Of a stretch of DNA of 64,000 nucleotides, positions 1 through 64,000 are shown in pieces (positions within the stretch are counted from its first letter, which is position 1; the number at the start of each line of letters is the position of its first letter). Position numbers and translations under genes: made by a program. This DNA is from Bernardetiaceae bacterium (GTDB taxonomy: Bacteria > Bacteroidota > Bacteroidia > Cytophagales > Thermoflexibacteraceae). Below the pieces are notes generated by a model, which saw nothing but the letters and a program-made list of their open reading frames with translations, was not told where the DNA came from and searched no databases. The stretch spans positions 12,995 through 76,994 of the forward strand of contig JANWWZ010000005.1 in the NCBI GenBank assembly GCA_025057115.1. Direction: 5' to 3'.

Positions 1-244
1 GGTGGTGGAAGTCATCTCTCCAAGCACTTCCTATAAAGACCTCAAGGTTAAATATGCTCTCTACGAAGAAAACGGCGTGAGTGAATACTGGGCAGTTTTG
101 CCTGGAGAGTGCACCCTGCTGCAATTTGTACTCAACCAAGCAGGAAAGTTTGAACTAAAGGGCATTTTCGCCGGTCAAGACTCTTTTTCCTCTCACCTCT
201 TTCCCGACTTGCAAATTTCTTTGAGCGATGTTTTTCAGCAGTAG
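1..244 (+). CDS. Uma2-family nuclease, C-terminal fragment (cut by window edge)
   Basis: The 5' end lies outside the window; the visible frame starts at base 2 and ends with TAG at 242-244. The 80 visible residues carry the conserved C-terminal half of the Uma2 (DUF820) fold, a PD-(D/E)XK nuclease family: VVEVISPST followed by the D-x3-K segment and GVSEYW. Uma2 proteins are small, abundant in cyanobacteria and Bacteroidota, and have no firmly known role; nuclease activity is inferred from the fold. Bases 1-244 match 733-976 of the next gene with a single difference at base 80 (Ser codon AGT versus Gly codon GGT), so this is a very recent tandem duplicate or a gene-conversion partner. The two copies diverge directly after the stop codon. 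Confidence 0.85.
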   Translation, partial: VVEVISPSTSYKDLKVKYALYEENGVSEYWAVLPGECTLLQFVLNQAGKFELKGIFAGQDSFSSHLFPDLQISLSDVFQQ

Positions 245-373
245 GGCAAAGTTGTATTTTACTTCGTTTGAAAGTCCAACGCAATCATTAGAACCAAGAA
301 AGGAATTCTGTTTATATTGTATACACACGGCGCGAGTTCGGACATTTTTTGACCATTTCAACTTATTTGTGCT

Positions 374-976
374 ATGGCAGTAATTAGCAGTTTCTCACAG
401 CTCAACCCCGAAGGCATCTACACCTATGCTGACTATTTGCAATGGCAGCTAAGTGAATACGTAGAACTTATCAAAGGAAAAATTTTCCGCATGTCTCCAG
501 CGCCAAGTACTCAACACCAAAGCGTAGTACGGGAGTTAATGCGCAGTTTGCTAAGTTATTTCAAGAAAAATAGCCCGTGCAGCATTTTTTCCGCTCCTTT
601 CGATGTGCGTTTGCCTGAGAAAAAACGCGCTACGGGCGATGAAGACATTTACACCGTAGTACAACCTGATATTTGCGTCATTTGCAATTTGTCCAAAATA
701 GACGAACGCGGCTGTATAGGCGCCCCTGACCTGGTGGTGGAAGTCATCTCTCCAAGCACTTCCTATAAAGACCTCAAGGTTAAATATGCTCTCTACGAAG
801 AAAACGGCGTGGGTGAATACTGGGCAGTTTTGCCTGGAGAGTGCACCCTGCTGCAATTTGTACTCAACCAAGCAGGAAAGTTTGAACTAAAGGGCATTTT
901 CGCCGGTCAAGACTCTTTTTCCTCTCACCTCTTTCCCGACTTGCAAATTTCTTTGAGCGATGTTTTTCAGCAGTAG
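374..976 (+). CDS. Uma2-family endonuclease
   Basis: A complete 200-residue member of the Uma2 (DUF820) family, the usual length. Residues 18-40 contain the typical YLQW...ELIKGKIF..SP start of the fold. The likely acidic residues are Asp99 (in QPDI) and Glu123 (in VVEVISPST), with lysines at 135 and 137, which suits a PD-(D/E)XK nuclease core; GVGEYW near residue 145 is also characteristic. Biological role is unknown for the family. The last 244 bases are almost identical to the truncated gene at the window start. The ATG at 374 is preceded by a 129-bp gap in which I see no convincing promoter. The family call is firm and the nuclease activity is inferred. Confidence 0.9.
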   Translation: MAVISSFSQLNPEGIYTYADYLQWQLSEYVELIKGKIFRMSPAPSTQHQSVVRELMRSLLSYFKKNSPCSIFSAPFDVRLPEKKRATGDEDIYTVVQPDICVICNLSKIDERGCIGAPDLVVEVISPSTSYKDLKVKYALYEENGVGEYWAVLPGECTLLQFVLNQAGKFELKGIFAGQDSFSSHLFPDLQISLSDVFQQ

Positions 977-1186
977 TTGTTAAAGCTAACTACTTGCAAT
1001 ACTGACCAAATTTGTTGTGAATAAATTCTGCCAGATCGTTTTTATGTTTTGCAATGCAAGAAGATAACAATCCAAAACCCCAAAGGACAATTCCTGCTTG
1101 TATCTTAGCAATTTTCCTACTCTTTCAGCCAAGCAAGCACAGAATTTTCAACTTTATTTAGCAATTCAAATTATCACTTCAACATT
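977..1186. other. Intergenic, nothing recognised
   Basis: AT-rich gap of 210 bases between the Uma2 gene and the membrane protein. I see no repeat, RNA gene or clear promoter. Confidence 0.5.
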
Positions 1187-1798
1187 ATGCATTGGCAAGC
1201 CACTTTGAAAACGGTTTTAACTTTTTGCAAAAGCGTTCTCAAACAATTCATTTTAATTGTAGCAGTCGGCACCTTAGTAAACTGGTTTTTCGCAGTTGCT
1301 TTATTTGTGCTTGCCTTTTCCGAATGGACAGCCTATAAAACTATAGGGATGTTTCTGATTTTTGCAGTAGGTTTTCCCCTTGCTTACTTACTGGTAGGCA
1401 AAACTTACATCCTGCGACAAGCTATTTACGAACTAGTGACTACTTATAAAATCATGCTATTGGAGTACCTTCTGCGCCAAATTTTAAGTTATTCCCAACC
1501 CAAGAGCGCTAAATGGCAACAGGTATTCCAAAAAGGCAGCCAGTGGCTTGCTGGCACCCCTTTTCCTATTCGTTGGGTTATCACAGGGTTGGTAGAGAGC
1601 TTGCCCATTGGTGAGGTATTGCAGCAAGTAATTCAAAACCAAGAACTTAGTAACGAAAATATAACGCAGCTCAGCCAATTAGCAGCCCAAAAGCTCAGTG
1701 AGCACCTCAACGTAGAATTATTAGAGCCTTCTCCCTATCCACTAATAATTTTGGCAGCGATCAACTTGGCGGCAGTAACAATAGAGATAGCGCTGTAA
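1187..1798 (+). CDS. Small integral membrane protein of unknown function
   Basis: A 203-residue protein that I do not recognise. Hydrophobic segments near residues 22-45 and 52-73 form a likely two-helix hairpin. A soluble, helix-rich middle follows, and the last 19 residues (about 185-203) are again hydrophobic and could be a third membrane segment. There is no signal peptidase site and no catalytic motif. The gene stands alone between the Uma2 pair and the convergent kynurenine monooxygenase gene, so context gives no functional hint. Start at ATG 1187, the first in frame. Codon use resembles that of its neighbours. Confidence 0.65.
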   Translation: MHWQATLKTVLTFCKSVLKQFILIVAVGTLVNWFFAVALFVLAFSEWTAYKTIGMFLIFAVGFPLAYLLVGKTYILRQAIYELVTTYKIMLLEYLLRQILSYSQPKSAKWQQVFQKGSQWLAGTPFPIRWVITGLVESLPIGEVLQQVIQNQELSNENITQLSQLAAQKLSEHLNVELLEPSPYPLIILAAINLAAVTIEIAL

Positions 1799-1973
1799 AG
1801 ATGGAAAGCTACTTTGTAAGGGAAAGTAGGTAGGCATTTGGAACAACTTGTAAGTAAGGCATTTCTTCACTGCGCTTGATTTTCTCGGCTTACCTGATAA
1901 AAAACTCCAGTGGATTCGTTTTCTGCTAAAGTTGATAAAGTTGGCTTTTACTATGATTTTTTGCCTACAAATT

Positions 1974-3335
1974 TCAAATTTTTTGCATGAGTTCGTTTTT
2001 GATAGCTTCAAAGTTCAAATTTTGCCAACAGTGCTCAATGTTTTCCGTTTGCATGACGCGCTGCATGATTTCGTCTTGAATTTTCCCAATGTGCATGGCT
2101 TGGCTGTAAGGCATGTGAGAAAAAGTAACCATAGTGTAGAGCGGGATCCACTCATTAGGGAAAAGGGCATGCAAGTGGGCTTCTATTTTTTTTCGCAGCA
2201 AAAATTTAGGGTCGGCTACGTAGTCGCGCATTTCTATAAAGTTCATCAAAGCCAGATCGGCAATGGCGTTAGCATTTGCAATGCGAGCGCGTTCATACGC
2301 TCTTAGTGCTGTGTTCCAATTTCCCTGATGATGGTTTAGTAACTCTGTCAAAATGCGACAATCTTCAAATCCTGCATTCATGCCTTGCCCATAGAATGGC
2401 ACGATGGCATGAGCTGCATCGCCCACTAAGGCTACTTTTCCTCGATAGGTCCACGGCTGGCATCGCACTGTAATAAGCGAAGAGGTAGGATTGTTAAAAA
2501 ACTCTTCCACCAATAGCGGCATGAGCATTACGACATCGGGAAAGTTGCAACGGAAAAAGTGCAATACTTTTTCTTGTGAAGTTAGCTGCTCAAAAGAAAC
2601 TTCTCCCTCAAAGGGAAGAAATAGCGTGCCCGTAAAACTTCCATCTATATTAGGCAGAGCAATGAGCATGTAATTGCCTCTAGGCCAAATGTGTAAACAA
2701 TTTTTTTCCATCTGAAATTGTCCCTTGGCATCAGGCGGAATGGTGAGTTCCTTGTAGCCGTAGTCTATGTAATGTTGGCAATAGTTAAAGCGATCAAGGC
2801 GCATCATTGCTTGCCGTACAGTAGAGAAAGCACCATCGGCACCTATCAAAATGTCAGCTTGGACAGTAGTGAGAGTGTTGCTTTTCAGATGTTGGAGCGT
2901 TACTTGGCAAGTTTGCAAATTCACTTCTACGCTGCGGTAGCCGAACATGAATTCCACCCCGTACTTGAACGCTTCTTTGCACAAGGCTGAGTTAAGAATG
3001 CCTCTGGTGACTGAGTAAATGGCCTTACCCGTATTGTCATAGGGCTGGAAAACAGGCGGGGCTCCCAAGGGGTGAATCATGCGTCCATACATAGGAATGG
3101 CAATTTCTTTAACGGCTTCGGCGATACCTGCTGCCGCTAAAGCACGCCATCCTCTGTCACTTAAAGCCAAGTTAATGGAGCGACCACGTTGATGCCCCTT
3201 CTCTCGCGGATCAGGGCGCCATTCATACACCGTTACCTTATACCCGCTTTGCGCAAGCAAAGTAGCCAGCAGCGAACCTACTAACCCCCCTCCTATTATG
3301 ACAATCTGTTCTGGTTGCCTAAATGCCTGCTCCAT
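1974..3335 (-). CDS. kmo: Kynurenine 3-monooxygenase
   Basis: FAD-dependent monooxygenase that hydroxylates L-kynurenine to 3-hydroxykynurenine with NADPH and O2, a step of tryptophan breakdown and of de novo NAD synthesis by the kynurenine route. The 453-residue protein has the FAD Rossmann motif GGGLVG (residues 15-20), the family-specific RSINLALSDRGW (about 52-63), and the second FAD motif GDAAHA (about 305-310) followed by PFYGQGMNAGFED. Length and motifs fit Kmo better than general aromatic hydroxylases. The ATG at 3335 is preferred; a longer TTG start at 3380 would run through the rpsU terminator. No other kynurenine-pathway gene is visible. It lies downstream of rpsU on the same strand and may depend partly on read-through. 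Confidence 0.93.
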   Translation of the reverse strand: MEQAFRQPEQIVIIGGGLVGSLLATLLAQSGYKVTVYEWRPDPREKGHQRGRSINLALSDRGWRALAAAGIAEAVKEIAIPMYGRMIHPLGAPPVFQPYDNTGKAIYSVTRGILNSALCKEAFKYGVEFMFGYRSVEVNLQTCQVTLQHLKSNTLTTVQADILIGADGAFSTVRQAMMRLDRFNYCQHYIDYGYKELTIPPDAKGQFQMEKNCLHIWPRGNYMLIALPNIDGSFTGTLFLPFEGEVSFEQLTSQEKVLHFFRCNFPDVVMLMPLLVEEFFNNPTSSLITVRCQPWTYRGKVALVGDAAHAIVPFYGQGMNAGFEDCRILTELLNHHQGNWNTALRAYERARIANANAIADLALMNFIEMRDYVADPKFLLRKKIEAHLHALFPNEWIPLYTMVTFSHMPYSQAMHIGKIQDEIMQRVMQTENIEHCWQNLNFEAIKNELMQKI

Positions 3336-3360
3336 GATTGCTATCTTTCTACGATAAAAT

Positions 3361-3397
3361 AAAAAACCTCCTAGCAGCAAGCAGATGGACTAGGAGG
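3361..3397 (-). terminator. Rho-independent terminator of rpsU
   Basis: Read on the minus strand, CCTCCTAG (3397-3390) pairs perfectly with CTAGGAGG (3374-3367) around a 15-nt loop and is followed by TTTTTT and more Ts. It sits just after the rpsU stop and 26 bases before the kmo ATG. The AGGAGG inside it looks like a Shine-Dalgarno sequence for kmo but is explained by the hairpin. Confidence 0.8.
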
Positions 3398-3418
3398 CAT
3401 GCAATTGACCTCACTTGC

Positions 3419-3616
3419 TTACCCCTTGTTTTGTTTTTCGATCATGGCTTGCCGGTAAATAGCCCGTAGCCTTACATTGCGCCTGCGAACTGAAGGTTTT
3501 TCATAATAGGTACGAGCTCTTAGCTCTTTCATAATCCCTGTCTTCTCAAACTTTTTCTTGAAGCGCTTGAGTGCTTTGTCAATAGACTCGTTTTCCTTAA
3601 CGTGTACTACTATCAT
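3419..3616 (-). CDS. rpsU: 30S ribosomal protein bS21
   Basis: A 65-residue basic protein that starts [19 protein letters not shown], with the bS21 signature of an RFKKK helix and an arginine-rich tail. bS21 sits near the 3' end of 16S rRNA. In Bacteroidota (shown for Flavobacterium) bS21, bS18 and bS6 sequester the anti-Shine-Dalgarno, so most genes there do not use SD sequences, while rpsU itself keeps one for autoregulation. Here GAGGA is placed 6 bases before the ATG, as that model predicts. A TATATTTG -7 box lies about 40 bases upstream and a strong terminator follows. Confidence 0.95.
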
Positions 3617-3622
3617 ATCACT

Positions 3623-3627
3623 TCCTC
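3623..3627 (-). promoter_or_regulatory. Shine-Dalgarno-like GAGGA of rpsU
   Basis: On the minus strand GAGGA ends 6 bases before the rpsU ATG. SD sequences are scarce before other genes in this window, so its presence here fits bS21 autoregulation known in Bacteroidota. Confidence 0.55.
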
Positions 3628-3655
3628 AATTTTTTTTCTGGCCAGAAACGAAGGG

Positions 3656-3663
3656 CAAATATA
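3656..3663 (-). promoter_or_regulatory. rpsU -7 box TATATTTG
   Basis: Perfect match to the Bacteroidota -7 consensus TAnnTTTG on the minus strand, about 40 bases upstream of the rpsU ATG. A clear -33 TTTG was not found at ideal spacing. Confidence 0.5.
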
Positions 3664-3758
3664 CAAAAACGCTGTTTTTTTCATAAAGCCCTCGCAAGGT
3701 TTCTGGAAAAAGTTACTACCTTGCAGATCGGATTTTATCGCAAAAGAAAAATCAAATT

Positions 3759-4553
3759 TTGCTTGCCTTGCAAAAAGAAATTCTGCATTTTAAAGAAATA
3801 GGAGAGGCTCATCGCTTCAGAGGAACGTTATTAATTTTGCATGGGCTTTTCGGCTCGTTGGACAACTGGCAAACTGTAGCTAGAACGTTGGCTGAAATTT
3901 ACCACGTAGTGCTAGCGGATCTGCGCAATCATGGGCGAAGTTTTCGCGCCGAAAGTATGTCTTATCCTGAAATGGCTGCCGATGTAGCCCACCTTATCGA
4001 GTACCTTCAACCCTTGCGCACAACTGTGGTAGGTCATTCCATGGGTGGCAAGGTAGCCATGCAACTGGCAGCTGATTTTCCTAACCACCTTCAAAAATTA
4101 GTAGTGATAGACATAGCGCCCCGTGCCTATCCACCTCACCATCAACATATTTTAGAAGGGCTCAACGCAATTCCCCTTGATAAATTGCAAAGTCGACAAC
4201 AAGCAGAGGAAATTCTCAGTCATTACGTTGACCTGCCCTCTATCAGACAATTTTTGCTCAAAAACCTCTACCGAACTGAAGACAACCGCTTTACATGGCG
4301 TTTTCACTTGCCCGTTATCACGCGAGAAATACAGCAAATTGGTGCACCATTAACCTACAGTCAACCTATTAATATTCCTGCTTTATTTGTTAAAGGAGAG
4401 CGCTCCAGCTATATCACCGATGAAGATGCGGTGCAAATTGCTAATATCTTCCCTCATAGTCAGCTAATTACTATTCCTAATGCTAGTCATTGGGTGCATG
4501 CTGAACAACCTACAGCGCTTATAAAGGCGTTACATACTTTTGTAGCATTATGA
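3759..4553 (+). CDS. Alpha/beta hydrolase, YbfF-type esterase
   Basis: A serine hydrolase of the alpha/beta fold, about 264 residues. Visible features are LHGLFGSLDNW (oxyanion HG motif), DLRNHGRS, the nucleophile elbow GHSMGG and a late NASHWVHAEQP that supplies the catalytic His. The combination HGLFGS...DLRNHGRS is that of YbfF-like acyl-CoA/ester hydrolases; the natural substrate is not known. No in-frame ATG lies near the N-terminus, and the conserved start of the fold requires a non-ATG start, most likely TTG at 3759 or 3768. The stop overlaps the ATG of the SNF2 gene by four bases (ATGA), which suggests translational coupling. Confidence 0.85.
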   Translation: MLALQKEILHFKEIGEAHRFRGTLLILHGLFGSLDNWQTVARTLAEIYHVVLADLRNHGRSFRAESMSYPEMAADVAHLIEYLQPLRTTVVGHSMGGKVAMQLAADFPNHLQKLVVIDIAPRAYPPHHQHILEGLNAIPLDKLQSRQQAEEILSHYVDLPSIRQFLLKNLYRTEDNRFTWRFHLPVITREIQQIGAPLTYSQPINIPALFVKGERSSYITDEDAVQIANIFPHSQLITIPNASHWVHAEQPTALIKALHTFVAL

Positions 4554-7492
4554 AAATAGACCTGACACAACCTTTTTGCGTAGTATATTCTCTGTTAAAA
4601 CACGAATATTTAGGCTACTTGATAGAGCCTTACGTAGTGCAATTAGACGCCGATGGAAAGCCTTCGCTGCGGTATCAGAAACTTTCTTCTATGAATGCTA
4701 CTGATTTTGCAGCGGCATTGGATGAAGCTGATTACCAGTTAATTAAGCTTTCCGAAGAAATGCATCCCGACTCGGTTGCCAGGCGATTTGCCAGCAAAAA
4801 AATTTCTACTGCCGAGTTTTTTCTAAAAACCTACGACAAGGAAAAAGGCAATCGGCAAGTACAGGAAATTATCCATGAAGCAATGGAAAAGCGCCGAGCC
4901 GCGTATTTAGCCCAGTTAGAAGGAAAGCAATTTTTTATCATGGCTAGTGATGGCAATCCTACTTACAAACCAATTACCATAGTTGCTGAGCCAATTCAGG
5001 TGAAAGCTCATTACCACCGCCATAGCGAAGGCACTACTTTTTTTCTTCAACTTTTTCACCATGGCAAGCGCTTGCAAATGAGTCCCGAAAATAGCGGCGC
5101 TGTGATTTGTACCTCGCCAGCGTGGCTGCTTATAGGACAATGCCTTTACCGATTTGCTCAACCTATTGATGGAAAAAAACTTTACCCTTTCCTTAAAAAG
5201 GACCAGTTGCGCATTCCTCCACAAGCAGAAGAGCAGTATTTTAAGAATGTTCTACCGCAATGGCTGAATCAAGTAGAGGTAACGGCAGAAGGCTTAGAAA
5301 TTCGCTTGCATACCTATCCCCTGCAAACTGTTTTGAGCTTTGCCGAAGTGCCTGCTATGGTACAAGCTGAATTATTTCCCTCAGAGGTGGCAGACGACTC
5401 TTCTACTGAATTCAAAATCCAGTTTGATTTGCAGTTTCAGTACGGGGAGTTTCGCTTCCCGCCTGGAGAACCACAACCCTGCACGATAATAGTAGAAAAT
5501 CAACAAGGGAACTACGTATTCCACAAGATTTTGCGCCAACCAGAACAAGAACAAACCCACTTGCAATGGTTGCTCAGCAAAGGGTTAGAAATCAAAACTG
5601 GCAAGGTAACTCTTCCTGGTCCAGAAGCGCTGGAGTGGTTGCAACACTGGCAAGAACAAGCTGCAAAGGAAGGCATTTTGTTGCATCAACTGGGGCAAGA
5701 TTCCAAAAAATACTTTCTCGGCGAAATTGGTTTTGACCTGCAAATCAAAGAAAATAACGATTGGTTCGACATCCATGCAACAATTCGCTTCGGTCCTTAC
5801 GAAATCCCCTTCATGCAAATCCGCAAATATATTTTAACTGGCACGCGTGAGTTTAAATTGCCCAACGGCGAAATTGCCCTTATTCCTGAGGCATGGTTTG
5901 CTCGCTTTAGCGACTTGATGCACTTTGCTCAAGATAAACACCATCAACCTGTTTTGAAAAAATATCACGTAGCCTTGCTAGAAGAGCTAGAGCGCCAGCA
6001 AGTGGCTAGCATTAACATAAGTCGCCGTCTAGAGCAGTTGCGCCATTTTGAGCGATTGGAAGACTATCCGTTGCCTCAACATTTCAAAGGCAAGTTGCGC
6101 CCTTATCAGAAAGCGGGATATAACTGGCTTCATTTCCTGCGCCAATACGGCTTTGGCGGTTGCCTTGCCGATGACATGGGACTGGGCAAAACCGTACAAA
6201 CCCTTGCATTGCTACAGGCGGAAAAAGAGCGCTTTGCCAATGAAGGAGGACATTTTCACGCTTCTTTGCTCGTGTTGCCTACTTCTTTAATTTACAACTG
6301 GGAAATGGAGGCGCGCAAGTTTACTCCTACACTGCGCATCTTGAAGTATACAGGGGTATTCCGCTACAAGAACACGGCTGTTTTTGACAAGTACGACCTG
6401 GTGATTACCTCTTACGGCATCCTTCGGCAGGACATAGAAGGACTCTTAGAAAAGTACTATTTCAACTACGTTATTTTGGACGAGGCACAAGCCATTAAAA
6501 ACCCCGACTCTGCCATTGCCAAAGCAGTGCAGAAACTGCAGTGCAAGCACCGCCTTACTCTTACAGGAACCCCAGTGGAAAACAGCACGATGGATCTTTG
6601 GTCTCAGATGGCTTTTGCCAATCCAGGTTTGTTAGGCTCGCAAAGCTATTTTCAACAGCAATTTGTAGTGCCCATCGAAAAGAAAAATGACTTACAACGG
6701 CTTAGCAAGCTACAAGCCCTGGTAAAACCTTTCATTTTGCGGCGCACAAAAAGCCAAGTAGCCGCCGACTTGCCAGAAAAAACTGAACAAGTCTACTTCT
6801 GTCAAATGACTCCTCTGCAAGAGGAAATCTACGAAAAAACCAAAGCTAAATACCGCAACGAGATTCTATCCCACATAGAGCGCAATGGACTTGCCAAGTC
6901 CCAAATGCTCATCTTACAAGGACTGACCCGGTTGCGCCAACTAGCCTGTCATCCTAAGATAGTTCAACAAGAGTACGAAGGAGACTCTGGTAAAATGCAA
7001 GAAGTGATGCGCTTGCTGGAAAACGTCGTCGCAGAGAGACATAAAGCATTGATATTCAGCCAGTTTGTTAAGCATTTGGAGCTTGTTCGCGCCTCAGTGG
7101 AACAAGAAGGATACCAGTATGCTTATCTAGATGGCAGTACGCGCAACCGACAAGCAGAAATAGAAAAGTTTATGCAACAAACCAACGTGCCCATTTTTCT
7201 ACTTTCTCTCAAAGCAGGAGGAACAGGGCTTAACCTTACCGCTGCAGATTACGTTTTTTTACTAGACCCTTGGTGGAACCCTGCAGTGGAGGCGCAAGCC
7301 ATAGATAGAGCTCATAGAATCGGTCAGGAAAACAAGGTGATGGTTTACAAATTCATTGTGCAAAACTCAGTAGAGGAAAAAATATTAACACTGCAGCAAA
7401 AAAAACGCAAATTAGCCAATAGTCTTATCTTTTCAGAAGAAAGTTTCGTCAAACAACTTACTGCTAAAGATATCGAAACTCTCCTTTCTTAA
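4550..7492 (+). CDS. SNF2-family DNA-dependent ATPase/helicase
   Basis: A 980-residue Swi2/Snf2-type protein that would use ATP hydrolysis to translocate on DNA and remodel protein-DNA complexes, comparable to bacterial RapA/HepA relatives. Motif I is DDMGLGKTVQT (residues 541-551), motif II is DEAQ (644-647), and LTGTPVENS follows. The C-terminal RecA lobe has LKAGGTGLNLT and HRIGQ (922-926). The roughly 500-residue N-terminal part is not a common domain that I can name and fits the SNF2-associated region seen in Bacteroidota. It is coupled to the upstream hydrolase by an ATGA overlap, and the TPR gene follows after 12 bases. Partner and exact role are unknown. Confidence 0.92.
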   Translation: MKIDLTQPFCVVYSLLKHEYLGYLIEPYVVQLDADGKPSLRYQKLSSMNATDFAAALDEADYQLIKLSEEMHPDSVARRFASKKISTAEFFLKTYDKEKGNRQVQEIIHEAMEKRRAAYLAQLEGKQFFIMASDGNPTYKPITIVAEPIQVKAHYHRHSEGTTFFLQLFHHGKRLQMSPENSGAVICTSPAWLLIGQCLYRFAQPIDGKKLYPFLKKDQLRIPPQAEEQYFKNVLPQWLNQVEVTAEGLEIRLHTYPLQTVLSFAEVPAMVQAELFPSEVADDSSTEFKIQFDLQFQYGEFRFPPGEPQPCTIIVENQQGNYVFHKILRQPEQEQTHLQWLLSKGLEIKTGKVTLPGPEALEWLQHWQEQAAKEGILLHQLGQDSKKYFLGEIGFDLQIKENNDWFDIHATIRFGPYEIPFMQIRKYILTGTREFKLPNGEIALIPEAWFARFSDLMHFAQDKHHQPVLKKYHVALLEELERQQVASINISRRLEQLRHFERLEDYPLPQHFKGKLRPYQKAGYNWLHFLRQYGFGGCLADDMGLGKTVQTLALLQAEKERFANEGGHFHASLLVLPTSLIYNWEMEARKFTPTLRILKYTGVFRYKNTAVFDKYDLVITSYGILRQDIEGLLEKYYFNYVILDEAQAIKNPDSAIAKAVQKLQCKHRLTLTGTPVENSTMDLWSQMAFANPGLLGSQSYFQQQFVVPIEKKNDLQRLSKLQALVKPFILRRTKSQVAADLPEKTEQVYFCQMTPLQEEIYEKTKAKYRNEILSHIERNGLAKSQMLILQGLTRLRQLACHPKIVQQEYEGDSGKMQEVMRLLENVVAERHKALIFSQFVKHLELVRASVEQEGYQYAYLDGSTRNRQAEIEKFMQQTNVPIFLLSLKAGGTGLNLTAADYVFLLDPWWNPAVEAQAIDRAHRIGQENKVMVYKFIVQNSVEEKILTLQQKKRKLANSLIFSEESFVKQLTAKDIETLLS

Positions 7493-7504
7493 ATCGGTCA
7501 ATGT

Positions 7505-8644
7505 ATGAAAGGCAGAAAGGCAGGAAAGTGGCTTTGTGGGCTGCTTGTATGGGGAGCAGTTAGCCTGAATGCCAATGCCCCCCATCGTCCTATTCCTTCT
7601 TTGCTCAGTGACCCTATCTCCATAGAATTGCTCAAAAAAGGACTGCCCTTGATGTATGGGCATGAATTCACCCAAGCAAAAAGTTACTTTGCCCAAGTGC
7701 AAGCACGGCATCCAGCCCATCCCGTAACACCTTTGCTAGAAGCTCTTATACTGTTTTGGCAACACATGCCTTTTGATGATTTTGAAAGTCGAGCTTTTCA
7801 ACAACATGTCAATTTTTTAGAAAAAACGATTGCTGCCTCGGAAAAATTACTTGAGATAAATCCCAACGATGTAGAGGGGGTATTTTTTATGCTCACAGCG
7901 CGCGGACTGCTCATGTTGCACCACAATGAACGTGGGCAAGCCCTTCAAGCGGTAGCAGAAGCTAAAAGGCTTTACGACATGATTCAACAAGCCTTTCAAT
8001 TGCGCTTTCAAAACATAGAACTCAATTTCATGACGGGTCTTTATGACTATTATCGGGAGTATTTTCCAGAACGCTATCCCATTTATCGCCCCTTTACGGT
8101 GTTTTTCCGACCTGGAAGCAAAAAAGAGGGGCTAGAAAGTCTGGAAACTTGTACGCGCAAAGCAATTTTTACTGCCAATGAAGCTGCGGGCTATTTGACT
8201 CATATCTACCTGCGCTACGAAAATGACCATGAAAAGGCTTTGGCTCATAGCCGCCGATTAGCTCAGCAGTTTTCTGGTAACCCGCATTACGTGGCTTCTT
8301 TTATTGAAACGGCGTTGCTTACCAAGCGCTACGAAGAAGCAGCTCAATTTTTGCCCCTGCTGCAAAAGCACACTCGCCCCCTTTTCAAAGCCGCTGCGTA
8401 TGTATTTGAGGCTATCCTCGCCGAATTTTATTACAAAGACTTACAAGGAGCCTTTGCTGCCTATCAGTCGGCCGAAAAGCTCTTGCTGGCAGAAAAAATC
8501 AACTATGCCAAGCCTTATAAACTTTACACTTTTGCAGGACTCTCCCGTCATTACAAACGGCAAGGTGAGTTTGCCCTTGCTCGGCGTTACTACCAACAAG
8601 CAAAAGCATTAGACGAATACGAATATCTCAAAACTGACTTTTGA
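7505..8644 (+). CDS. Exported TPR-repeat protein
   Basis: A 379-residue protein with an N-terminal signal peptide (basic start, hydrophobic core about residues 9-22, likely cleavage after NANA). The rest is helical with tetratricopeptide-like repeats, most clearly the C-terminal segments around ALARRYYQQAKALDEYEY and GAFAAYQSAEKLL. TPR proteins form scaffolds; no enzymatic motif is seen. It follows the SNF2 gene by 12 bases on the same strand and is probably co-transcribed, although an exported scaffold and a nucleoid ATPase are unlikely to act together. Function not assigned. Confidence 0.75.
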   Translation: MKGRKAGKWLCGLLVWGAVSLNANAPHRPIPSLLSDPISIELLKKGLPLMYGHEFTQAKSYFAQVQARHPAHPVTPLLEALILFWQHMPFDDFESRAFQQHVNFLEKTIAASEKLLEINPNDVEGVFFMLTARGLLMLHHNERGQALQAVAEAKRLYDMIQQAFQLRFQNIELNFMTGLYDYYREYFPERYPIYRPFTVFFRPGSKKEGLESLETCTRKAIFTANEAAGYLTHIYLRYENDHEKALAHSRRLAQQFSGNPHYVASFIETALLTKRYEEAAQFLPLLQKHTRPLFKAAAYVFEAILAEFYYKDLQGAFAAYQSAEKLLLAEKINYAKPYKLYTFAGLSRHYKRQGEFALARRYYQQAKALDEYEYLKTDF

Positions 8645-8709
8645 TTTTTTTCCATTTACGCGTTTGTTTTGTGTGGTGTAATTGGGCTGATTTTTAACAG
8701 AAGGGCAAA

Positions 8710-9285
8710 ATGATTAATCTGGTTTTATTTGGTCCGCCTGGGGCTGGCAAAGGCACTCAAAGCCAAAAACTGATTGCCAAATACGGACTAGTTCACCTTT
8801 CAACTGGCGATTTGCTGCGCGCTGAAATTGCCGCACAAACTGAGTTAGGGCTTGCTGCCAAAAAGTTGATGGACCAAGGCATCTTAGTACCCGATGAAAT
8901 AGTAATCGGCATGATTAGAAACAAAATTCAGGAAAACCTAAATGCCAATGGATTTATTTTCGATGGATTTCCTCGCACAGTGGCCCAAGCAGAAGCCTTA
9001 GACAAAATGCTAGCAGAAAATGGACTTGCCATTTCTGGCATGATTGCCTTACAAGTAAGTGAGGAAGAATTGACAAAGCGATTGTTGCTGCGCGGACAAA
9101 CTTCAGGAAGAGCAGATGATCAAAATGAAGCACTCATCAGAAAACGCGTAGAGGAATACAATCACAAAACGCGCCCCGTTGCTGATTTTTATGCTGCACA
9201 AGGAAAATTTACCGCCATCAATGGAATCGGCGAAATTGATGAAATTTTTGATACTATTTGCAAAGTAATCGACAGTTGGAAATAA
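8710..9285 (+). CDS. adk: Adenylate kinase
   Basis: Cytosolic enzyme that balances ATP + AMP with 2 ADP. The 191-residue protein has the P-loop GPPGAGKGT (residues 8-16), the AMP-binding STGDLLRAEI and DGFPRT, and the arginine-rich RKRVEEYNHKTRP. The LID is the short form (RGQTSGRADDQ joins directly to the next helix), as is typical of Bacteroidota adenylate kinases of about 190 residues; zinc-binding cysteines are absent. Start ATG 8710, with the second residue leading straight into the first beta strand. Neighbours are not metabolically linked. Confidence 0.96.
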   Translation: MINLVLFGPPGAGKGTQSQKLIAKYGLVHLSTGDLLRAEIAAQTELGLAAKKLMDQGILVPDEIVIGMIRNKIQENLNANGFIFDGFPRTVAQAEALDKMLAENGLAISGMIALQVSEEELTKRLLLRGQTSGRADDQNEALIRKRVEEYNHKTRPVADFYAAQGKFTAINGIGEIDEIFDTICKVIDSWK

Positions 9286-9580
9286 GCGTTGAAAAAGCTA
9301 AATCCCCGTAGAACTCCCCTAAGACCACGCCAAAGTCCACAAAAACCTAGTTCTTTTGACTTGTACTTGACTTTGCCTACAACGGGAAACAGGTCGGGCA
9401 TTTTGATTTTTATTACCAAAAATCGCACTGTGCTTTACAGGCTTACCCGCTAAAGGCAAGTTAGTTTCTGCCACATTGTGGTAAAGTTGCCGAAAAAGTA
9501 TCAAGTACAAACCAGCGTATGCAGTAGTTTTTCCACTTGCATGCGCTGGTTGCCAAGCAATTGAAGCCAACTGACGGGCT
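9286..9580. other. Non-coding gap with nested inverted repeats
   Basis: A 295-base gap between convergent adk and ilvN. It contains a 10-bp perfect inverted repeat (TTGTACTTGA at 9361-9370, TCAAGTACAA at 9501-9510) that encloses smaller hairpins: GATTTTT/AAAAATC at 9404-9423 and CCACA/TGTGG at 9471-9481. A 13-bp hairpin follows at 9511-9550. The only open frame (minus strand, 9319-9570) resembles nothing known. The region may encode a structured RNA or simply hold convergent terminators; the sequence alone does not decide. Confidence 0.4.
9511..9550. repeat. Hairpin between convergent adk and ilvN
   Basis: ACCAGCGTATGCA (9511-9523) pairs with TGCATGCGCTGGT (9538-9550) over 13 positions with one G-T wobble and a 14-base loop. 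It has no T-tract immediately after it on either strand, so it is either a weak bidirectional terminator or part of a structured element. Confidence 0.55.
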
Positions 9581-10132
9581 TTAAAATACAGAAATATTTT
9601 CTAGCTCCTGTAGATGAACTTTGAGCAGTTTCATTGGCTTGGCGATGGCAATCCTGCCTGAACGGACAAAACTAAGTACGCCGTAAGGTTTAAGTTCATT
9701 GAAGAGCTTGGTAGTCTCTTCCTCATGGCCAGTTTTTTCAATAACAATAAATTCAGGTTCAATGGTAATTACGCGCGCATGATTATCTCGCAAGATTTTT
9801 TCTACCGCTTTACTGCTGGCAAATACCTCTGTAGGGAGCTTGTAAAGTGCTAGCTCTTGGTAAACTACCTGATCATCAGTGTAGTAGAAAGCTTTGAGCA
9901 CTTCTACTTGCTTTTCGATTTGCCGAACAATAACGCCGATGCGGTCAGGGGTGGTGCGGATAACCACAGTAAAACGACTAATGCCTCTATTTTCTGTTTC
10001 CGAAACAGTAAGGCTATCGATATTAATTTTGCGACGCGTAAAAATAGCCGTAATGCGGCTTAGCAGACCTACTTTGTCTTCGGTAAAGATGGAGATGGTG
10101 TAGCGTTGCTGGTTTCCTTCTAATGGTTGCAT
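9581..10132 (-). CDS. ilvN: Acetolactate synthase, small regulatory subunit
   Basis: The 183-residue regulatory subunit binds the catalytic IlvB subunit, raises its activity and normally confers valine feedback. The N-terminal ACT domain (about residues 10-84) reads YTISIFTEDKVGLLSRITAIF and NIDSLTVSETENRGISRF, both typical; a second alpha/beta domain follows. It is the last gene of the ilvE-ilvD-ilvB-ilvN run and starts 43 bases after ilvB. ATG at 10132. Nothing is missing relative to the family's usual 160-180 residues. Confidence 0.95.
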   Translation of the reverse strand: MQPLEGNQQRYTISIFTEDKVGLLSRITAIFTRRKINIDSLTVSETENRGISRFTVVIRTTPDRIGVIVRQIEKQVEVLKAFYYTDDQVVYQELALYKLPTEVFASSKAVEKILRDNHARVITIEPEFIVIEKTGHEEETTKLFNELKPYGVLSFVRSGRIAIAKPMKLLKVHLQELENISVF

Positions 10133-10175
10133 AATTTCAATGATGTTAATATAATGGATAAAAAATTGATTTATT

Positions 10176-11948
10176 TTATTCTAAGCGAATATCAGCGATA
10201 CAGGTTCCCGCAGGCACCATAGGGAAAACATTGTCTTCCTTTTCTACCATTACTTCCAAGAAATAAGCACTGTGGCTGTTGAGTAGCTCATCTAATGCTT
10301 GGCTAAGTTGCTCGCGCTTCTCCACCCGACGGGCAGGAATGCCAAAGGCTTCAGCAATTTTTACAAAATCAGGATTTTGGATATCCACGTTAGAGTAACG
10401 CCGATCAAAGAAAAGTTGTTGCCATTGGCGTACCATGCCTAAATAATTGTTGTTCATTACAATAATTTTAACCGGGATATGGTACTGCATAATAACACCC
10501 AGTTCTTGCATAGTCATTTGGAAGCCGCCGTCGCCAATAATGGCAATTACTTCTCGGTCAGGGCGTCCAATTTTTGCACCAATGGAGGCAGGCAAACAAA
10601 AGCCCATTGTGCCCAGCCCTCCTGAGGTAACATTGCTATAAGGTTCGTCAAACTCGTAATAGCGCGTTGCCATCATTTGATGCTGCCCTACGTCGGTGGC
10701 GATAATAGCTTTGCCTTTTGTCTTTTGCGAGAGCAAGTGCACTACCTCTGCCATCTTCGGCAAAGGCGTATTAGGGGCAAAGTCCTTTGAAATGACTTTT
10801 TCGTATTCGATGGCGTTATATTCTCTAAAGCGCGCCATCCATTCTGGATATCGCTTGACTTCTAACAAGGGTAAAAGGGCTTGCAAGGCTTCCTTTGCAT
10901 CGGCAATAATAGCTACCTCTGTTTTAACATTTTTGTCAATTTCAGCAGGATCTATGTCGATATGAATGACTTTTGCTTGTTTGGCATAGCAATCCAGCCT
11001 ACCAGTTACCCGGTCATCGAAGCGCATGCCTACCGCAAAAAGCACGTCGCATTGATTAGTAAGCACATTAGGACCATAGTTGCCATGCATGCCTAAATAG
11101 CCCACGTACTGAGGATGATGCACGCTCATGGCGGAGAGCCCCAGCAAAGTACTCGCTACGGGAATGCCTGCTTTTTCGGCTACTTCTTGCACTTCTGCTT
11201 GCGCACCTGAAAGAACAACGCCTTGCCCGATGAGCATAAAAGGTCGCTGCGCATTATTGAGCAACTCAGCTGCGCGCTGGATGGCGTTCATATCCACCTT
11301 GCGCTTGGGAAAGTAGCTGCGAATTTTAAGGCATTTGCGATATTGGAAATCGAAAATTTCAGTCTGGGCATTTTTGGTAATATCTATCAACACAGGTCCA
11401 GGGCGACCACTTTGAGCAATGTAAAAGGCTTTAGCAATTGCTTCGGGAATTTCCTCGGCACGGGTTACTTGATAGTTCCACTTGGTAATGGGCATAGAAA
11501 TGCCGATAACATCAGTTTCTTGAAAAGCATCCGTGCCTAGCAAGTGCTTTCCTACTTGCCCTGTAATACAAACGATAGGAGTAGAATCGATCATGGCATC
11601 GGCAATGCCAGTGATGAGATTAGTAGCTCCTGGTCCTGAAGTAGCCATGCATACTCCTGCACGTCGCTTGACGCGGGCGTACCCTTGGGCAGCATGGGCA
11701 GCTCCTTGCTCGTGGCGGACTAGGTAATGCGTCAAGCGGTCGCGATAGTCATACAGGGCATCGTAAACTGGCATAATAGCCCCTCCTGGATAACCAAATA
11801 CGCATTCGACTCCTTCTGCCAGCAGCGAAAGCACCACTGCCTCTGCGCCAGAAATACCTTTTTTCTCTATAATGGGCGGACCCATCTGGTTTTGCGAATG
11901 AATAGCCGTATTCAACTCGGCTTCATCTAATTGAACAAGTGTGCGCAT
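10176..11948 (-). CDS. ilvB: Acetolactate synthase, large catalytic subunit
   Basis: Thiamine diphosphate- and FAD-dependent enzyme that condenses two pyruvates to acetolactate (valine and leucine route) or pyruvate with 2-oxobutyrate (isoleucine route). The 590-residue protein shows the catalytic Glu in RHEQGAAHAAQGYAR (Glu at about 80), the TPP-binding GDGGFQMTMQELG with NNNYLGMVRQWQ, and the GVCMATSGPGATN segment. The ATG at 11948 is preferred over a TTG five codons upstream. It follows ilvD by 63 bases, and that spacer carries a palindrome shared with the leuC upstream region, so it may have its own control point within the operon. Confidence 0.96.
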   Translation of the reverse strand: MRTLVQLDEAELNTAIHSQNQMGPPIIEKKGISGAEAVVLSLLAEGVECVFGYPGGAIMPVYDALYDYRDRLTHYLVRHEQGAAHAAQGYARVKRRAGVCMATSGPGATNLITGIADAMIDSTPIVCITGQVGKHLLGTDAFQETDVIGISMPITKWNYQVTRAEEIPEAIAKAFYIAQSGRPGPVLIDITKNAQTEIFDFQYRKCLKIRSYFPKRKVDMNAIQRAAELLNNAQRPFMLIGQGVVLSGAQAEVQEVAEKAGIPVASTLLGLSAMSVHHPQYVGYLGMHGNYGPNVLTNQCDVLFAVGMRFDDRVTGRLDCYAKQAKVIHIDIDPAEIDKNVKTEVAIIADAKEALQALLPLLEVKRYPEWMARFREYNAIEYEKVISKDFAPNTPLPKMAEVVHLLSQKTKGKAIIATDVGQHQMMATRYYEFDEPYSNVTSGGLGTMGFCLPASIGAKIGRPDREVIAIIGDGGFQMTMQELGVIMQYHIPVKIIVMNNNYLGMVRQWQQLFFDRRYSNVDIQNPDFVKIAEAFGIPARRVEKREQLSQALDELLNSHSAYFLEVMVEKEDNVFPMVPAGTCIADIRLE

Positions 11949-11965
11949 ACAAATTGCTGCCAAAT

Positions 11966-11982
11966 GGTTAATTAAATTAACT
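11966..11982. promoter_or_regulatory. Palindromic candidate operator before ilvB
   Basis: GTTAAT-TAA-ATTAAC forms a 15-bp palindrome (11967-11981) centred 26 bases upstream of the ilvB ATG. The same architecture, GTTAAT-N3-ATTAAC, lies before leuC. Two occurrences in front of branched-chain amino acid genes suggest a regulator site; AT-richness leaves room for chance. Confidence 0.45.
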
Positions 11983-12011
11983 ATTGTTGTAACATAAGGT
12001 TTTCTTAGCGG

Positions 12012-13703
12012 CTATGCATCAGTAACGCATCCTTCTGAAGCAGAGCTAACGCTTTTAATGTATTTCCACAACACTCCACTAGTTACCTTATAAGGAGGCA
12101 TTTGCCATGCTTTGCGGCGCTCTTCTAGCTCTTGAGGGCTTACTAGTAGCTCAATACGGCGGCTAGTAGCATCGATGAGGATGCGGTCGCCATTTTGCAC
12201 CAAAGCAATGGGTCCTCCTACTTGTGCCTCTGGGCTGATGTGTCCTACCACAAATCCGTGAGTGCCACCAGAGAATCTTCCATCAGTAATAAGGGCTACT
12301 TTGTCTCCTAGTCCTGCTCCCATGATAGCAGAAGTAGGCTTGAGCATTTCGGGCATTCCAGGAGCTCCTTTGGGACCGCAGTAGCGAATCACCACTACTT
12401 CACCAGGTTGAATTTCACCCTTGGCAATGCCTTCGTTGAGATCGCGCTCAGAGTCGTATACTCGAGCAGGACCTTCAAAGCGCTCTCCTTCTTTTCCTGT
12501 AATTTTGGCTACCGCCCCTTGAGGAGCGAGATTGCCATAAAGGATTTGAATATGCCCTGTAGGTTTGATAGGGTGGCTCAAAGGGCGAATAATTTCCTGT
12601 TCGGGAGGCAACCCAGAAGAGACCTCGAGGTTTTCCTTCACGGTCTTACCGGTGATAGTCAAGCAATCTCCATGAATAAGCCCTTCTTGATATAACAATT
12701 TCATCACTGCTTGAACGCCCCCGATGTTGCACAAATCTTCCATGAAGTACTTGCCGCTGGGCTTGAGGTCGGCAATATAAGGAGTGCGGTTGCTGATGCG
12801 CTGAAAATCATCAAGGGTGAGTTTGATGCCTACAGCTTTTGCCATTGCGATTAAATGAAGAACTGCATTGGTGGAGCCGCCCAGAGCCATGACCATCGTA
12901 ATGGCATTTTCAAAGGCTTCGAAGGTCATAATGTCACGCGGTTTGAGGTCTAGCTCCAAAGCGCGCAACATCACTTGCCCTACTTGATCGCACTCAGCTT
13001 GCTTCATAGGGCTTGCTGCTGGGAACGAACTGCTATTGGGCAAGCTCATGCCTAACGCTTCGATAGCAGTAGCCATTGTATTGGCTGTGTACATTCCCCC
13101 GCAAGCTCCTGCCCCAGGTATAGCATTGCGAATAACGCCTTGGTATTCCTCTTCGGTAATAGTGCCAGCTACTTTTTTTCCATAAGCTTCAAATACCGAA
13201 ATAATGTCAAGTTTTTTGCCTTTGTATTGACCGTAGTCATAACGACCCGAATTGATAGTGCCGCCATAAATGACAATAGCAGGTCGGTTGAGCCTGCCGA
13301 TAGCCATCATGGCACCAGGCATGTTTTTATCACAGCCTACGAGGGCTATAATGCCATCGTAACACTGAGCCGCTACGATGGTTTCTATAGAGTCGGCAAT
13401 GACATCGCGGCTAGGTAAGGAGTAGCGCATCCATTCTGTGCCGTTGGTCATGCCATCCGATACGCCGATGGTGTTGAAAGTTAGCCCGATGAGGCGGTCG
13501 GTAGCATTGAGGCTCGCCTTGACCCGCCCAGCAAGAGCATTGAGATGCATGTTGCACGTATTGCCATCATAACCAGTGCTAGCAATGCCGATTTGGGCTT
13601 TGTTCATGTCTTGGTCGCGCAAGCCAATGCCGTATAGCATAGCTTTAGCAGCAGGCAAGCTATCGTCTTGGGTATAAGTGCGGCTGTACTTGTTCAATTC
13701 CAT
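12012..13703 (-). CDS. ilvD: Dihydroxy-acid dehydratase
   Basis: Iron-sulfur enzyme that dehydrates 2,3-dihydroxy-isovalerate and -methylvalerate to the 2-keto acids, the third step of Val/Ile synthesis. The 563-residue protein has the three conserved cysteines at about 50 (TCNMH), 124 (GCDKNMPG) and 201 ([12 protein letters not shown]), and the C-terminal [10 protein letters not shown]. The ATG at 13703 lies two bases after the ilvE stop (TGA-GT-ATG), so a start two codons upstream at a TTG is unnecessary. ilvC (ketol-acid reductoisomerase) is not in the window and must be encoded elsewhere. Confidence 0.96.
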
Positions 13704-13705
13704 AC

Positions 13706-14599
13706 TCAAATGATAGTGTAAGCAGGTTCGTGAACAGAGTGCACTAGTTCGTCATAGGCTTCAGCAATGCGAGCACATTGAGATTTGGCGTATGGCAATT
13801 TAAGTGGTTGCTCGTTAATAGTAGCAATGCCAGCAATTTCTGTAGCCGTTCCAGTAAACATGGCGGCATCGGCTTGTAGAAGTTCTTCTACGGTGATAGT
13901 TCTTTCGCGGACTTCTATTTTCAACTGTCGGGCAAGCTCTATTACTGTGGCGCGGGTAATGCCGGGCATGATATAACCTAAAGGTGGTGTAAGGAGCATG
14001 CCTTCTTTTTCGATAAAAATATTAGCTCCAGGAGCTTGGGCAACATATCCATTTTCGTCCAGCATAATAGCTTCATCAAAGCCGTGCTTTTTGGCGTGGG
14101 TGCTCGCCATGATGTTGGGCACGTATGCTCCGCTAATTTTGCCCATCACTGGCATGGCTTTGGGGCTAATGCGCGCATAAGAGCTAATGCACACCTTAAG
14201 TAGTTTATCTCCTAAGTAGCGCGGCCATTTCCATGCTGCCATAAATAATTTTGCAGTGTTGTTGCCCGTGATCAAAGCCATGTGATCCCCAGCAACTAGG
14301 AGGGGGCGGATATAGGCATTTTTGAGCTTATTGTACTCTAGCAATTGATAGGCGATCAACTCTAGTTCTTCCAAAGAGTAGTCAAAATTCATTTGCAATG
14401 CTTCGGCGGTTGCTTTCATGCGCGCAAAATGCTCCTTAGGCTTAAAAATGCGCACACCGTGTTGGGTGTGGTAGGCTTTGAGTCCTTCAAAAACGCCTAA
14501 TCCATAGTGCAGTGTTTGGGCAAAAGGACTGATGGCAATGTCTTTGGCTCTTAAAAAGGCTCCATCGAAAAAAGCTACACTCTTATCGCTGTAATACAT
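13706..14599 (-). CDS. ilvE: Branched-chain amino acid aminotransferase
   Basis: PLP-dependent fold-type IV aminotransferase that makes Val, Leu and Ile from their keto acids with glutamate. The 297-residue protein has [13 protein letters not shown] near the N-terminus, the PLP lysine at about 154 ([12 protein letters not shown]) and [12 protein letters not shown] with APGANIFI. The ATG at 14599 is chosen; a longer TTG start at 14629 would begin inside the terminator region of the attenuator. It is the first gene after that attenuator and leads the ilvE-D-B-N transcription unit. Confidence 0.95.
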
Positions 14600-14627
14600 A
14601 AGTTTGTAAAGATTAACCCCATAAATC

Positions 14628-14664
14628 AAAAAAGCCTTTTCATCTTGCTCGGATGAAAAGGCTT
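14628..14664 (-). terminator. Attenuator terminator (regions 3:4) before ilvE
   Basis: On the minus strand AAGCCTTTTCATC (14664-14652) pairs perfectly with GATGAAAAGGCTT (14644-14632) around the 7-base loop CGAGCAA, followed by a run of six Ts. It stands 28 bases before the ilvE ATG, so when it forms it would end transcription before the operon. Confidence 0.9.
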
Positions 14665-14700
14665 CTTGTCATACGTGCAGTCAAGCGCTTCTCATCCGAG
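14648..14700 (-). promoter_or_regulatory. Antiterminator pairing (regions 2:3)
   Basis: CTCGGATGAGAAG (14700-14688, minus strand) can pair over 13 positions with CTTTTCATCCGAG (14660-14648), with one G-U pair. This competes directly with the terminator, because region 3 is its 5' arm. An extra CTTG/CAAG helix can form inside. Confidence 0.8.
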
Positions 14701-14724
14701 AGGCGTGAGAAGAATGACTAGCAC
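14675..14724 (-). promoter_or_regulatory. Pause/protector hairpin (regions 1:2) over the leader codons
   Basis: On the minus strand GTGC, AGTCA and CTTCTCA (within 14724-14706) pair with TGAGAAG, TGACT and GCAC (within 14694-14675), about 16 bp with a small bulge and an internal loop. Region 1 covers leader codons 2 to 8. A ribosome stalled there would free region 2 for the antiterminator. Confidence 0.75.
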
Positions 14725-14727
14725 CAT
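14692..14727 (-). CDS. Branched-chain amino acid leader peptide
   Basis: An 11-residue open frame, MVLVILLTPLG then TGA, lies in the ilvE leader. Six of the residues 2-7 (Val, Leu, Val, Ile, Leu, Leu) are branched-chain amino acids, with another Leu at 10. Position and composition match the leader peptides of classical ilv attenuators (for example ilvGMEDA in enterobacteria), where ribosome stalling at scarce Val, Leu or Ile codons prevents termination. Codons 2-8 form the 5' arm of the 1:2 hairpin and the stop codon sits at the edge of region 2, as the model requires. No long homologous peptide is expected; translation is inferred. Confidence 0.8.
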   Translation of the reverse strand: MVLVILLTPLG

Positions 14728-14767
14728 AATGACATTTCTGAAAAACATCCTGCCTTGTAATTTGCTT

Positions 14768-14799
14768 CAATTTTAGGCATTACTATTGAAAAATCCAAA
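14768..14799 (-). promoter_or_regulatory. Candidate promoter of the ilvE leader
   Basis: Minus strand TTTG (14799-14796), 20-base spacer, TAAAATTG (14775-14768). This is one base off the Bacteroidota consensus TTTG-N17-23-TAnnTTTG and would start the leader transcript about 35 bases before the leader ATG. It lies in the leuA-ilvE gap, so ilvEDBN can be an independent unit. Confidence 0.5.
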
Positions 14800-14827
14800 T
14801 GCTTGGCGCTACTTTTTTGCAAAAAAA

Positions 14828-15991
14828 TTAAACTTCTGCCTTGAGCTTCATTTTTTCCATTAGCTGGCATAGTTGGTCGTCATCAACGTTCTTGCATTGG
14901 TCAGCGATGATGAGGAATTGCTCATAAGCTATATCCAATTCTTCGCGAGTGAGTTTAAAGCCCAACTTTTCCAAGCGGAAATTCAAGGCGGCTCGTCCAC
15001 TGCGCGCTGTTAGCACGATTTTGCTGCCTTCGGCACCCACATCAGTAGGGTTGATGATTTCGTAGTTTTCGCGGTGTTTAAGGACTCCATCTTGGTGAAT
15101 GCCAGAAGAGTGAGCAAAGGCATTAGCTCCTACAATGGCTTTGTTAGGCTGTACGGGCATGCGCATGAGCCGCGATACTAGTTTGCTCACCGGACATAAC
15201 TGTTGAGTTTTAATATTGGTTTCTAAACCCAAATACGCATGCGTTTTGAGAATCATCACAATTTCCTCTAACGAGGTATTGCCTGCCCTTTCACCGATGC
15301 CATTAATAGTGCATTCTACTTGACGAGCACCGTTAATGAGCCCGTACAGGGAGTTAGCCGTTGCCAATCCCAGATCGTTGTGGCAATGCACTGAAATAGT
15401 GACCCTATCAATGCCTTTTACGTTTTCAACTAGGTACTTAATTTTTTGACCATATTCATGAGGCAGGCAGTAACCTGTTGTATCGGGAACGTTAATGACG
15501 GTAGCTCCAGCAGCAATTACTAACTCTACCATTTTGGCTAAATAGACAGGGTCAGCCCTTCCGGCGTCTTCGGCAAAAAATTCTACATCCTCTACAAGCG
15601 ATTTGGCGTATTTAACCGCTCTTACTGCTCGCTCCAACATTTCTTCGCGATTAGAGCGAAATTTGTGCTGGATGTGAAAATCTGAAGCCCCTAGCCCTGT
15701 GTGAATGCGCTTGCGCTTGGCGTACTGCAATGCATCAGCAGCAGCTTTGATGTCTTTTTCTACTGCTCGGCTCAAACCACACACAATAGCTTCTTTGACA
15801 ACTTTAGAAATTTCCTGTACGGAACGAAAATCTTCAGGACTGGAAATAGGAAATCCTGCCTCAATGACATCCACGCCCAGCGCTTCTAACTCGCGGGCAA
15901 GCATAATTTTTTCCTGTGTGTTGAGCTGACACCCCGGCACTTGCTCACCATCGCGCAAGGTGGTGTCAAATACATAGACTCGATTGTTCAT
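14828..15991 (-). CDS. leuA: 2-Isopropylmalate synthase, short form
   Basis: First committed step of leucine synthesis: acetyl-CoA plus 2-ketoisovalerate gives 2-isopropylmalate. The 387-residue protein has the HMGL-like barrel with [14 protein letters not shown] (Asp9, Arg13), the metal-binding [15 protein letters not shown] and the [14 protein letters not shown] segment, followed by the linker helix region with HSSGIHQDG. It ends near residue 387, whereas the E. coli enzyme has about 523 residues; the C-terminal leucine-binding regulatory domain is absent. Homocitrate synthase is an alternative family member but is ruled out by the leuCDB neighbours. It starts 45 bases after leuB. Confidence 0.93.
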
Positions 15992-16036
15992 TTTTTATGA
16001 AATTAGATTACATTTGTTGGTTGCAACAGAAAAATT

Positions 16037-17137
16037 TTAAGCATTGGCGACTTGGGCAACTCGTGCAAGATTTTGAACTATTTTGCTGCCTATGGCATCG
16101 GTACTGAGAATGTACTCTTGGGGAGTGGAAGCATCTGCAATATCGCTTGTGCGCCATCCTTGTTGCAATGTTAACGCCACTGCGCGGCGAACAGTGCGAG
16201 CCTCTACCGTTAGTTCAAAAGCATATTCTAACAACAGGGCTGCGGAAAGAATGCTTGCAATGGGGTTGGCAATGCCTTTTCCTGCAATATCAGGTGCTGA
16301 GCCGTGAATAGGTTCATAAAATCCCGTTCCCTCGCCAATAGAAGCAGAAGCTAGCATGCCCATAGAGCCAGCAATTTGCGAAGCCTCATCGGTAAGGATA
16401 TCTCCAAAAAGGTTGCCCGTGAGCACTACATCAAATTGCCTGGGATTTTTGATAAGTGCCATTGCCGCTGTATCAACAAACATGTGGTGCAATTCTACAT
16501 CGGGGTAGTGTTGAGCTACTTGAGTTACTGTCTCGCGCCAGAGCCTGCTGCTTTCCAGCACATTGGCTTTATCTACAGAGTGAACTTTTTTGCGGCGCTC
16601 ACGAGCTGCTTGGAAGGCTTTGTGGGCGATCCGCTCTACTTCATAGCGGCTGTAAGACATGGTATCAAAAGCGGTTTGTCCATCTTGAGACCTGCCACGA
16701 GGTTGCCCAAAGTACACATCGCCAGTTAATTCGCGGAAAAATAGAATATCGGCTCCGCGCACTACTTCGGGTTTAAGACTAGAAGCCCCGATGAGCTCTT
16801 CAAATAAGAAGATAGGACGTATGTTGCAGTACAAGCCGAGTGCTTTGCGCAGGCCTAATAGTCCTTGCTCAGGACGCACCGTAGCGGAAGGATTGTTGTC
16901 ATACATGGGATGCCCAATAGCACCGAATAAAATGGCTTGTGCCTGCTTTGCCTTCACTAGCGTTTCTTCAGGCAAAGGGGTGCCTTCTGCTTTTATAGCA
17001 GCATGCCCTAGCAAAGCGGTATCAAAACTAAACTGATGCCCAAATATTTCACCGATGGTTTGGATTACCTTTTGACCCCAGTAAGTTACTTCCGTTCCAA
17101 TGCCATCTCCTGGAATAACTAAAATTCGCTTAAACAT
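16037..17137 (-). CDS. leuB: 3-Isopropylmalate dehydrogenase
   Basis: NAD-dependent beta-decarboxylating dehydrogenase that converts 3-isopropylmalate to 2-ketoisocaproate. The 366-residue protein begins ILVIPGDGIGTEV, has RPEQGLLGLRKALGLYCNIRP for substrate binding, the active-site region ELTGDVYFGQPRG, and the metal-binding NLFGDILTDEASQIAGSMG near the C-terminus with EPIHGSAPDIAGKGIANP. All are typical of LeuB rather than isocitrate dehydrogenase. ATG at 17137; it lies between leuD (93 bases upstream) and leuA. Confidence 0.96.
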   Translation of the reverse strand: MFKRILVIPGDGIGTEVTYWGQKVIQTIGEIFGHQFSFDTALLGHAAIKAEGTPLPEETLVKAKQAQAILFGAIGHPMYDNNPSATVRPEQGLLGLRKALGLYCNIRPIFLFEELIGASSLKPEVVRGADILFFRELTGDVYFGQPRGRSQDGQTAFDTMSYSRYEVERIAHKAFQAARERRKKVHSVDKANVLESSRLWRETVTQVAQHYPDVELHHMFVDTAAMALIKNPRQFDVVLTGNLFGDILTDEASQIAGSMGMLASASIGEGTGFYEPIHGSAPDIAGKGIANPIASILSAALLLEYAFELTVEARTVRRAVALTLQQGWRTSDIADASTPQEYILSTDAIGSKIVQNLARVAQVANA

Positions 17138-17229
17138 GAAAGATTGGGTTTATCCATTTGCATACACGAAATAAAGGTGCAGTTTTACTGTGTTGTTTAT
17201 GGCAATAAGTGTTCAGTAGGTTGGAAGGA

Positions 17230-17820
17230 TTATTTGCCGTGAAGTTGTTCATAAGTTTCAATTTCGGTTTTTAGCGATAGGAGGTAATCAATATCATCGT
17301 AGCCGTTGAGCAAGCAAGTTTTTTTGTAAGGGTTGATGTCAAAACTTTCTTGTAAGCTGTGCGCTAACAAAGTAATAGTTTGCTGCGCTAGGTTAATTTC
17401 TATCAGCGTTTGAGGGTCGGCTTCTATAGCAGCAAAAATTTTTTTCAAAAATTCATCAGTAACTACCACTGGCAGAATGCCATTGTTGAGGGCATTATTT
17501 TTGAAAATATCAGCAAAGAAGCTAGAGACAACAGCGCGAAAACCATAGTCAGCCAGGGCCCAGGCTGCATGTTCGCGGCTGCTGCCACAGCCAAAGTTTT
17601 TGCCAGTTACTAGTATTTCGCCTTTGTAAAGAGGGTTGTTGAGCACAAAATCAGCTTTGGGCGTACCATCGGGATGATATCGCCAGTCGCGGAAGAGATT
17701 TTCACCGAAGCCCTCACGCGTAGTAGCTTTTAAAAATCGGGCAGGCACAATTTGGTCCGTATCTATATTTTCCACTGGCAAGGGAACGGCACGGCTGACT
17801 AGGGTAGTAAATTTTCTCAT
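17230..17820 (-). CDS. leuD: 3-Isopropylmalate dehydratase, small subunit
   Basis: Swivel-domain subunit that completes the LeuCD isomerase (2- to 3-isopropylmalate). The 196-residue protein has the signature [16 protein letters not shown] near the N-terminus and [17 protein letters not shown], whose GSSREHA loop contacts the substrate. Length is usual for the bacterial two-subunit type. ATG 17820 is chosen over a TTG three codons upstream. It follows leuC by 71 bases and forms the second gene of leuCDBA. Confidence 0.96.
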
Positions 17821-17891
17821 GGCTTGCAACGGTGTTTTTTGGTTGGTAACACGTGGAAATCTCGTTAGCTATTTTTGTCAATAAAATTAAG

Positions 17892-19295
17892 CTACAGCAT
17901 TTCGCGCACGTCGGTAATGTAGCCTTTAAGAGCTGCTGCCGCTGCTGAAAGCGGGCTTGCAAGAAAAGTACGCGCTCCAGGTCCTTGCCTGCCTTCAAAG
18001 TTGCGGTTAGAGGTCGAAATGCAGTATTTACCTGCTGGAATTTTGTCCTCATTCATGCCTAAGCAGGCTGAGCAGCCTGCCCCGCGCCACTCAAAGCCAG
18101 CTTCGGTAAAAATTCGGTCTAACCCTTCTGCTTGTGCTTGTTTGCTTACTTGTTGAGAGCCTGGAATGACCCACACCTCTACATGAGGGGCTTTTTTCTT
18201 TCCTTTCACAATAGAAGCCACTAAACGAAGATCCTCTATGCGCGAATTGGTGCAAGAACCAATAAAAACGTAATCCACTTTTTGCCCTTGTATGGGCTGA
18301 CCTTCACAAAGACCCATGTACTGAAGTGCTTTGCGGAAAGAAAGTATTTCAGCGGGATTGGACAACTCTTCAGCCGTAGGAATGCGGTCAGTGATTTTGA
18401 TTCCCATTCCTGGATTGGTGCCGTAGGTGATCATGGGTTCTATGTCAGAAGCATCGAAAGTGAGGATGCGATCAAATGGGGCGTCTGGGTCGCTGTAAAG
18501 CGTTTTCCAATAGGCTAAGGCTTTTTCCCATGCTTCTTCCTTAGGAGCAAAGAGGCGCCCTTGAAGATAGTCAAAAGTAGTTTGATCAGGAGCGATGAGT
18601 CCGCCGCGAGCGCCCATCTCAATGCTCATGTTGCAGATCGTCATGCGCCCTTCCATGCTCAAGGAACGGATAGCACTTCCGGCGTATTCCACGAAATAGC
18701 CCGTTGCCCCTCCTGCGGAAATTTTAGAAATAATGTAAAGAATGATGTCTTTAGCAGTTACCCCTTTGCCCAAGCTGCCATTGACTTCAATTTTCATTCG
18801 CTTGGGCTTATACTGCAAAATGCATTGAGTGGCTAGTACTTGTTCAACTTCGCTGGTGCCAATTCCAAAGGCGATAGTACCGAAAGCCCCGTGCGTACTG
18901 GTATGGCTATCTCCACAAACGATAGTCATGCCAGGCTGAGTAATGCCTAGTTCTGGACCAATGACGTGCACAATGCCTTGATACGGATGCCCTAACCCAT
19001 AAAGCTCTATGCCGAAATCAGCGCAATTTTTTGTTAGGGTTTCCACTTGCATGCGCGAAAGCGCATCTTTGATGGGCAAGTGTTGATCTTTAGTTGGGAC
19101 ATTGTGGTCAGCGGTGGCTACGGTGCGATGAGGTCGGAAAACGGGCAAGCCACGCCGACGCAATCCAGCAAACGCTTGGGGACTGGTTACTTCATGAATA
19201 AAATGCCTATCTATGTAAAGGACATCGGGATAGCCAGGTTGGCTTTTGACTACATGACTATCCCAAATTTTATCAAACAGCGTTTTGGGCTCCAT
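17892..19295 (-). CDS. leuC: 3-Isopropylmalate dehydratase, large subunit
   Basis: Aconitase-family subunit carrying the [4Fe-4S] cluster of isopropylmalate isomerase. The 467-residue protein opens [16 protein letters not shown], has [14 protein letters not shown] and the cluster cysteines in FIGSCTNSR and GCSACLGMN. It is the first gene of leuCDBA. The upstream gap holds a 19-bp perfect palindrome and a short open frame rich in Ile/Leu/Val, both possibly regulatory. ATG at 19295. Confidence 0.96.
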
Positions 19296-19316
19296 ACCTT
19301 GTTAGGCAACCGCAAT

Positions 19317-19335
19317 TAGTTAATTTGATTAACTA
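19317..19335. promoter_or_regulatory. 19-bp palindrome before leuC
   Basis: TAGTTAATTTGATTAACTA is a perfect palindrome with a 3-base centre, located 31 bases upstream of the leuC ATG. It shares GTTAAT-N3-ATTAAC with the element before ilvB. A further half-site AGTTAATCC lies at 19361-19369. It could be an operator or an RNA hairpin in the leader. Confidence 0.5.
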
Positions 19336-19433
19336 TTTTAAGAATCATCATCCCTCAAGAAGTTAATCCGCAATCTACTAAAATAAAGCCGTAAAACTGC
19401 AAGTTTCTGCAGGATAATTTGCACAAAGAAAGG

Positions 19434-20330
19434 CTACGAAGTTTGCACCCATTTGTTGCCCGCACTATCCCAACGTTTTAAAAAGGGATAGCTGAGTACA
19501 GCAAAAAGGATAATAGCAGCACCTGCGTAAAATCCTACAGTCAGTTGTTGATATTCGTGAAAAATGGCAGCCGCCAGCGCAATTCCGTACACGGGTTCTA
19601 GATTCACGGTCAAATTAACAGCAAAAGCCGAGAGGCGTTTCATGAGTTCAACGGCAGTAGCATAAGCATACACAGTGCAGATCCATGCTAATATGGCTAT
19701 CCAGATCCAATCAATGGAACTAGGTGCCATTTGCAGCGGCTGGCTGGTAAAGATCCCGTACAAAGGAAGGCTTATCAGTACTATTAGCCAAGCACCCACC
19801 ATTTCATAGAAGGTAATTATATGATGGTGGTATTTTCGAGTAAAATGGCTGTTGATAACCGTAAAAATAGCCGCAAGGAGCGCTGAGCCTATTGCCAGCA
19901 ATAATCCAGCAATGTGGTTGATTTCGAATCGGAAGATTACATAGAGCCCTGCGATGATGAGCAGTCCGCTTCCTACCTCGTACCATTTCACGGACTTTTT
20001 ACTGGCAAGAGGTTCAATCATTGAGGTCCACAAAGAGCCCGTAGCCATTCCTGCCAAGCAAATGGAAGCGCTAGCAAGGCGGGCAGAGGCAAAAAACAAA
20101 ACCCAGTGCAGTCCTACCAAAGCCCCTGTGAGCATCAGCCGACCAACAGTAGAAAAGGGCAAGCTAATAGACCGTTTTTGTATCTTCAGTAAGATAGCCA
20201 ACCCTATCACTGCCATCAAGGTGCGATAAAAGACTAGCTCCAGGGCTGGGATACTTACCAATAACCCTAAAATAGCCGTAAATCCCCACAGTAGTACAAT
20301 CAAGTGGAGTTGCAAATAGTCTCTTAACAT
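19434..20330 (-). CDS. EamA-family (DMT) transporter
   Basis: A 298-residue inner-membrane protein with about ten hydrophobic helices arranged as two EamA repeats, the pattern of drug/metabolite transporters (DMT superfamily). Visible repeat features are the LLWGFTAILGLLVS start and the LEPVYGIALAAAIFHEYQ segment in the ninth helix region, where DMT exporters have a conserved E-P. Substrate is unknown; members export amino acids, purines or toxins. It starts 9 bases after the LptF/G permease gene and ends 138 bases before leuC on the same strand, so an amino acid exporter role is possible but only suggested by position. Confidence 0.85.
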   Translation of the reverse strand: MLRDYLQLHLIVLLWGFTAILGLLVSIPALELVFYRTLMAVIGLAILLKIQKRSISLPFSTVGRLMLTGALVGLHWVLFFASARLASASICLAGMATGSLWTSMIEPLASKKSVKWYEVGSGLLIIAGLYVIFRFEINHIAGLLLAIGSALLAAIFTVINSHFTRKYHHHIITFYEMVGAWLIVLISLPLYGIFTSQPLQMAPSSIDWIWIAILAWICTVYAYATAVELMKRLSAFAVNLTVNLEPVYGIALAAAIFHEYQQLTVGFYAGAAIILFAVLSYPFLKRWDSAGNKWVQTS

Positions 20331-20339
20331 GATGCAAAA

Positions 20340-21422
20340 CTAACGCGGTACAGTTTTATACATTACTACAGCTACCAAGCCGAAAAATAGAGGCGGTCCC
20401 CAAGCGGCCCAAAAGGGAGATACAGAACCTGCTTGCCCTAAACTCATAAACATGCGCGCCATGATAATAAATAAAAACGCTATTAAAAAACCGATGGCAA
20501 TTTGCACCCCTGAACCTTGCCGAGACTTGCGCGCAGATACAATCACTCCCATGAAAGTAAGAATAATGATAGCAAAAGGATATGCAAAAGCCATTTGCCT
20601 TTGGACCAAAAAGATGCCCAAGGCAGTATTGCCGCGCATCCTCTGTTCAGCAATGTATTCATTGAGCTCTGACCAAGTAAGCTCTTCATGCAACAGGTGC
20701 GTGCTTTCAAAATCTTTGGGCGAAAGGCGAAGCGTAGTGTCAATTTTTTCACCGAAACGCAACTCTTCCCGCTCACCACTAAAACGATGCAAGCGATAGT
20801 TTTCAATAATCCATTTGTGAGTGGTGCTATCCCATCGGATTCGCTCTGCACTTAGCTTCTCTAACAGTTGATTGCCTACGATGCGCTCTAAAGTGAACAA
20901 ATACCCCGTTTGCATGAAGTTGTTGTAATTTTGCATATAGGCGTATACATCTGGTCCAATGCGGAAATGCACATTGGTGCGGTCGTAAAAGTAGCGTTCC
21001 TTGATAAATGCCCGTTCAAAAGCCACGCGTGATTTATTAGTAATAGGTACAAGGTAAGTAGTCCCGAAAATGCTAATGATTGCCAGTAAGGAAGCCCCTA
21101 TCATGTAAGGCACCAACAAGCGCCTAAAGCTCACCCCTGCAGAAAGCATCGCAATGATCTCAGAGCGGTTTGCCAGCCTCACGGTTACAAATACTGTTGC
21201 CAGAAACACAATAATCGGGCTGAGCAAGTTGGTCATGTAGGGAATGTAATTGATGTAGTAATGCTTGACAATAAAGCTAAATGCCAACTTATTGCGATAA
21301 AAATCTTGACTTTTTTCACTGTAGTCGATTACGCAAATGATGGCGTTGAGCAAGATGACCACGTATGCAAAGGTGCTTAAGAACTTGCGCAAAATGTAAA
21401 TATCGATGAGCTTAAGGCGCAT
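20340..21422 (-). CDS. LptF/LptG-family lipopolysaccharide export permease
   Basis: A 360-residue inner-membrane protein of the YjgP/YjgQ (LptF/LptG) family, a permease subunit of the LptBFG ABC transporter that extracts LPS for transport to the outer membrane. It starts MRLKLIDIYILRKFLSTF, has about three N-terminal membrane segments, a large periplasmic middle (about residues 130-260, the jellyroll domain) and three C-terminal segments from about 270. I cannot tell LptF from LptG here. It is in a minus-strand run with the nuclease upstream and the EamA transporter 9 bases downstream. Confidence 0.88.
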   Translation of the reverse strand: MRLKLIDIYILRKFLSTFAYVVILLNAIICVIDYSEKSQDFYRNKLAFSFIVKHYYINYIPYMTNLLSPIIVFLATVFVTVRLANRSEIIAMLSAGVSFRRLLVPYMIGASLLAIISIFGTTYLVPITNKSRVAFERAFIKERYFYDRTNVHFRIGPDVYAYMQNYNNFMQTGYLFTLERIVGNQLLEKLSAERIRWDSTTHKWIIENYRLHRFSGEREELRFGEKIDTTLRLSPKDFESTHLLHEELTWSELNEYIAEQRMRGNTALGIFLVQRQMAFAYPFAIIILTFMGVIVSARKSRQGSGVQIAIGFLIAFLFIIMARMFMSLGQAGSVSPFWAAWGPPLFFGLVAVVMYKTVPR

Positions 21423-21534
21423 GGCAGGTTAAAACATGTTAGTCCAGTGCAAAAATTAGGTTCATGGCTTGATTTTGTCCACCAATGACGAAAACGCAAC
21501 TGCCCTCCTGGTTTTCGAGCTTTGCTAGCTTTCT

Positions 21535-22965
21535 CTACTCAAGCGCAAAAGTTTGTCCTCGTTCAGGTATGGTGATAGAACGGTACCCCTCTGCGTGCAA
21601 TGCGTTTTTGAAAGTTTCCATTGCCTCTATCTCGCCATGAACTAAAAACAAGTGCTTTAACTGCTCTGGAGACTGTTGTTTGACAAAGTTGATAAGGTCG
21701 TTTTGGTCGCCGTGCCCGCTGAAGGCATCGGTGTATTTAATTTTGGCAAGCACTGGGATTTCCTTGTTGCCCAGGCGCAAGGAAGGAATACCTTCCAGCA
21801 GTTGCCTGCCTAGGGTGTTTTCAGCGCTATACCCCACCATCAAAATAGTGCAATAAGGATTAGCCAGATTGTGTTTAATATGGTGTTGAATCCGCCCTCC
21901 TTCTAGCATTCCCGAGGAAGAAATGATAATGCACGGCTCGCGGTAATTGCTAATTTCTTTGCTCTTTTTGAGATCTTCCACAATTACCAAGTTGTCAAAG
22001 TCAAATAAGGTGTCGTGCGCGTCCATAAACTGGCGGGCTTCTTCATTGAGCATGCGGCTGTAGCGAGTGTAAATGCGAGTACTCTGCAGCGCCATCGGGC
22101 TATCAGAAAATATTTTAATGGGCGGCAATCGCTTTTGCATAGCTAGTTTATTAAAGGTGTAAAGCAAGGACTGAGTGCGCCCTACGCTAAAAGAAGGAAT
22201 AATCAGCCTACCTGGTTTTTCTACACAGGTTTCATAGATGGCTTTCTCTAGTTCGGTTTCTACTTCCAGATGCGGGGTATGAATCCTATCCCCGTAAGTG
22301 CTTTCGCAGATGAGGTAGTCTGCTTGTGGAACGGGGTCAGGGTCTGGCAATAAAGGATAATTGCGCCGCCCTATGTCGCCTGAAAAGAGAATTCGCCGCC
22401 GCTTGTTGCCTTGGCTTACTTCGATGAGTATGTTAGCCGCTCCCAGCAAATGCCCTGCTGGAATAAAAGTAATTTCCAGCCCTTTTTTGACGCGAAAGCG
22501 CTGGTTGAATGCAATTCCTACAAAATTGTCTATCGCCTCGCTGACTTGCTTTTCCAAGTACCATTCATTGACTACATTGGGAGGAGGTAGGTTGTTTTTC
22601 TTTTTCATTCGGGCTAGGTGTTGCAAACGGCGGCGATGCAACAAAGCTGAATCCATTAGCAGCAAGTGAGTTAAATCAATGGTAGGGGAAGTGCACAGCA
22701 CTTGACCTTCGTATCCTTCGCGGTAAAGGTTAGGAATATTGCCCGAATGGTCTATGTGCGCATGGGTGAGCAATACTAAGTTGATTCGGCTGGCATCAAA
22801 GGGAAAAACGGAACCAGGAAATGCCTGAGGCAGTGGATCTTCTTTGCCGCGCTCGCGGTCCATATCAAAACCGCAGTCAATTAAAATGCGGTAGTCGTCT
22901 TCCAACTCTAGCAAATACATGCTTCCTGTAACTTGCCGCGCAGCGCCCCAAAATGTCAGTTTCAT
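21535..22965 (-). CDS. Beta-CASP metallo-beta-lactamase-fold nuclease (YSH1/CPSF-like)
   Basis: A 476-residue MBL-fold hydrolase with the zinc motif THAHIDHSG, an early GSMYLLE strand, a beta-CASP insertion and the C-terminal motifs IIISSSGMLEGGRI and DAFSGHGDQND. This order defines the RNA-specificity (RMMBL) group that includes bacterial YSH1-type and CPSF-like RNases. Likely role is RNA 3'-end or turnover processing in the cytosol; the substrate is unknown. It lies 73 bases downstream of purF and 112 upstream of the LPS permease, probably by simple clustering. Confidence 0.9.
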   Translation of the reverse strand: MKLTFWGAARQVTGSMYLLELEDDYRILIDCGFDMDRERGKEDPLPQAFPGSVFPFDASRINLVLLTHAHIDHSGNIPNLYREGYEGQVLCTSPTIDLTHLLLMDSALLHRRRLQHLARMKKKNNLPPPNVVNEWYLEKQVSEAIDNFVGIAFNQRFRVKKGLEITFIPAGHLLGAANILIEVSQGNKRRRILFSGDIGRRNYPLLPDPDPVPQADYLICESTYGDRIHTPHLEVETELEKAIYETCVEKPGRLIIPSFSVGRTQSLLYTFNKLAMQKRLPPIKIFSDSPMALQSTRIYTRYSRMLNEEARQFMDAHDTLFDFDNLVIVEDLKKSKEISNYREPCIIISSSGMLEGGRIQHHIKHNLANPYCTILMVGYSAENTLGRQLLEGIPSLRLGNKEIPVLAKIKYTDAFSGHGDQNDLINFVKQQSPEQLKHLFLVHGEIEAMETFKNALHAEGYRSITIPERGQTFALE

Positions 22966-23038
22966 GGTTGATGGAATTAAGGACTGTTTGAGAAGGATTT
23001 TACTGGCAGGTTAATACTTGCCCCAATCCGCCAACTTA

Positions 23039-24934
23039 CTAGTAAGCTCGTTCATGTGAACCTTCCATGAACTTAATAAACGCTTTATTAACAATGTAAT
23101 TACCTCCTGGCGTGGGGTAATCGCCAGTGAAATACCAATCGCCGAGGTGGTTAGGGCATGCCTTGTGAAGATTTTCTACCGTTTGATAGACTATCTTGAT
23201 TTCTGCCTTCACGTGAGGTTGCTTAACAATTTGCGCTACTTTGTCAGAAATTTGTTCATAGGTAAAAGGAGCGTAAATTTCCTTGACATGATTGACAATT
23301 TTGTGTTTTTCCAACTTCACTGCATCTAAACATTTTTGATAAACTTCCTCTAGCAAGTATTGAAGTTTGTGTTCTTTGAGTAGTTCTAAGGCTGCTCGGA
23401 AAGCGACAAACTCGTGCATGCGCGACATGTCAATGCCATAACAGTCTGGAAAGCGGATTTGCGGCGCCGAAGAGACAACGACAATGCGCTTGGGTTCTAA
23501 TTTTTCTAGCATGTTGATGATGCTGCGCTCTAAAGTGGTGCCGCGCACAATAGAATCATCTATGATTACAATAGTATCTTGCCGCTTTTTGATGACTTCA
23601 TAGGTAGTGTCGTACACGTGTTCTACCAAGTCATCGCGGTGCTCGTTATCTGTAATAAAGGTGCGAAGCTTGACATCTTTAATGACCAATTTTTCCACTC
23701 TGGGGCGAAAAGATAGGACCGCTTCCAGGTCCTGCGGGGAGAGTAGCTTGGAAACAATGGCTTTTTTGCGCTGTTCTACCAAAAAATCCTCTATGCCTTT
23801 CATCAGCCCCAGAAAAGCAGTTTCTGCCGTATTGGGAATGTAAGAAAAAACGGTGTTGTTTAAGTCGTAGTCAATGGCTTTGAGTACTTGGTCGCGCAGC
23901 AAGTAGCCTAACATTTTGCGTTCTTGGTAAATTTCTGGATCGTTGCCGCGGGAAAAATATATGCGCTCAAAACTACAAGAACGCTTAGGAAGGGGTTCAG
24001 TAAAGGGCAATACGCGGTATTCCGCTTCTTTGTCGATGATGAGGGCATGCCCAGGAGGAATTTCCTGAATTTGGCTATATTGGCAACCGAAAGCGGTTTT
24101 AATGGCAGGTTTTTCTGAGGCTGCTACGATTACTTCTTCATCGGCGTAAAAGTAAGCAGGTCTAATACCTGCAGGGTCGCGCGCTACAAAAGCAGCGCCG
24201 TAGCCCGTCAGCCCTACCATTGCATAGCCTCCGTCAAAATCTTTACAAGAGCGCTGCAAAACTCTTTGAAGGTCTAGATGTTTTTCCAAAAGTTCTGTAA
24301 TTTCTTGGTTATCAAATCCTTGCGCATTATAGTGGTCAAACAGGCGCTGGTTTTCCGAGTCTAGGAAATGTCCTATTTTTTCCAGCACTGTAACCGTATC
24401 GGCTTTGGCTTCGGGGTGTTGCCCTAAACTGATGAGCTTTTCAAATTGGTCATCTACGTTGGTCATATTGAAATTGCCGGCAATGATCAAGTTGCGGCTG
24501 CGCCAGTTGCTTCGTCGAATAAAGGGGTGCACGCTCTCTATGCCATTGGTGCCGAAAGTACCGTAGCGCAGGTGACCTAGCCAAAGCTCGCCCGTGTAGG
24601 GCACGTTGTTTTTCAACCAGTTGGCATTGAGGTACTTATCAGGATGTTTTTTCTGTACTTTGCGAAGAGTTTTGCTTATTTTCCTGAAAATGTGGGCAAT
24701 AGGCTGGGATTTGACCGAGCGCAAACGATGCATGTACGCATTGCCAGGACGGGGATTGATGACAATATTAGCCACCCCTGCACCATCTTGCCCTCGATTG
24801 TGTTGCTTTTCCATCAACAGATACAAGCGGTTGATGGCGTAAGCAGGTGTTCCGTACCGTTCAATGTAGTAGGAAAGAGGCTTGCGAAGTCTGATTAATG
24901 CAATACCACATTCATGGCTTATGAAATCGCTCAT
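23039..24934 (-). CDS. purF: Amidophosphoribosyltransferase (PurF-type)
   Basis: Converts PRPP and glutamine to phosphoribosylamine, the first step of purine synthesis. The N-terminal glutaminase (class II, Ntn) domain needs Cys9 to become the N-terminus after removal of MSDFISHE; HNRGQDGAG, LWLGHLRYGT and GGYAMVGLTG follow. The C-terminal phosphoribosyltransferase shows the PRPP loop TIVIIDDSIVRGTTL. At 631 residues it is longer than the usual 460-510 and has an insertion after the nucleophile and a C-terminal extension; similar long forms occur in Bacteroidota. A second, standard PurF may exist elsewhere, so paralogue function is possible. Confidence 0.85.
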   Translation of the reverse strand: MSDFISHECGIALIRLRKPLSYYIERYGTPAYAINRLYLLMEKQHNRGQDGAGVANIVINPRPGNAYMHRLRSVKSQPIAHIFRKISKTLRKVQKKHPDKYLNANWLKNNVPYTGELWLGHLRYGTFGTNGIESVHPFIRRSNWRSRNLIIAGNFNMTNVDDQFEKLISLGQHPEAKADTVTVLEKIGHFLDSENQRLFDHYNAQGFDNQEITELLEKHLDLQRVLQRSCKDFDGGYAMVGLTGYGAAFVARDPAGIRPAYFYADEEVIVAASEKPAIKTAFGCQYSQIQEIPPGHALIIDKEAEYRVLPFTEPLPKRSCSFERIYFSRGNDPEIYQERKMLGYLLRDQVLKAIDYDLNNTVFSYIPNTAETAFLGLMKGIEDFLVEQRKKAIVSKLLSPQDLEAVLSFRPRVEKLVIKDVKLRTFITDNEHRDDLVEHVYDTTYEVIKKRQDTIVIIDDSIVRGTTLERSIINMLEKLEPKRIVVVSSAPQIRFPDCYGIDMSRMHEFVAFRAALELLKEHKLQYLLEEVYQKCLDAVKLEKHKIVNHVKEIYAPFTYEQISDKVAQIVKQPHVKAEIKIVYQTVENLHKACPNHLGDWYFTGDYPTPGGNYIVNKAFIKFMEGSHERAY

Positions 24935-24991
24935 GTAAAAAGCCTACCTATCCGAAAAAGGCATGCAAAGCTAATCTTTTTTCTGTAATGT

Positions 24992-24999
24992 TAGTTTTG
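24992..24999 (+). promoter_or_regulatory. -7 box TAGTTTTG before acyl-CoA dehydrogenase
   Basis: Perfect TAnnTTTG match, 86 bases before the acyl-CoA dehydrogenase ATG; no good -33 element was seen. Confidence 0.4.
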
Positions 25000-25085
25000 C
25001 TTTGCAAAGGGCAAAGACCAATATTATGCAAGCATACTGCTTGCTGGCAAAACCGCGTAAATTTGAACACATAAACCAATTGGCT

Positions 25086-26225
25086 ATGAACTTTGAATTA
25101 ACTGAAGAACACCGAGCAGTTCAACAGGCTGCTCGCGAGTTTGCTCGCACAGAATTGCTTCCAGGGGTCATAGAGCGCGATGAGCACCAACTATTTCCTG
25201 CCGAACAAATCAAAAAAATGGGCGAATTGGGCTTTATGGGCATGATGGTATCTCCACAATACGGCGGCAGTGGTATGGATACCATTTCTTATGTGCTGGC
25301 AATGGAGGAAATTTCCAAAGTAGATGCCTCGGCTTCGGTATGCATGTCGGTAAACAATTCTCTAGTATGCTGGGGCATAGAAACCTACGGCACTGAAGAA
25401 CAAAAGCGCAAGTACTTACCTCGCCTTGCTCGAGGAGAAATCATCGGCGCCTTTTGCCTTTCCGAACCAGAAGCAGGCAGCGATGCCACTAGCCAACGCA
25501 CTACTGCTATAGACATGGGAGAATATTACCTGCTCAACGGCACTAAAAATTGGATTACCAACGGCAATAGTGCTTCCGTGTATATCGTTATGGCTCAATC
25601 CCATCCTGAAAAGCGGCACAAAGGCATTAATGCTTTTATCGTAGAGCGCCATTGGTCAGGTGTAGTAGTGGGTAAAAAAGAAAACAAAATGGGCATCCGA
25701 GGTTCGGACACCCATTCCATCATGTTCACGGATGTAAAGGTGCCCAAAGAAAACCGAATCGGCGAAGATGGTTTCGGCTTTACCTTCGCTATGGAAACCC
25801 TCAACGGCGGTAGAATCGGCATTGCCGCACAAGCCTTGGGAATTGCCTCTGGCGCATATGAGCTAGCCCTTAACTACGCCAAAGAGCGCAAAGCTTTTGG
25901 ACAAGAAATTTATAAACATCAAGCCATTGCTTTTAAACTCGCCGACATGGCTACGCAAATTGAAGCTGCTCGATGGCTTTGCCTTAGAGCGGCTTGGCTC
26001 AAGGATAACCACCAAGACTATGCTGCTGCCAGCGCTATGGCAAAACTCTTTGCTTCTCAAGTAGCCATGGAGGTAACCACTGAAGCAGTGCAAATACACG
26101 GAGGGTACGGCTATGTGAAAGAATACCACGTAGAACGGCTCATGCGCGATGCTAAAATTACTCAAATTTACGAAGGTACCTCTGAAATCCAGAAAATTGT
26201 CATTTCCCGAAGCATTTTGAAATAA
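25086..26225 (+). CDS. Acyl-CoA dehydrogenase
   Basis: FAD flavoprotein that oxidises an acyl-CoA to the 2-enoyl-CoA, feeding electrons to ETF. The 379-residue protein has the family signatures AFCLSEPEAGSD and QIHGGYGYVKEYHVERLMRD, and the catalytic glutamate in QIYEGTSEIQ. Length and motifs resemble short-chain/butyryl-CoA dehydrogenases, but chain length preference cannot be told. The ATG at 25086 (MNFELTEEH) matches the family N-terminus; upstream in-frame codons are rejected. Divergent from purF and followed by a terminator. Confidence 0.95.
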   Translation: MNFELTEEHRAVQQAAREFARTELLPGVIERDEHQLFPAEQIKKMGELGFMGMMVSPQYGGSGMDTISYVLAMEEISKVDASASVCMSVNNSLVCWGIETYGTEEQKRKYLPRLARGEIIGAFCLSEPEAGSDATSQRTTAIDMGEYYLLNGTKNWITNGNSASVYIVMAQSHPEKRHKGINAFIVERHWSGVVVGKKENKMGIRGSDTHSIMFTDVKVPKENRIGEDGFGFTFAMETLNGGRIGIAAQALGIASGAYELALNYAKERKAFGQEIYKHQAIAFKLADMATQIEAARWLCLRAAWLKDNHQDYAAASAMAKLFASQVAMEVTTEAVQIHGGYGYVKEYHVERLMRDAKITQIYEGTSEIQKIVISRSILK

Positions 26226-26241
26226 TCGGGCAATCTGTTTT

Positions 26242-26272
26242 ATCCGATGTTTAGCCATTTTCGTCGGATTTT
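26242..26272 (+). terminator. Terminator after acyl-CoA dehydrogenase
   Basis: ATCCGATG (26242-26249) pairs with CGTCGGAT (26262-26269), one G-T wobble, 12-base loop, followed by TTT. Located 17 bases after the stop. Confidence 0.6.
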
Positions 26273-26391
26273 ACAGCAAATTCGTCGAATAGTTCAAAAT
26301 CGAATCAGGTGAGTTGCTAATTTTGACCCAGAGAGAGTTGAAGAACAAGATTCGACATTTTTCAAGGATTATTTGGTTTAATTGTAGCATT

Positions 26392-26426
26392 AGAACCTGC
26401 CCTTGCTAAGGACAGGTTCTTTTTTT
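26392..26426 (+). terminator. Strong terminator-like hairpin at the porU start
   Basis: AGAACCTG and CCTT pair with AAGG and CAGGTTCT around the loop GCT (one C-A mismatch), followed by seven Ts (26420-26426). The first possible porU ATG is the next base, 26427. As the acyl-CoA dehydrogenase already has its own terminator, this could act on a porU leader transcript. Confidence 0.75.
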
Positions 26427-26450
26427 ATGCCAATTGGTGTAAATTTGGCT

Positions 26451-29400
26451 ATGGCACTTTACCGATTTGCTATTCTATGCCTCGCAATAGGAGCACCTAT
26501 TGCTTCTCTTTTGGCTCAAGCCCTTGCCCAAGGTCCAATTTACAAACTAGCCATTCCTCAAACAGGCATCTACCGCATCGACTATGCCTTTTTGGAAGCA
26601 ATTGGCATTCCAATAAGGCAAATAGATCCGCGCCAATTGCAAATTTTCAGCGCGCAAGGAGGCATGTTGCCGCAAGCCAATCGCCAGCCGCGTCCTTCCC
26701 TTGCTGAACTCCCTATCTTTGTGCATGGAGAAGCCGATGGGCGCTTTGACCCACAAGATTACCTCCTCTTCTACGCCGAAGGAGCAGATAAAATCACCGC
26801 TGATCTTTCAACTGGAACAATCCGACACCAAAAAAACTTATACGACAATTGGAACTATTGCTTCCTGATCGTTGGAAACCACAAGGGCAAGCGCATCAAC
26901 CAGCAAGAGGTTATCGCGCAAGAAGGAAGGCTGATTACTACTTTTGAAGATTTTTACTACCACGAAAAAGACGAGTTCAACTTGCTCAATTCGGGGCGGC
27001 AGTGGTTTGGCGAACGCTTTGAAGTAATTAACGAACATACTATCCGTTTTCCAGCAGCAGGATGGGTAAGCAACACCCCTGTTCAAATTCGCTCAGCAGT
27101 CATGGCGCAAGCCTCCAGTGAAACTTCTTTCAGCTGGGAGCTCAACGGACAAGAACTCGGTAGCCGACGCATAAGTCCTGTACCTGCGGGCACGTACATG
27201 CGGCGCGGAAACATTGCTCAAGCAACCTTTCAATTTACTCCTACTTCGGGGCCTGTTAACGAATTTGCAGTGCGCATTCGCTATAATAAGGCAGGCAATC
27301 CCCAAGCTTTCGGACATTTGGACTACGTGACAATTCAGTTTCGGCGGCAACTTCAATTTTATCAAAATCCTACTTTTTTCCGCTCTTTTGCTGCTGCTCA
27401 AAGTCCCGTAGCCACTTTTCGGATTGCCTCAGCTCCCGCCGACTTACAAGTGTGGGAAGTTACTGATCTGTTCCATCCCGAGCTAATTGCCACGAAATTT
27501 TCTAACCATGAAGTATTCTTCAATGCAGCTAATCCTCAAGGGTTACTGCGCCAATACGTCGCTTTTCGCCCAGCAGGGTTGCCTACCCCGCGCTTCGTAG
27601 CTAGAATAAATCCACAAAATCTCAAGCAACGCACTGTCAACCCAGAGTTGGTAATTATCACTGCCCCTGCCTTTCTTGCTCAAGCCAATCGCCTTGCCGA
27701 TTTTCGCCGCCGCCACGACCGCTTGGCAGTAGAAGTAGTTACCACAGAACAAATTTACAACGAGTTTTCTTCAGGTAGACAGGATGTAACCGCCCTGCGG
27801 GACTTTGCTCGCTGGCGTTACCAACAACCGCAAAGCCGTTTAAAATATTTGCTGCTGTTCGGCGATGCTTCTTACGACTACAAAGACCGAACAGGAAGCA
27901 ATACTAACTTCGTTCCCATTTATCAGTCTTATGAATCCCTGCACCCCGTTTTCAGCTTTTCTTCTGACGATTTTTTTGGCTTTTTTGACGAGGAAGAAGG
28001 AGAATGGGAAGAAGATTTCCACCAAATGGACGACATGGAAATTGGCATTGGTCGGTTGCCAGTGAAGAGTTTGCGCGAGGCTGCTGCGATAGTAGATAAA
28101 TTAATCCACTACAGCCAAAGCAATACCTTAGGACAGTGGCGCAATAGAACAATTTTCATTGCTGACAACGGCGATTTTAACATCCATTTAATTGATAGCG
28201 AGCAACTGGCAAACCAAGTGCAAAAGCTAAACCCTTCCATGCAATTGCAGAAAATTTACGTTGACGCCTTCCCGCAAGTGGCAACTCCTACTGGAAGGCG
28301 TTCTCCAGCAGCTCGCCAAGCCCTTTACCGCCACATGCAGGAAGGTGCATTGATTATCAACTACATAGGTCATGGCTCAGAAACAGGGTGGGCATCAGAA
28401 GCCATTTTAGACGTAGTGCAAATCAACAGCCTGACTAACTACGACTGTCTGCCGCTAATGGTCACGGCTACTTGTGAGTTTGGACGCTACGACAATCCCT
28501 TTCTTACCTCTGGAGCAGAATTTGCCTTGCTCAACCCCAATGGCGGTGCCATCGCCCTGCTGACCGCTACTCGCCCCGTGTTTTCTAGTACAAATTTTAT
28601 CCTCAATCGCGCTTTTTACGAAGCTGTTTTCACTCCAATAGCTAATCAAATGCCTCGCTTAGGCGATATCCAGCGATATACCAAAAATAAGAGCATTAAC
28701 GGAGTCATCAACCGCAACTTTGCCCTGCTGGGAGACCCTTCCATGCAACTGGCTTACCCCCAGCAGCAAATTGCTTTTACCATTCAGCCTGATACTCTCC
28801 AAGCCCTGGCACGCGTCAATATCAGTGGGCAGATTCTCAAAACAGGCGCTTTAGATGTTCATTTTAATGGAAAGCTACACTTAGAAGTCTTTGAAAAGGA
28901 GTTCGAGCTGTTCACTTTGGGCAGTGAAGACCCTCCCGCTGCGTATAAGGACTATCCCGTAGTGCTCTTTCGCGGCGAAGCTACTGTAGAGCAAGGGCGT
29001 TTCTCTGTCAGTTTTATAGTGCCTAAAAATATTAACTACACCTTCGGACAAGGGCGCATTGTGGCTTATGCATGGGACTCTCAACAGCGCACTGATGCTG
29101 CAGGTGCTTGCCAAGTCCTTGTAGGAGGAACAGCTCCGCGCTTTGCCGTCGATACTACTCCACCTCGCATCAGGCTTTACATGGACCACGAACATTTCCG
29201 CCATGGTGGAACTACAGCCAAGAATACAGAACTGTTGGCATTCTTTGAAGATGAAAGTGGCATTAACATCAGCAGTGGAGCTATAGGACAAGATATTGTA
29301 GCTACCTTAGACGGAGAGCAAACCTTTGTGCTTAATAGCTTTTATCGCGCTGCTAGCGACGATTTTCGCAAGGGAAGTCTTCGTTTTCCTCTAAAAAACC

Positions 29401-29822
29401 TCGCCAAAGGAGTTCACCGCCTTCATCTGAGGGCATGGGATGTACACAACAACGCCGCTGAAGCAGAATTGCACTTTGTGGTAGTAGAGGAACCTTTTCA
29501 AATCAATTACTTAACTGTTTTTCCTCAACCCTATACAGCAGAAAACTCGATGCTTTGTTGGCGTTTTCAACACAACCGCTTGGGTGCAGATCTTACCATC
29601 ACCGTAGCCCTTTACGACCTGACAGGCAAGTTAATCGCTCAACAACAAGCCGAGTTTTACAGCACGCGCACCCAACTTATAGAAGTTGCTCTTGAACAAG
29701 AACAAGCCCAAGCCTTGCTAGCCGCTGGCGGTTTGTACTTATACAGGATAGCAGTGGAAAGCCGTTTAGAGGACCAAGTAGAGCAAGCTGTAATAAGTGG
29801 CAAAGTGATAGCAGTCAAGTAA
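26451..29822 (+). CDS. porU: Type IX secretion system C25-family sortase PorU
   Basis: Cell-surface signal peptidase/sortase of the type IX secretion system: it removes the C-terminal signal of cargo and attaches cargo to the surface glycolipid. About 1123 residues from this start. The signal peptide is MALYRFAILCLAIGAPIASL with the likely cut after LAQALAQ. The gingipain-type C25 catalytic dyad is visible as His641 (NYIGHGSETG) and Cys675 (VTATCEFGRYDNPF), and a C-terminal FPQPYTAEN...DLTGKLIA region resembles the usual beta-sandwich end. ATG 26427 is an alternative start but begins directly after a terminator U-tract. porV follows 107 bases downstream. Confidence 0.93.
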   Translation: MALYRFAILCLAIGAPIASLLAQALAQGPIYKLAIPQTGIYRIDYAFLEAIGIPIRQIDPRQLQIFSAQGGMLPQANRQPRPSLAELPIFVHGEADGRFDPQDYLLFYAEGADKITADLSTGTIRHQKNLYDNWNYCFLIVGNHKGKRINQQEVIAQEGRLITTFEDFYYHEKDEFNLLNSGRQWFGERFEVINEHTIRFPAAGWVSNTPVQIRSAVMAQASSETSFSWELNGQELGSRRISPVPAGTYMRRGNIAQATFQFTPTSGPVNEFAVRIRYNKAGNPQAFGHLDYVTIQFRRQLQFYQNPTFFRSFAAAQSPVATFRIASAPADLQVWEVTDLFHPELIATKFSNHEVFFNAANPQGLLRQYVAFRPAGLPTPRFVARINPQNLKQRTVNPELVIITAPAFLAQANRLADFRRRHDRLAVEVVTTEQIYNEFSSGRQDVTALRDFARWRYQQPQSRLKYLLLFGDASYDYKDRTGSNTNFVPIYQSYESLHPVFSFSSDDFFGFFDEEEGEWEEDFHQMDDMEIGIGRLPVKSLREAAAIVDKLIHYSQSNTLGQWRNRTIFIADNGDFNIHLIDSEQLANQVQKLNPSMQLQKIYVDAFPQVATPTGRRSPAARQALYRHMQEGALIINYIGHGSETGWASEAILDVVQINSLTNYDCLPLMVTATCEFGRYDNPFLTSGAEFALLNPNGGAIALLTATRPVFSSTNFILNRAFYEAVFTPIANQMPRLGDIQRYTKNKSINGVINRNFALLGDPSMQLAYPQQQIAFTIQPDTLQALARVNISGQILKTGALDVHFNGKLHLEVFEKEFELFTLGSEDPPAAYKDYPVVLFRGEATVEQGRFSVSFIVPKNINYTFGQGRIVAYAWDSQQRTDAAGACQVLVGGTAPRFAVDTTPPRIRLYMDHEHFRHGGTTAKNTELLAFFEDESGINISSGAIGQDIVATLDGEQTFVLNSFYRAASDDFRKGSLRFPLKNLAKGVHRLHLRAWDVHNNAAEAELHFVVVEEPFQINYLTVFPQPYTAENSMLCWRFQHNRLGADLTITVALYDLTGKLIAQQQAEFYSTRTQLIEVALEQEQAQALLAAGGLYLYRIAVESRLEDQVEQAVISGKVIAVK

Positions 29823-29833
29823 AGAGAATGTTT

Positions 29834-29864
29834 TTTGATTTTTGAGGGCAAAGAGCTAATATTG
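29834..29864 (+). promoter_or_regulatory. Candidate porV promoter
   Basis: TTTG (29834-29837), 19-base spacer, TAATATTG (29857-29864), one base off the Bacteroidota consensus, 65 bases before the porV ATG. Confidence 0.45.
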
Positions 29865-29929
29865 CTAGAGTATTTCGCTGTTTTTGCAAGAGTTGCTATG
29901 GGGCATCTCTACGCTGGTTTGCATCATTT

Positions 29930-31114
29930 ATGTTCCTGAGAAGAATATTGATTGCGCTGCTCATCGGCGGATTTTCTCTTTTGTCAAAGGCGCAAAACTC
30001 TGGTAGTGTACTGGGGCAAGATAGAACGCGGCGAGTCATTCCCGTTGCAGTGCCTTTTTTAAGTATTACCCCTGACTCCCGTTCAGGAGCTATGGGAGAT
30101 GTAGGGGTAGCCATCTTGCCCGATGCGAATGCAACTCACTGGAATCCTGCTAAGTTAGCTTTTATTGAAGGTCAAAGCGGTTTTAGCCTTTCTTACAATC
30201 CCTGGCTTGTGCGGCTGGTGAATGATATGTGGCTAAGCTATCTTGCTGGCTATAAGCGCCTTAGCAAGTTAGAAACCATCGGCGGCTCCATTCGCTACAT
30301 GAACTTAGGCAGCATGCAGTTTACCGACTTGCTGGGCAATCCGTTGCAAGAGTTCAATCCGCGCGAAATAGCCATCGATGTTACCTATGCTCGCAAGCTC
30401 TCCAGTACGTTGAGCATCGCTCCCGCTTTCCGATTTATTCACTCCAATCTAGCAGGAAACATTAGCAATGCAGGAACGAATATCAATGCTCAGCCAGGCA
30501 ACACGGTAGCTGTAGATCTGGGGATATTTTATCAAAAACCCGCTAATTTCGGCTTGATTCCAGGCACTGTTGCTTTCGGATGCAATATTTCCAACGTAGG
30601 CTTAAAGCTTACTTACAACGACCCCCAAAGCCGCGATTTTATTCCTACTAATTTGCGCCTTGGCACTGCCATTACCGGAGAGTTAGACGAATACAATAAA
30701 CTCACTTTCGCGTTAGACTTGAACAAATTACTCGTTCCTTCTCCCGTAATGCAAAATGGCAGACTGAGCATGCCCAACCGAACTTTAGTCTCGGGCATTT
30801 TCGGCTCCTTTAGCGATGCTCCTTTAAGGGAAGAATTACAAGAAATTATGATAGCCACCGGCGTGGAGTATTGGTATAACGACATTTTCGCCTTGCGCGG
30901 GGGCTATTTCCATGAAGCTGAAATCAAAGGCGGGCGCCAATTTGCTACCGTTGGAGCGGGGATAAAAGTTCGCTCCTTTAATATCAATTTTGCGTATTTA
31001 ATTCCCATGCGCCAAAACATGCCTCTTGCCGATACGTTGCGCTTCTCACTCTTGTTTAATTTCAGCGGCAAACAGATAGAAACCGGAGATGATGAAGCCA
31101 CTCCCGCAGAATAA
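29930..31114 (+). CDS. porV: Type IX secretion system outer-membrane protein PorV
   Basis: FadL-like outer-membrane barrel that accepts cargo from the SprA translocon and delivers it to PorU. The 394-residue protein has a signal peptide (hydrophobic core about 6-17, cut after SKA) and the PorV landmarks VPFLSITPDSRSGAMGDVG and DANATHWNPAKLAF near residues 40-75, followed by alternating barrel strands and a closing strand ending in a phenylalanine-rich segment (RFSLLFNFSG). The porU-porV order is common in Bacteroidota. Alternative PorV-like paralogues (PorQ, PorP) lack the SITPDSRSGAMGD motif. Confidence 0.94.
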   Translation: MFLRRILIALLIGGFSLLSKAQNSGSVLGQDRTRRVIPVAVPFLSITPDSRSGAMGDVGVAILPDANATHWNPAKLAFIEGQSGFSLSYNPWLVRLVNDMWLSYLAGYKRLSKLETIGGSIRYMNLGSMQFTDLLGNPLQEFNPREIAIDVTYARKLSSTLSIAPAFRFIHSNLAGNISNAGTNINAQPGNTVAVDLGIFYQKPANFGLIPGTVAFGCNISNVGLKLTYNDPQSRDFIPTNLRLGTAITGELDEYNKLTFALDLNKLLVPSPVMQNGRLSMPNRTLVSGIFGSFSDAPLREELQEIMIATGVEYWYNDIFALRGGYFHEAEIKGGRQFATVGAGIKVRSFNINFAYLIPMRQNMPLADTLRFSLLFNFSGKQIETGDDEATPAE

Positions 31115-31249
31115 TGCCTCTCCAAAACCTCTACCAATCGACAAAACGCCTTGCTTTATACCACTTTTAAATTCAAAAAAGTTGCGTTTTTGCACAGCAT
31201 CCAGATACTGGACTCAAGTGCTCAAACAAAACTGCTAGGGTACAAGTAG

Positions 31250-31257
31250 TATCTTTG
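31250..31257 (+). promoter_or_regulatory. -7 box TATCTTTG before the carotenoid desaturase
   Basis: Perfect TAnnTTTG match 38 bases before the ATG at 31296, giving a 5' leader of about 30 bases. Confidence 0.5.
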
Positions 31258-31295
31258 TAGGGGTATGCGCTTGTCATAAATCCAAAATCTTCAAC

Positions 31296-32807
31296 ATGAA
31301 AGCCATTGTAATCGGTGCGGGCATAGCAGGCATCGGCGCTGCAATTAGATTGCAATGCATGGGATTTGAAACCGAAGTATTTGAAGCCAATCCCTTTACA
31401 GGGGGAAAACTCTCTGAGATTGTGCAAGAAGGCTATCGTTTCGATGCTGGTCCTTCTCTGTTTACCTTGCCTGAAATGGTAACTGATTTATTTCGCCTTG
31501 CTGGAGAAAACCCCGAAGAACACTTTCCATACATCAAACTCCAAACTATTGCACACTACTTTTTTGAGGATGGCACTTTTATTAGAGCTCACGCCGATCC
31601 TCGAGCCTACGCCAACGAGCTTGCTGAAAAATTAGGCATAGATCCCAATAAAATTATCCGATTCTTGAAAGCCAGCGCGGAAAAATACGAATTAACTGCT
31701 GATATTTTTCTCAAAACCACGTTGCATCGCCCCCAAAATTTTTTGCGACCTGCTCTTTTTAAAAAGGTAGTAAAAGCAATTGCCCACATTGGCAAACTAG
31801 ATTTTCTGCGGACAATGAACCAAGCTAACCAAGCAATGCTACAGCATCCCAAATTAGTACAACTATTTAACCGCTATGCTACTTACAACGGTTCTGATCC
31901 CTACCGCGCTCCTGCTACTTTGAACGTCATACCCCATCTAGAGCATGGGATAGGAGCTTTTTTCCCAAAGGGTGGCATGCATCAAATCAGCCAAAGTCTG
32001 GTGGAGCTAGCTAGGGGCAAAGGAGTTCGTTTTTACTTGCAAAGTCCTGTTAGTCAAATCATTACTCAAGGTATTAACGGCAAAAAAGTCGCCACTGGTG
32101 TTCTGGTAAACCACCAACTAAAACAAGCAGAAGTAATTGTTTGTAACATGGATGTCAACAATGCATATCGCCAGTTGCTGCCTCACCAGAAAGCCCCTGC
32201 TAAAATTCTCAACCAACCCAAATCCAGCTCAGCATTGATTTTTTACTGGGGGATCAAAAAGACATTTCCACAACTGGATTTGCACAATGTATTTTTTAGC
32301 CAAAATTATCAACAAGAGTTTGCACACATTTTCGACAAAAAGACGATTTATCACGATCCTACTGTTTACATCAATATTACTAGCAAGTATAAGCCTGATG
32401 ATGCCCCACAAGGGTGCGAAAATTGGTTTGTCATGATTAATGTTCCCAATAATACAGGGCAAAACTGGGACGAGTTAATTCCTCAAGCGCGAGAGTACAT
32501 CATTGCCAAATTAAGCCGCTTGCTGAATATTTCCATCGCTCCGCTTATTGCTACTGAAGCCGTTTTAGACCCAAGAGGAATAGAGCAGCGCACCTCCTCC
32601 GCCATGGGCGCCCTTTACGGCAATAGCAGTAACAACCGCTACGCAGCCTTTCTCCGACACGCTAATTTTTCCAACAAAATAAAAAATTTGTATTTCTGTG
32701 GTGGTAGTGTGCATCCCGGAGGAGGCATTCCACTTAGCCTTTGCTCGGCAAAAATTGTAGCTGATTTAGTAGCTGAAGATTTTGGCATAAAAATTAGTAA
32801 ATTGTAA
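31296..32807 (+). CDS. crtD: Carotenoid desaturase of the CrtI/CrtD family
   Basis: FAD-dependent desaturase of 503 residues. The dinucleotide fold is IGAGIAGIGAAIRL (residues 6-19), followed by EANPFTGGKLSE and FDAGPSLFTLP, both typical of phytoene desaturase relatives; the C-terminal FAD motif is FCGGSVHPGGGIPLSL. The segment RYATYNGSDPYRAP...IPHLEHGIGAFFPKGGM resembles 1-hydroxycarotenoid 3,4-desaturases (CrtD) of Bacteroidota more than CrtI itself, so it would act late in acyclic or monocyclic carotenoid synthesis. No other carotenoid gene is nearby. The gene lies between two type IX secretion genes. The family is firm; the CrtD assignment is a judgement by motif. Confidence 0.75.
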   Translation: MKAIVIGAGIAGIGAAIRLQCMGFETEVFEANPFTGGKLSEIVQEGYRFDAGPSLFTLPEMVTDLFRLAGENPEEHFPYIKLQTIAHYFFEDGTFIRAHADPRAYANELAEKLGIDPNKIIRFLKASAEKYELTADIFLKTTLHRPQNFLRPALFKKVVKAIAHIGKLDFLRTMNQANQAMLQHPKLVQLFNRYATYNGSDPYRAPATLNVIPHLEHGIGAFFPKGGMHQISQSLVELARGKGVRFYLQSPVSQIITQGINGKKVATGVLVNHQLKQAEVIVCNMDVNNAYRQLLPHQKAPAKILNQPKSSSALIFYWGIKKTFPQLDLHNVFFSQNYQQEFAHIFDKKTIYHDPTVYINITSKYKPDDAPQGCENWFVMINVPNNTGQNWDELIPQAREYIIAKLSRLLNISIAPLIATEAVLDPRGIEQRTSSAMGALYGNSSNNRYAAFLRHANFSNKIKNLYFCGGSVHPGGGIPLSLCSAKIVADLVAEDFGIKISKL

Positions 32808-32819
32808 ATATAGCTGGCG

Positions 32820-34085
32820 ATGAATAAAAAATTTACTTTGCCACCAGTTTTTATTTGGCTTTTGGCAACCCAACTTGAAGCCTTTCCCGATCATTTGAAA
32901 ATAGAAGATTTTGTTTATCAGCCAGAGATTCGCACTGTGCAGCTTTATCCCATCACGGGCAATCCTTGGCAAAGCCAACTACTGCCTCCAGTTATTCTCA
33001 AGGATGGAAAATTATTACTGACTTTTGACAAACTTACTGACCAAATGGAGCGACTGGCAGTAAAAATTATCAACTGCACAGCGGACTGGCAAATATCTCA
33101 CCTTAGTCCTGTAGAATATTTGCAAACTTATAACGAATTTTTTATCACAGATAGGCAACTTTCGTTTAACACGAAGGTAAATTTTGTGCACTACCGCTTT
33201 GAGGTTCCGCCAGTGCAGCTGTCGGGCAACTATCTGTTAGTGGTCTACGAAGAAGGAAATGAGGAAAATTTGTTTCTCTCGCGTCGGTTTATGGTTTATG
33301 AGCCGCTAGCAGGTATCAATGCTGTGGTAAAAAATCCTGTGGGTGTGGAGGAATCTTTCCGCAATCAGCAAATAGATTTTACAATTAGCTATGGAAATTT
33401 ACCAGTAATAACCCCCCAGCAAATTCGCGTCATGGTGCGCCAAAATTTTCGCTGGGATAACATGCAGCGCGACTGGCAACCTTCCTTTGTACGAGCTTAC
33501 GAAAAAGTATTGCAGTTTGATAACTTCATGCCAGAACGGCACTTTAAAGGCGGTAACGAGTTTCGTTCTTTCAATATTTCTAACTTAAATACGCCTTTGT
33601 TCAACGTAGCTCAAATTAATTTGCATCCTCATGTAAATAAAGTTTTCATCGCCGCCGACCAAAGCCGCAATGGCTGGGCATACAATCGCCTGTTTGCTGA
33701 CCAAAACGGAAGATTTGTAATTGCTACCGTTCAAGGTAACCGCGACTCTGGCACTGAAGCTGATTATGCCGAAGTTGTCTTTACCTTAAAAAGCCCTCCC
33801 CTTCAGGAGGGCAAAGTATTCGTCACGGGTAGTTTTTCTGACTGGCGCCTCGAAGAACCCTATCAAATGAAATACTATCCTGATGAGCAAGCCTATCGAT
33901 GCGTTTTGTTGCTCAAACAAGGAATTTACGATTATCAATACTCTGTTTTGCGCCACAATGGCATGCGCGATGACGCGTTGCTCGAAGGCAATCACGGGCA
34001 AACACAGAACACTTACGAAATTTTTGTTTATTTCCGTCCCTTCGGCGCTCGCTCCGACTTTTTAGTAGGCTACAAAATGCTGTAA
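32820..34085 (+). CDS. Type IX secretion plug protein (DUF5103)
   Basis: A 421-residue exported protein, signal peptide about residues 1-20 (hydrophobic PVFIWLLATQL, cut near LEA). It matches DUF5103: an N-terminal IEDFVYQPEIRTVQLYP region, a middle GGNEFRSFNISNLN segment and a C-terminal end with YDYQYS, EGNHGQTQNTYEIFVY and FRPFGAR. In Flavobacterium johnsoniae this family is the Plug subunit that seals the periplasmic side of the SprA translocon pore when no PorV-cargo is bound. It starts 12 bases after the desaturase and close to porU and porV. Confidence 0.85.
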   Translation: MNKKFTLPPVFIWLLATQLEAFPDHLKIEDFVYQPEIRTVQLYPITGNPWQSQLLPPVILKDGKLLLTFDKLTDQMERLAVKIINCTADWQISHLSPVEYLQTYNEFFITDRQLSFNTKVNFVHYRFEVPPVQLSGNYLLVVYEEGNEENLFLSRRFMVYEPLAGINAVVKNPVGVEESFRNQQIDFTISYGNLPVITPQQIRVMVRQNFRWDNMQRDWQPSFVRAYEKVLQFDNFMPERHFKGGNEFRSFNISNLNTPLFNVAQINLHPHVNKVFIAADQSRNGWAYNRLFADQNGRFVIATVQGNRDSGTEADYAEVVFTLKSPPLQEGKVFVTGSFSDWRLEEPYQMKYYPDEQAYRCVLLLKQGIYDYQYSVLRHNGMRDDALLEGNHGQTQNTYEIFVYFRPFGARSDFLVGYKML

Positions 34086-34170
34086 TTTTTTTTACAAAAT
34101 ACTAACTGTATAGCAGCAAAAAGACTCACTTTGTCAATAAAGCGTACAAAAAATGCAAATTTTGCCAAAT

Positions 34171-34200
34171 AAAAAAGCCAACGGCTTTTAAGCAGTTGGC
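34171..34200 (-). terminator. rplS terminator
   Basis: Minus strand GCCAAC...GCTT pairs with AAGC...GTTGGC (34200-34177) and is followed by TTTTTT (34176-34171), 29 bases after the rplS stop. Confidence 0.85.
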
Positions 34201-34229
34201 AATGAGTTAGATTGGCTAGGTGAAAGAAG

Positions 34230-34583
34230 TTAGTTGAGCTTTTCTTTGATGCGAGCTGCTTTTCCAGCAAGACGACGCAAATAAAATAGCCTAGCTCGAC
34301 GTACCGCACCGCGGCGCACTATTTCAATTTTGTCAATGCTAGGTGAAAGCAGGGGAAAAATGCGTTCTACTCCTACTCCGTTAGACACTTTGCGAACCGT
34401 GAACGTTTCACCGTTAGTGCCCTTATTTCTGCGCTGTATTACTACTCCTTGAAATTGTTGAATGCGTTCTTTGTTGCCTTCTACAATCTTGACGTGTACA
34501 TTGATAGTATCCCCTGCTTTAAAATCAGGAATTGATGCCCTTTTGGCTGCATATTCCTGCTCTACTAGCTTTATTAAGTCCAT
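34230..34583 (-). CDS. rplS: 50S ribosomal protein bL19
   Basis: A 117-residue protein at the 30S-50S interface. It shows [29 protein letters not shown] and [15 protein letters not shown], the usual bL19 order, with a basic C-terminus [20 protein letters not shown]. The ATG at 34583 (MDLIKLVEQ) fits the family; an in-frame extension to 34622 adds unrelated residues. It has its own promoter-like box and terminator. Often bL19 follows rpsP-rimM-trmD, but here it is alone, divergent from rpoC. Confidence 0.95.
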
Positions 34584-34619
34584 GGCAATTAACAATTTAC
34601 CAGCCCAAAAAAAGGAGTG

Positions 34620-34627
34620 CAAATTTA
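34620..34627 (-). promoter_or_regulatory. -7 box TAAATTTG before rplS
   Basis: Perfect TAnnTTTG on the minus strand, 37 bases before the rplS ATG, with TTT-rich sequence at the -33 distance. Confidence 0.5.
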
Positions 34628-34727
34628 GTGCTTTTGCCGAAAAACCGCTTTTTTAGTTTTGAAATTTCTTTCAAGCACAAAGAAATAGCCAAAGGCTTGT
34701 AAATATGGGAAAAAAGTTTTTTTAGAG

Positions 34728-34735
34728 TACCTTTG
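34728..34735 (+). promoter_or_regulatory. -7 box TACCTTTG before rpoC
   Basis: Perfect TAnnTTTG match, 31 bases upstream of the rpoC ATG at 34766. It supports an independent rpoC transcript rather than a rpoBC operon here. The -33 region is poor. Confidence 0.5.
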
Positions 34736-34765
34736 CTGATTCAAAACACAAACCGCACTTTATAC

Positions 34766-37700
34766 ATGGCGTTCAAAAAAAACAAGAAGATTAGCAACGA
34801 CTTTACCAGAATTACCATCAGTCTTGCTTCTCCCGAATCCATCAAAGAAAGCTCCTACGGTGAGGTTACGCAGCCTGAAACCATCAATTACCGCACTTAC
34901 AAGCCCGAAATGGGCGGTTTGTTTTGCGAACGCATCTTCGGACCGGTAAAAGACTGGGAATGCCACTGCGGTAAATACAAGCGCATCCGTTACAAGGGCA
35001 TTATCTGCGACCGCTGTGGAGTAGAAGTAACCGAAAAAAAAGTCCGCCGCGAGCGCATGGGGCACATCGAACTGGTGGTTCCCGTGGCTCATATCTGGTA
35101 TTTTCGTTCCCTACCCAACAAGATTGGTTACTTGCTAGGCTTGTCTAGTAAAAAGCTCGACCAAATTATTTACTATGAACGTTATGTAGTTATTCAACCT
35201 GGAATTCTCAAGGACCTCAAAGGACTCAAAGAAGGCGATTTTTTGACCGAAGAACAATATCTTGAATTATTAGACTCCCTGCCGCGCGAAAACCAACAGC
35301 TAGAAGATACTCATCCCGACAAATTCATCGCCAAAATGGGCGCAGAAGCACTTGAAATGATGCTATCGCGCCTTAACCTAGACGAGCTTTCCTATGAACT
35401 GCGCGACATGGCGGCTAATGATACCTCCCAACAACGCAAATCAGAAGCCTTGAAGCGACTCAAAGTAGTAGAAGCCTTCCGCAGTGCTAACATGCGCATA
35501 GAAAACCGCCCTGAATGGATGATCATTCGCATGGTGCCAGTGATTCCGCCTGAGTTGCGCCCTCTGGTGCCGTTGGACGGTGGTCGCTTTGCTACTTCTG
35601 ACCTCAATGACTTGTATCGCCGCGTTATTATCCGCAATAACCGCCTTAAGCGCTTAATCGACATTAAAGCCCCAGAAGTCATCCTGCGCAACGAAAAGCG
35701 CATGCTTCAAGAGGCGGTAGATTCGCTATTTGACAATTCGCGCAAGGTCAATGCAGTGCGCTCAGATGGCAACCGCGCTTTAAAATCCCTCTCCGATATG
35801 CTCAAGGGCAAGCAAGGACGCTTCCGACAAAACCTGCTCGGCAAACGAGTCGACTACTCAGGCCGTTCCGTGATTGTAGTAGGTCCAGAACTCAAATTGC
35901 ATGAATGTGGCTTGCCCAAAGATATGGCCGCCGAGCTTTTCAAGCCGTTTATTATTCGCAAGCTCATTGAGCGCGGCATTGTGAAAACTGTCAAATCAGC
36001 CAAAAAGATAGTGGACCGCAAATCCCCTGTAGTATGGGATATCCTCGAAAATGTGCTCAAAGGGCATCCTGTGTTGCTCAATCGAGCTCCTACCCTGCAC
36101 CGCTTGGGCATTCAGGCATTTCAACCTAAACTCATTGAAGGAAAAGCTATCCAACTTCACCCGTTGGTATGCACCGCTTTCAACGCCGACTTCGATGGCG
36201 ACCAAATGGCAGTGCACGTCCCACTAGGGCAAGAAGCTATTCTGGAAGCTTCTCTAATCATGCTTTCTTCGCACAACATCCTTAACCCTGCCAACGGCTC
36301 CCCTATTACAGTGCCCTCCCAAGACATGGTATTGGGCTTGTACTACCTTTCTAAGGGTCGCAAGTCCACTCCAGAGCATCCTGTGAAAGGAGAAGGCAAA
36401 TCATTTTATTCACCAGAAGAAGTAATTATTGCCATCAACGAAGGCAAACTAGACAAACATGCCTTCATCAAAGTGCGGGTGCAGGTGCGCAATGAGCAAA
36501 CCAAGCAACTGGAAACTAAAATGATCGAAACTGTTGCCGGCAGGGTGATTTTTAACCAAGTAGTGCCAAAAGAAGTAGGCTTTATTAATGAAGAGCTCAC
36601 TAAGAAAAAGCTACAAACTATCATCGGACAAGTGTTCAAAATCGTGGGCATGTCGCGCACAGCCCAGTTTTTGGACGATATCAAGTATCTGGGTTTTCAA
36701 GCCGCTTACAAAGGAGGGCTTTCCATTGGCTTAGACGATATCAAAATCCCTCAATCTAAGAAACAACTCATAGAAGAAGCCCAAAAAGAGGTAGACGCCG
36801 TCTGGAATAACTACTACATGGGCTTAATTACTGACAATGAACGCTATAACCAAATTATTGACATTTGGACGCGGGTCAACAACAGCATCAGCAATACCTT
36901 AATCAAGGAATTAGAAGAAGACCGCGCTGGCTTTAATCCCATTTACATGATGATGTACTCAGGGGCACGTGGCTCGCGTGAACAAGTGCGCCAGCTAGGC
37001 GGCATGCGCGGACTGATGGCAAAGCCGCAGAAAAACCTTCAAGGTTCAGTAGGCGAAATTATTGAGAACCCCATCCTATCCAACCTAAAAGAAGGTCTCG
37101 ACGTAGGGGAGTACTTTATTTCCACTCACGGTGCGCGCAAAGGTCTTGCCGATACAGCCCTCAAAACTGCTGATGCTGGCTACCTCACTCGCCGTTTGGT
37201 GGATGTTGCTCAAGACGTAGTGGTCAATGAAGAAGACTGTGGTACCTTGCGCGGTATAACTATTACAGCACTAAAAAATCAGGAGGAAATTATAGAAAAG
37301 CTCTCCGAGCGCATTTTGGGACGGGTATCAGTGCATGATATTCACCACCCCACCACGGGAGAACTCATTGTAGAATCGGGTCAAGAAATAGATGAAGATA
37401 TTGCATATCGCATCGAAGAAGCGGGCATAGAAGCAGTAGAAATTCGGTCCGTGCTCACCTGCGAAACTCGTCAAGGCGTTTGTGCCAAATGCTATGGTCG
37501 CAACTTAGCCACTGGCAAACTGGCTCAAATTGGCGATGCAGTAGGTGTTATTGCAGCTCAATCCATTGGTGAACCAGGTACGCAACTCACCCTGCGCACA
37601 TTCCACGTAGGTGGTGCGGCTTCCAATATTGCTGTAGAGTCTAACATTGTGGCCAAATACAGTGGGCGAATCAAGTTTGAAGAAATGCGCAAAGTAACTA

Positions 37701-39088
37701 CGCTAGCTCCTACAGGAGAGCAACTTGAAGTAGTAATGGCTCGCTCAGCAGAAGTAAGCATTGTCAATCCAGAAACAGGGCAAAATTTAATTACCCATAA
37801 CGTACCCTACGGCGCCTTCCTTCGCGTAAAAGAAGGCGATATAGTAGAAAAAGGTCAAGAGATTTGCTTTTGGGATCCATTCAATGCTGTTATTTTGTCT
37901 CAGTACGATGGCATTGTGGAATTTGAAGCCATCGAGGAGGGTATCACTTATCACGAAGAATACGACGAGCAGACTGGCCACCGCGAAAAAGTAATCATTG
38001 AAACCAAAGACAAGTCTAAAAACCCTGCTATCATTATTCGCAATCCAGAAACCAAAGAGCAATACAGCAGTAACTTACCCGTAGGAGCCCACTTGGCGGT
38101 AGAAAATGGTCAACGAGTTCGAGCTGGTCAGGTATTGGTAAAAATTCCGCGCACTATTGGCAAAACGCGCGATATTACAGGTGGTTTGCCGCGAGTAACT
38201 GAATTGTTTGAGGCGCGCAACCCCTCTAATCCTGCTATCGTGAGTGAAATAGATGGCGTAGTAAGCTACGGCGGCATTAAGCGCGGCAACCGCGAAATTT
38301 ACGTTAAAAGCCGCGAAGGAGTGGAAATGAAGTACATGGTGCCGCTTTCAAAGCACATTCTAGTACAAGAAAATGACTACGTGAAAGCAGGAACCCCTCT
38401 TTCCGATGGTGCCATTTCTCCCGCAGACATCCTGGCAATTAAAGGACCTACTGCCGTTCAAGAGTATCTAGTAAACGAAATTCAAGAAGTGTACCGCTTA
38501 CAAGGGGTAAAAATTAACGACAAACACCTTGAAATTATCGTCCGCCAGATGATGCAGAAAGTAGAAATTACTGATCCAGGCGATACTACTTTCCTACCTG
38601 GGCAGGTGGTGGATAAATGGACCTTCCGCGAAGTTAATGACTCCCTTTTGGACAAGAAGGTAGTAGTAGATCCAGGAGATTCCACTGTGATGAAAAAGGG
38701 AATGATTGTTAGCGCCCGCAAGTTGCGCGAGGAGAATTCTAACCTCAAGCGCAAAGACCTTAAACTGGTGAAGGTACGCGATGCACAACCTGCTGTTTCT
38801 AAGCCTACCTTACAAGGCATTACGCAGGCTTCTTTGGGTACTAAAAGCTGGATCTCTGCTGCTTCTTTCCAAGAGACCACTAAAGTGCTGAGCGAAGCAG
38901 CCATTCGCGGCAAAACTGACTACCTCACTGGTTTGAAGGAAAACGTCATCGTAGGGCATTTAATTCCTGCCGGAACAGGTATGCGCATCTTCCAGAAAAA
39001 CCGCGTGTACTCCAAAGAAGAGTATGAACAGTTAAAAGAGTCGCAAGCTTCTCTCAAAGCGCGCACAAAAGACTATCAAGAGTCTTGA
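34766..39088 (+). CDS. rpoC: RNA polymerase beta' subunit
   Basis: Largest subunit of RNA polymerase, 1440 residues. The N-terminal zinc site [20 protein letters not shown], the active-site loop NADFDGD (residues 473-479) chelating catalytic magnesium, the [10 protein letters not shown] bridge-helix/trigger region and the second zinc site [14 protein letters not shown] are all present. The ATG at 34766 ([10 protein letters not shown]) fits the family; an earlier TTG is not needed. In most bacteria rpoC directly follows rpoB; here the upstream neighbour is rplS on the opposite strand and there is no rpoB in the window. A hairpin terminator follows at 39133. Confidence 0.98.
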
Positions 39089-39132
39089 GTAAACTTTGAA
39101 CAATGCTAAAAAGTCTTGTGCCCAATTAAGCT

Positions 39133-39164
39133 AAAGCCATCCCTTTTGCTAAAGGGGTGGCTTT
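39133..39164 (+). terminator. rpoC terminator
   Basis: AAAGCCATCCCTTT pairs with AAAGGGGTGGCTTT over 14 positions with one wobble around the loop TGCT; the following T-tract is weak (GACCTTTTG). Confidence 0.7.
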
Positions 39165-39353
39165 GACCTTTTGCAACGAAATAAAAAACAAACTTTGCCA
39201 GACACCAGCAACTCAATCTACACTAGCACCCTTGTTTTGGACCCAGCACCTTTGCAAGTTGATTCCATGCCAAAATACAAAAGCAGTGTTGGGCAACAAA
39301 AAACTAACAGAAAATGTTATTTTACCGCCTTGCTTTCAAGGCAGAAGAGCAAT

Positions 39354-40376
39354 ATGAAAAGTTACACGGCTGTTTTGTTGGTCAATTTAGGCACTCCTGA
39401 CTCGCCTGTTCCCGTTGATGTGCGCAAATACTTAAGAGAATTTCTCTCCGACAGGCGAGTAATGGACATAGGAACGGTGAGCCGATTTCTACTCGTCAAT
39501 TTAATTATTGCCCCCTTTAGAGCTCCCCGTTCAGCTAAAATGTACCAGCAAGTATGGACAGAACGCGGTTCGCCATTGCTGGTCTATGGTCAAGAAGTTT
39601 GTCAGATGTTGCAAGAAGAGTTAGGCAATCAGTACGTAGTGCGCCTTGCCATGCGCTACCAAAACCCAAGTATAGAAAGCCAGTTAGAACAACTTCGCCG
39701 TCAACACATTAGGAAAATGATCGTCTTGCCGTTGTTTCCTCAGTATGCATCGGCTACTACAGGCTCGGTGCATGAAGAAGTAATGCGTTGCCTGAGCAAA
39801 TGGGAACAAATTCCGCAAATTACTTTCATCGACACTTACGCCAATAACCAAAAAATGATCTCCGTTTATGCAGAATTGGGTCGAAAATACCTGCAAGAGC
39901 ACCAATTTGACCACGTCATTTTCTCTTATCACGGGTTGCCAGAGCGCCAACTACGCAAAGCAGACCCTTACCAGCGCTGCATTATAGACAAACACTGTTG
40001 TGATACTTATTACGAAGTAAATCGACTTTGTTACCGCGCTCAGTGTTTTCATACTTCGCGATTGTTAGCACAAGCCTTAGATCTTACTCCCGACCAATAC
40101 ACTACTTCCTTTCAATCGCGTTTGGGAACAGACCCCTGGATTCGCCCCTATACCGATGAGACTATTAAAAAATTAGTTGCCGAGGGCAAAAAACGCGTCC
40201 TCGCTTTTTCACCTTCCTTCGTTGCCGATTGCTTAGAAACTACAGTAGAAATTGGCAAGGAATACAAAAAGCTATTTGAAGAAGCAGGCGGAGAGCATTG
40301 GCAAATGGTGGAAAGCCTTAACAATCATCCTCGCTGGGTAGAAACGCTCAAAGATATTGTGCTGGCTAACTCCTAA
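39354..40376 (+). CDS. hemH: Ferrochelatase
   Basis: Inserts ferrous iron into protoporphyrin IX, the last step of protoheme synthesis. The 340-residue protein starts MKSYTAVLLVNLGTPDSP, with RKYLREFLSDRRV and the catalytic FSYHGLPERQLRKADPY (His in SYHGLP). A cysteine-rich stretch (C-IIDKHCC and CYRAQC) follows, usual in this group and without assigned function. The C-terminal FSPSFVADCLETTVEI completes the fold. ATG 39354 is chosen because the 61 upstream in-frame codons encode unrelated residues and overlap the rpoC terminator zone. Confidence 0.95.
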   Translation: MKSYTAVLLVNLGTPDSPVPVDVRKYLREFLSDRRVMDIGTVSRFLLVNLIIAPFRAPRSAKMYQQVWTERGSPLLVYGQEVCQMLQEELGNQYVVRLAMRYQNPSIESQLEQLRRQHIRKMIVLPLFPQYASATTGSVHEEVMRCLSKWEQIPQITFIDTYANNQKMISVYAELGRKYLQEHQFDHVIFSYHGLPERQLRKADPYQRCIIDKHCCDTYYEVNRLCYRAQCFHTSRLLAQALDLTPDQYTTSFQSRLGTDPWIRPYTDETIKKLVAEGKKRVLAFSPSFVADCLETTVEIGKEYKKLFEEAGGEHWQMVESLNNHPRWVETLKDIVLANS

Positions 40377-40381
40377 AACCC

Positions 40382-40930
40382 ATGAGAAAAAACTTGCCAT
40401 TGTGGATTTTGATAGTCTTTCAACTGTTCATTTTAGCAGGGATGTTTGTCAATGCCTTTTATCCAATCTGGTTGGGGCAAGAAATAAGGTTGCGCGTTAC
40501 AGCCCACAAGTGGCATGATGTAGTTCGCGGCAATTATGCAAATCTCACCTATCCTTTTTCCTCTCTGCAAATTGATACCTTGCCAAATGATTTGCAACAA
40601 GGCAAACTCTATTACTACGGAGATGTTCTCTATTTGCAATTAGAAAAAAAAGGCAACTTTTATGAACCCGTAGGATTGTACCACCAATGTCCGGAGGGAA
40701 GCCTTTGTTTGCGCGTGACTCCCACCCATACTTACGTACACGATAAAGCATACTTATACTTACACATTAATTTACAAGCAGGCATAGAATCTTATTTCAT
40801 TGACTATTCACGGGCTCGTTACTTGGATAGCATCAATAGTTTGCCTCCAGACTCCAACAGTAGCCAGTTAAGTGTACTGGTGCGGGTGGCTCCCAATGGC
40901 ACAGCGCGAATCACAAAACTGCTTTTTTAG
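40382..40930 (+). CDS. GDYXXLXY-motif membrane-anchored protein
   Basis: A 182-residue protein with one N-terminal membrane segment (residues about 6-28) and the GDYXXLXY-type motif, here RGNYANLTYPFSS near residue 42, plus the typical end GIESYF and VRVAPNGTARITKLL. This family occurs in Bacteroidota and others, is usually near DUF2157 membrane proteins, and has no known function. It begins 5 bases after hemH and is presumably co-transcribed. Asp of the motif is replaced by Asn. Confidence 0.75.
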   Translation: MRKNLPLWILIVFQLFILAGMFVNAFYPIWLGQEIRLRVTAHKWHDVVRGNYANLTYPFSSLQIDTLPNDLQQGKLYYYGDVLYLQLEKKGNFYEPVGLYHQCPEGSLCLRVTPTHTYVHDKAYLYLHINLQAGIESYFIDYSRARYLDSINSLPPDSNSSQLSVLVRVAPNGTARITKLLF

Positions 40931-40951
40931 CTTTTTGCAGTTGGGTTTTTT
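40917..40951 (+). terminator. Possible terminator overlapping the GDYXXLXY stop
   Basis: AACTGC (40917-40922) pairs with GCAGTT (40937-40942), then GGG and six Ts. The stem is only 6 bp with a 14-base loop. Confidence 0.4.
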
Positions 40952-41029
40952 GAGTTGCGCTTTCGAAGCAATTTTTCACTAATTGTATCAGGTCCTAGCT
41001 ATTGCCATTATGGAGTTGGGTTGAGTCTA

Positions 41030-41965
41030 CTAGCACTTTATCAACGACTGGGGCACCTCTTCAAGGAAGGTGTTGGCATCATCAAATCTATTTTTAAGGC
41101 AAAGTTGTTTGTATTCTTTGTAAGCCATGTAGAGATTTTTGACAGCGCGCATCCACCTACCTGTAAAAAGCAAATTGAGAACAGTCAAAGCGCGCGGCGA
41201 GAGTTCCCCAATGCGAGAGGAATGAGTAAAATGGTCGTTTTCAAACAAAATGCGATTGCGGCGAGTGGGTGGATACATGCTAGGCAATACGTTATCCTTA
41301 TCTCGCACAATGATATTTACTCCATTCCACCAGTCTTGCCGCGCTCTTTCGGCTTGTTCTGCTGTCATATTAACAGGATGGCAAGGCGTGTAGGATTGGA
41401 AAATGAGTTTATACTCAGGATGGGTCATCAAAAAATCGGTGTTGGCTTGCCGTACATGGAGGTAATTGCTATCATCTACCACAATCACGGCATTTTCAGA
41501 GAGATAAGGCATCGCCAACATCAATCCCATGAGTTGGCTGCGGTAGTCATGAGGTCCATCAATGAACAGGAGACCGATTTTGCGTCCTTTGGTGTGAGCG
41601 TATAAATTTTCAAAGGCATCTTCATAGTCTAAGTTAATTAAGTGCGCATTGTCAAGCCCTAGTTTTTGGCGGCGTTCCATGAAAATGCGCATGTTTTGTT
41701 TTTCCGGGTCGTAAGTTTGAAAGTTATCTATGCCAAAGCAAGCTACTTCTGGATTGGCGCCTGCCACAGAAAGCAAGGTTAAACCTTGAAAAACACCAAT
41801 TTCCAAGTAACAAAGCTGTTGATTTTCCCTAAACAAGGAAGTCAATCCTTGTAGAACGGCAATGAGGCGCTTTCCGGAATAACCCGTCAGCAAAGGAGAT
41901 TCAAAGGCACAAACTGGATTGGCATTTTCCACTGTTTGAATTACTACTTTGATGCGCTCTATCAT
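41030..41965 (-). CDS. Class I SAM-dependent methyltransferase-like protein
   Basis: A 311-residue protein whose first 200 residues fit the Methyltransf_24 type: CYLEIGVFQGLTLLS (SAM-binding motif I), ACFGIDNFQTYDPE (acidic end of the second strand), and LLFIDGPHDYRSQLMGL with VIVVDDSNYLH. Such enzymes often act in polysaccharide or secondary metabolite modification. The remaining hundred residues are helical and not recognised. The ATG overlaps the stop of the phosphosugar isomerase gene by four bases (ATGA), so the two are translationally coupled. Substrate unknown. Confidence 0.8.
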   Translation of the reverse strand: MIERIKVVIQTVENANPVCAFESPLLTGYSGKRLIAVLQGLTSLFRENQQLCYLEIGVFQGLTLLSVAGANPEVACFGIDNFQTYDPEKQNMRIFMERRQKLGLDNAHLINLDYEDAFENLYAHTKGRKIGLLFIDGPHDYRSQLMGLMLAMPYLSENAVIVVDDSNYLHVRQANTDFLMTHPEYKLIFQSYTPCHPVNMTAEQAERARQDWWNGVNIIVRDKDNVLPSMYPPTRRNRILFENDHFTHSSRIGELSPRALTVLNLLFTGRWMRAVKNLYMAYKEYKQLCLKNRFDDANTFLEEVPQSLIKC

Positions 41966-42981
41966 GCTTCTTGCTTGGCTAGTTGGTTTTTTAGCTGATG
42001 AATTACGTCAATTTCATAAGCATCTACGCCGTTGATCTGGGCAAGAAAGTAGGAAATCCAGTCAGTTAGGTGAATAAAGTACAAGGTTTGAGCTAGCAAA
42101 GAGCTTCCCTGCAGAAAAATGTTTAGCACCTTTGCAGCGCGTTGCTGGAAAATGGAGTGGCACAGTTCTAAACGCGTTTCTACACGCGGATGATTGTACT
42201 GGGAGCGCAACAAAAACACCACTGAACGGCTCAAGATTTCTTCTGGCAGTCGCCAGCCGACCAGTTCATTGTGGTTCATTTCTGGAAATACGTTTACGTG
42301 GGCTATTTGCTTGGCGTTTTCGTTGAGTTGTTGTTGAAAACGCACAGCTAAGGCTGCCAGTCGTTCATCGGCGTAAATAAATACTAACCTGTCTTTGCAT
42401 TCTTGAGCCATTTTCTCAGCTTGTTGTGGCAACGCCCCTTCTGCAAAGACCGTTTTGACAAAATTGGCTCCCTCTGCTAGGTCATCGACAAAGCTACTGG
42501 AAATAAGTCTAGCATGAACTAAAACCCACAATTGTTGAACAAGCGAATAAGCCAAGTACTGCCTTGGACAAGGGTGTTCAAAGGGCATGAGTACCAAACC
42601 CCAGCCATTGGTTTTTGCCATCGCTTCTAGTTTGCCTCCCGTAGTAATGGCAATAATTTTTGCACCGCGTTGGGCAGCTATTTGTGCAACAGTGAGGGTT
42701 TCTTCTGTATTTCCTGAGTGAGAGGAAGCTATTAGTAAAGTATGGCTATCAATCCAAGCAGGTACGTCATAACTTTTAAGCACTTCTAAAGGAAGAGACA
42801 AACTTTGCGCTGTGAGCATTTTCACCAAACTGCCGCCGATACCTGAGCCACCAAGCCCTGCAATAGCAATATGGCGAATTTCTTCAGAGAGAATTTTTAT
42901 GCGCTGACTCCTTCCCAGTTCAATGGCATTTTGCACTTGCAAGGGATAGCTCTCAATTAATGTGCGGATGATTTGACTCAT
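41962..42981 (-). CDS. Bifunctional phosphoglucose/phosphomannose isomerase (SIS fold)
   Basis: A 339-residue double-SIS protein. Features are AGLGGSGIGGSL (residues about 40-51), ASSHSGNTEETL, PCPRQYLAYS and the catalytic region FPEMNHNELVGW, which together mark the PGI/PMI family that interconverts Glc6P/Fru6P and Man6P/Fru6P; length is standard. It would supply GDP-mannose precursors for glycans, which suits the coupled methyltransferase gene. A -7 box TACTTTTG lies 16 bases upstream. Confidence 0.88.
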   Translation of the reverse strand: MSQIIRTLIESYPLQVQNAIELGRSQRIKILSEEIRHIAIAGLGGSGIGGSLVKMLTAQSLSLPLEVLKSYDVPAWIDSHTLLIASSHSGNTEETLTVAQIAAQRGAKIIAITTGGKLEAMAKTNGWGLVLMPFEHPCPRQYLAYSLVQQLWVLVHARLISSSFVDDLAEGANFVKTVFAEGALPQQAEKMAQECKDRLVFIYADERLAALAVRFQQQLNENAKQIAHVNVFPEMNHNELVGWRLPEEILSRSVVFLLRSQYNHPRVETRLELCHSIFQQRAAKVLNIFLQGSSLLAQTLYFIHLTDWISYFLAQINGVDAYEIDVIHQLKNQLAKQEA

Positions 42982-42996
42982 AACTTGGCTTTAGCA

Positions 42997-43004
42997 CAAA
43001 AGTA
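42997..43004 (-). promoter_or_regulatory. -7 box TACTTTTG before the isomerase
   Basis: Perfect TAnnTTTG on the minus strand, 15 bases upstream of the ATG at 42981, which would give a very short leader; no -33 at ideal spacing. Confidence 0.35.
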
Positions 43005-43035
43005 GTTACTTTACTGGCAAATTGCTGTTTGGTTC

Positions 43036-44376
43036 ATGTTGCCTGCCATTTTGATTCTAAACGCCCAGTTGGTCAATGAAGGGAAAATTTTGCAAAAGGA
43101 CGTGCTTGTTAAAAATGGTCGAATTGAGCGCATTGAAGGGAGTTTAGCCCATGTAAAAGCTGACTACCTAATCGATGCCGCTGGCGAATACCTTTTGCCT
43201 GGCGCAATTGATGATCAAGTGCATTTTCGCCAGCCAGGATTGACTCATAAAGCCACCATTGCCACTGAGTCTAAGGCAGCGGTAGCAGGCGGGGTTACCT
43301 CTTTCATGGAAATGCCTAACACCATGCCCCCTACTCTTACTCAAGAATTGCTAGAGGAAAAATACGCTATCGCAGCAAAGACTTCTTTAGCCAATTACTC
43401 GTTTTTCATGGGCACTTCTAACGATAATTTAGAAGAAGTACTGCGCACCGACCCGCGCCGAGTGTGTGGCGTCAAAATTTTCATGGGCTCTTCTACAGGT
43501 AATATGTTAGTGGACGATCCCAATACCTTAGAAGCCATTTTTAGCCAATGTCCTTTGCTGATTGCCACCCATTGCGAAGATGAAGCCACCATTGCAGCCC
43601 AAACAACCCTTTACCGACAAGAGTACGGAGAAAATGTGCCCATTTACTGCCATGCTGATATACGCAACGTAGATGCCTGTTTAAAATCTTCTACACTAGC
43701 TATTGAATTGGCTCGGCGCCATGGCACTCGCTTGCACATTTTGCATATTTCCACTGCTGAAGAAACAGCGCTTTTCGACAATCGCGTTCCTTTAGCTCAA
43801 AAGCGCATCACTGCAGAGGCTTGCGTCCATCACCTTTGGTTTGATGCTCAACATTATTATACCTTAGGCACTCGGATTAAGTGCAATCCTTCCATAAAAG
43901 AAGCTCGGCACAAGGAGGCAATCCTGCAAGCTGTTTTAGACAACCGAATTGATGTTATTGCTACAGACCATGCCCCTCACACGTGGGAGGAAAAGTCACA
44001 AGGCTATTGGAAAGCGCCTTCGGGCTTGCCACTGGTGCAACACGGCTTGCAAATGATGTTAGATTTTGTTGCGCAAGGCAAAATTAGTTTAACACAAGTA
44101 GTGGAAAAAATGAGTCATGCTCCTGCCATATGTTTTCAGATCAAAGAACGCGGTTTCATCCGCGAGGGATACTGGGCTGATTTAGTGGTGGTAAACTTAA
44201 ACTGCCCATATACTGTAAGCAAGCACAACTTGCTTTACAAATGCGGTTGGTCGCCTTTGGAAGGACATACTTTCAGAGCTACTATTTCCCATACTATTGT
44301 TTCTGGGCATTTGGCTTTTTCTAAGGGCAAGTTTAATGAGAGCAAAATGGGTGAAAGAATTTTGTTTGACCGCTAA
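43036..44376 (+). CDS. pyrC: Dihydroorotase
   Basis: Zinc amidohydrolase that cyclises carbamoyl aspartate to dihydroorotate in pyrimidine synthesis; 446 residues, type I length. The metal-site motif reads DDQVHFRQPG (His63), where the usual HxH is QxH; the other ligands are visible as VKIFMGSS (carbamylated Lys), THCEDE, HILHIS and ATDHAPHT. The substitution appears to be a lineage trait of Bacteroidota dihydroorotases as far as I recall. Allantoinase or hydantoinase is less likely because NTMPPT and DHAPHT fit dihydroorotase. pyrB, the preceding pathway step, is at 59719. Divergent from the isomerase gene. Confidence 0.9.
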   Translation: MLPAILILNAQLVNEGKILQKDVLVKNGRIERIEGSLAHVKADYLIDAAGEYLLPGAIDDQVHFRQPGLTHKATIATESKAAVAGGVTSFMEMPNTMPPTLTQELLEEKYAIAAKTSLANYSFFMGTSNDNLEEVLRTDPRRVCGVKIFMGSSTGNMLVDDPNTLEAIFSQCPLLIATHCEDEATIAAQTTLYRQEYGENVPIYCHADIRNVDACLKSSTLAIELARRHGTRLHILHISTAEETALFDNRVPLAQKRITAEACVHHLWFDAQHYYTLGTRIKCNPSIKEARHKEAILQAVLDNRIDVIATDHAPHTWEEKSQGYWKAPSGLPLVQHGLQMMLDFVAQGKISLTQVVEKMSHAPAICFQIKERGFIREGYWADLVVVNLNCPYTVSKHNLLYKCGWSPLEGHTFRATISHTIVSGHLAFSKGKFNESKMGERILFDR

Positions 44377-44421
44377 GTTTGATTTTAGGGGCTTAAACGA
44401 TATTTTTGCTGCTAGATTTAC

Positions 44422-44496
44422 GGAGGATGTAGCTCAGCTGGTTAGAGCGCCAGATTGTGGCTCTGGAGGTCGCGGGTTCGATTCCCGTCATTCTCC
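44422..44496 (+). tRNA. tRNA-His (GTG anticodon)
   Basis: Cloverleaf with extra G-1 (44422) opposite C73 (44496), the histidine identity element. Acceptor GAGGATG pairs with CATTCTC (one G-U), the D-arm is GCTCAGCTGGTTAGAGC, the anticodon stem is CCAGA/TCTGG with loop TTGTGGC giving anticodon GTG, and the T-arm is GCGGGTTCGATTCCCGT. The 3' CCA is not encoded. It lies 45 bases after pyrC. Confidence 0.95.
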
Positions 44497-44506
44497 CGAT
44501 AGAAAT

Positions 44507-44535
44507 ACTGCCAGCGCTCTTTTAGCACTGGCAGT
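44507..44535 (+). terminator. Hairpin after tRNA-His
   Basis: ACTGCCAG (44507-44514) pairs with CTGGCAGT (44528-44535), with GCT/AGC inside. No T-tract follows; it lies between the tRNA and the convergent carboxypeptidase gene and may serve both strands. Confidence 0.55.
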
Positions 44536-44552
44536 AGGGACCGAAAAGCAGG

Positions 44553-46346
44553 CTATTGAGTTTTAGTTACCACTCCGCCTTTCATGCTATCTACTTCCAC
44601 AGTGTACTTCTCTGCGGTGCCGCGCACAATCCAGCGAACTTTTACTGCGTAATTGCCACCACTTCCCCCAAAGCCACCTCCTGCTGTGCCTGTAAGCGTA
44701 CCAGGGATGTTGGGCACTTCAATTGTCTGTGGATTGTACTTTTGTTCGCGGGTAATGTTGAGGTCTTCATCTTCCACAATCATGCCGCTGATCACCTGCG
44801 CATTTTTAAGAGTAATGTAGTCAGGTCGTTCAATTTTATACTTGAGGTCATGGGCTGAATGCGTTGGAATAGCGCGAGTGTTGATAACTGTGGCAGTAAC
44901 TTCTGTCAGCCCTCCCGGCAAGCGCTTGGACTTAATTTCAGTAATTTCCAGCTTAGGCAAGTGATAGGCATGCAGCAAAGTAAAAGCCATGTTGCGATGT
45001 CCTTCCTCTTCCAGCATAAAGCCAGGCGTGTTGCGGATGTTGTTTTTCTTATTGCCGCCTATTTCTATCTCTCCATATTGGGGATGCTTGTAAGGCTTCC
45101 ACTTTACATAAGCATCTCCAAAAAGCAAGTACTTGTCAAACTCGTTGAATTCTTCATTTTGGAAGCGGCTTTCGTTAGAACGTCGGTTGAAAAGTCGGTA
45201 AGAGGTGTTGATTTCGTTAGAGAATGCAAACACGCCGCGTGCTAGGGCAAGCCAATCCACTGCGCCGCCATAAACAGTGTAAAGGTCTTTCCAAATGACG
45301 TAGTAATTATATCCTGGAATCATCTTTTCTCCTTGCTTGCCGATGAGGTCATAAACAGCAATGTCGCTAGGCAAATAAAAACTTTGGTCTTCTTCTGCAC
45401 CTGGTCCGCGCAAGAACATTCCTCCAAAGTTGTGATAGCTTTGAGAACCTGCAATGTTGCGGTGGTTGTAAATAAAGTTTTTCACATTGCGGGTTTCAAC
45501 CAGAGTGCCAGGATAGTAAAAAGCACCGTTTTGGATGTAGTCAGGTTGCCAGTTCCAGCCCCAGTCGCGATTGGGATCGTAGGTGCCTGGTCCATCTTCG
45601 TTTACTCTTCCATCTCCATCGTTATCGATACCTTCGAAACCAAGCATTTCGTATTCTCCTTTTTCATCAGCTTTAGCAGGAATCATTCGTCCTGGGTAGT
45701 TGGGGTCTTCTTTCCAACGACCATTCGGAGAGCGGCGGCGCATCATGGTAATATTTCCGTCGCCATCAAGGTCGTCGTAGTCGTCTTCATCTATGTAGCC
45801 ATCCCCATCGTCGTCAAGGGGTACTTGCCCTGTCCGAGAGGAGTTGGGAGTATTGGGCTTGAATAGAAAAGCCTCGCGTGAGTCAGGGCTAAGAGAGGGT
45901 AAAATGTAAAAAATCCTATCGCGCAACAGCTCGGTAATGAATTCTATTTTGCCAAAGTTTTCGGCTAAATACCACGCAGTGTACATGGCAAATTGGGTTC
46001 CCTGTAACTCATTAGCGTGGATGCCGCCATCGATCCAAAAACCGGGCTTGCGGTCTGGAATGCCCGTTTGATAATCAGTAACGGCGAGTACAATCATATC
46101 CCGCCCTTGAGTGGACTTGCCAATATTTTCGATTTTAACCAAGTTAGGATGGGCTTTTGCCAGTTCTTGGGAAAGACGCATGATGCTGGCATAGTCCATG
46201 TAATAGTTCCACGACCATTTTACTTTGGGATTGGCAGGAGTTCCCAAAGCACGCATGCCTGTAAGGTCCGGGTCTATTTGCTGAGCAAAAGCGGCAATGC
46301 ACCAAATGCTGGATAACACTGCTGTAGAAAGTGTTTTGTTCGTCAT
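44553..46346 (-). CDS. Exported M14-family zinc carboxypeptidase with Ca-binding repeats
   Basis: A 597-residue secreted peptidase with a signal peptide (cut near AFAQ, about residue 22). The zinc ligands are His110 and Glu113 (GGIHANELQG) and His305 (SYHNFGG); Asn259-Arg260 (DPNRDWG) would bind the substrate carboxylate and Glu378 (FAFSNEIN) is the likely general base, so the site is complete. Between Glu113 and Asn259 lie aspartate-rich loops (DDDGDGYIDEDD, DLDGDGNIT, DNDGDGRVNEDG) resembling EF-hand or thrombospondin type-3 calcium sites. The C-terminal 130 residues form a beta-rich domain ending in a glycine-rich stretch. A degenerate paralogue lies just upstream. Confidence 0.9.
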   Translation of the reverse strand: MTNKTLSTAVLSSIWCIAAFAQQIDPDLTGMRALGTPANPKVKWSWNYYMDYASIMRLSQELAKAHPNLVKIENIGKSTQGRDMIVLAVTDYQTGIPDRKPGFWIDGGIHANELQGTQFAMYTAWYLAENFGKIEFITELLRDRIFYILPSLSPDSREAFLFKPNTPNSSRTGQVPLDDDGDGYIDEDDYDDLDGDGNITMMRRRSPNGRWKEDPNYPGRMIPAKADEKGEYEMLGFEGIDNDGDGRVNEDGPGTYDPNRDWGWNWQPDYIQNGAFYYPGTLVETRNVKNFIYNHRNIAGSQSYHNFGGMFLRGPGAEEDQSFYLPSDIAVYDLIGKQGEKMIPGYNYYVIWKDLYTVYGGAVDWLALARGVFAFSNEINTSYRLFNRRSNESRFQNEEFNEFDKYLLFGDAYVKWKPYKHPQYGEIEIGGNKKNNIRNTPGFMLEEEGHRNMAFTLLHAYHLPKLEITEIKSKRLPGGLTEVTATVINTRAIPTHSAHDLKYKIERPDYITLKNAQVISGMIVEDEDLNITREQKYNPQTIEVPNIPGTLTGTAGGGFGGSGGNYAVKVRWIVRGTAEKYTVEVDSMKGGVVTKTQ

Positions 46347-46373
46347 ATGCGTTAAGTGGTTTAAAGTTTCTCA

Positions 46374-48071
46374 TTAGCGCAAGGTAACTTCTGCGGTAGC
46401 CATACCGGCTGTGGGGCAGCCAGCTTGGATAGTCACCTTGCCGCTGCCTGAAATAAGCCAGCTGTATTCTTCTGATTCGCCAGCAGCCAAAGCGTTGCGC
46501 AGGTTAATTTTTTTGCCAGCGAGAATGGACTGACCATTTGCTAGAAACAATTCTGTTTTAATTTTTTTAACCCAGCGAATGCGGTCGCCTATATCGGCAT
46601 AGGTAGGCAGTAATCCTTTGTTTAGCACTTTAAGCGTAACTCGATGCAGTCCATTGCCTAAGGATTCAGTAGAAAGGTTGACAATTTCCACCTGAGGCAT
46701 TTGCATAGCCAGGCTGGCGATAAATTTGACGTGCTTGTCAGTTGTTTCCTCCAAATACTTTATAGGTGGATTGAGTTTAGCATAGGGAGCTATTCCACCT
46801 ACTTCTGCTTTCTTATCAGGAAAGTCAGGATGCCGAATTTCTTTCCATTGCACAAATACGTCAGTAAGTTGCTCCTTGTCCGCCCATTTCAGAAAGCGGA
46901 TTTCATCATTTTCAGGAGTGGTAGTGGAAGTAGCTGTACTGCGCGTGCTTGTAGTTGCGGAAGCAGTAGCCTCTGCCTTTTTAGTAGTGTCCTTAGGAGC
47001 TTCTACCTTAGGAGCCCACCAGCCAGGAGTGGTAAAACTAAACCTTCCTGCGTGAAAGTAGGCAGTTTGGGCAAAATTGCCTTTGGTCTGCGGCATGGAA
47101 GGAGCCTCTTTGAACCCTAACGAGTTATAGAGCTTAGAGACCTGCTCCATTGCACTGACATCTTTCTGGGTAAATCCAGTGATAACTCGGCGGTTTACTT
47201 TAGCTTGGTCGAATTTGGGAGCTTCACTAAGATTATTAGCAGGACCAAAGGTAAGCACTGCAAAAATATTGGGCGAGTTGTACAGAAAATCTAGCAAAGC
47301 TCGTGTTTCTGGCTCGGAGGCTGCATAATCTCCCGAGCCATCTGTAAAAATGGGATAGTCAAAAGTAAAATTTTTGTCTATGTGAACTCCGCCAGCGCCG
47401 TCTTCGTTAAAATTGCCATCCTTGTCGTTGTCTATTCCTTCGGTGAGGAGCAAGTATTTTCCTACTTCGCCTTTGGTAGGGTCGGCTTTTACCAGTATGC
47501 GCGGCTCTTCACTGGAAGGAACGAAAGTACCACTAGGGTCCTCTACGCGCACCATAGTAATTAGCCCATCTCCATTGAGGTCTTCAAAAGGGTCTTCGTT
47601 GAGCCTTCCATCGCGGTCATTGTCGTAATCCAAAGCATTTTCACTGCGAGCGTAGCGCGGGCGAGCGCTCCATTGCTCTTGTGCATCAGGATTAACTGAA
47701 GGAACCACGTAAAGGGTTTTGGTTTCAAGTAACTTGGCGATGGAGTCCTTGGAAACGTTAGCAAGTATTTTCTCCGCCATGCGGATGGCCATTTCCGTTC
47801 CAGCAAGGTGAGCTCCTTCTATGCCAGCGGCAATTAGCAAAGCAGGTTTTTTACTAGCTTCTCCCTTGCTTAAAGTCAGCAGCCAAATATCGCGTTGGCC
47901 ACGACTTTTGCCAATGGACTGCAACCTTGCCAGTGCGCTGTTTGCTGAAGCAAGGTTTCTCAAACGTGCAGTGCGTTGTTCATGGTTTTGATAAGAAGAA
48001 GGCTGAGCTTGTAGAAAGAAAGTCCATAACAAACCTACAAGCCCTGCCGCAAGTAAGGATTGTTCTTTCAT
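46374..48071 (-). CDS. M14-like carboxypeptidase paralogue, probably inactive
   Basis: A 565-residue exported protein that aligns with the downstream carboxypeptidase throughout, including DYDNDRDGRLNEDP, DLNGDGLITM and DNDKDGNFNEDG. All catalytic positions are changed: the HxxE motif is ExxH (Glu85 and His88 in AGIEGAHLAG), the third His position reads VLTFGPA, the Asn-Arg pair is gone (HIDKNF) and the Glu position lies in FTTPGWW. A low-complexity Ala/Ser/Thr insert (about residues 380-400) is present. It is most likely a pseudopeptidase that may bind peptides or pair with the active enzyme 27 bases downstream. The ATG at 48071 gives a cleaner signal peptide than one nine codons upstream. 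Confidence 0.8.
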   Translation of the reverse strand: MKEQSLLAAGLVGLLWTFFLQAQPSSYQNHEQRTARLRNLASANSALARLQSIGKSRGQRDIWLLTLSKGEASKKPALLIAAGIEGAHLAGTEMAIRMAEKILANVSKDSIAKLLETKTLYVVPSVNPDAQEQWSARPRYARSENALDYDNDRDGRLNEDPFEDLNGDGLITMVRVEDPSGTFVPSSEEPRILVKADPTKGEVGKYLLLTEGIDNDKDGNFNEDGAGGVHIDKNFTFDYPIFTDGSGDYAASEPETRALLDFLYNSPNIFAVLTFGPANNLSEAPKFDQAKVNRRVITGFTQKDVSAMEQVSKLYNSLGFKEAPSMPQTKGNFAQTAYFHAGRFSFTTPGWWAPKVEAPKDTTKKAEATASATTSTRSTATSTTTPENDEIRFLKWADKEQLTDVFVQWKEIRHPDFPDKKAEVGGIAPYAKLNPPIKYLEETTDKHVKFIASLAMQMPQVEIVNLSTESLGNGLHRVTLKVLNKGLLPTYADIGDRIRWVKKIKTELFLANGQSILAGKKINLRNALAAGESEEYSWLISGSGKVTIQAGCPTAGMATAEVTLR

Positions 48072-48238
48072 GTGCGTCAAAATTAGTTGTTGAGCCATGT
48101 AATTTAGTGCAAATTTGAAATAAGCAAGTGCTTAAGAGGCGCCATAAGAAAGATTTAGCTTATTTTCACCTCAATGCAGCGATTAAAAAATTTACCAGGT
48201 ATGACAGTCGTTTTAGATTAAAGGCAAAAAAGTAAAAA

Positions 48239-48264
48239 TGCCCTTGCCATTACTGACAAGGGCA
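48239..48264 (-). terminator. Terminator of the dxs-DUF3575 unit
   Basis: Minus strand TGCCCTTG pairs with CAAGGGCA over 8 bp with a 10-base loop, followed by TTTTT (48238-48234). Confidence 0.8.
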
Positions 48265-48299
48265 CATATCAACTTTGGAAAAAGCAATTACCAGCGGAG

Positions 48300-48872
48300 T
48301 TAGAAAGCAAAGCCCAGCGTAATGCCGAAGCGGAAAGAAAAATACCCCAAATTGCCCAAAAAGAAATCTTCACGGGTAGCGCCGTTGCGGGTAGTCAAAG
48401 AAGTGGCATTGAATGATGGTCCACCAAATAAATCTAAACTGACTTGGTTTTTGAACAGCCATTGATTGCCCACACATACCCCTCCGCCGAAGGAAGTATA
48501 ATCTGCAGTCAGATTGGTGTTGTCCTTGTCAATCAGCCTAAGGTTTTGATAGCGCAAAAAGGGAGCAACGTAAAATCCTGCAGGTGCTTGTTTGCTTTCT
48601 GAGACATAGAAGCGATACTCTGGAGTAATGCCAATGCCACGAAACAAAGTGCCGAAAACTGAACTTCCTGTGTAGAAAATTCCTAGCTGTAGCGCGCTTT
48701 TTTCATTCAAAGCGCGCTCGTAAAAAAACGAACCTGTCCGCACTACGGGGCTGAGCAAATTTGCCTTGATTAAATTTTTAGCAGGTTCCTCACTTTGTGA
48801 TTTTGCCTGTTGTGCTTGCAATCCTATTAATGTAGCCCCAATGCAACCGATTAAAAAACAACGCATCCTCAT
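48300..48872 (-). CDS. DUF3575-like outer-membrane beta-barrel protein
   Basis: A 190-residue protein with a signal peptide (cut near QAQQAKSQ, about 20-26), followed by NLIKANLLSPVVRTGSFFYERAL, a typical opening of DUF3575 proteins, and alternating amphipathic strands ending in RFGITLGFAF with terminal Phe, which suits outer-membrane insertion. The function of the family is unknown. It follows dxs by 22 bases on the same strand and is ended by a strong terminator. Confidence 0.7.
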   Translation of the reverse strand: MRMRCFLIGCIGATLIGLQAQQAKSQSEEPAKNLIKANLLSPVVRTGSFFYERALNEKSALQLGIFYTGSSVFGTLFRGIGITPEYRFYVSESKQAPAGFYVAPFLRYQNLRLIDKDNTNLTADYTSFGGGVCVGNQWLFKNQVSLDLFGGPSFNATSLTTRNGATREDFFLGNLGYFSFRFGITLGFAF

Positions 48873-48894
48873 AACAAAAAGAGTTTATAGTTTA

Positions 48895-50703
48895 TCAATT
48901 GGCTTGCTGAACTTGGCGACTTAGTTCCACTAAACAAGTTGCAATGTGCTCCACATCGAAGCGGCAATAACGATATTGCTGAGCGGGCTCGCCATGAGGA
49001 ATAAATTCATCTGGTATGCCCAGCCGCTTGACTGGCAAATGATAGCCGTGCTCGCTGAGCCACTCCAATACTGCAGAGCCAAAACCTCCCATTATAGTAC
49101 CATCCTCTACCGTTAAAATGGCTTTATGGGCAGCGGCTTGATGCAACAACACTTCATCCAATGGCTTGACAAATCGCATATCGTAATGGCTAATAGCAAA
49201 CCCTTGGCTGTTAAGTTGCAAAATAGCTTGCTCAACAAAATTTCCCACCTGTCCGATGCTTAAAACGGCTATTTCTCCGCCCTGTCTTAACACTCTCCCT
49301 TTACCGACAGGAATTTTTTGAAAAGGTTGCCGCCAGTGAGACAAAACACCATGCCCTCGTGGATATCGAATAGCAAAGGGTTGTTGTATTGCCTCCGTTT
49401 GGGCAGTGTAAAGCAAGTGGCGTAGCTCTACTTCATCCATAGGAGCGGCAATTATTAGATTGGGAATGCAACGCAAAAAAGCAAGGTCAAAAGCTCCTTG
49501 GTGAGTTGCGCCATCGGCTCCTACTAGCCCTGCGCGGTCAATGCAAAAAATTACTTTGAGATTTTGTAAACAAACATCGTGAATGATCTGGTCGTAAGCT
49601 CTTTGGGCAAAAGTGGAGTACAAATGACAGTAAGGCAACATGCCCTGTGCAGCCAGTCCAGCGGCAAAAGTAACTGCGTGCTGCTCGGCAATGCCTACGT
49701 CAAAAGTTCGCTCTGGAAATGTGTGCATCATCTGGTTGAGAGAGGCTCCTGAAAGCATAGCTGGAGTAATAGCCACAATACGAGGATTTTGCTTTGCCAG
49801 CTCCAGTAGGGTTTGCCCGAATACTTCTTGATATTTAACAGCAGAGGAATTTTCTTGCCCCAATGCCTTGCCAGTAACTTTGTCAAATTTTCCAGTGGCA
49901 TGCCAACGCGTTTGGTTTTGCTCAGCCAGTTGGAGCCCTTTGCCTTTCACGGTGCGGCAATGAAGCAATCGCAAGCCATTTTGTTGCCGCAATTTCCTCA
50001 ACAAGTCCACCAGTTCAATTACCTCATGTCCGTTAGCAATTCCATAGTAAGGAATCTTGAGCGAGCGAAAAAAATTGCCACTGCTGTTGTTAGTTCCCCA
50101 TTGTTGCATTTCTTCGTGAAGCGCTCCCACATTAGCATCAATTGAAATGCCGTTGTCATTTACAATGACAAGCAAATTTAAGTGCCGCTGAAGATGGCTT
50201 GCTGCGTGGTTGAGTGCTTCAAATGCCATCCCTGCAGTCAGTCCGCCATCGCCGATAACGGCTACGTGCACTCGTTGGTGATTTCCCAAAAGCCACGAGG
50301 CATTAGCCATGCCCAAAGCAGCTGAAATGGAAGTAGAGGCATGCCCCGTTCCAAAGGCGTCGTAAGGACTTTCTGAACGAACTGGAAAACCTGCAATGCC
50401 TTTCCATTGTCGGTTGGTATGAAATTGATCTCGTCTGCCCGTAAGAATTTTATGACCATATGCTTGATGGCCTACGTCCCAAATGAGAACATCTTCAGGC
50501 GTTTGTAGCACGTAGTGCAAAGCCACTGTAAGCTCTACCGTGCCCAAACTTGCTCCCAGATGTCCTCCGTAAACAGATACGTGGTCTATGATAAACTGCC
50601 GCAGTTGGCTACAAAGCTGAGGCAATTCCTGCAACGGAAGTTGTCGGAGGGCTTGAGGGGAATTAATGCGAGCTAGTAGAGGGTACGCTGTGGCAAATTC
50701 CAT
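48895..50703 (-). CDS. dxs: 1-Deoxy-D-xylulose-5-phosphate synthase
   Basis: First enzyme of the MEP isoprenoid pathway: pyruvate and glyceraldehyde-3-phosphate give DXP with TPP. The 602-residue protein has VYGGHLGASLGTVELTVALH, the TPP motif GDGGLTAGMAFEALNHA ... NDNGISID, RTVKGKG, and the transketolase-type DVGIAEQHAVTFAAGLA. Length is usual (about 620). ATG 50703 lies two codons inside a longer TTG frame. It provides precursors for carotenoids and quinones, but the desaturase gene is 17 kb away. Confidence 0.96.
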   Translation of the reverse strand: MEFATAYPLLARINSPQALRQLPLQELPQLCSQLRQFIIDHVSVYGGHLGASLGTVELTVALHYVLQTPEDVLIWDVGHQAYGHKILTGRRDQFHTNRQWKGIAGFPVRSESPYDAFGTGHASTSISAALGMANASWLLGNHQRVHVAVIGDGGLTAGMAFEALNHAASHLQRHLNLLVIVNDNGISIDANVGALHEEMQQWGTNNSSGNFFRSLKIPYYGIANGHEVIELVDLLRKLRQQNGLRLLHCRTVKGKGLQLAEQNQTRWHATGKFDKVTGKALGQENSSAVKYQEVFGQTLLELAKQNPRIVAITPAMLSGASLNQMMHTFPERTFDVGIAEQHAVTFAAGLAAQGMLPYCHLYSTFAQRAYDQIIHDVCLQNLKVIFCIDRAGLVGADGATHQGAFDLAFLRCIPNLIIAAPMDEVELRHLLYTAQTEAIQQPFAIRYPRGHGVLSHWRQPFQKIPVGKGRVLRQGGEIAVLSIGQVGNFVEQAILQLNSQGFAISHYDMRFVKPLDEVLLHQAAAHKAILTVEDGTIMGGFGSAVLEWLSEHGYHLPVKRLGIPDEFIPHGEPAQQYRYCRFDVEHIATCLVELSRQVQQAN

Positions 50704-50793
50704 GAACAAAAATAGGGGTTTAGCGGCTCAGGCAATCGATAAAGCTGCCAAGAAGTAGAGAGAAAGGATTTGAGCAATTTTTGTCAAATTATT

Positions 50794-52890
50794 TTACAGA
50801 GGTAGCATCACTCTAAACAGAGTTCCTACTGCTGGCGTACTTTCTACGCTAATGGTTCCGCCCAGTGATTCTACTTGTGTTTTCACCATGTATAGCCCTA
50901 GTCCTTTGCCTTCTACATGGGTGTGCATGCGTTGGTAAAGACCAAAAATTTTATAGGCGTCAATTTTTTCCAAATCAATGCCTAAACCGTTATCAGCCAC
51001 ATTAATGCAGCAAAAATTATCAATTAGGTCGGCAGAAACGGCTACTATGCAGGGGCGAGCCTCTGAGCGGTATTTAATAGCATTGGAAATGAGATTGTGC
51101 AAGATGCTATGCAAATAGCTTTTAATGGTATACAATACAGGAACTAGGCTGAAGTCATATTGAATCACTGCCTGCGCTTCTGTGATATTAGCTTCCAACC
51201 CTTGTATCACTTGTCGAATCAGGTTTTCCATATCCACTTTTTCCTTGATGGCATCAAAGTTCTGGCGAGTGGAAATAATGATATTTAAGTCTTTGATGAC
51301 TTGGTCCAAATGATTGGTTGCTCGTTGTAGGTTGAAGAGTATTTCTTTATAAGAAGGATCGCCAGTAGGCAGGAAATTAAGCAAATTGACCAAACCCATA
51401 ATTTGCGCAATAGGAGAGCGAATGTTATGGGAAAGAATGTAGGAAAATTGCTCTAAGTCTTTATTGCGGCTGTTGAGCACTTTGATAGTAGCTTCTAGTT
51501 CCCGTGTGCGTTCTTTTACCAGTTGCTCTAAAGTGGAGGTCTGCTGGGCAATTTGTTGATTTTGCTTTTCTAACAGTTGATTTTTTGTTCTAATTTCTGC
51601 TTCACTGCGTTTAAGTTCTTTGTTAGTGTTAGCAAGCCGTCTATTGAGCCGAACAAGAAAGAACAGCGTAAAAATCGCAAAAACTGCCAGTAGGCTGCTG
51701 CCAAACAAGAAAATATTGCGCTTATCTTCAAAGGCTTCTGCTTTTTCCTTGTTTAATTTGTTTTCGACCTTTTGCAAAGCAGTTCTGCTTAAGGTATATA
51801 CTTGTTCAAGTTGCTTTTGAGCGCGGAAATTTTTTACTGAGTCCTCCAGTTGAATGTATTTCTCATAAGCAGCAAGAGCGTTGCGAAAATTGCCGATGGA
51901 TTTTTCATAATAGTACTGACAGTGCCAATATGCTATCTGGGCTTCTGGTTTTAGGGAAGCAAGGTGAAAGTGTCGCACTCGCTCAAGTAATTCCGTGGCG
52001 CGCCGGGGCTGCTTAAGATGAAGATAGGTTTCTACCAAGGCACAGTTTTCCACCATCGCAAGGGTAGTATCCTGACTCTTCAAAGCAGAAAAATAACTTG
52101 TTTCCAACAAGGGAATCGCTTCCTGATACTTTCCCTTGAGCAGGTAAGTTTTTCCGACATTTCCTTTGGCAACGCTAAACCATTGCGGTCTATTGTACAG
52201 CTGGGCAAGTGTGGCTACTTGTTCAAAGTAACCGATAGCAAGGTCGTACTTACCTAAGTACTGATAAATGCGCCCTATTCGATCATAAGCATCAAGGGTG
52301 TTTTTGATATTATGGCGTCTATCTGCTTTGATAAAATCGCCCAAGTAACTGAGGGCGTGAGGGTAATCGCTGGCATCGTAGTAAAGATTTCCAATTTGGT
52401 ACATCATTACCCCTACAAGGGTGGGGTTGTTCAACTGCTGGTATTGCACAAGGGCTTGTATTTGATAGTGCAAAGCTGAGTCATACTGCCCTTTTCTGTA
52501 ATAAAAATCAGCTAACAAGCGAAAGGCTGCTGCTCGGCAATAATCGTTGTTGATTTTATTAGCCCATTTAAGAGCTAAGTAAACATAATCAACAGCATCT
52601 GTCAAATCCTTTTTGCGGTAAGCACTTAAAGCTAACAAGTGATTTCTTGCAAAATTCTCATGGGGCAAATTAGGTCCGTAGTAATTGGCAAGCGCTTGGT
52701 AAGTGAGTTTATCGACTTGTTCAGGAGAGAGGGTGTCGTAGTCGCCGCCATTTGCAATAAACCGCTGATAACCTAACACTGCATCAGCTTCGGTATGCCA
52801 TGCTGATAAGCGTTGAAAATCAGTTTGTTGAGCAAAATTCAAGCAACATATTCCCACAAAGCCAAATAAAAACAAAAAGTGTTTGTGCAT
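50794..52890 (-). CDS. TPR-containing sensor histidine kinase
   Basis: A 698-residue membrane kinase. A signal peptide (residues 1-20) leads to about seven TPR repeats in the periplasm (about 35-370), one transmembrane helix (about 393-413), a coiled coil (about 415-480), a HisKA domain with the phospho-acceptor His488 (LSHNIRSP) and a HATPase_c domain with N box LHNLISNAIKYRS, VADNGLGIDLEK and GKGLGLYMVKTQV. No receiver or output domain is attached and no response regulator is adjacent. The real start is ATG 52890, since a longer frame encodes unrelated residues. Divergent from a WD40 gene. Confidence 0.9.
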   Translation of the reverse strand: MHKHFLFLFGFVGICCLNFAQQTDFQRLSAWHTEADAVLGYQRFIANGGDYDTLSPEQVDKLTYQALANYYGPNLPHENFARNHLLALSAYRKKDLTDAVDYVYLALKWANKINNDYCRAAAFRLLADFYYRKGQYDSALHYQIQALVQYQQLNNPTLVGVMMYQIGNLYYDASDYPHALSYLGDFIKADRRHNIKNTLDAYDRIGRIYQYLGKYDLAIGYFEQVATLAQLYNRPQWFSVAKGNVGKTYLLKGKYQEAIPLLETSYFSALKSQDTTLAMVENCALVETYLHLKQPRRATELLERVRHFHLASLKPEAQIAYWHCQYYYEKSIGNFRNALAAYEKYIQLEDSVKNFRAQKQLEQVYTLSRTALQKVENKLNKEKAEAFEDKRNIFLFGSSLLAVFAIFTLFFLVRLNRRLANTNKELKRSEAEIRTKNQLLEKQNQQIAQQTSTLEQLVKERTRELEATIKVLNSRNKDLEQFSYILSHNIRSPIAQIMGLVNLLNFLPTGDPSYKEILFNLQRATNHLDQVIKDLNIIISTRQNFDAIKEKVDMENLIRQVIQGLEANITEAQAVIQYDFSLVPVLYTIKSYLHSILHNLISNAIKYRSEARPCIVAVSADLIDNFCCINVADNGLGIDLEKIDAYKIFGLYQRMHTHVEGKGLGLYMVKTQVESLGGTISVESTPAVGTLFRVMLPL

Positions 52891-52933
52891 GTTAAAGCAA
52901 GGAGCATTGATGCATAATTTAATGCGCTTTATA

Positions 52934-52962
52934 CAAAAATAGACAAACAATTCAAGTGCAAA
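52934..52962 (-). promoter_or_regulatory. Candidate promoter of the histidine kinase
   Basis: Minus strand TTTG (52962-52959), 17-base spacer, TATTTTTG (52941-52934), a perfect -7 box. It overlaps the first codons of the divergent WD40 gene. Confidence 0.5.
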
Positions 52963-53879
52963 CAAGAATACAAGTAAAAAAGTTGGCTACTTTCACGGGG
53001 CATGTAGATAGCGTATACGCCTTAGCACTGGCTGGAGGGGATAGTTTCTACTCAGCAGGCAGCGACGGCATGCTAGTGCAGTGGAATAAACATCAACCTG
53101 AAAAAGGTTACCTTTTTGCTCGCCTTAGCGGAACTGTGTATGCCTTGTATCACCTTTTGGAAGAGCAAGCCCTTTTTGTAGGTCAAAACTATCAAGGCAT
53201 TTACCGCATTCAAACTGACGCGCGGCGCGTGGTAGCTTCAAGTGCTATTCCTCATGCTGCCATTTTTGACATAGGTTATTTTCATGCAATACTATTTGTC
53301 GCCACCAGCAGCGGTGAACTAATTGCCTTTTCTGCTGACAAATTGCAAACTACCTATAAATGGCAACTTTCTCAAAAAAGTTTGCGCTGCATCGCCTTGC
53401 ACCCCTCCTTGCTGCACATGGCAATTGGCAGCAGTGACCATCAAATTTACATACTCGAGCTACCTAGCATGCAGCCTGTGGCTACTTTGTGCGGACATAC
53501 CAATTCTGTATTCTCCCTTACTTATTCGCCTTGTGGTAAATACTTGCTCAGCGGGAGCCGCGATGCACACCTGCGCATTTGGCAGGTGCATAAGCACTAT
53601 GCCCTTGCTGAAAGCATCGTAGCTCATATGTACACCATTAACCATATTGCCTACAGTCCCAGCGGCAAATGGTTTATCACCTGTAGCAAAGACAAATCCA
53701 TTAAACTTTGGGAAGCCTCTACTTTTACCCTCCGCAAGGTGATTGACCGAGCCCGCCACGCTGGACATGGGACTTCAGTCAATAAGCTACTTTGGCTTAA
53801 TGATTGCCAATTTATTTCTGCCTCCGATGACAGGACGCTCTCCCTCTGGGAATTTGAGGAACTATCGACAAGAGAGTAA
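52956..53879 (+). CDS. WD40-repeat beta-propeller protein
   Basis: A 307-residue protein built of about seven WD40 repeats; the clearest are ATFTGHVDSVYAL...LVQWN, ATLCGHTNSVFSLTYSP...LRIWQ, HIAYSPSGKWFITCSKDKSIKLWE and FISASDDRTLSLWE. No signal peptide, so it is cytosolic. WD40 propellers are binding scaffolds and no enzymatic domain is attached. There is no in-frame ATG before the first repeat; the GTG at 52956 is the likely start. It is divergent from the histidine kinase and 87 bases upstream of the DivIVA gene. Confidence 0.85.
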   Translation: MQTRIQVKKLATFTGHVDSVYALALAGGDSFYSAGSDGMLVQWNKHQPEKGYLFARLSGTVYALYHLLEEQALFVGQNYQGIYRIQTDARRVVASSAIPHAAIFDIGYFHAILFVATSSGELIAFSADKLQTTYKWQLSQKSLRCIALHPSLLHMAIGSSDHQIYILELPSMQPVATLCGHTNSVFSLTYSPCGKYLLSGSRDAHLRIWQVHKHYALAESIVAHMYTINHIAYSPSGKWFITCSKDKSIKLWEASTFTLRKVIDRARHAGHGTSVNKLLWLNDCQFISASDDRTLSLWEFEELSTRE

Positions 53880-53966
53880 AAATTCTGGCAAACTTTTCTA
53901 TAATTTGCACAAGGTAACTAACAGGTTGATTTTACCACAAACTGCCCATGCTAAGCTAGTAAAGAT

Positions 53967-54689
53967 ATGAAAATTACATCGCTGGATATCCGCAAAAAAT
54001 CCTTTGAAAAAGTCACTTTTGGCGGCTACAGCAAGGAAGAAGTTCATGCTTTTCTCAATTCCCTTTCGCAAGCATGGGACCAGCTTTCTGCACAAAATCG
54101 CGATTTAGAAAAACGCCTCGCCGACGCCACAGCAGAACTAAACCGCCTGCGAAATTTAGAAGTCTCTTTCATTGAACACATTAACAGATTAGAAGAAAGC
54201 AACCATCAATTGCGCGAAAACGCCAAAAAAGAAGCGGAACTGCTGCTTCATGAAACCCGTATAAAAGCCCATCAACTGCTGGAAGAGGCGCGGTTAAAAG
54301 CCAAAGCTATGATTAAAGAGACTAACCACCATACCTATCAATCCCTTTGTCAAATGCGAGAAGAATTGCGCAAGCTAGACTACACCTGCCGACTGTTGGA
54401 AAAATACCGCAACACCTTGCTGCAAGAAATCAAGCACTTAATCGGTCAGATAAAGGAAAAAATTGAACCCTTGGAAAACGTCAAACGGAATGTAGTTTAT
54501 GAAGAAGAAATTAGAAGAGCCAACGAGCTCATGCAACAGCAGAACCAAAGCGCGCGCCAATTCTTAAAAGAAATTGACGATTCTTTCGCTCCAACTGAAA
54601 GTACTCTACAAACCCATCTTGCCTCCAACGATTCGCCTACCGCTGATCCTTTAAAGGAAACTTCCTCCTTTTTTGATTCTCTCACCTAA
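53967..54689 (+). CDS. DivIVA-domain coiled-coil protein
   Basis: A 240-residue protein with an N-terminal DivIVA-type lipid-binding crossed domain, MKITSLDIRKKSFEKV.FGGYSKEEVHAFL, followed by a long coiled coil (about residues 35-175). In Firmicutes and Actinobacteria DivIVA marks negatively curved membrane at poles and septa; in Bacteroidota its job is little known, with roles in cell shape or division inferred. The final 60 residues are polar and probably disordered. folB follows at 54744 with its own promoter-like box. Confidence 0.85.
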   Translation: MKITSLDIRKKSFEKVTFGGYSKEEVHAFLNSLSQAWDQLSAQNRDLEKRLADATAELNRLRNLEVSFIEHINRLEESNHQLRENAKKEAELLLHETRIKAHQLLEEARLKAKAMIKETNHHTYQSLCQMREELRKLDYTCRLLEKYRNTLLQEIKHLIGQIKEKIEPLENVKRNVVYEEEIRRANELMQQQNQSARQFLKEIDDSFAPTESTLQTHLASNDSPTADPLKETSSFFDSLT

Positions 54690-54712
54690 TGATCTCCAAA
54701 ATAAAAGGGCTA

Positions 54713-54720
54713 TAACTTTG
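54713..54720 (+). promoter_or_regulatory. -7 box TAACTTTG before folB
   Basis: Perfect TAnnTTTG, 24 bases before the folB ATG at 54744; no -33 TTTG at good spacing. Confidence 0.45.
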
Positions 54721-54743
54721 AGCCATTAATATTACCTCGTTTT

Positions 54744-55130
54744 ATGCACAATGATACGGTAGCCCTTAAAGGTTTGATGTTTTTTGCTCGGCACGGGTAT
54801 TATGAGGAAGAGCGAAAAATAGGCAATCGCTACGGAGTGGATATACAAGTAAAAGCCGATCTGCGCCGCGCAGCTAATCACGACTCGCTGAAGGACACCA
54901 TTAATTATGAAACGCTCTACGATATTGCTAAAACAGAAATGGAAAAACCTGCACGGCTTCTTGAACATTTGGCAGAGCGGATCATCAAGCAAATTTTTAA
55001 CCATTTCCCTGCTGCCGAGCAAGTGAAAGTAGTTGTTCGAAAATACAATCCGCCGGTGGGAGGTGTTTGCCGCGCTGCTGAAATTATTCTCTGCAGAACA
55101 AGACAGGAATACGAGCAAGTGTTATCTTAG
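54744..55130 (+). CDS. folB: Dihydroneopterin aldolase
   Basis: Folate-pathway enzyme that converts dihydroneopterin to 6-hydroxymethyl-dihydropterin and glycolaldehyde. The 128-residue protein has LKGLMFFARHGYYEEER, the early tyrosine and histidine of the site, DTINYETLYDIAK in the middle and KYNPPVGG near the end (catalytic lysine region), a standard FolB layout. coaD follows after 23 bases; both act in cofactor synthesis. Confidence 0.92.
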   Translation: MHNDTVALKGLMFFARHGYYEEERKIGNRYGVDIQVKADLRRAANHDSLKDTINYETLYDIAKTEMEKPARLLEHLAERIIKQIFNHFPAAEQVKVVVRKYNPPVGGVCRAAEIILCRTRQEYEQVLS

Positions 55131-55153
55131 TGTTTGTAACCCCGTGTTAAGTT

Positions 55154-55648
55154 ATGTCACCGCGCATTGCTGTGTTTCCTGGCTTTTTTGACCCCTTCAC
55201 TAAAGGACATGAAGATATTGTAAGGCGCGCTAGCCACTTTTTTGACCATATTGTAATCGGCATTGGGCACAACAGCAAAAAGCAGCGCTTCTTCCCCGTA
55301 GAACTTATGCTAGACTGCATCCGAGAAACTTTTGCCGATACCCCTAATGTAAGTGTAGAAGCCTTTCAAGGACTCACGGCAGTTTTTGCCAGAAAAAAAG
55401 GTGCCCAGTTCCTCTTACGCGGATTGCGCAACACTACAGATTTTGAATATGAAAACTCCATTGCCCAAGTAAACCGCAAAATCTCTCCAGGATTGGAAAC
55501 TGTGCTGTTAATCACTTCTCCCCATCTGGCCTATATTAGCTCTTCCCTTGTGCGGGATATTTATCGCTACGGACAAAACATAGATGAATATCTCCCCTAT
55601 TCCTTAGAAGCGGTAATGGCAAAGTATGGACACAAGCCCATCAGGTAG
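55154..55648 (+). CDS. coaD: Phosphopantetheine adenylyltransferase
   Basis: Transfers AMP to 4'-phosphopantetheine in coenzyme A synthesis. The 164-residue protein has FPGFFDPFTKGHEDI (nucleotidyltransferase T-x-G-H, residues 16-19), the RGLRNTTDFEYE segment binding the pantetheine, and the C-terminal YISSSLVRDI that matches the ISSTxVR motif. Length matches bacterial CoaD (about 160). It is convergent with the 5-oxoprolinase gene. Confidence 0.96.
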   Translation: MSPRIAVFPGFFDPFTKGHEDIVRRASHFFDHIVIGIGHNSKKQRFFPVELMLDCIRETFADTPNVSVEAFQGLTAVFARKKGAQFLLRGLRNTTDFEYENSIAQVNRKISPGLETVLLITSPHLAYISSSLVRDIYRYGQNIDEYLPYSLEAVMAKYGHKPIR

Positions 55649-55715
55649 GATTTTATTTGACATATGCTAGCCAAATTAAGGCGGTGCAAAATTCCCCCTA
55701 TTGTGCAAGCAACAC

Positions 55716-58700
55716 TCAATCTGGTTTGCCATAGCCGCCACCGCCAGGGGTATGTATGCAAATTAAATCTTGGGGTTGGAGTTCAGCACTGTCGATGCCT
55801 TGTAAAGGAATTACCCGCCCTTTGCGCACAATCCACTGCTTTCCAGTAGCTCCAGGGCTGCCGCCTGCCATGCCATAAGGAGCTTGTTGCCGATGCTGGC
55901 TAATCAAACTAAGCGAGACGGGCACCAAAAAGCGAATGTGTCGTTCAATGCCGTTGCCTCCTTTCCATTTGCCATTTCCTCCACTGGCGCACCTGATGGC
56001 AAACCGCTCTACCTGTACTGGATAGCGCTTTTCCAATACCTCTACATCAGTAATGCGGGTATTGGTCATATGAGAATGCACTGCATCTGCCCCATCGAAT
56101 CCTTGACCTGCGCCTGTTCCTCCACCTATGGTTTCGTAGTAGCCGAATGAGTCGTTGCCAAAAATGAGGTTGTTCATCGTACCTTGGCTACACGCCATTA
56201 ACTCCAAAGCCTTAATAAGGGTATCAGCAAGCCGCTGACTGACTTCCGTATTTCCCCCTACTACGGCAGGACAATTTGCGGGATTGAGGTCAAACTTAGG
56301 GTTGAGCAGCGAACCTTCGGGTAGGTACATGCTAACCGCTTGCATAATGCCTTCATTGAGCGGCACGTATTCATTCGGTAGCTTGGCAGCAATCAACAAG
56401 CGCAATACGTACATGACTACGCTATTGACAATAGCAGGAGTTGCGTTTAAATTGCCCGCGTGCGCAGGTGCCGTTCCGCTAAAATCTATCACTATTTTTT
56501 CCCCAGAGAGGTCTATTTTTACGCAAAGCGGACTACCATCGTCCAAATATTCTACAGCGGAAAAGGATTGAGCAGGAAGTTGCTGCAAACTGCGCTGCAA
56601 ACACTGGTAAGCGTATTCTTTGAGCTTCTCCATGTAGTAGGTTACCTGCTCGGTCCCATAGTTGGCACATAACTTTTGCAGGCCAATAACACCTGCTTGG
56701 ATAGAAGCTAATGCAGCTTGCAAGTCTGCCAAATTTTCTTGCAGTGCTCGAGTGGGATAGGGAGCTTGCGTAAATATTTTTTGTATCACTTCCCATTGCG
56801 CAATGCCGCCTTTGACCAAGTAAGTGGGAGGAATCACTACGCCTTCTTGAATTAATTGGCACGCGGTAGGCGGCATAGAGCCTGGTCGAGTCCCTCCTAT
56901 CTCTGCGTGATGGGCTCTGTTGGCAAGATAACCTACGAGTTGCTCGTTGAAAAAAACAGGTGCAATCAGAGTTACATCGGGCAGATGAGAACCTCCAAAA
57001 GCAGGATGGTTGGTAATGACTACGTCGCCTGGTTGCATAGGCAACAAACTCTTAACGCTGCGCACGCAAACTCCTAAGCTACCTAGATGCACTGGCACAT
57101 GAGGAGCATTAACTACCAACTCTCCATGCGCATTTAGCAAAGCACAAGAAAAATCAAGCCGCTCCTTGACATTCACGGAAAAGGCTGTGCGCTGCAGCAC
57201 AGCTCCCATTTCTTCTGCAATGGCTGTGAAGCGGTTGGTAAACAGCTCTAAAGCAGCCGCTTGTACCGTGGTTGAGCAGCTCGGGGAATGTTTTTTTAGG
57301 CGATACAAAGCAATATCGCCATTGGAGAGCCGTTCCCAACGCCAGTGAGCGGGTACGTACACAGTGTGGTAATGGCTTAGCAAAATGGCTTCGCCTTCAG
57401 CAGTAGCACCTGTAGGCAATTGGTCAGGTCGAAAAATGGTCAAGTTGTGGTATTTTTCTTCGGAGGTTACTTCTATTAACTCTTCTGCTGGCAAGGGAGG
57501 GTATTGTTGATATTCTTGCTTTACAATCATGGTCAGCCATATGGCTACTACCTCTATTATTGGTTCATCTGGAGGAAAATAGCCATATAATTGCTTGTAT
57601 TGTTGCTTAAACAGGTTAGCTACTTGCTCCAGTGAGTCAGTAGGAGCAAGTTCAACAGCAAGAGTACTTTCCTGACCTTTGAGGCGCAACTCGCCACTTG
57701 TTGAACCAAGCACAATTTGCTCTTTGCGATAACCTTGTGAAAGCAGTGGCTGAACAGCTTGTGTTTTGAGTTGGTCAAATATTTCGTCTCGATATTGGAA
57801 AAAGTCAGGCAAAGGCAATAATATTTGCATAGCTTGCGTATGGGCTACCTCAGTTTGACCGATGCCGTAAGCGCAAAAAAGTCCTGCGTAACGGGGCACG
57901 AGAATTTGGCTAATATCCAGCAAGTCTGCTACGTGGCAAATGTGCTGCCCTCCAGCACCGCCAAAGGCAACTAGAGTGTATTCAGCAGGATTTTCTCCTT
58001 TTCGCGTAGTGATGAGCCTGATGGCTTCCGCCATCTTTTCATTGGCAAGTTGTAGCAAATTTTGCAATAAAGTGGCGCGGTCGACTTCCTCGCCCGTAGC
58101 AGCAAATATTTCTTGTTGGAGTTTTTGGAGGGCAACTTCAGCGGCATGGCGATTGAGAGGAATAGAAAAATTATCAGGCAAGAGCCGACCCGCCAGCAAA
58201 TTGACATCGGTAATAGTGAGGGGTCCACCGTTGCCGTAGCAAGCTGGTCCAGGGAAGGCACCCGCACTTTGAGGTCCCACGGCCAGCCGATGTCCATCAA
58301 AAAAGCAAATAGAGCCTCCTCCAGCCGCTACGGTTTGAATGCACACGGCGCGGTTCATGAGCCAAAGACCCCCCACTTGCGTTTCCGCTTTCCACTCCGG
58401 AATCCTATTAATGCGTGCCACGTCCGTGCTAGTGCCTCCCATGTCAAATGTGATGCAGCGAGCAAAAGGCGTATCTTTTGTATGTTTCCATGCACCAATA
58501 ACCCCTGCTGCCGGACCGCTCAGCAGGCTATCTTTAGGAGCAAATTGGCGATAGTTGCTCAAGTTGCCAGCACTGCTGATAACCTGCAACTGCTCTACCT
58601 TACTTCCAATAGCATCTAAATAGTTGCTAATCACAGGAGCAAGGGCAGCGTTAGCCAAAGCAGTAAGGGTGCGCCATTCGTATTTAATGAGAGGCATTAG

Positions 58701-59477
58701 CTCGGCGCCTGAAGAGAGGTAAAGAAAACCCACCTGCTGCAATTGATTTATTAGATATTGTTCGTGAACGGGATTGAGATAGCTGTTAATAAGCGAGACG
58801 GCCACCGAGGTTGCGCCAATGGCTTTGAGGTGCTCAATTAGGCGAGAAACCTCTTCTTTTTCAAGGGGTTTGATCACTTTGCCCAACGCATCGATGCGCT
58901 CATCAACTTCTACTACAAAATGCGAAGGCAAACTAGGCTTTCTAATTTGGAGAGCAAAGATATCAGGGCGTTGCTGGCTTCCAATGTTTAACAAGTCAGC
59001 AAATCCTTTAGTAACCACTAATGCCACTTTTGGGGTTTTGCCTTCTAGCAAGGCATTAGTGCCTTTAGTAGTTCCCAGTTTCATAACCATGGGAGGAAGA
59101 GCTTGAGAAAGGCTGGTTCTAGTGAGCAAACGAGCCGCTAACAGAGGTGCTTCTTCTCCTGCAGTTAGTTCAAAGAGCGCTCCTGCGGGCAGAGGCGGCA
59201 ATGTTTGGTTTAAAAACAAAAGCCCTTCTTCAAGAGAACTGCCTTCGACCGTGTACTGCTCTCCTTCAGGCAAAAGGCGAAAAAAATACCCCTGAAAAAT
59301 ATCTTGTCGAAAAGGAAAATGGACTTTGCATGCCTTGCCTTCAGCGCAAATTACCTGACCGCGCACTACGCCACTACTAAGTACTTTGCAAGTGTGCCAC
59401 CTGCCATAAGGGTCAAGGGCAATGCAATCAGTGAAAGTGCCTCCTGTATCTACCCAAAAATGCCAACAGCGATTCAT
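55716..59477 (-). CDS. 5-Oxoprolinase, fused HyuA/HyuB subunits
   Basis: ATP-dependent hydrolase that opens 5-oxoproline to glutamate. At 1253 residues it is the fused eukaryote-like form: an N-terminal HyuA half starting WVDTGGTFTDCIAL with GTTKGTNALLEGK and FDMGGTSTDVARI, then GGAGGQHICHVADLL, and a HyuB half from about residue 735 with SVNVKERLDFSCAL, NHPAFGGSHLPDVT and GGNTEVSQR. ATP-binding residues in the DTGGTFTD loop are intact. A hydantoinase or acetone carboxylase relative is possible, but this size and order fit 5-oxoprolinase. Single gene, convergent with coaD, divergent from pyrB. Confidence 0.9.
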   Translation of the reverse strand: MNRCWHFWVDTGGTFTDCIALDPYGRWHTCKVLSSGVVRGQVICAEGKACKVHFPFRQDIFQGYFFRLLPEGEQYTVEGSSLEEGLLFLNQTLPPLPAGALFELTAGEEAPLLAARLLTRTSLSQALPPMVMKLGTTKGTNALLEGKTPKVALVVTKGFADLLNIGSQQRPDIFALQIRKPSLPSHFVVEVDERIDALGKVIKPLEKEEVSRLIEHLKAIGATSVAVSLINSYLNPVHEQYLINQLQQVGFLYLSSGAELMPLIKYEWRTLTALANAALAPVISNYLDAIGSKVEQLQVISSAGNLSNYRQFAPKDSLLSGPAAGVIGAWKHTKDTPFARCITFDMGGTSTDVARINRIPEWKAETQVGGLWLMNRAVCIQTVAAGGGSICFFDGHRLAVGPQSAGAFPGPACYGNGGPLTITDVNLLAGRLLPDNFSIPLNRHAAEVALQKLQQEIFAATGEEVDRATLLQNLLQLANEKMAEAIRLITTRKGENPAEYTLVAFGGAGGQHICHVADLLDISQILVPRYAGLFCAYGIGQTEVAHTQAMQILLPLPDFFQYRDEIFDQLKTQAVQPLLSQGYRKEQIVLGSTSGELRLKGQESTLAVELAPTDSLEQVANLFKQQYKQLYGYFPPDEPIIEVVAIWLTMIVKQEYQQYPPLPAEELIEVTSEEKYHNLTIFRPDQLPTGATAEGEAILLSHYHTVYVPAHWRWERLSNGDIALYRLKKHSPSCSTTVQAAALELFTNRFTAIAEEMGAVLQRTAFSVNVKERLDFSCALLNAHGELVVNAPHVPVHLGSLGVCVRSVKSLLPMQPGDVVITNHPAFGGSHLPDVTLIAPVFFNEQLVGYLANRAHHAEIGGTRPGSMPPTACQLIQEGVVIPPTYLVKGGIAQWEVIQKIFTQAPYPTRALQENLADLQAALASIQAGVIGLQKLCANYGTEQVTYYMEKLKEYAYQCLQRSLQQLPAQSFSAVEYLDDGSPLCVKIDLSGEKIVIDFSGTAPAHAGNLNATPAIVNSVVMYVLRLLIAAKLPNEYVPLNEGIMQAVSMYLPEGSLLNPKFDLNPANCPAVVGGNTEVSQRLADTLIKALELMACSQGTMNNLIFGNDSFGYYETIGGGTGAGQGFDGADAVHSHMTNTRITDVEVLEKRYPVQVERFAIRCASGGNGKWKGGNGIERHIRFLVPVSLSLISQHRQQAPYGMAGGSPGATGKQWIVRKGRVIPLQGIDSAELQPQDLICIHTPGGGGYGKPD

Positions 59478-59675
59478 AAAGCTAAATATAGTACTGCTTC
59501 TAACTTGCCTTTAGTTTTCCGACGCCAATTTTAAAGCCCAATAATTAGCATAAAAAATGAGGTTGGCAATTGATGCTAGCGAATAGGTTCAGGAATACTC
59601 ATGATCCATTCCTTCTTTAGTTGGCTTTAGTCAAGAACGCGCCTGACTTTGGTGCTGCTTGCTATCATATTTGCC

Positions 59676-59683
59676 TAACTTTG
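59676..59683 (+). promoter_or_regulatory. -7 box TAACTTTG before pyrB
   Basis: Perfect TAnnTTTG, 35 bases before the pyrB ATG at 59719; the nearest TTTG lies 24 bases upstream, slightly far. Confidence 0.45.
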
Positions 59684-59718
59684 AAGCGCCTGTCAGCTGG
59701 CAAATACTTCAAATCAAA

Positions 59719-60672
59719 ATGGCTTCTCTTTCGGTAAATCATTTGCTGGGCATTAAGGACTTAACCAGACAAGACATAGAACTCATTTTCGACACTGCTG
59801 ATAAGTTCAAAGAAGTGCTCTACCGCCCTATTCGCAAGGTGCCTTCCCTGCGGGATATGACCATTGCTAACGTATTCTTCGAAAATTCCACGCGCACACG
59901 CATTTCTTTTGAACTGGCAGAAAAGCGCCTTTCGGCAGATGTAATCAATTTTACTGCTTCTGGTAGCTCGGTTAAAAAAGGGGAAACGCTGCTAGATACA
60001 GTAAAAAACATTGTAGCAATGAAAGTGGAAATGATTGTATTGCGGCATAGCAGTCCGGGGGCGCCTCATTTCCTTGCCCGCCAAACTAATGCTTGTATCA
60101 TTAACGCTGGAGATGGCACACATGAACATCCTACGCAGGCTTTGCTAGATGCCTACTCCATTAAAGAAAAATTAGGAGCGGTTGCAGGAAAAAAAATAGC
60201 CATCATCGGCGATATTAGCCATTCTCGGGTAGCACTTTCTAATATTTTCTGTCTTCAAAAGTTAGGAGCTGAAGTCATGGTGTGCGGACCTGCTACTCTG
60301 ATTCCCAAACATATTACCAGCTTGGGTGTTAAAGTAGTACACAATACGCGCCAAGCTCTTCTTTGGTGTGATGTAGCCAATGTCTTGCGCATTCAACTGG
60401 AACGCCAGCAAGATAAACATCTTCCTTCATTGCGAGAGTATGCTCGCTATTTTGGAATTAATGCCGCCCTACTCAAGGAAATTGGAAAACCTATTACTAT
60501 CATGCACCCTGGTCCCATTAATCGCGGCATAGAACTTACTAGCGACGTGGCAGACTCCGCCCACTCCATCATTTTAGACCAAGTAGAAAATGGCGTAGCC
60601 ATTCGAATGGCGGTGCTCTACTTATTGGCAGAAAAAATTAAAGTATATGGTAGGGGTGAAAAGTTGTCGTAA
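59719..60672 (+). CDS. pyrB: Aspartate carbamoyltransferase, catalytic subunit
   Basis: Second step of pyrimidine synthesis: carbamoyl phosphate plus aspartate gives carbamoyl aspartate, the substrate of the dihydroorotase at 43036. The 317-residue protein has the carbamoyl-phosphate motif FENSTRTRISFE, the loop SGSSVKKGETLLDT, LRHSSPGAP, DGTHEHPTQALLDAYSI and a late IMHPGPINRGIEL. No regulatory pyrI gene follows. The ATG at 59719 is preferred over an ATG-less longer frame. The DUF445 gene starts 9 bases after the stop and is probably co-transcribed. Confidence 0.96.
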   Translation: MASLSVNHLLGIKDLTRQDIELIFDTADKFKEVLYRPIRKVPSLRDMTIANVFFENSTRTRISFELAEKRLSADVINFTASGSSVKKGETLLDTVKNIVAMKVEMIVLRHSSPGAPHFLARQTNACIINAGDGTHEHPTQALLDAYSIKEKLGAVAGKKIAIIGDISHSRVALSNIFCLQKLGAEVMVCGPATLIPKHITSLGVKVVHNTRQALLWCDVANVLRIQLERQQDKHLPSLREYARYFGINAALLKEIGKPITIMHPGPINRGIELTSDVADSAHSIILDQVENGVAIRMAVLYLLAEKIKVYGRGEKLS

Positions 60673-60681
60673 TACTACTTT

Positions 60682-63600
60682 ATGCTTACTGCGCTTATTG
60701 CCAAAATCATTAGTGGAGCTTACGTAGGCTACAAAACCAATGACTTGGCTATCCAGATGCTTTTCCGAAAGCGCTTCGGACTGGGTGGGGTTGTCCTGCG
60801 CACACGCCAAGAGTTTATCACCAACATCAGCCAACTAGTAGAGCGCGATATCATCAATCACCATACCCTAAGCCGCGAACTGATTGAAAACACGGGAGCT
60901 TTTCAAAAAAGCATTGCTGAGGCGGTAGAGGATTTTTTCGAGCGCAGGCTATGGTTGTACCTTCCCGAAGATGAACCCATTGCCTCTATCGCTGGCTTTC
61001 AAAGTTCCCTCGATGCCTTTCTTTATTCAGCCAGCCAAGTCATAGCCCATCCACAACTGCAGCGCTCCTGGCACAGAACCATCCATTTAATAGACTGGGA
61101 AATTGTATGCACCCCTATTCTTTTGCAAGCCTTAGAACAACTTCTGCAAGAGCTTTTAGAACTTTCCCAACGCTCCCGCCCTTTCCTATCTCACACCTTG
61201 CCCTACGAACTATTGCAAAGCATTAGCCCTGCTGCTCTTTTTTCAGCAGAAGAGTTTCAACAACTAGGTATTGTTCTTTTTCAACCTCTTGAAAATTTTC
61301 ACCTTGCTGTCCAGTCAAAGCAAGTGGCCAGATGCGCTGAGCGCATTGAAGAATTGCTACTGGATGATTCCCTACTCACGGCAATAGTAGCACCCTTGCT
61401 CGAACTTACTCTCGGCGCGCTGCTGGGTCAAGAAAATGGCAAAACTTTAGTGCGAACCCTAGCCAGCCGACTCATTCTCGTAGTAGAGTCTTCGGAAGGC
61501 TTGCAGTTAATGGAAAACCTTGCCGATGCCTTTGGTCGCCTGCTCAGGCAAGAACAAACTACTATTTACGACTTATTGGGTCAGAATCTTGCTTCTAAGT
61601 TTGATGCTTTTCTTGGCAAATACTTGCCGACTATCCTTTCCCAAATCATTGAATGGCTGCAAGCGCGACGCTTCCAATTAGAAAGCATGATAGATGAAAC
61701 TTTCCGAAAGAATATCAAGTGGAAGCTGCAGGATATTATTTTGCAGCTTTTCGTAGGTAGCGTAAGCCGCTATGCTGATGTAGTCAAGCGCATTACAGAT
61801 GTGCTCAATGAACACAGCCAACACCCAGCAACCACTGCCGCCTTGCTCACCGAACAAATTATTCGCTTTTTGAAGCAAAACAGCATCGGGCAAATTGTGG
61901 AACGCCTCCAGCACAATCAAAAGCGATTGTCTTCTCCAGACAAGGCAAAAAGTCCCGATGCAGTAGCGCTACTACTCCAAAAAGCCATTAAACAAATTTT
62001 ACAGTCCCCTGCAGATGAATGGCTGCAATTTTCTGCCCTTGCCGAGCGACCTTTAAAAGAGTTAGTTACTCCTCAACAAGCAAAATTTTTGGTCAAAGAA
62101 GGTCTGTCTTACCTTTGGCATGCATCTTTTTTGCAAGGTTGGTGTTATCAGCCCGCGGCTAGCGCATGGATACAACAACTATTGTTTGCACAATGGGAAA
62201 AACTCTATCAACTTCCCGTAAGTGCCTTAGTTACCCAAGCTCAGTTCTATCAACTAGTAGCCCAAGCCGATGCCAAACTACCTCAGTTATTGAAAGGCAT
62301 TTTACTCAGTCATCGGCAGGGTATTGTTAACCTTATGAGCCATTTTGCGGCAAGAGCCCTTAATACAGCTCAATGGAGCTTGTTAATTGCCACTTATTTA
62401 GCCAGCAGCTTAGAGCAACTCGGAAAGCAACCTTGGAAAACTGTCTGCAGTGCTTTTAAAAAATGGTCGGTAGCCTTGCCAGCCCAACTCCAACAGTTGT
62501 TGCTACAAAATTTAGAATTTCTCCTAAAAGGCAAAATTGAAGCAGTAGTGCACAACAGTCTCCAAAAAATGCCTAATGAAAAGTTGTTAGAGTTGGTAGA
62601 ACGCTTCATGGGACGGGAGTTAAAGCCCATTACGCTATTAGGTGCCTTGCTAGGTGGGATAGCAGGAGGCATTTTGTCATTTTTGCCCTCTTTTGGTACC
62701 GTTTCCCAACTGGCTTGGCAAGATGCCCTTCTAGCAGCCTTTGCTTATGGACTTACTGGATACGGCACTAACTGGCTTGCTCTGCAGATGATTTTTAAAC
62801 CTTATCGACCTATCCGATGGGGAGGATACGTGCTCCCCTTCACCCCTGGAGTGGTGGCAAAAAATCAACTGCGCTTTGCTGAAAACATGGGCAAGTTTGT
62901 AGCTGGAGGATTGCTCAACGCTCAAAACATTGTTGCTGTTTTAGAAGACAAAAAAGACCAGATTTGCCAGCAAGTAAATGACTATGTCAAAAATACAGCC
63001 CTATCCATCCCTGAAGCATGGATTGCTAAGTATGCCCCTGATTTAGCGACTATTCTGACCGATTGGGCAGGGCAAGCACTGGAACAACATCAAACATCTC
63101 TTGTGCACTTTTTTGCCGAGCAGCTGGGCAATATCTCCTTGCAAGACATGCCTTGGGAGAGGCTTTTCGAGCAGTTAAAAAATCGGTTACAAATTTCTCA
63201 ACATCGGATGGGCTTGGCTAAATGGATTGTTCAACAAACAGGGGAACGCCTTAAGAAAATGAATCTAGCTACCTTGTGGTCCTCTCCTGACTGCGCCGCT
63301 GAAATTGCTTCATGGGCATTGCCCCTTGTAGCCAAAGCAATTGAACAACTCGACCCTAAGTCCTTCTTACTGCTTGCCATCGAACAATTCCAAAAACAAC
63401 TTTGCCACGTACCTCTGAAAAGTTATCTTACCCCACACCAACAAGAAAAATTAACAACGCACCTTTATGCAGCTTTTAAAAAGCAGTTGCAAAATCCTGC
63501 TTTGAGGCAGTCCATTTATCGCCTTATAGAAAGCCGTTTAGCTGCCGAGCTACACCCTGAACGTCCTATTAGCCAACTCTTCGGCGGAAAGCTCCTTGAA

Positions 63601-64000
63601 CTGATGAACAACAACTTGGACCACTTGATGGAGGGCATCATTACCACTGGACTGGCCTGGCTAGAAGCCAATAAAGAAATGCTAGCACAAAAAGTGTATG
63701 AAGAAGCCTACGCGCGCAACAAAACAGGTGCCTTTTTTTACAAAAGTACTATTCAGGATACTGTCAAAGAGCTGGCAGAAAGGGGTATCCCAGAGTTCTT
63801 CAAAAAAGAAGCCGAAGGGTTAAAAGCTCTTGTGGCCGCCCAAGTACAGCGTTTAGGAGAAACTCCCTTAGGTGCCTTAGGCATCCAAATCGATGAAAAC
63901 CATCTCAAGCAACTCACTAATAAACTGTTAGAGAGCCAACAACTGCACCAGTCCGTTAAACGCATTTTGAGCCTGCTCATCGATGAAGTAGTGCAAATGC
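60682..64000 (+). CDS. Large DUF445-repeat membrane protein (3' end outside window)
   Basis: Open for more than 1106 residues to the window end without a stop. It begins ATG at 60682 and has the DUF445 signature twice: GYKTNDLAIQMLF at residues 16-28 and GYGTNWLALQMIF at 693-705, the second followed by the canonical GGYVLPFTPGVVAKNQ. Hydrophobic segments precede each signature (about 2-17 and 652-672). The region between is helical and repetitive in character. DUF445 proteins are about 400 residues and of unknown, probably envelope-related, function; this one looks like two fused copies with long helical extensions. It is likely co-transcribed with pyrB. The in-frame spacing of the two motifs argues against a frameshift. 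Confidence 0.75.
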   Translation, partial: MLTALIAKIISGAYVGYKTNDLAIQMLFRKRFGLGGVVLRTRQEFITNISQLVERDIINHHTLSRELIENTGAFQKSIAEAVEDFFERRLWLYLPEDEPIASIAGFQSSLDAFLYSASQVIAHPQLQRSWHRTIHLIDWEIVCTPILLQALEQLLQELLELSQRSRPFLSHTLPYELLQSISPAALFSAEEFQQLGIVLFQPLENFHLAVQSKQVARCAERIEELLLDDSLLTAIVAPLLELTLGALLGQENGKTLVRTLASRLILVVESSEGLQLMENLADAFGRLLRQEQTTIYDLLGQNLASKFDAFLGKYLPTILSQIIEWLQARRFQLESMIDETFRKNIKWKLQDIILQLFVGSVSRYADVVKRITDVLNEHSQHPATTAALLTEQIIRFLKQNSIGQIVERLQHNQKRLSSPDKAKSPDAVALLLQKAIKQILQSPADEWLQFSALAERPLKELVTPQQAKFLVKEGLSYLWHASFLQGWCYQPAASAWIQQLLFAQWEKLYQLPVSALVTQAQFYQLVAQADAKLPQLLKGILLSHRQGIVNLMSHFAARALNTAQWSLLIATYLASSLEQLGKQPWKTVCSAFKKWSVALPAQLQQLLLQNLEFLLKGKIEAVVHNSLQKMPNEKLLELVERFMGRELKPITLLGALLGGIAGGILSFLPSFGTVSQLAWQDALLAAFAYGLTGYGTNWLALQMIFKPYRPIRWGGYVLPFTPGVVAKNQLRFAENMGKFVAGGLLNAQNIVAVLEDKKDQICQQVNDYVKNTALSIPEAWIAKYAPDLATILTDWAGQALEQHQTSLVHFFAEQLGNISLQDMPWERLFEQLKNRLQISQHRMGLAKWIVQQTGERLKKMNLATLWSSPDCAAEIASWALPLVAKAIEQLDPKSFLLLAIEQFQKQLCHVPLKSYLTPHQQEKLTTHLYAAFKKQLQNPALRQSIYRLIESRLAAELHPERPISQLFGGKLLELMNNNLDHLMEGIITTGLAWLEANKEMLAQKVYEEAYARNKTGAFFYKSTIQDTVKELAERGIPEFFKKEAEGLKALVAAQVQRLGETPLGALGIQIDENHLKQLTNKLLESQQLHQSVKRILSLLIDEVVQM

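Follow-up and report, generated by a model that had tools for sequence, protein, structure and literature searches.

A probable ribosome-mediated transcription attenuator ahead of ilvEDBN in a Bernardetiaceae bacterium, with counterparts in other Bacteroidia

Leader-peptide attenuation is the textbook mode of control for the ilv operons of enterobacteria. The gap between leuA and ilvE in the genome of a Bernardetiaceae bacterium raises the question whether such control also acts on branched-chain amino acid (BCAA) synthesis genes in this lineage of Bacteroidota. The window analyzed here is a stretch of 64,000 nucleotides (contig JANWWZ010000005.1); positions are counted from its first letter and all features described lie on its minus strand. 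An initial annotation of the window had proposed an ilv attenuator composed of a leader peptide and the alternative pairings 1:2, 2:3 and 3:4. Direct reading and folding recovered all of these elements where they had been placed.

The leu-ilv cluster and its leader region

Assignment with NCBIfam profiles gave the cluster order leuC-leuD-leuB-leuA, attenuator, ilvE-ilvD-ilvB-ilvN. The leuA stop codon lies at 14828 and the ilvE start codon (ATG) at 14599, leaving a gap of ca. 228 nt between genes of the same strand. The first gene of the putatively controlled unit, ilvE (13706..14599, TIGR01122), is followed by ilvD (12012..13703, TIGR00110), ilvB (10176..11963, TIGR00118) and ilvN (9581..10132, TIGR00119 and NF008864), all scoring above the profile cut-offs. 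The ATG of ilvD at about 13703 matches the MELNK start of its congeners, and the start of ilvB is uncertain, its longest frame opening with TTG. LeuA scores above the cut-off of NF002086 and below that of TIGR00973, and ilvC is found on a separate contig, outside the contig of the leu-ilv cluster. That the genes downstream of the leader serve BCAA synthesis supports a reading as ribosome-mediated attenuation.

The promoter-like element that had been noted ahead of the leader (14768..14799) is indeed present, and consists of TTTG (14799-14796), a 20-nt spacer and TAAAATTG (14775-14768). It fits the Bacteroidota promoter consensus (TTTG/TAnnTTTG), with a -7 element that is one position off consensus in the source species, and is a putative promoter. 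In the genus alignment all three congeners keep the element, carrying TAAATTTG, TAATTTTG or TAGTTTTG at the place of TAAAATTG.

The leader ORF (14692..14748) runs from an ATG at 14748 to a TGA ending at 14692, and encodes the 18-residue peptide MFFRNVIMVLVILLTPLG, in which Ile, Leu and Val account for 9 of the 16 final residues. The shorter frame MVLVILLTPLG (14727-14692) of the initial annotation exists, but is the 3' part of this longer in-frame ORF; the start is most likely the ATG at 14748 (18 amino acids) rather than the one at 14727 (11 amino acids). The control codons GTG CTA GTC ATT CTT CTC occupy 14724-14707, and the stop codon sits inside segment 2. The leaders of the three congeners read MLFNIVVLVIILLPIVG, MLFNIAVLVITLLPIVG and MLLYAFIIVLVIILTPLVG. 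We infer translation from the ATG at 14748 because the gaps within the frame in the genus alignment, of 6 and 3 nt, preserve the reading frame and because the changes in the V-L-V-I core are synonymous.

The protector hairpin 1:2 (14664..14731), which is the default pairing without a stalled ribosome, appears in both the minimum free energy and the centroid fold, and on its own has a predicted energy of -22.4 kcal/mol. Segment 2 (CTCGGATGAGAAG, 14688..14700) is complementary over 13 bp to segment 3 (CTTTTCATCCGAG, 14648..14660), which can pair either with segment 2 as antiterminator or with segment 4 as terminator; all 13 pairs of the proposed antiterminator are present, one of them being G-U. 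The 3:4 intrinsic terminator (14628..14664, predicted -17.0 kcal/mol) has a perfect 13-bp stem, a 7-nt loop and a T-run at 14633-14628, the stem-loop at 14664-14632 reading AAGCCTTTTCATC, loop CGAGCAA, GATGAAAAGGCTT. Both the stem and the six Us described earlier are thus found, with two of the six Ts falling within the stem. Helix 2:3 is mutually exclusive with both 1:2 and 3:4.

In the proposed mechanism, RNA polymerase would start at the promoter within the leuA-ilvE gap and a ribosome would translate the leader peptide. With charged Val, Leu or Ile tRNA in short supply, the ribosome would wait at the V-L-V-I-L codons and cover strand 1, upon which strand 2 would pair with strand 3 and transcription would continue into ilvE. 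With plentiful amino acids it would proceed to the stop codon inside strand 2 and cover this strand, so that 3 would pair with 4 and transcription would terminate near 14628. If the leader is not translated, 1:2 would form and termination would be the default outcome. The transcription start, the starvation response, its specificity and which of Val, Leu and Ile act as signals are what we infer from the sequence.

The leading edge of a ribosome is assumed to be 15 nt downstream of the first nucleotide in the P site. A footprint model with this edge, in which pairing is predicted before segment 4 is made, leaves segment 2 free wholly or bar one nucleotide when codons 9-13 (V, L, V, I, L) are in the A site. 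For stalls at these codons, segments 2 and 3 pair with a probability of 0.91-0.99, as against 0.00-0.01 from codon 16 on and at the stop codon. Since stalls at codons 2-8 are likewise antiterminating, the BCAA codons are not distinguished by the model on its own; the predicted spacing fits the mechanism in that a ribosome at V9-L13 would free segment 2, whereas at the stop codon it would cover it.

Conservation in congeners and tests against chance

The check proposed beforehand, namely whether relatives retain the helices and a BCAA-rich frame, was borne out in the congeners: the promoter-like element, the leader, 2:3 and 3:4 are kept in all three. The 1:2 hairpin over the control codons is well formed in the window but only partly conserved in one congener (L005), in which its lower half is lost or weakened, and the other two (L003 and L004) have a single A-C mismatch in 2:3. 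The genus alignment contains one compensatory change in each of 2:3 and 3:4, few events as only four sequences are compared. In 3:4 both partners of a U-A pair have changed to give C-G, and one species shows the U-G intermediate. The outer pair of 2:3 has likewise changed at both positions, from C-G to G-C; because the 3' partner of this pair belongs to the terminator loop and is unpaired in 3:4, this double change speaks for the 2:3 helix as such.

The predicted fold of the 202-nt leader has an energy of -57.1 kcal/mol as compared to a mean of -42.6 kcal/mol for shuffled sequences (z -3.84), and none of the 200 shuffles was as low. When the upstream region was dinucleotide-shuffled 20,000 times, no shuffle reached the 2:3 helix, 10 had an ORF with at least 9 of 16 Ile, Leu or Val residues ending at segment 2, and none combined the two.

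These data bear on the possibility that the hairpin is a mere end-of-operon terminator of leuCDBA, with ilvE being independent and the leader frame accidental. The end of leuA, on the same strand and some 228 nt before ilvE begins, would suit such a terminator. Against it, the genus retains a promoter-like element in the stretch from leuA to the leader, the BCAA frame is kept with indels that leave it in frame, and the terminator loop base co-varies with the leader-coding strand 2. Moreover, numerous loci in other genera likewise have a terminator and a leader ahead of ilvE (see below), and we regard this explanation as improbable. The reading as classical ribosome-mediated attenuation, already put forward in the initial annotation, is supported by the anatomy, the conservation in congeners, the compensatory changes, the geometry and the recurrence in Bacteroidia, and an attenuator of this type very probably controls ilvEDBN.

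Recurrence and tandem arrangement in Bacteroidia

An automatic scan of the 520 nt upstream of ilvE for a terminator and an ORF with at least 7 Ile, Leu or Val residues among the last 16 found at least one such combination in 86 of 116 Bacteroidia loci, of which six are second copies from the same genome; related loci in these counts are not statistically independent. The same scan was positive in 8 of 917 control windows taken from the same loci. When a strict cut-off was set on the helix in an earlier scan, both elements were recovered in only 39 of 99 loci, and many 2:3 helices of other loci are shorter than that of the window. In other classes of the phylum, none of the 12 ilvE loci (L123-L134) had a terminator with a BCAA leader, and in the sample scanned the element seems confined to Bacteroidia. 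Ile and Val dominate the leaders of Flavobacteriales and Val, Leu and Ile are mixed in those of Cytophagales, so that the sensed amino acids may have changed between them.

A swap test covered 109 attenuators from 82 loci. The mean score of segment 2 was 10.9 against its own terminator arm as compared to 7.7 against the arm of another locus, and none of 10,000 permutations reached the observed own-arm fit, a figure that is inflated by relatedness among loci. The 2:3 helix of the window ties for the top score in this set. The test is relevant to the idea that the product of the short ORF is a small membrane peptide with a function of its own, the hairpins being incidental. Its hydrophobic character and its conservation in kind would suit such a function, but the complementarity of strand 2 to the terminator is locus-specific, and what the loci keep is BCAA content and position relative to strand 2, not peptide sequence. 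A membrane peptide is hence very improbable. Least credible is sensing by a T-box (tRNA-binding) or ligand-binding leader RNA, the alternative terminator and antiterminator structures of which would look similar, as no Rfam family, T-box included, reached the gathering score in the window or 13 further loci, no T-box was found among Bacteroidetes/Chlorobi genomes in a published survey (PMC2494555), and the BCAA-rich ORF at the right place would be left unexplained.

For Rfam leader families in particular, no match at the gathering threshold was obtained in the window and 23 further loci; sub-threshold matches to Phe_leader and Thr_leader occurred in distant loci. Within the same genome, the upstream regions of trpE, hisG and thrA lack a visible leader-plus-terminator arrangement, so that, among the amino-acid operons checked, the attenuator is not a general feature. 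No attenuator was found upstream of leuC either; a short frame there, MMILKIVNQIN, has no terminator and was judged a chance occurrence. The region upstream of a trpE-like gene on contig C25 of this genome (L140:1000-1420) holds dense irregular repeats of the TTGTTCGTG/GCGCAACAA type, and no trp leader was seen in it.

At least two attenuator units were detected by the automatic scan in 24 of the 116 loci, with three units in three loci; none of the 917 control windows had two. Three units occur for example in Aequorivita (L090 and L101), and most Tenacibaculum loci have two. L090 contains duplicate-looking copies, MTTNTNIIIISIIIHSTE and MKTNTNIIIISIIIICPPG. BCAA attenuation of ilvE-led operons is likely to be class-wide and probably ancestral in Bacteroidia, with a freely evolving sequence, and to have been multiplied to two or three in series in many Flavobacteriales.

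Series of two or three units, every one of them with a separate ORF and terminator, were seen in L090, L101, L050, L054-L057, L061, L063, L070, L072, L074, L089, L096, L110, L111, L113, L015 and others, mostly in Flavobacteriales. In L009 and L010, a further hairpin resembling a terminator (AAGCCTTT...AAAGGCTTTTTT type) comes after the leader-linked terminator upstream of ilvE, with no BCAA ORF evidently belonging to it. In Salmonella mgtCBR, a different system, attenuators with short ORFs have also been described in tandem (PMC3641672).

Relation to known attenuators

Similar to the ilvGMEDA, ilvBN and leuABCD attenuators of Escherichia coli and Salmonella, the leader of the window is rich in end-product amino acids and has the alternative pairings 2:3 and 3:4, along with a predicted 1:2 hairpin that is only partly kept in one congener; an intrinsic terminator stands ahead of the first gene of the operon. 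Unlike these, it showed no sequence relation to any Rfam leader family, is short (18 amino acids) with a stop codon embedded in strand 2, and is located within a leuCDBA-ilvEDBN cluster behind a Bacteroidota-type promoter-like element. A comparative attenuator study of Vitreschak and others from 2004 is said to mention some cases from Bacteroidetes/Chlorobi.

The authors of a 2010 survey knew of no leader-peptide attenuation outside Proteobacteria and Actinobacteria (PMC2965389). The ilvBNC attenuator of Corynebacterium glutamicum also precedes an ilv operon, in another phylum, and is likened here by position (PMC11857589). Within Bacteroidota, leader-like short ORFs are mentioned in a Bacteroides thetaiotaomicron map (PMC7366714), and the Bacteroid-trp RNA motif (RF01692) is likewise a cis-regulatory RNA ahead of amino-acid genes (PMC2864571), but is trp by name, not ilv, and does not match the window at the gathering score. 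Closest is a transcriptome study of Flavobacterium psychrophilum, which reports strong clues for leader-peptide attenuation upstream of amino-acid operons (PMC9723704). The predicted attenuators share the phylum, the proposed mechanism and the association with amino-acid biosynthesis operons and belong to a different order; the main text names no ilv operon and gives no structure. The initial annotation knew of no described case in this lineage. That holds for ilv attenuators, of which we found none described for Bacteroidota in open papers, but it needs to be tempered by the general F. psychrophilum statement, the only one found.

This kind of attenuation is already known; its class-wide spread and the tandem arrays may be the new parts. 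Transcription control of amino-acid synthesis is little described in Bacteroidota as compared to Proteobacteria and Firmicutes. Relatives of the attenuator are found in the tractable genera Pedobacter, Hymenobacter, Tenacibaculum and Chryseobacterium, which makes it directly testable, and its small conserved form lets the coupling of a leading ribosome to RNA polymerase be tested in Bacteroidota. The tandem arrays offer a way to ask why a cell stacks several BCAA sensors.
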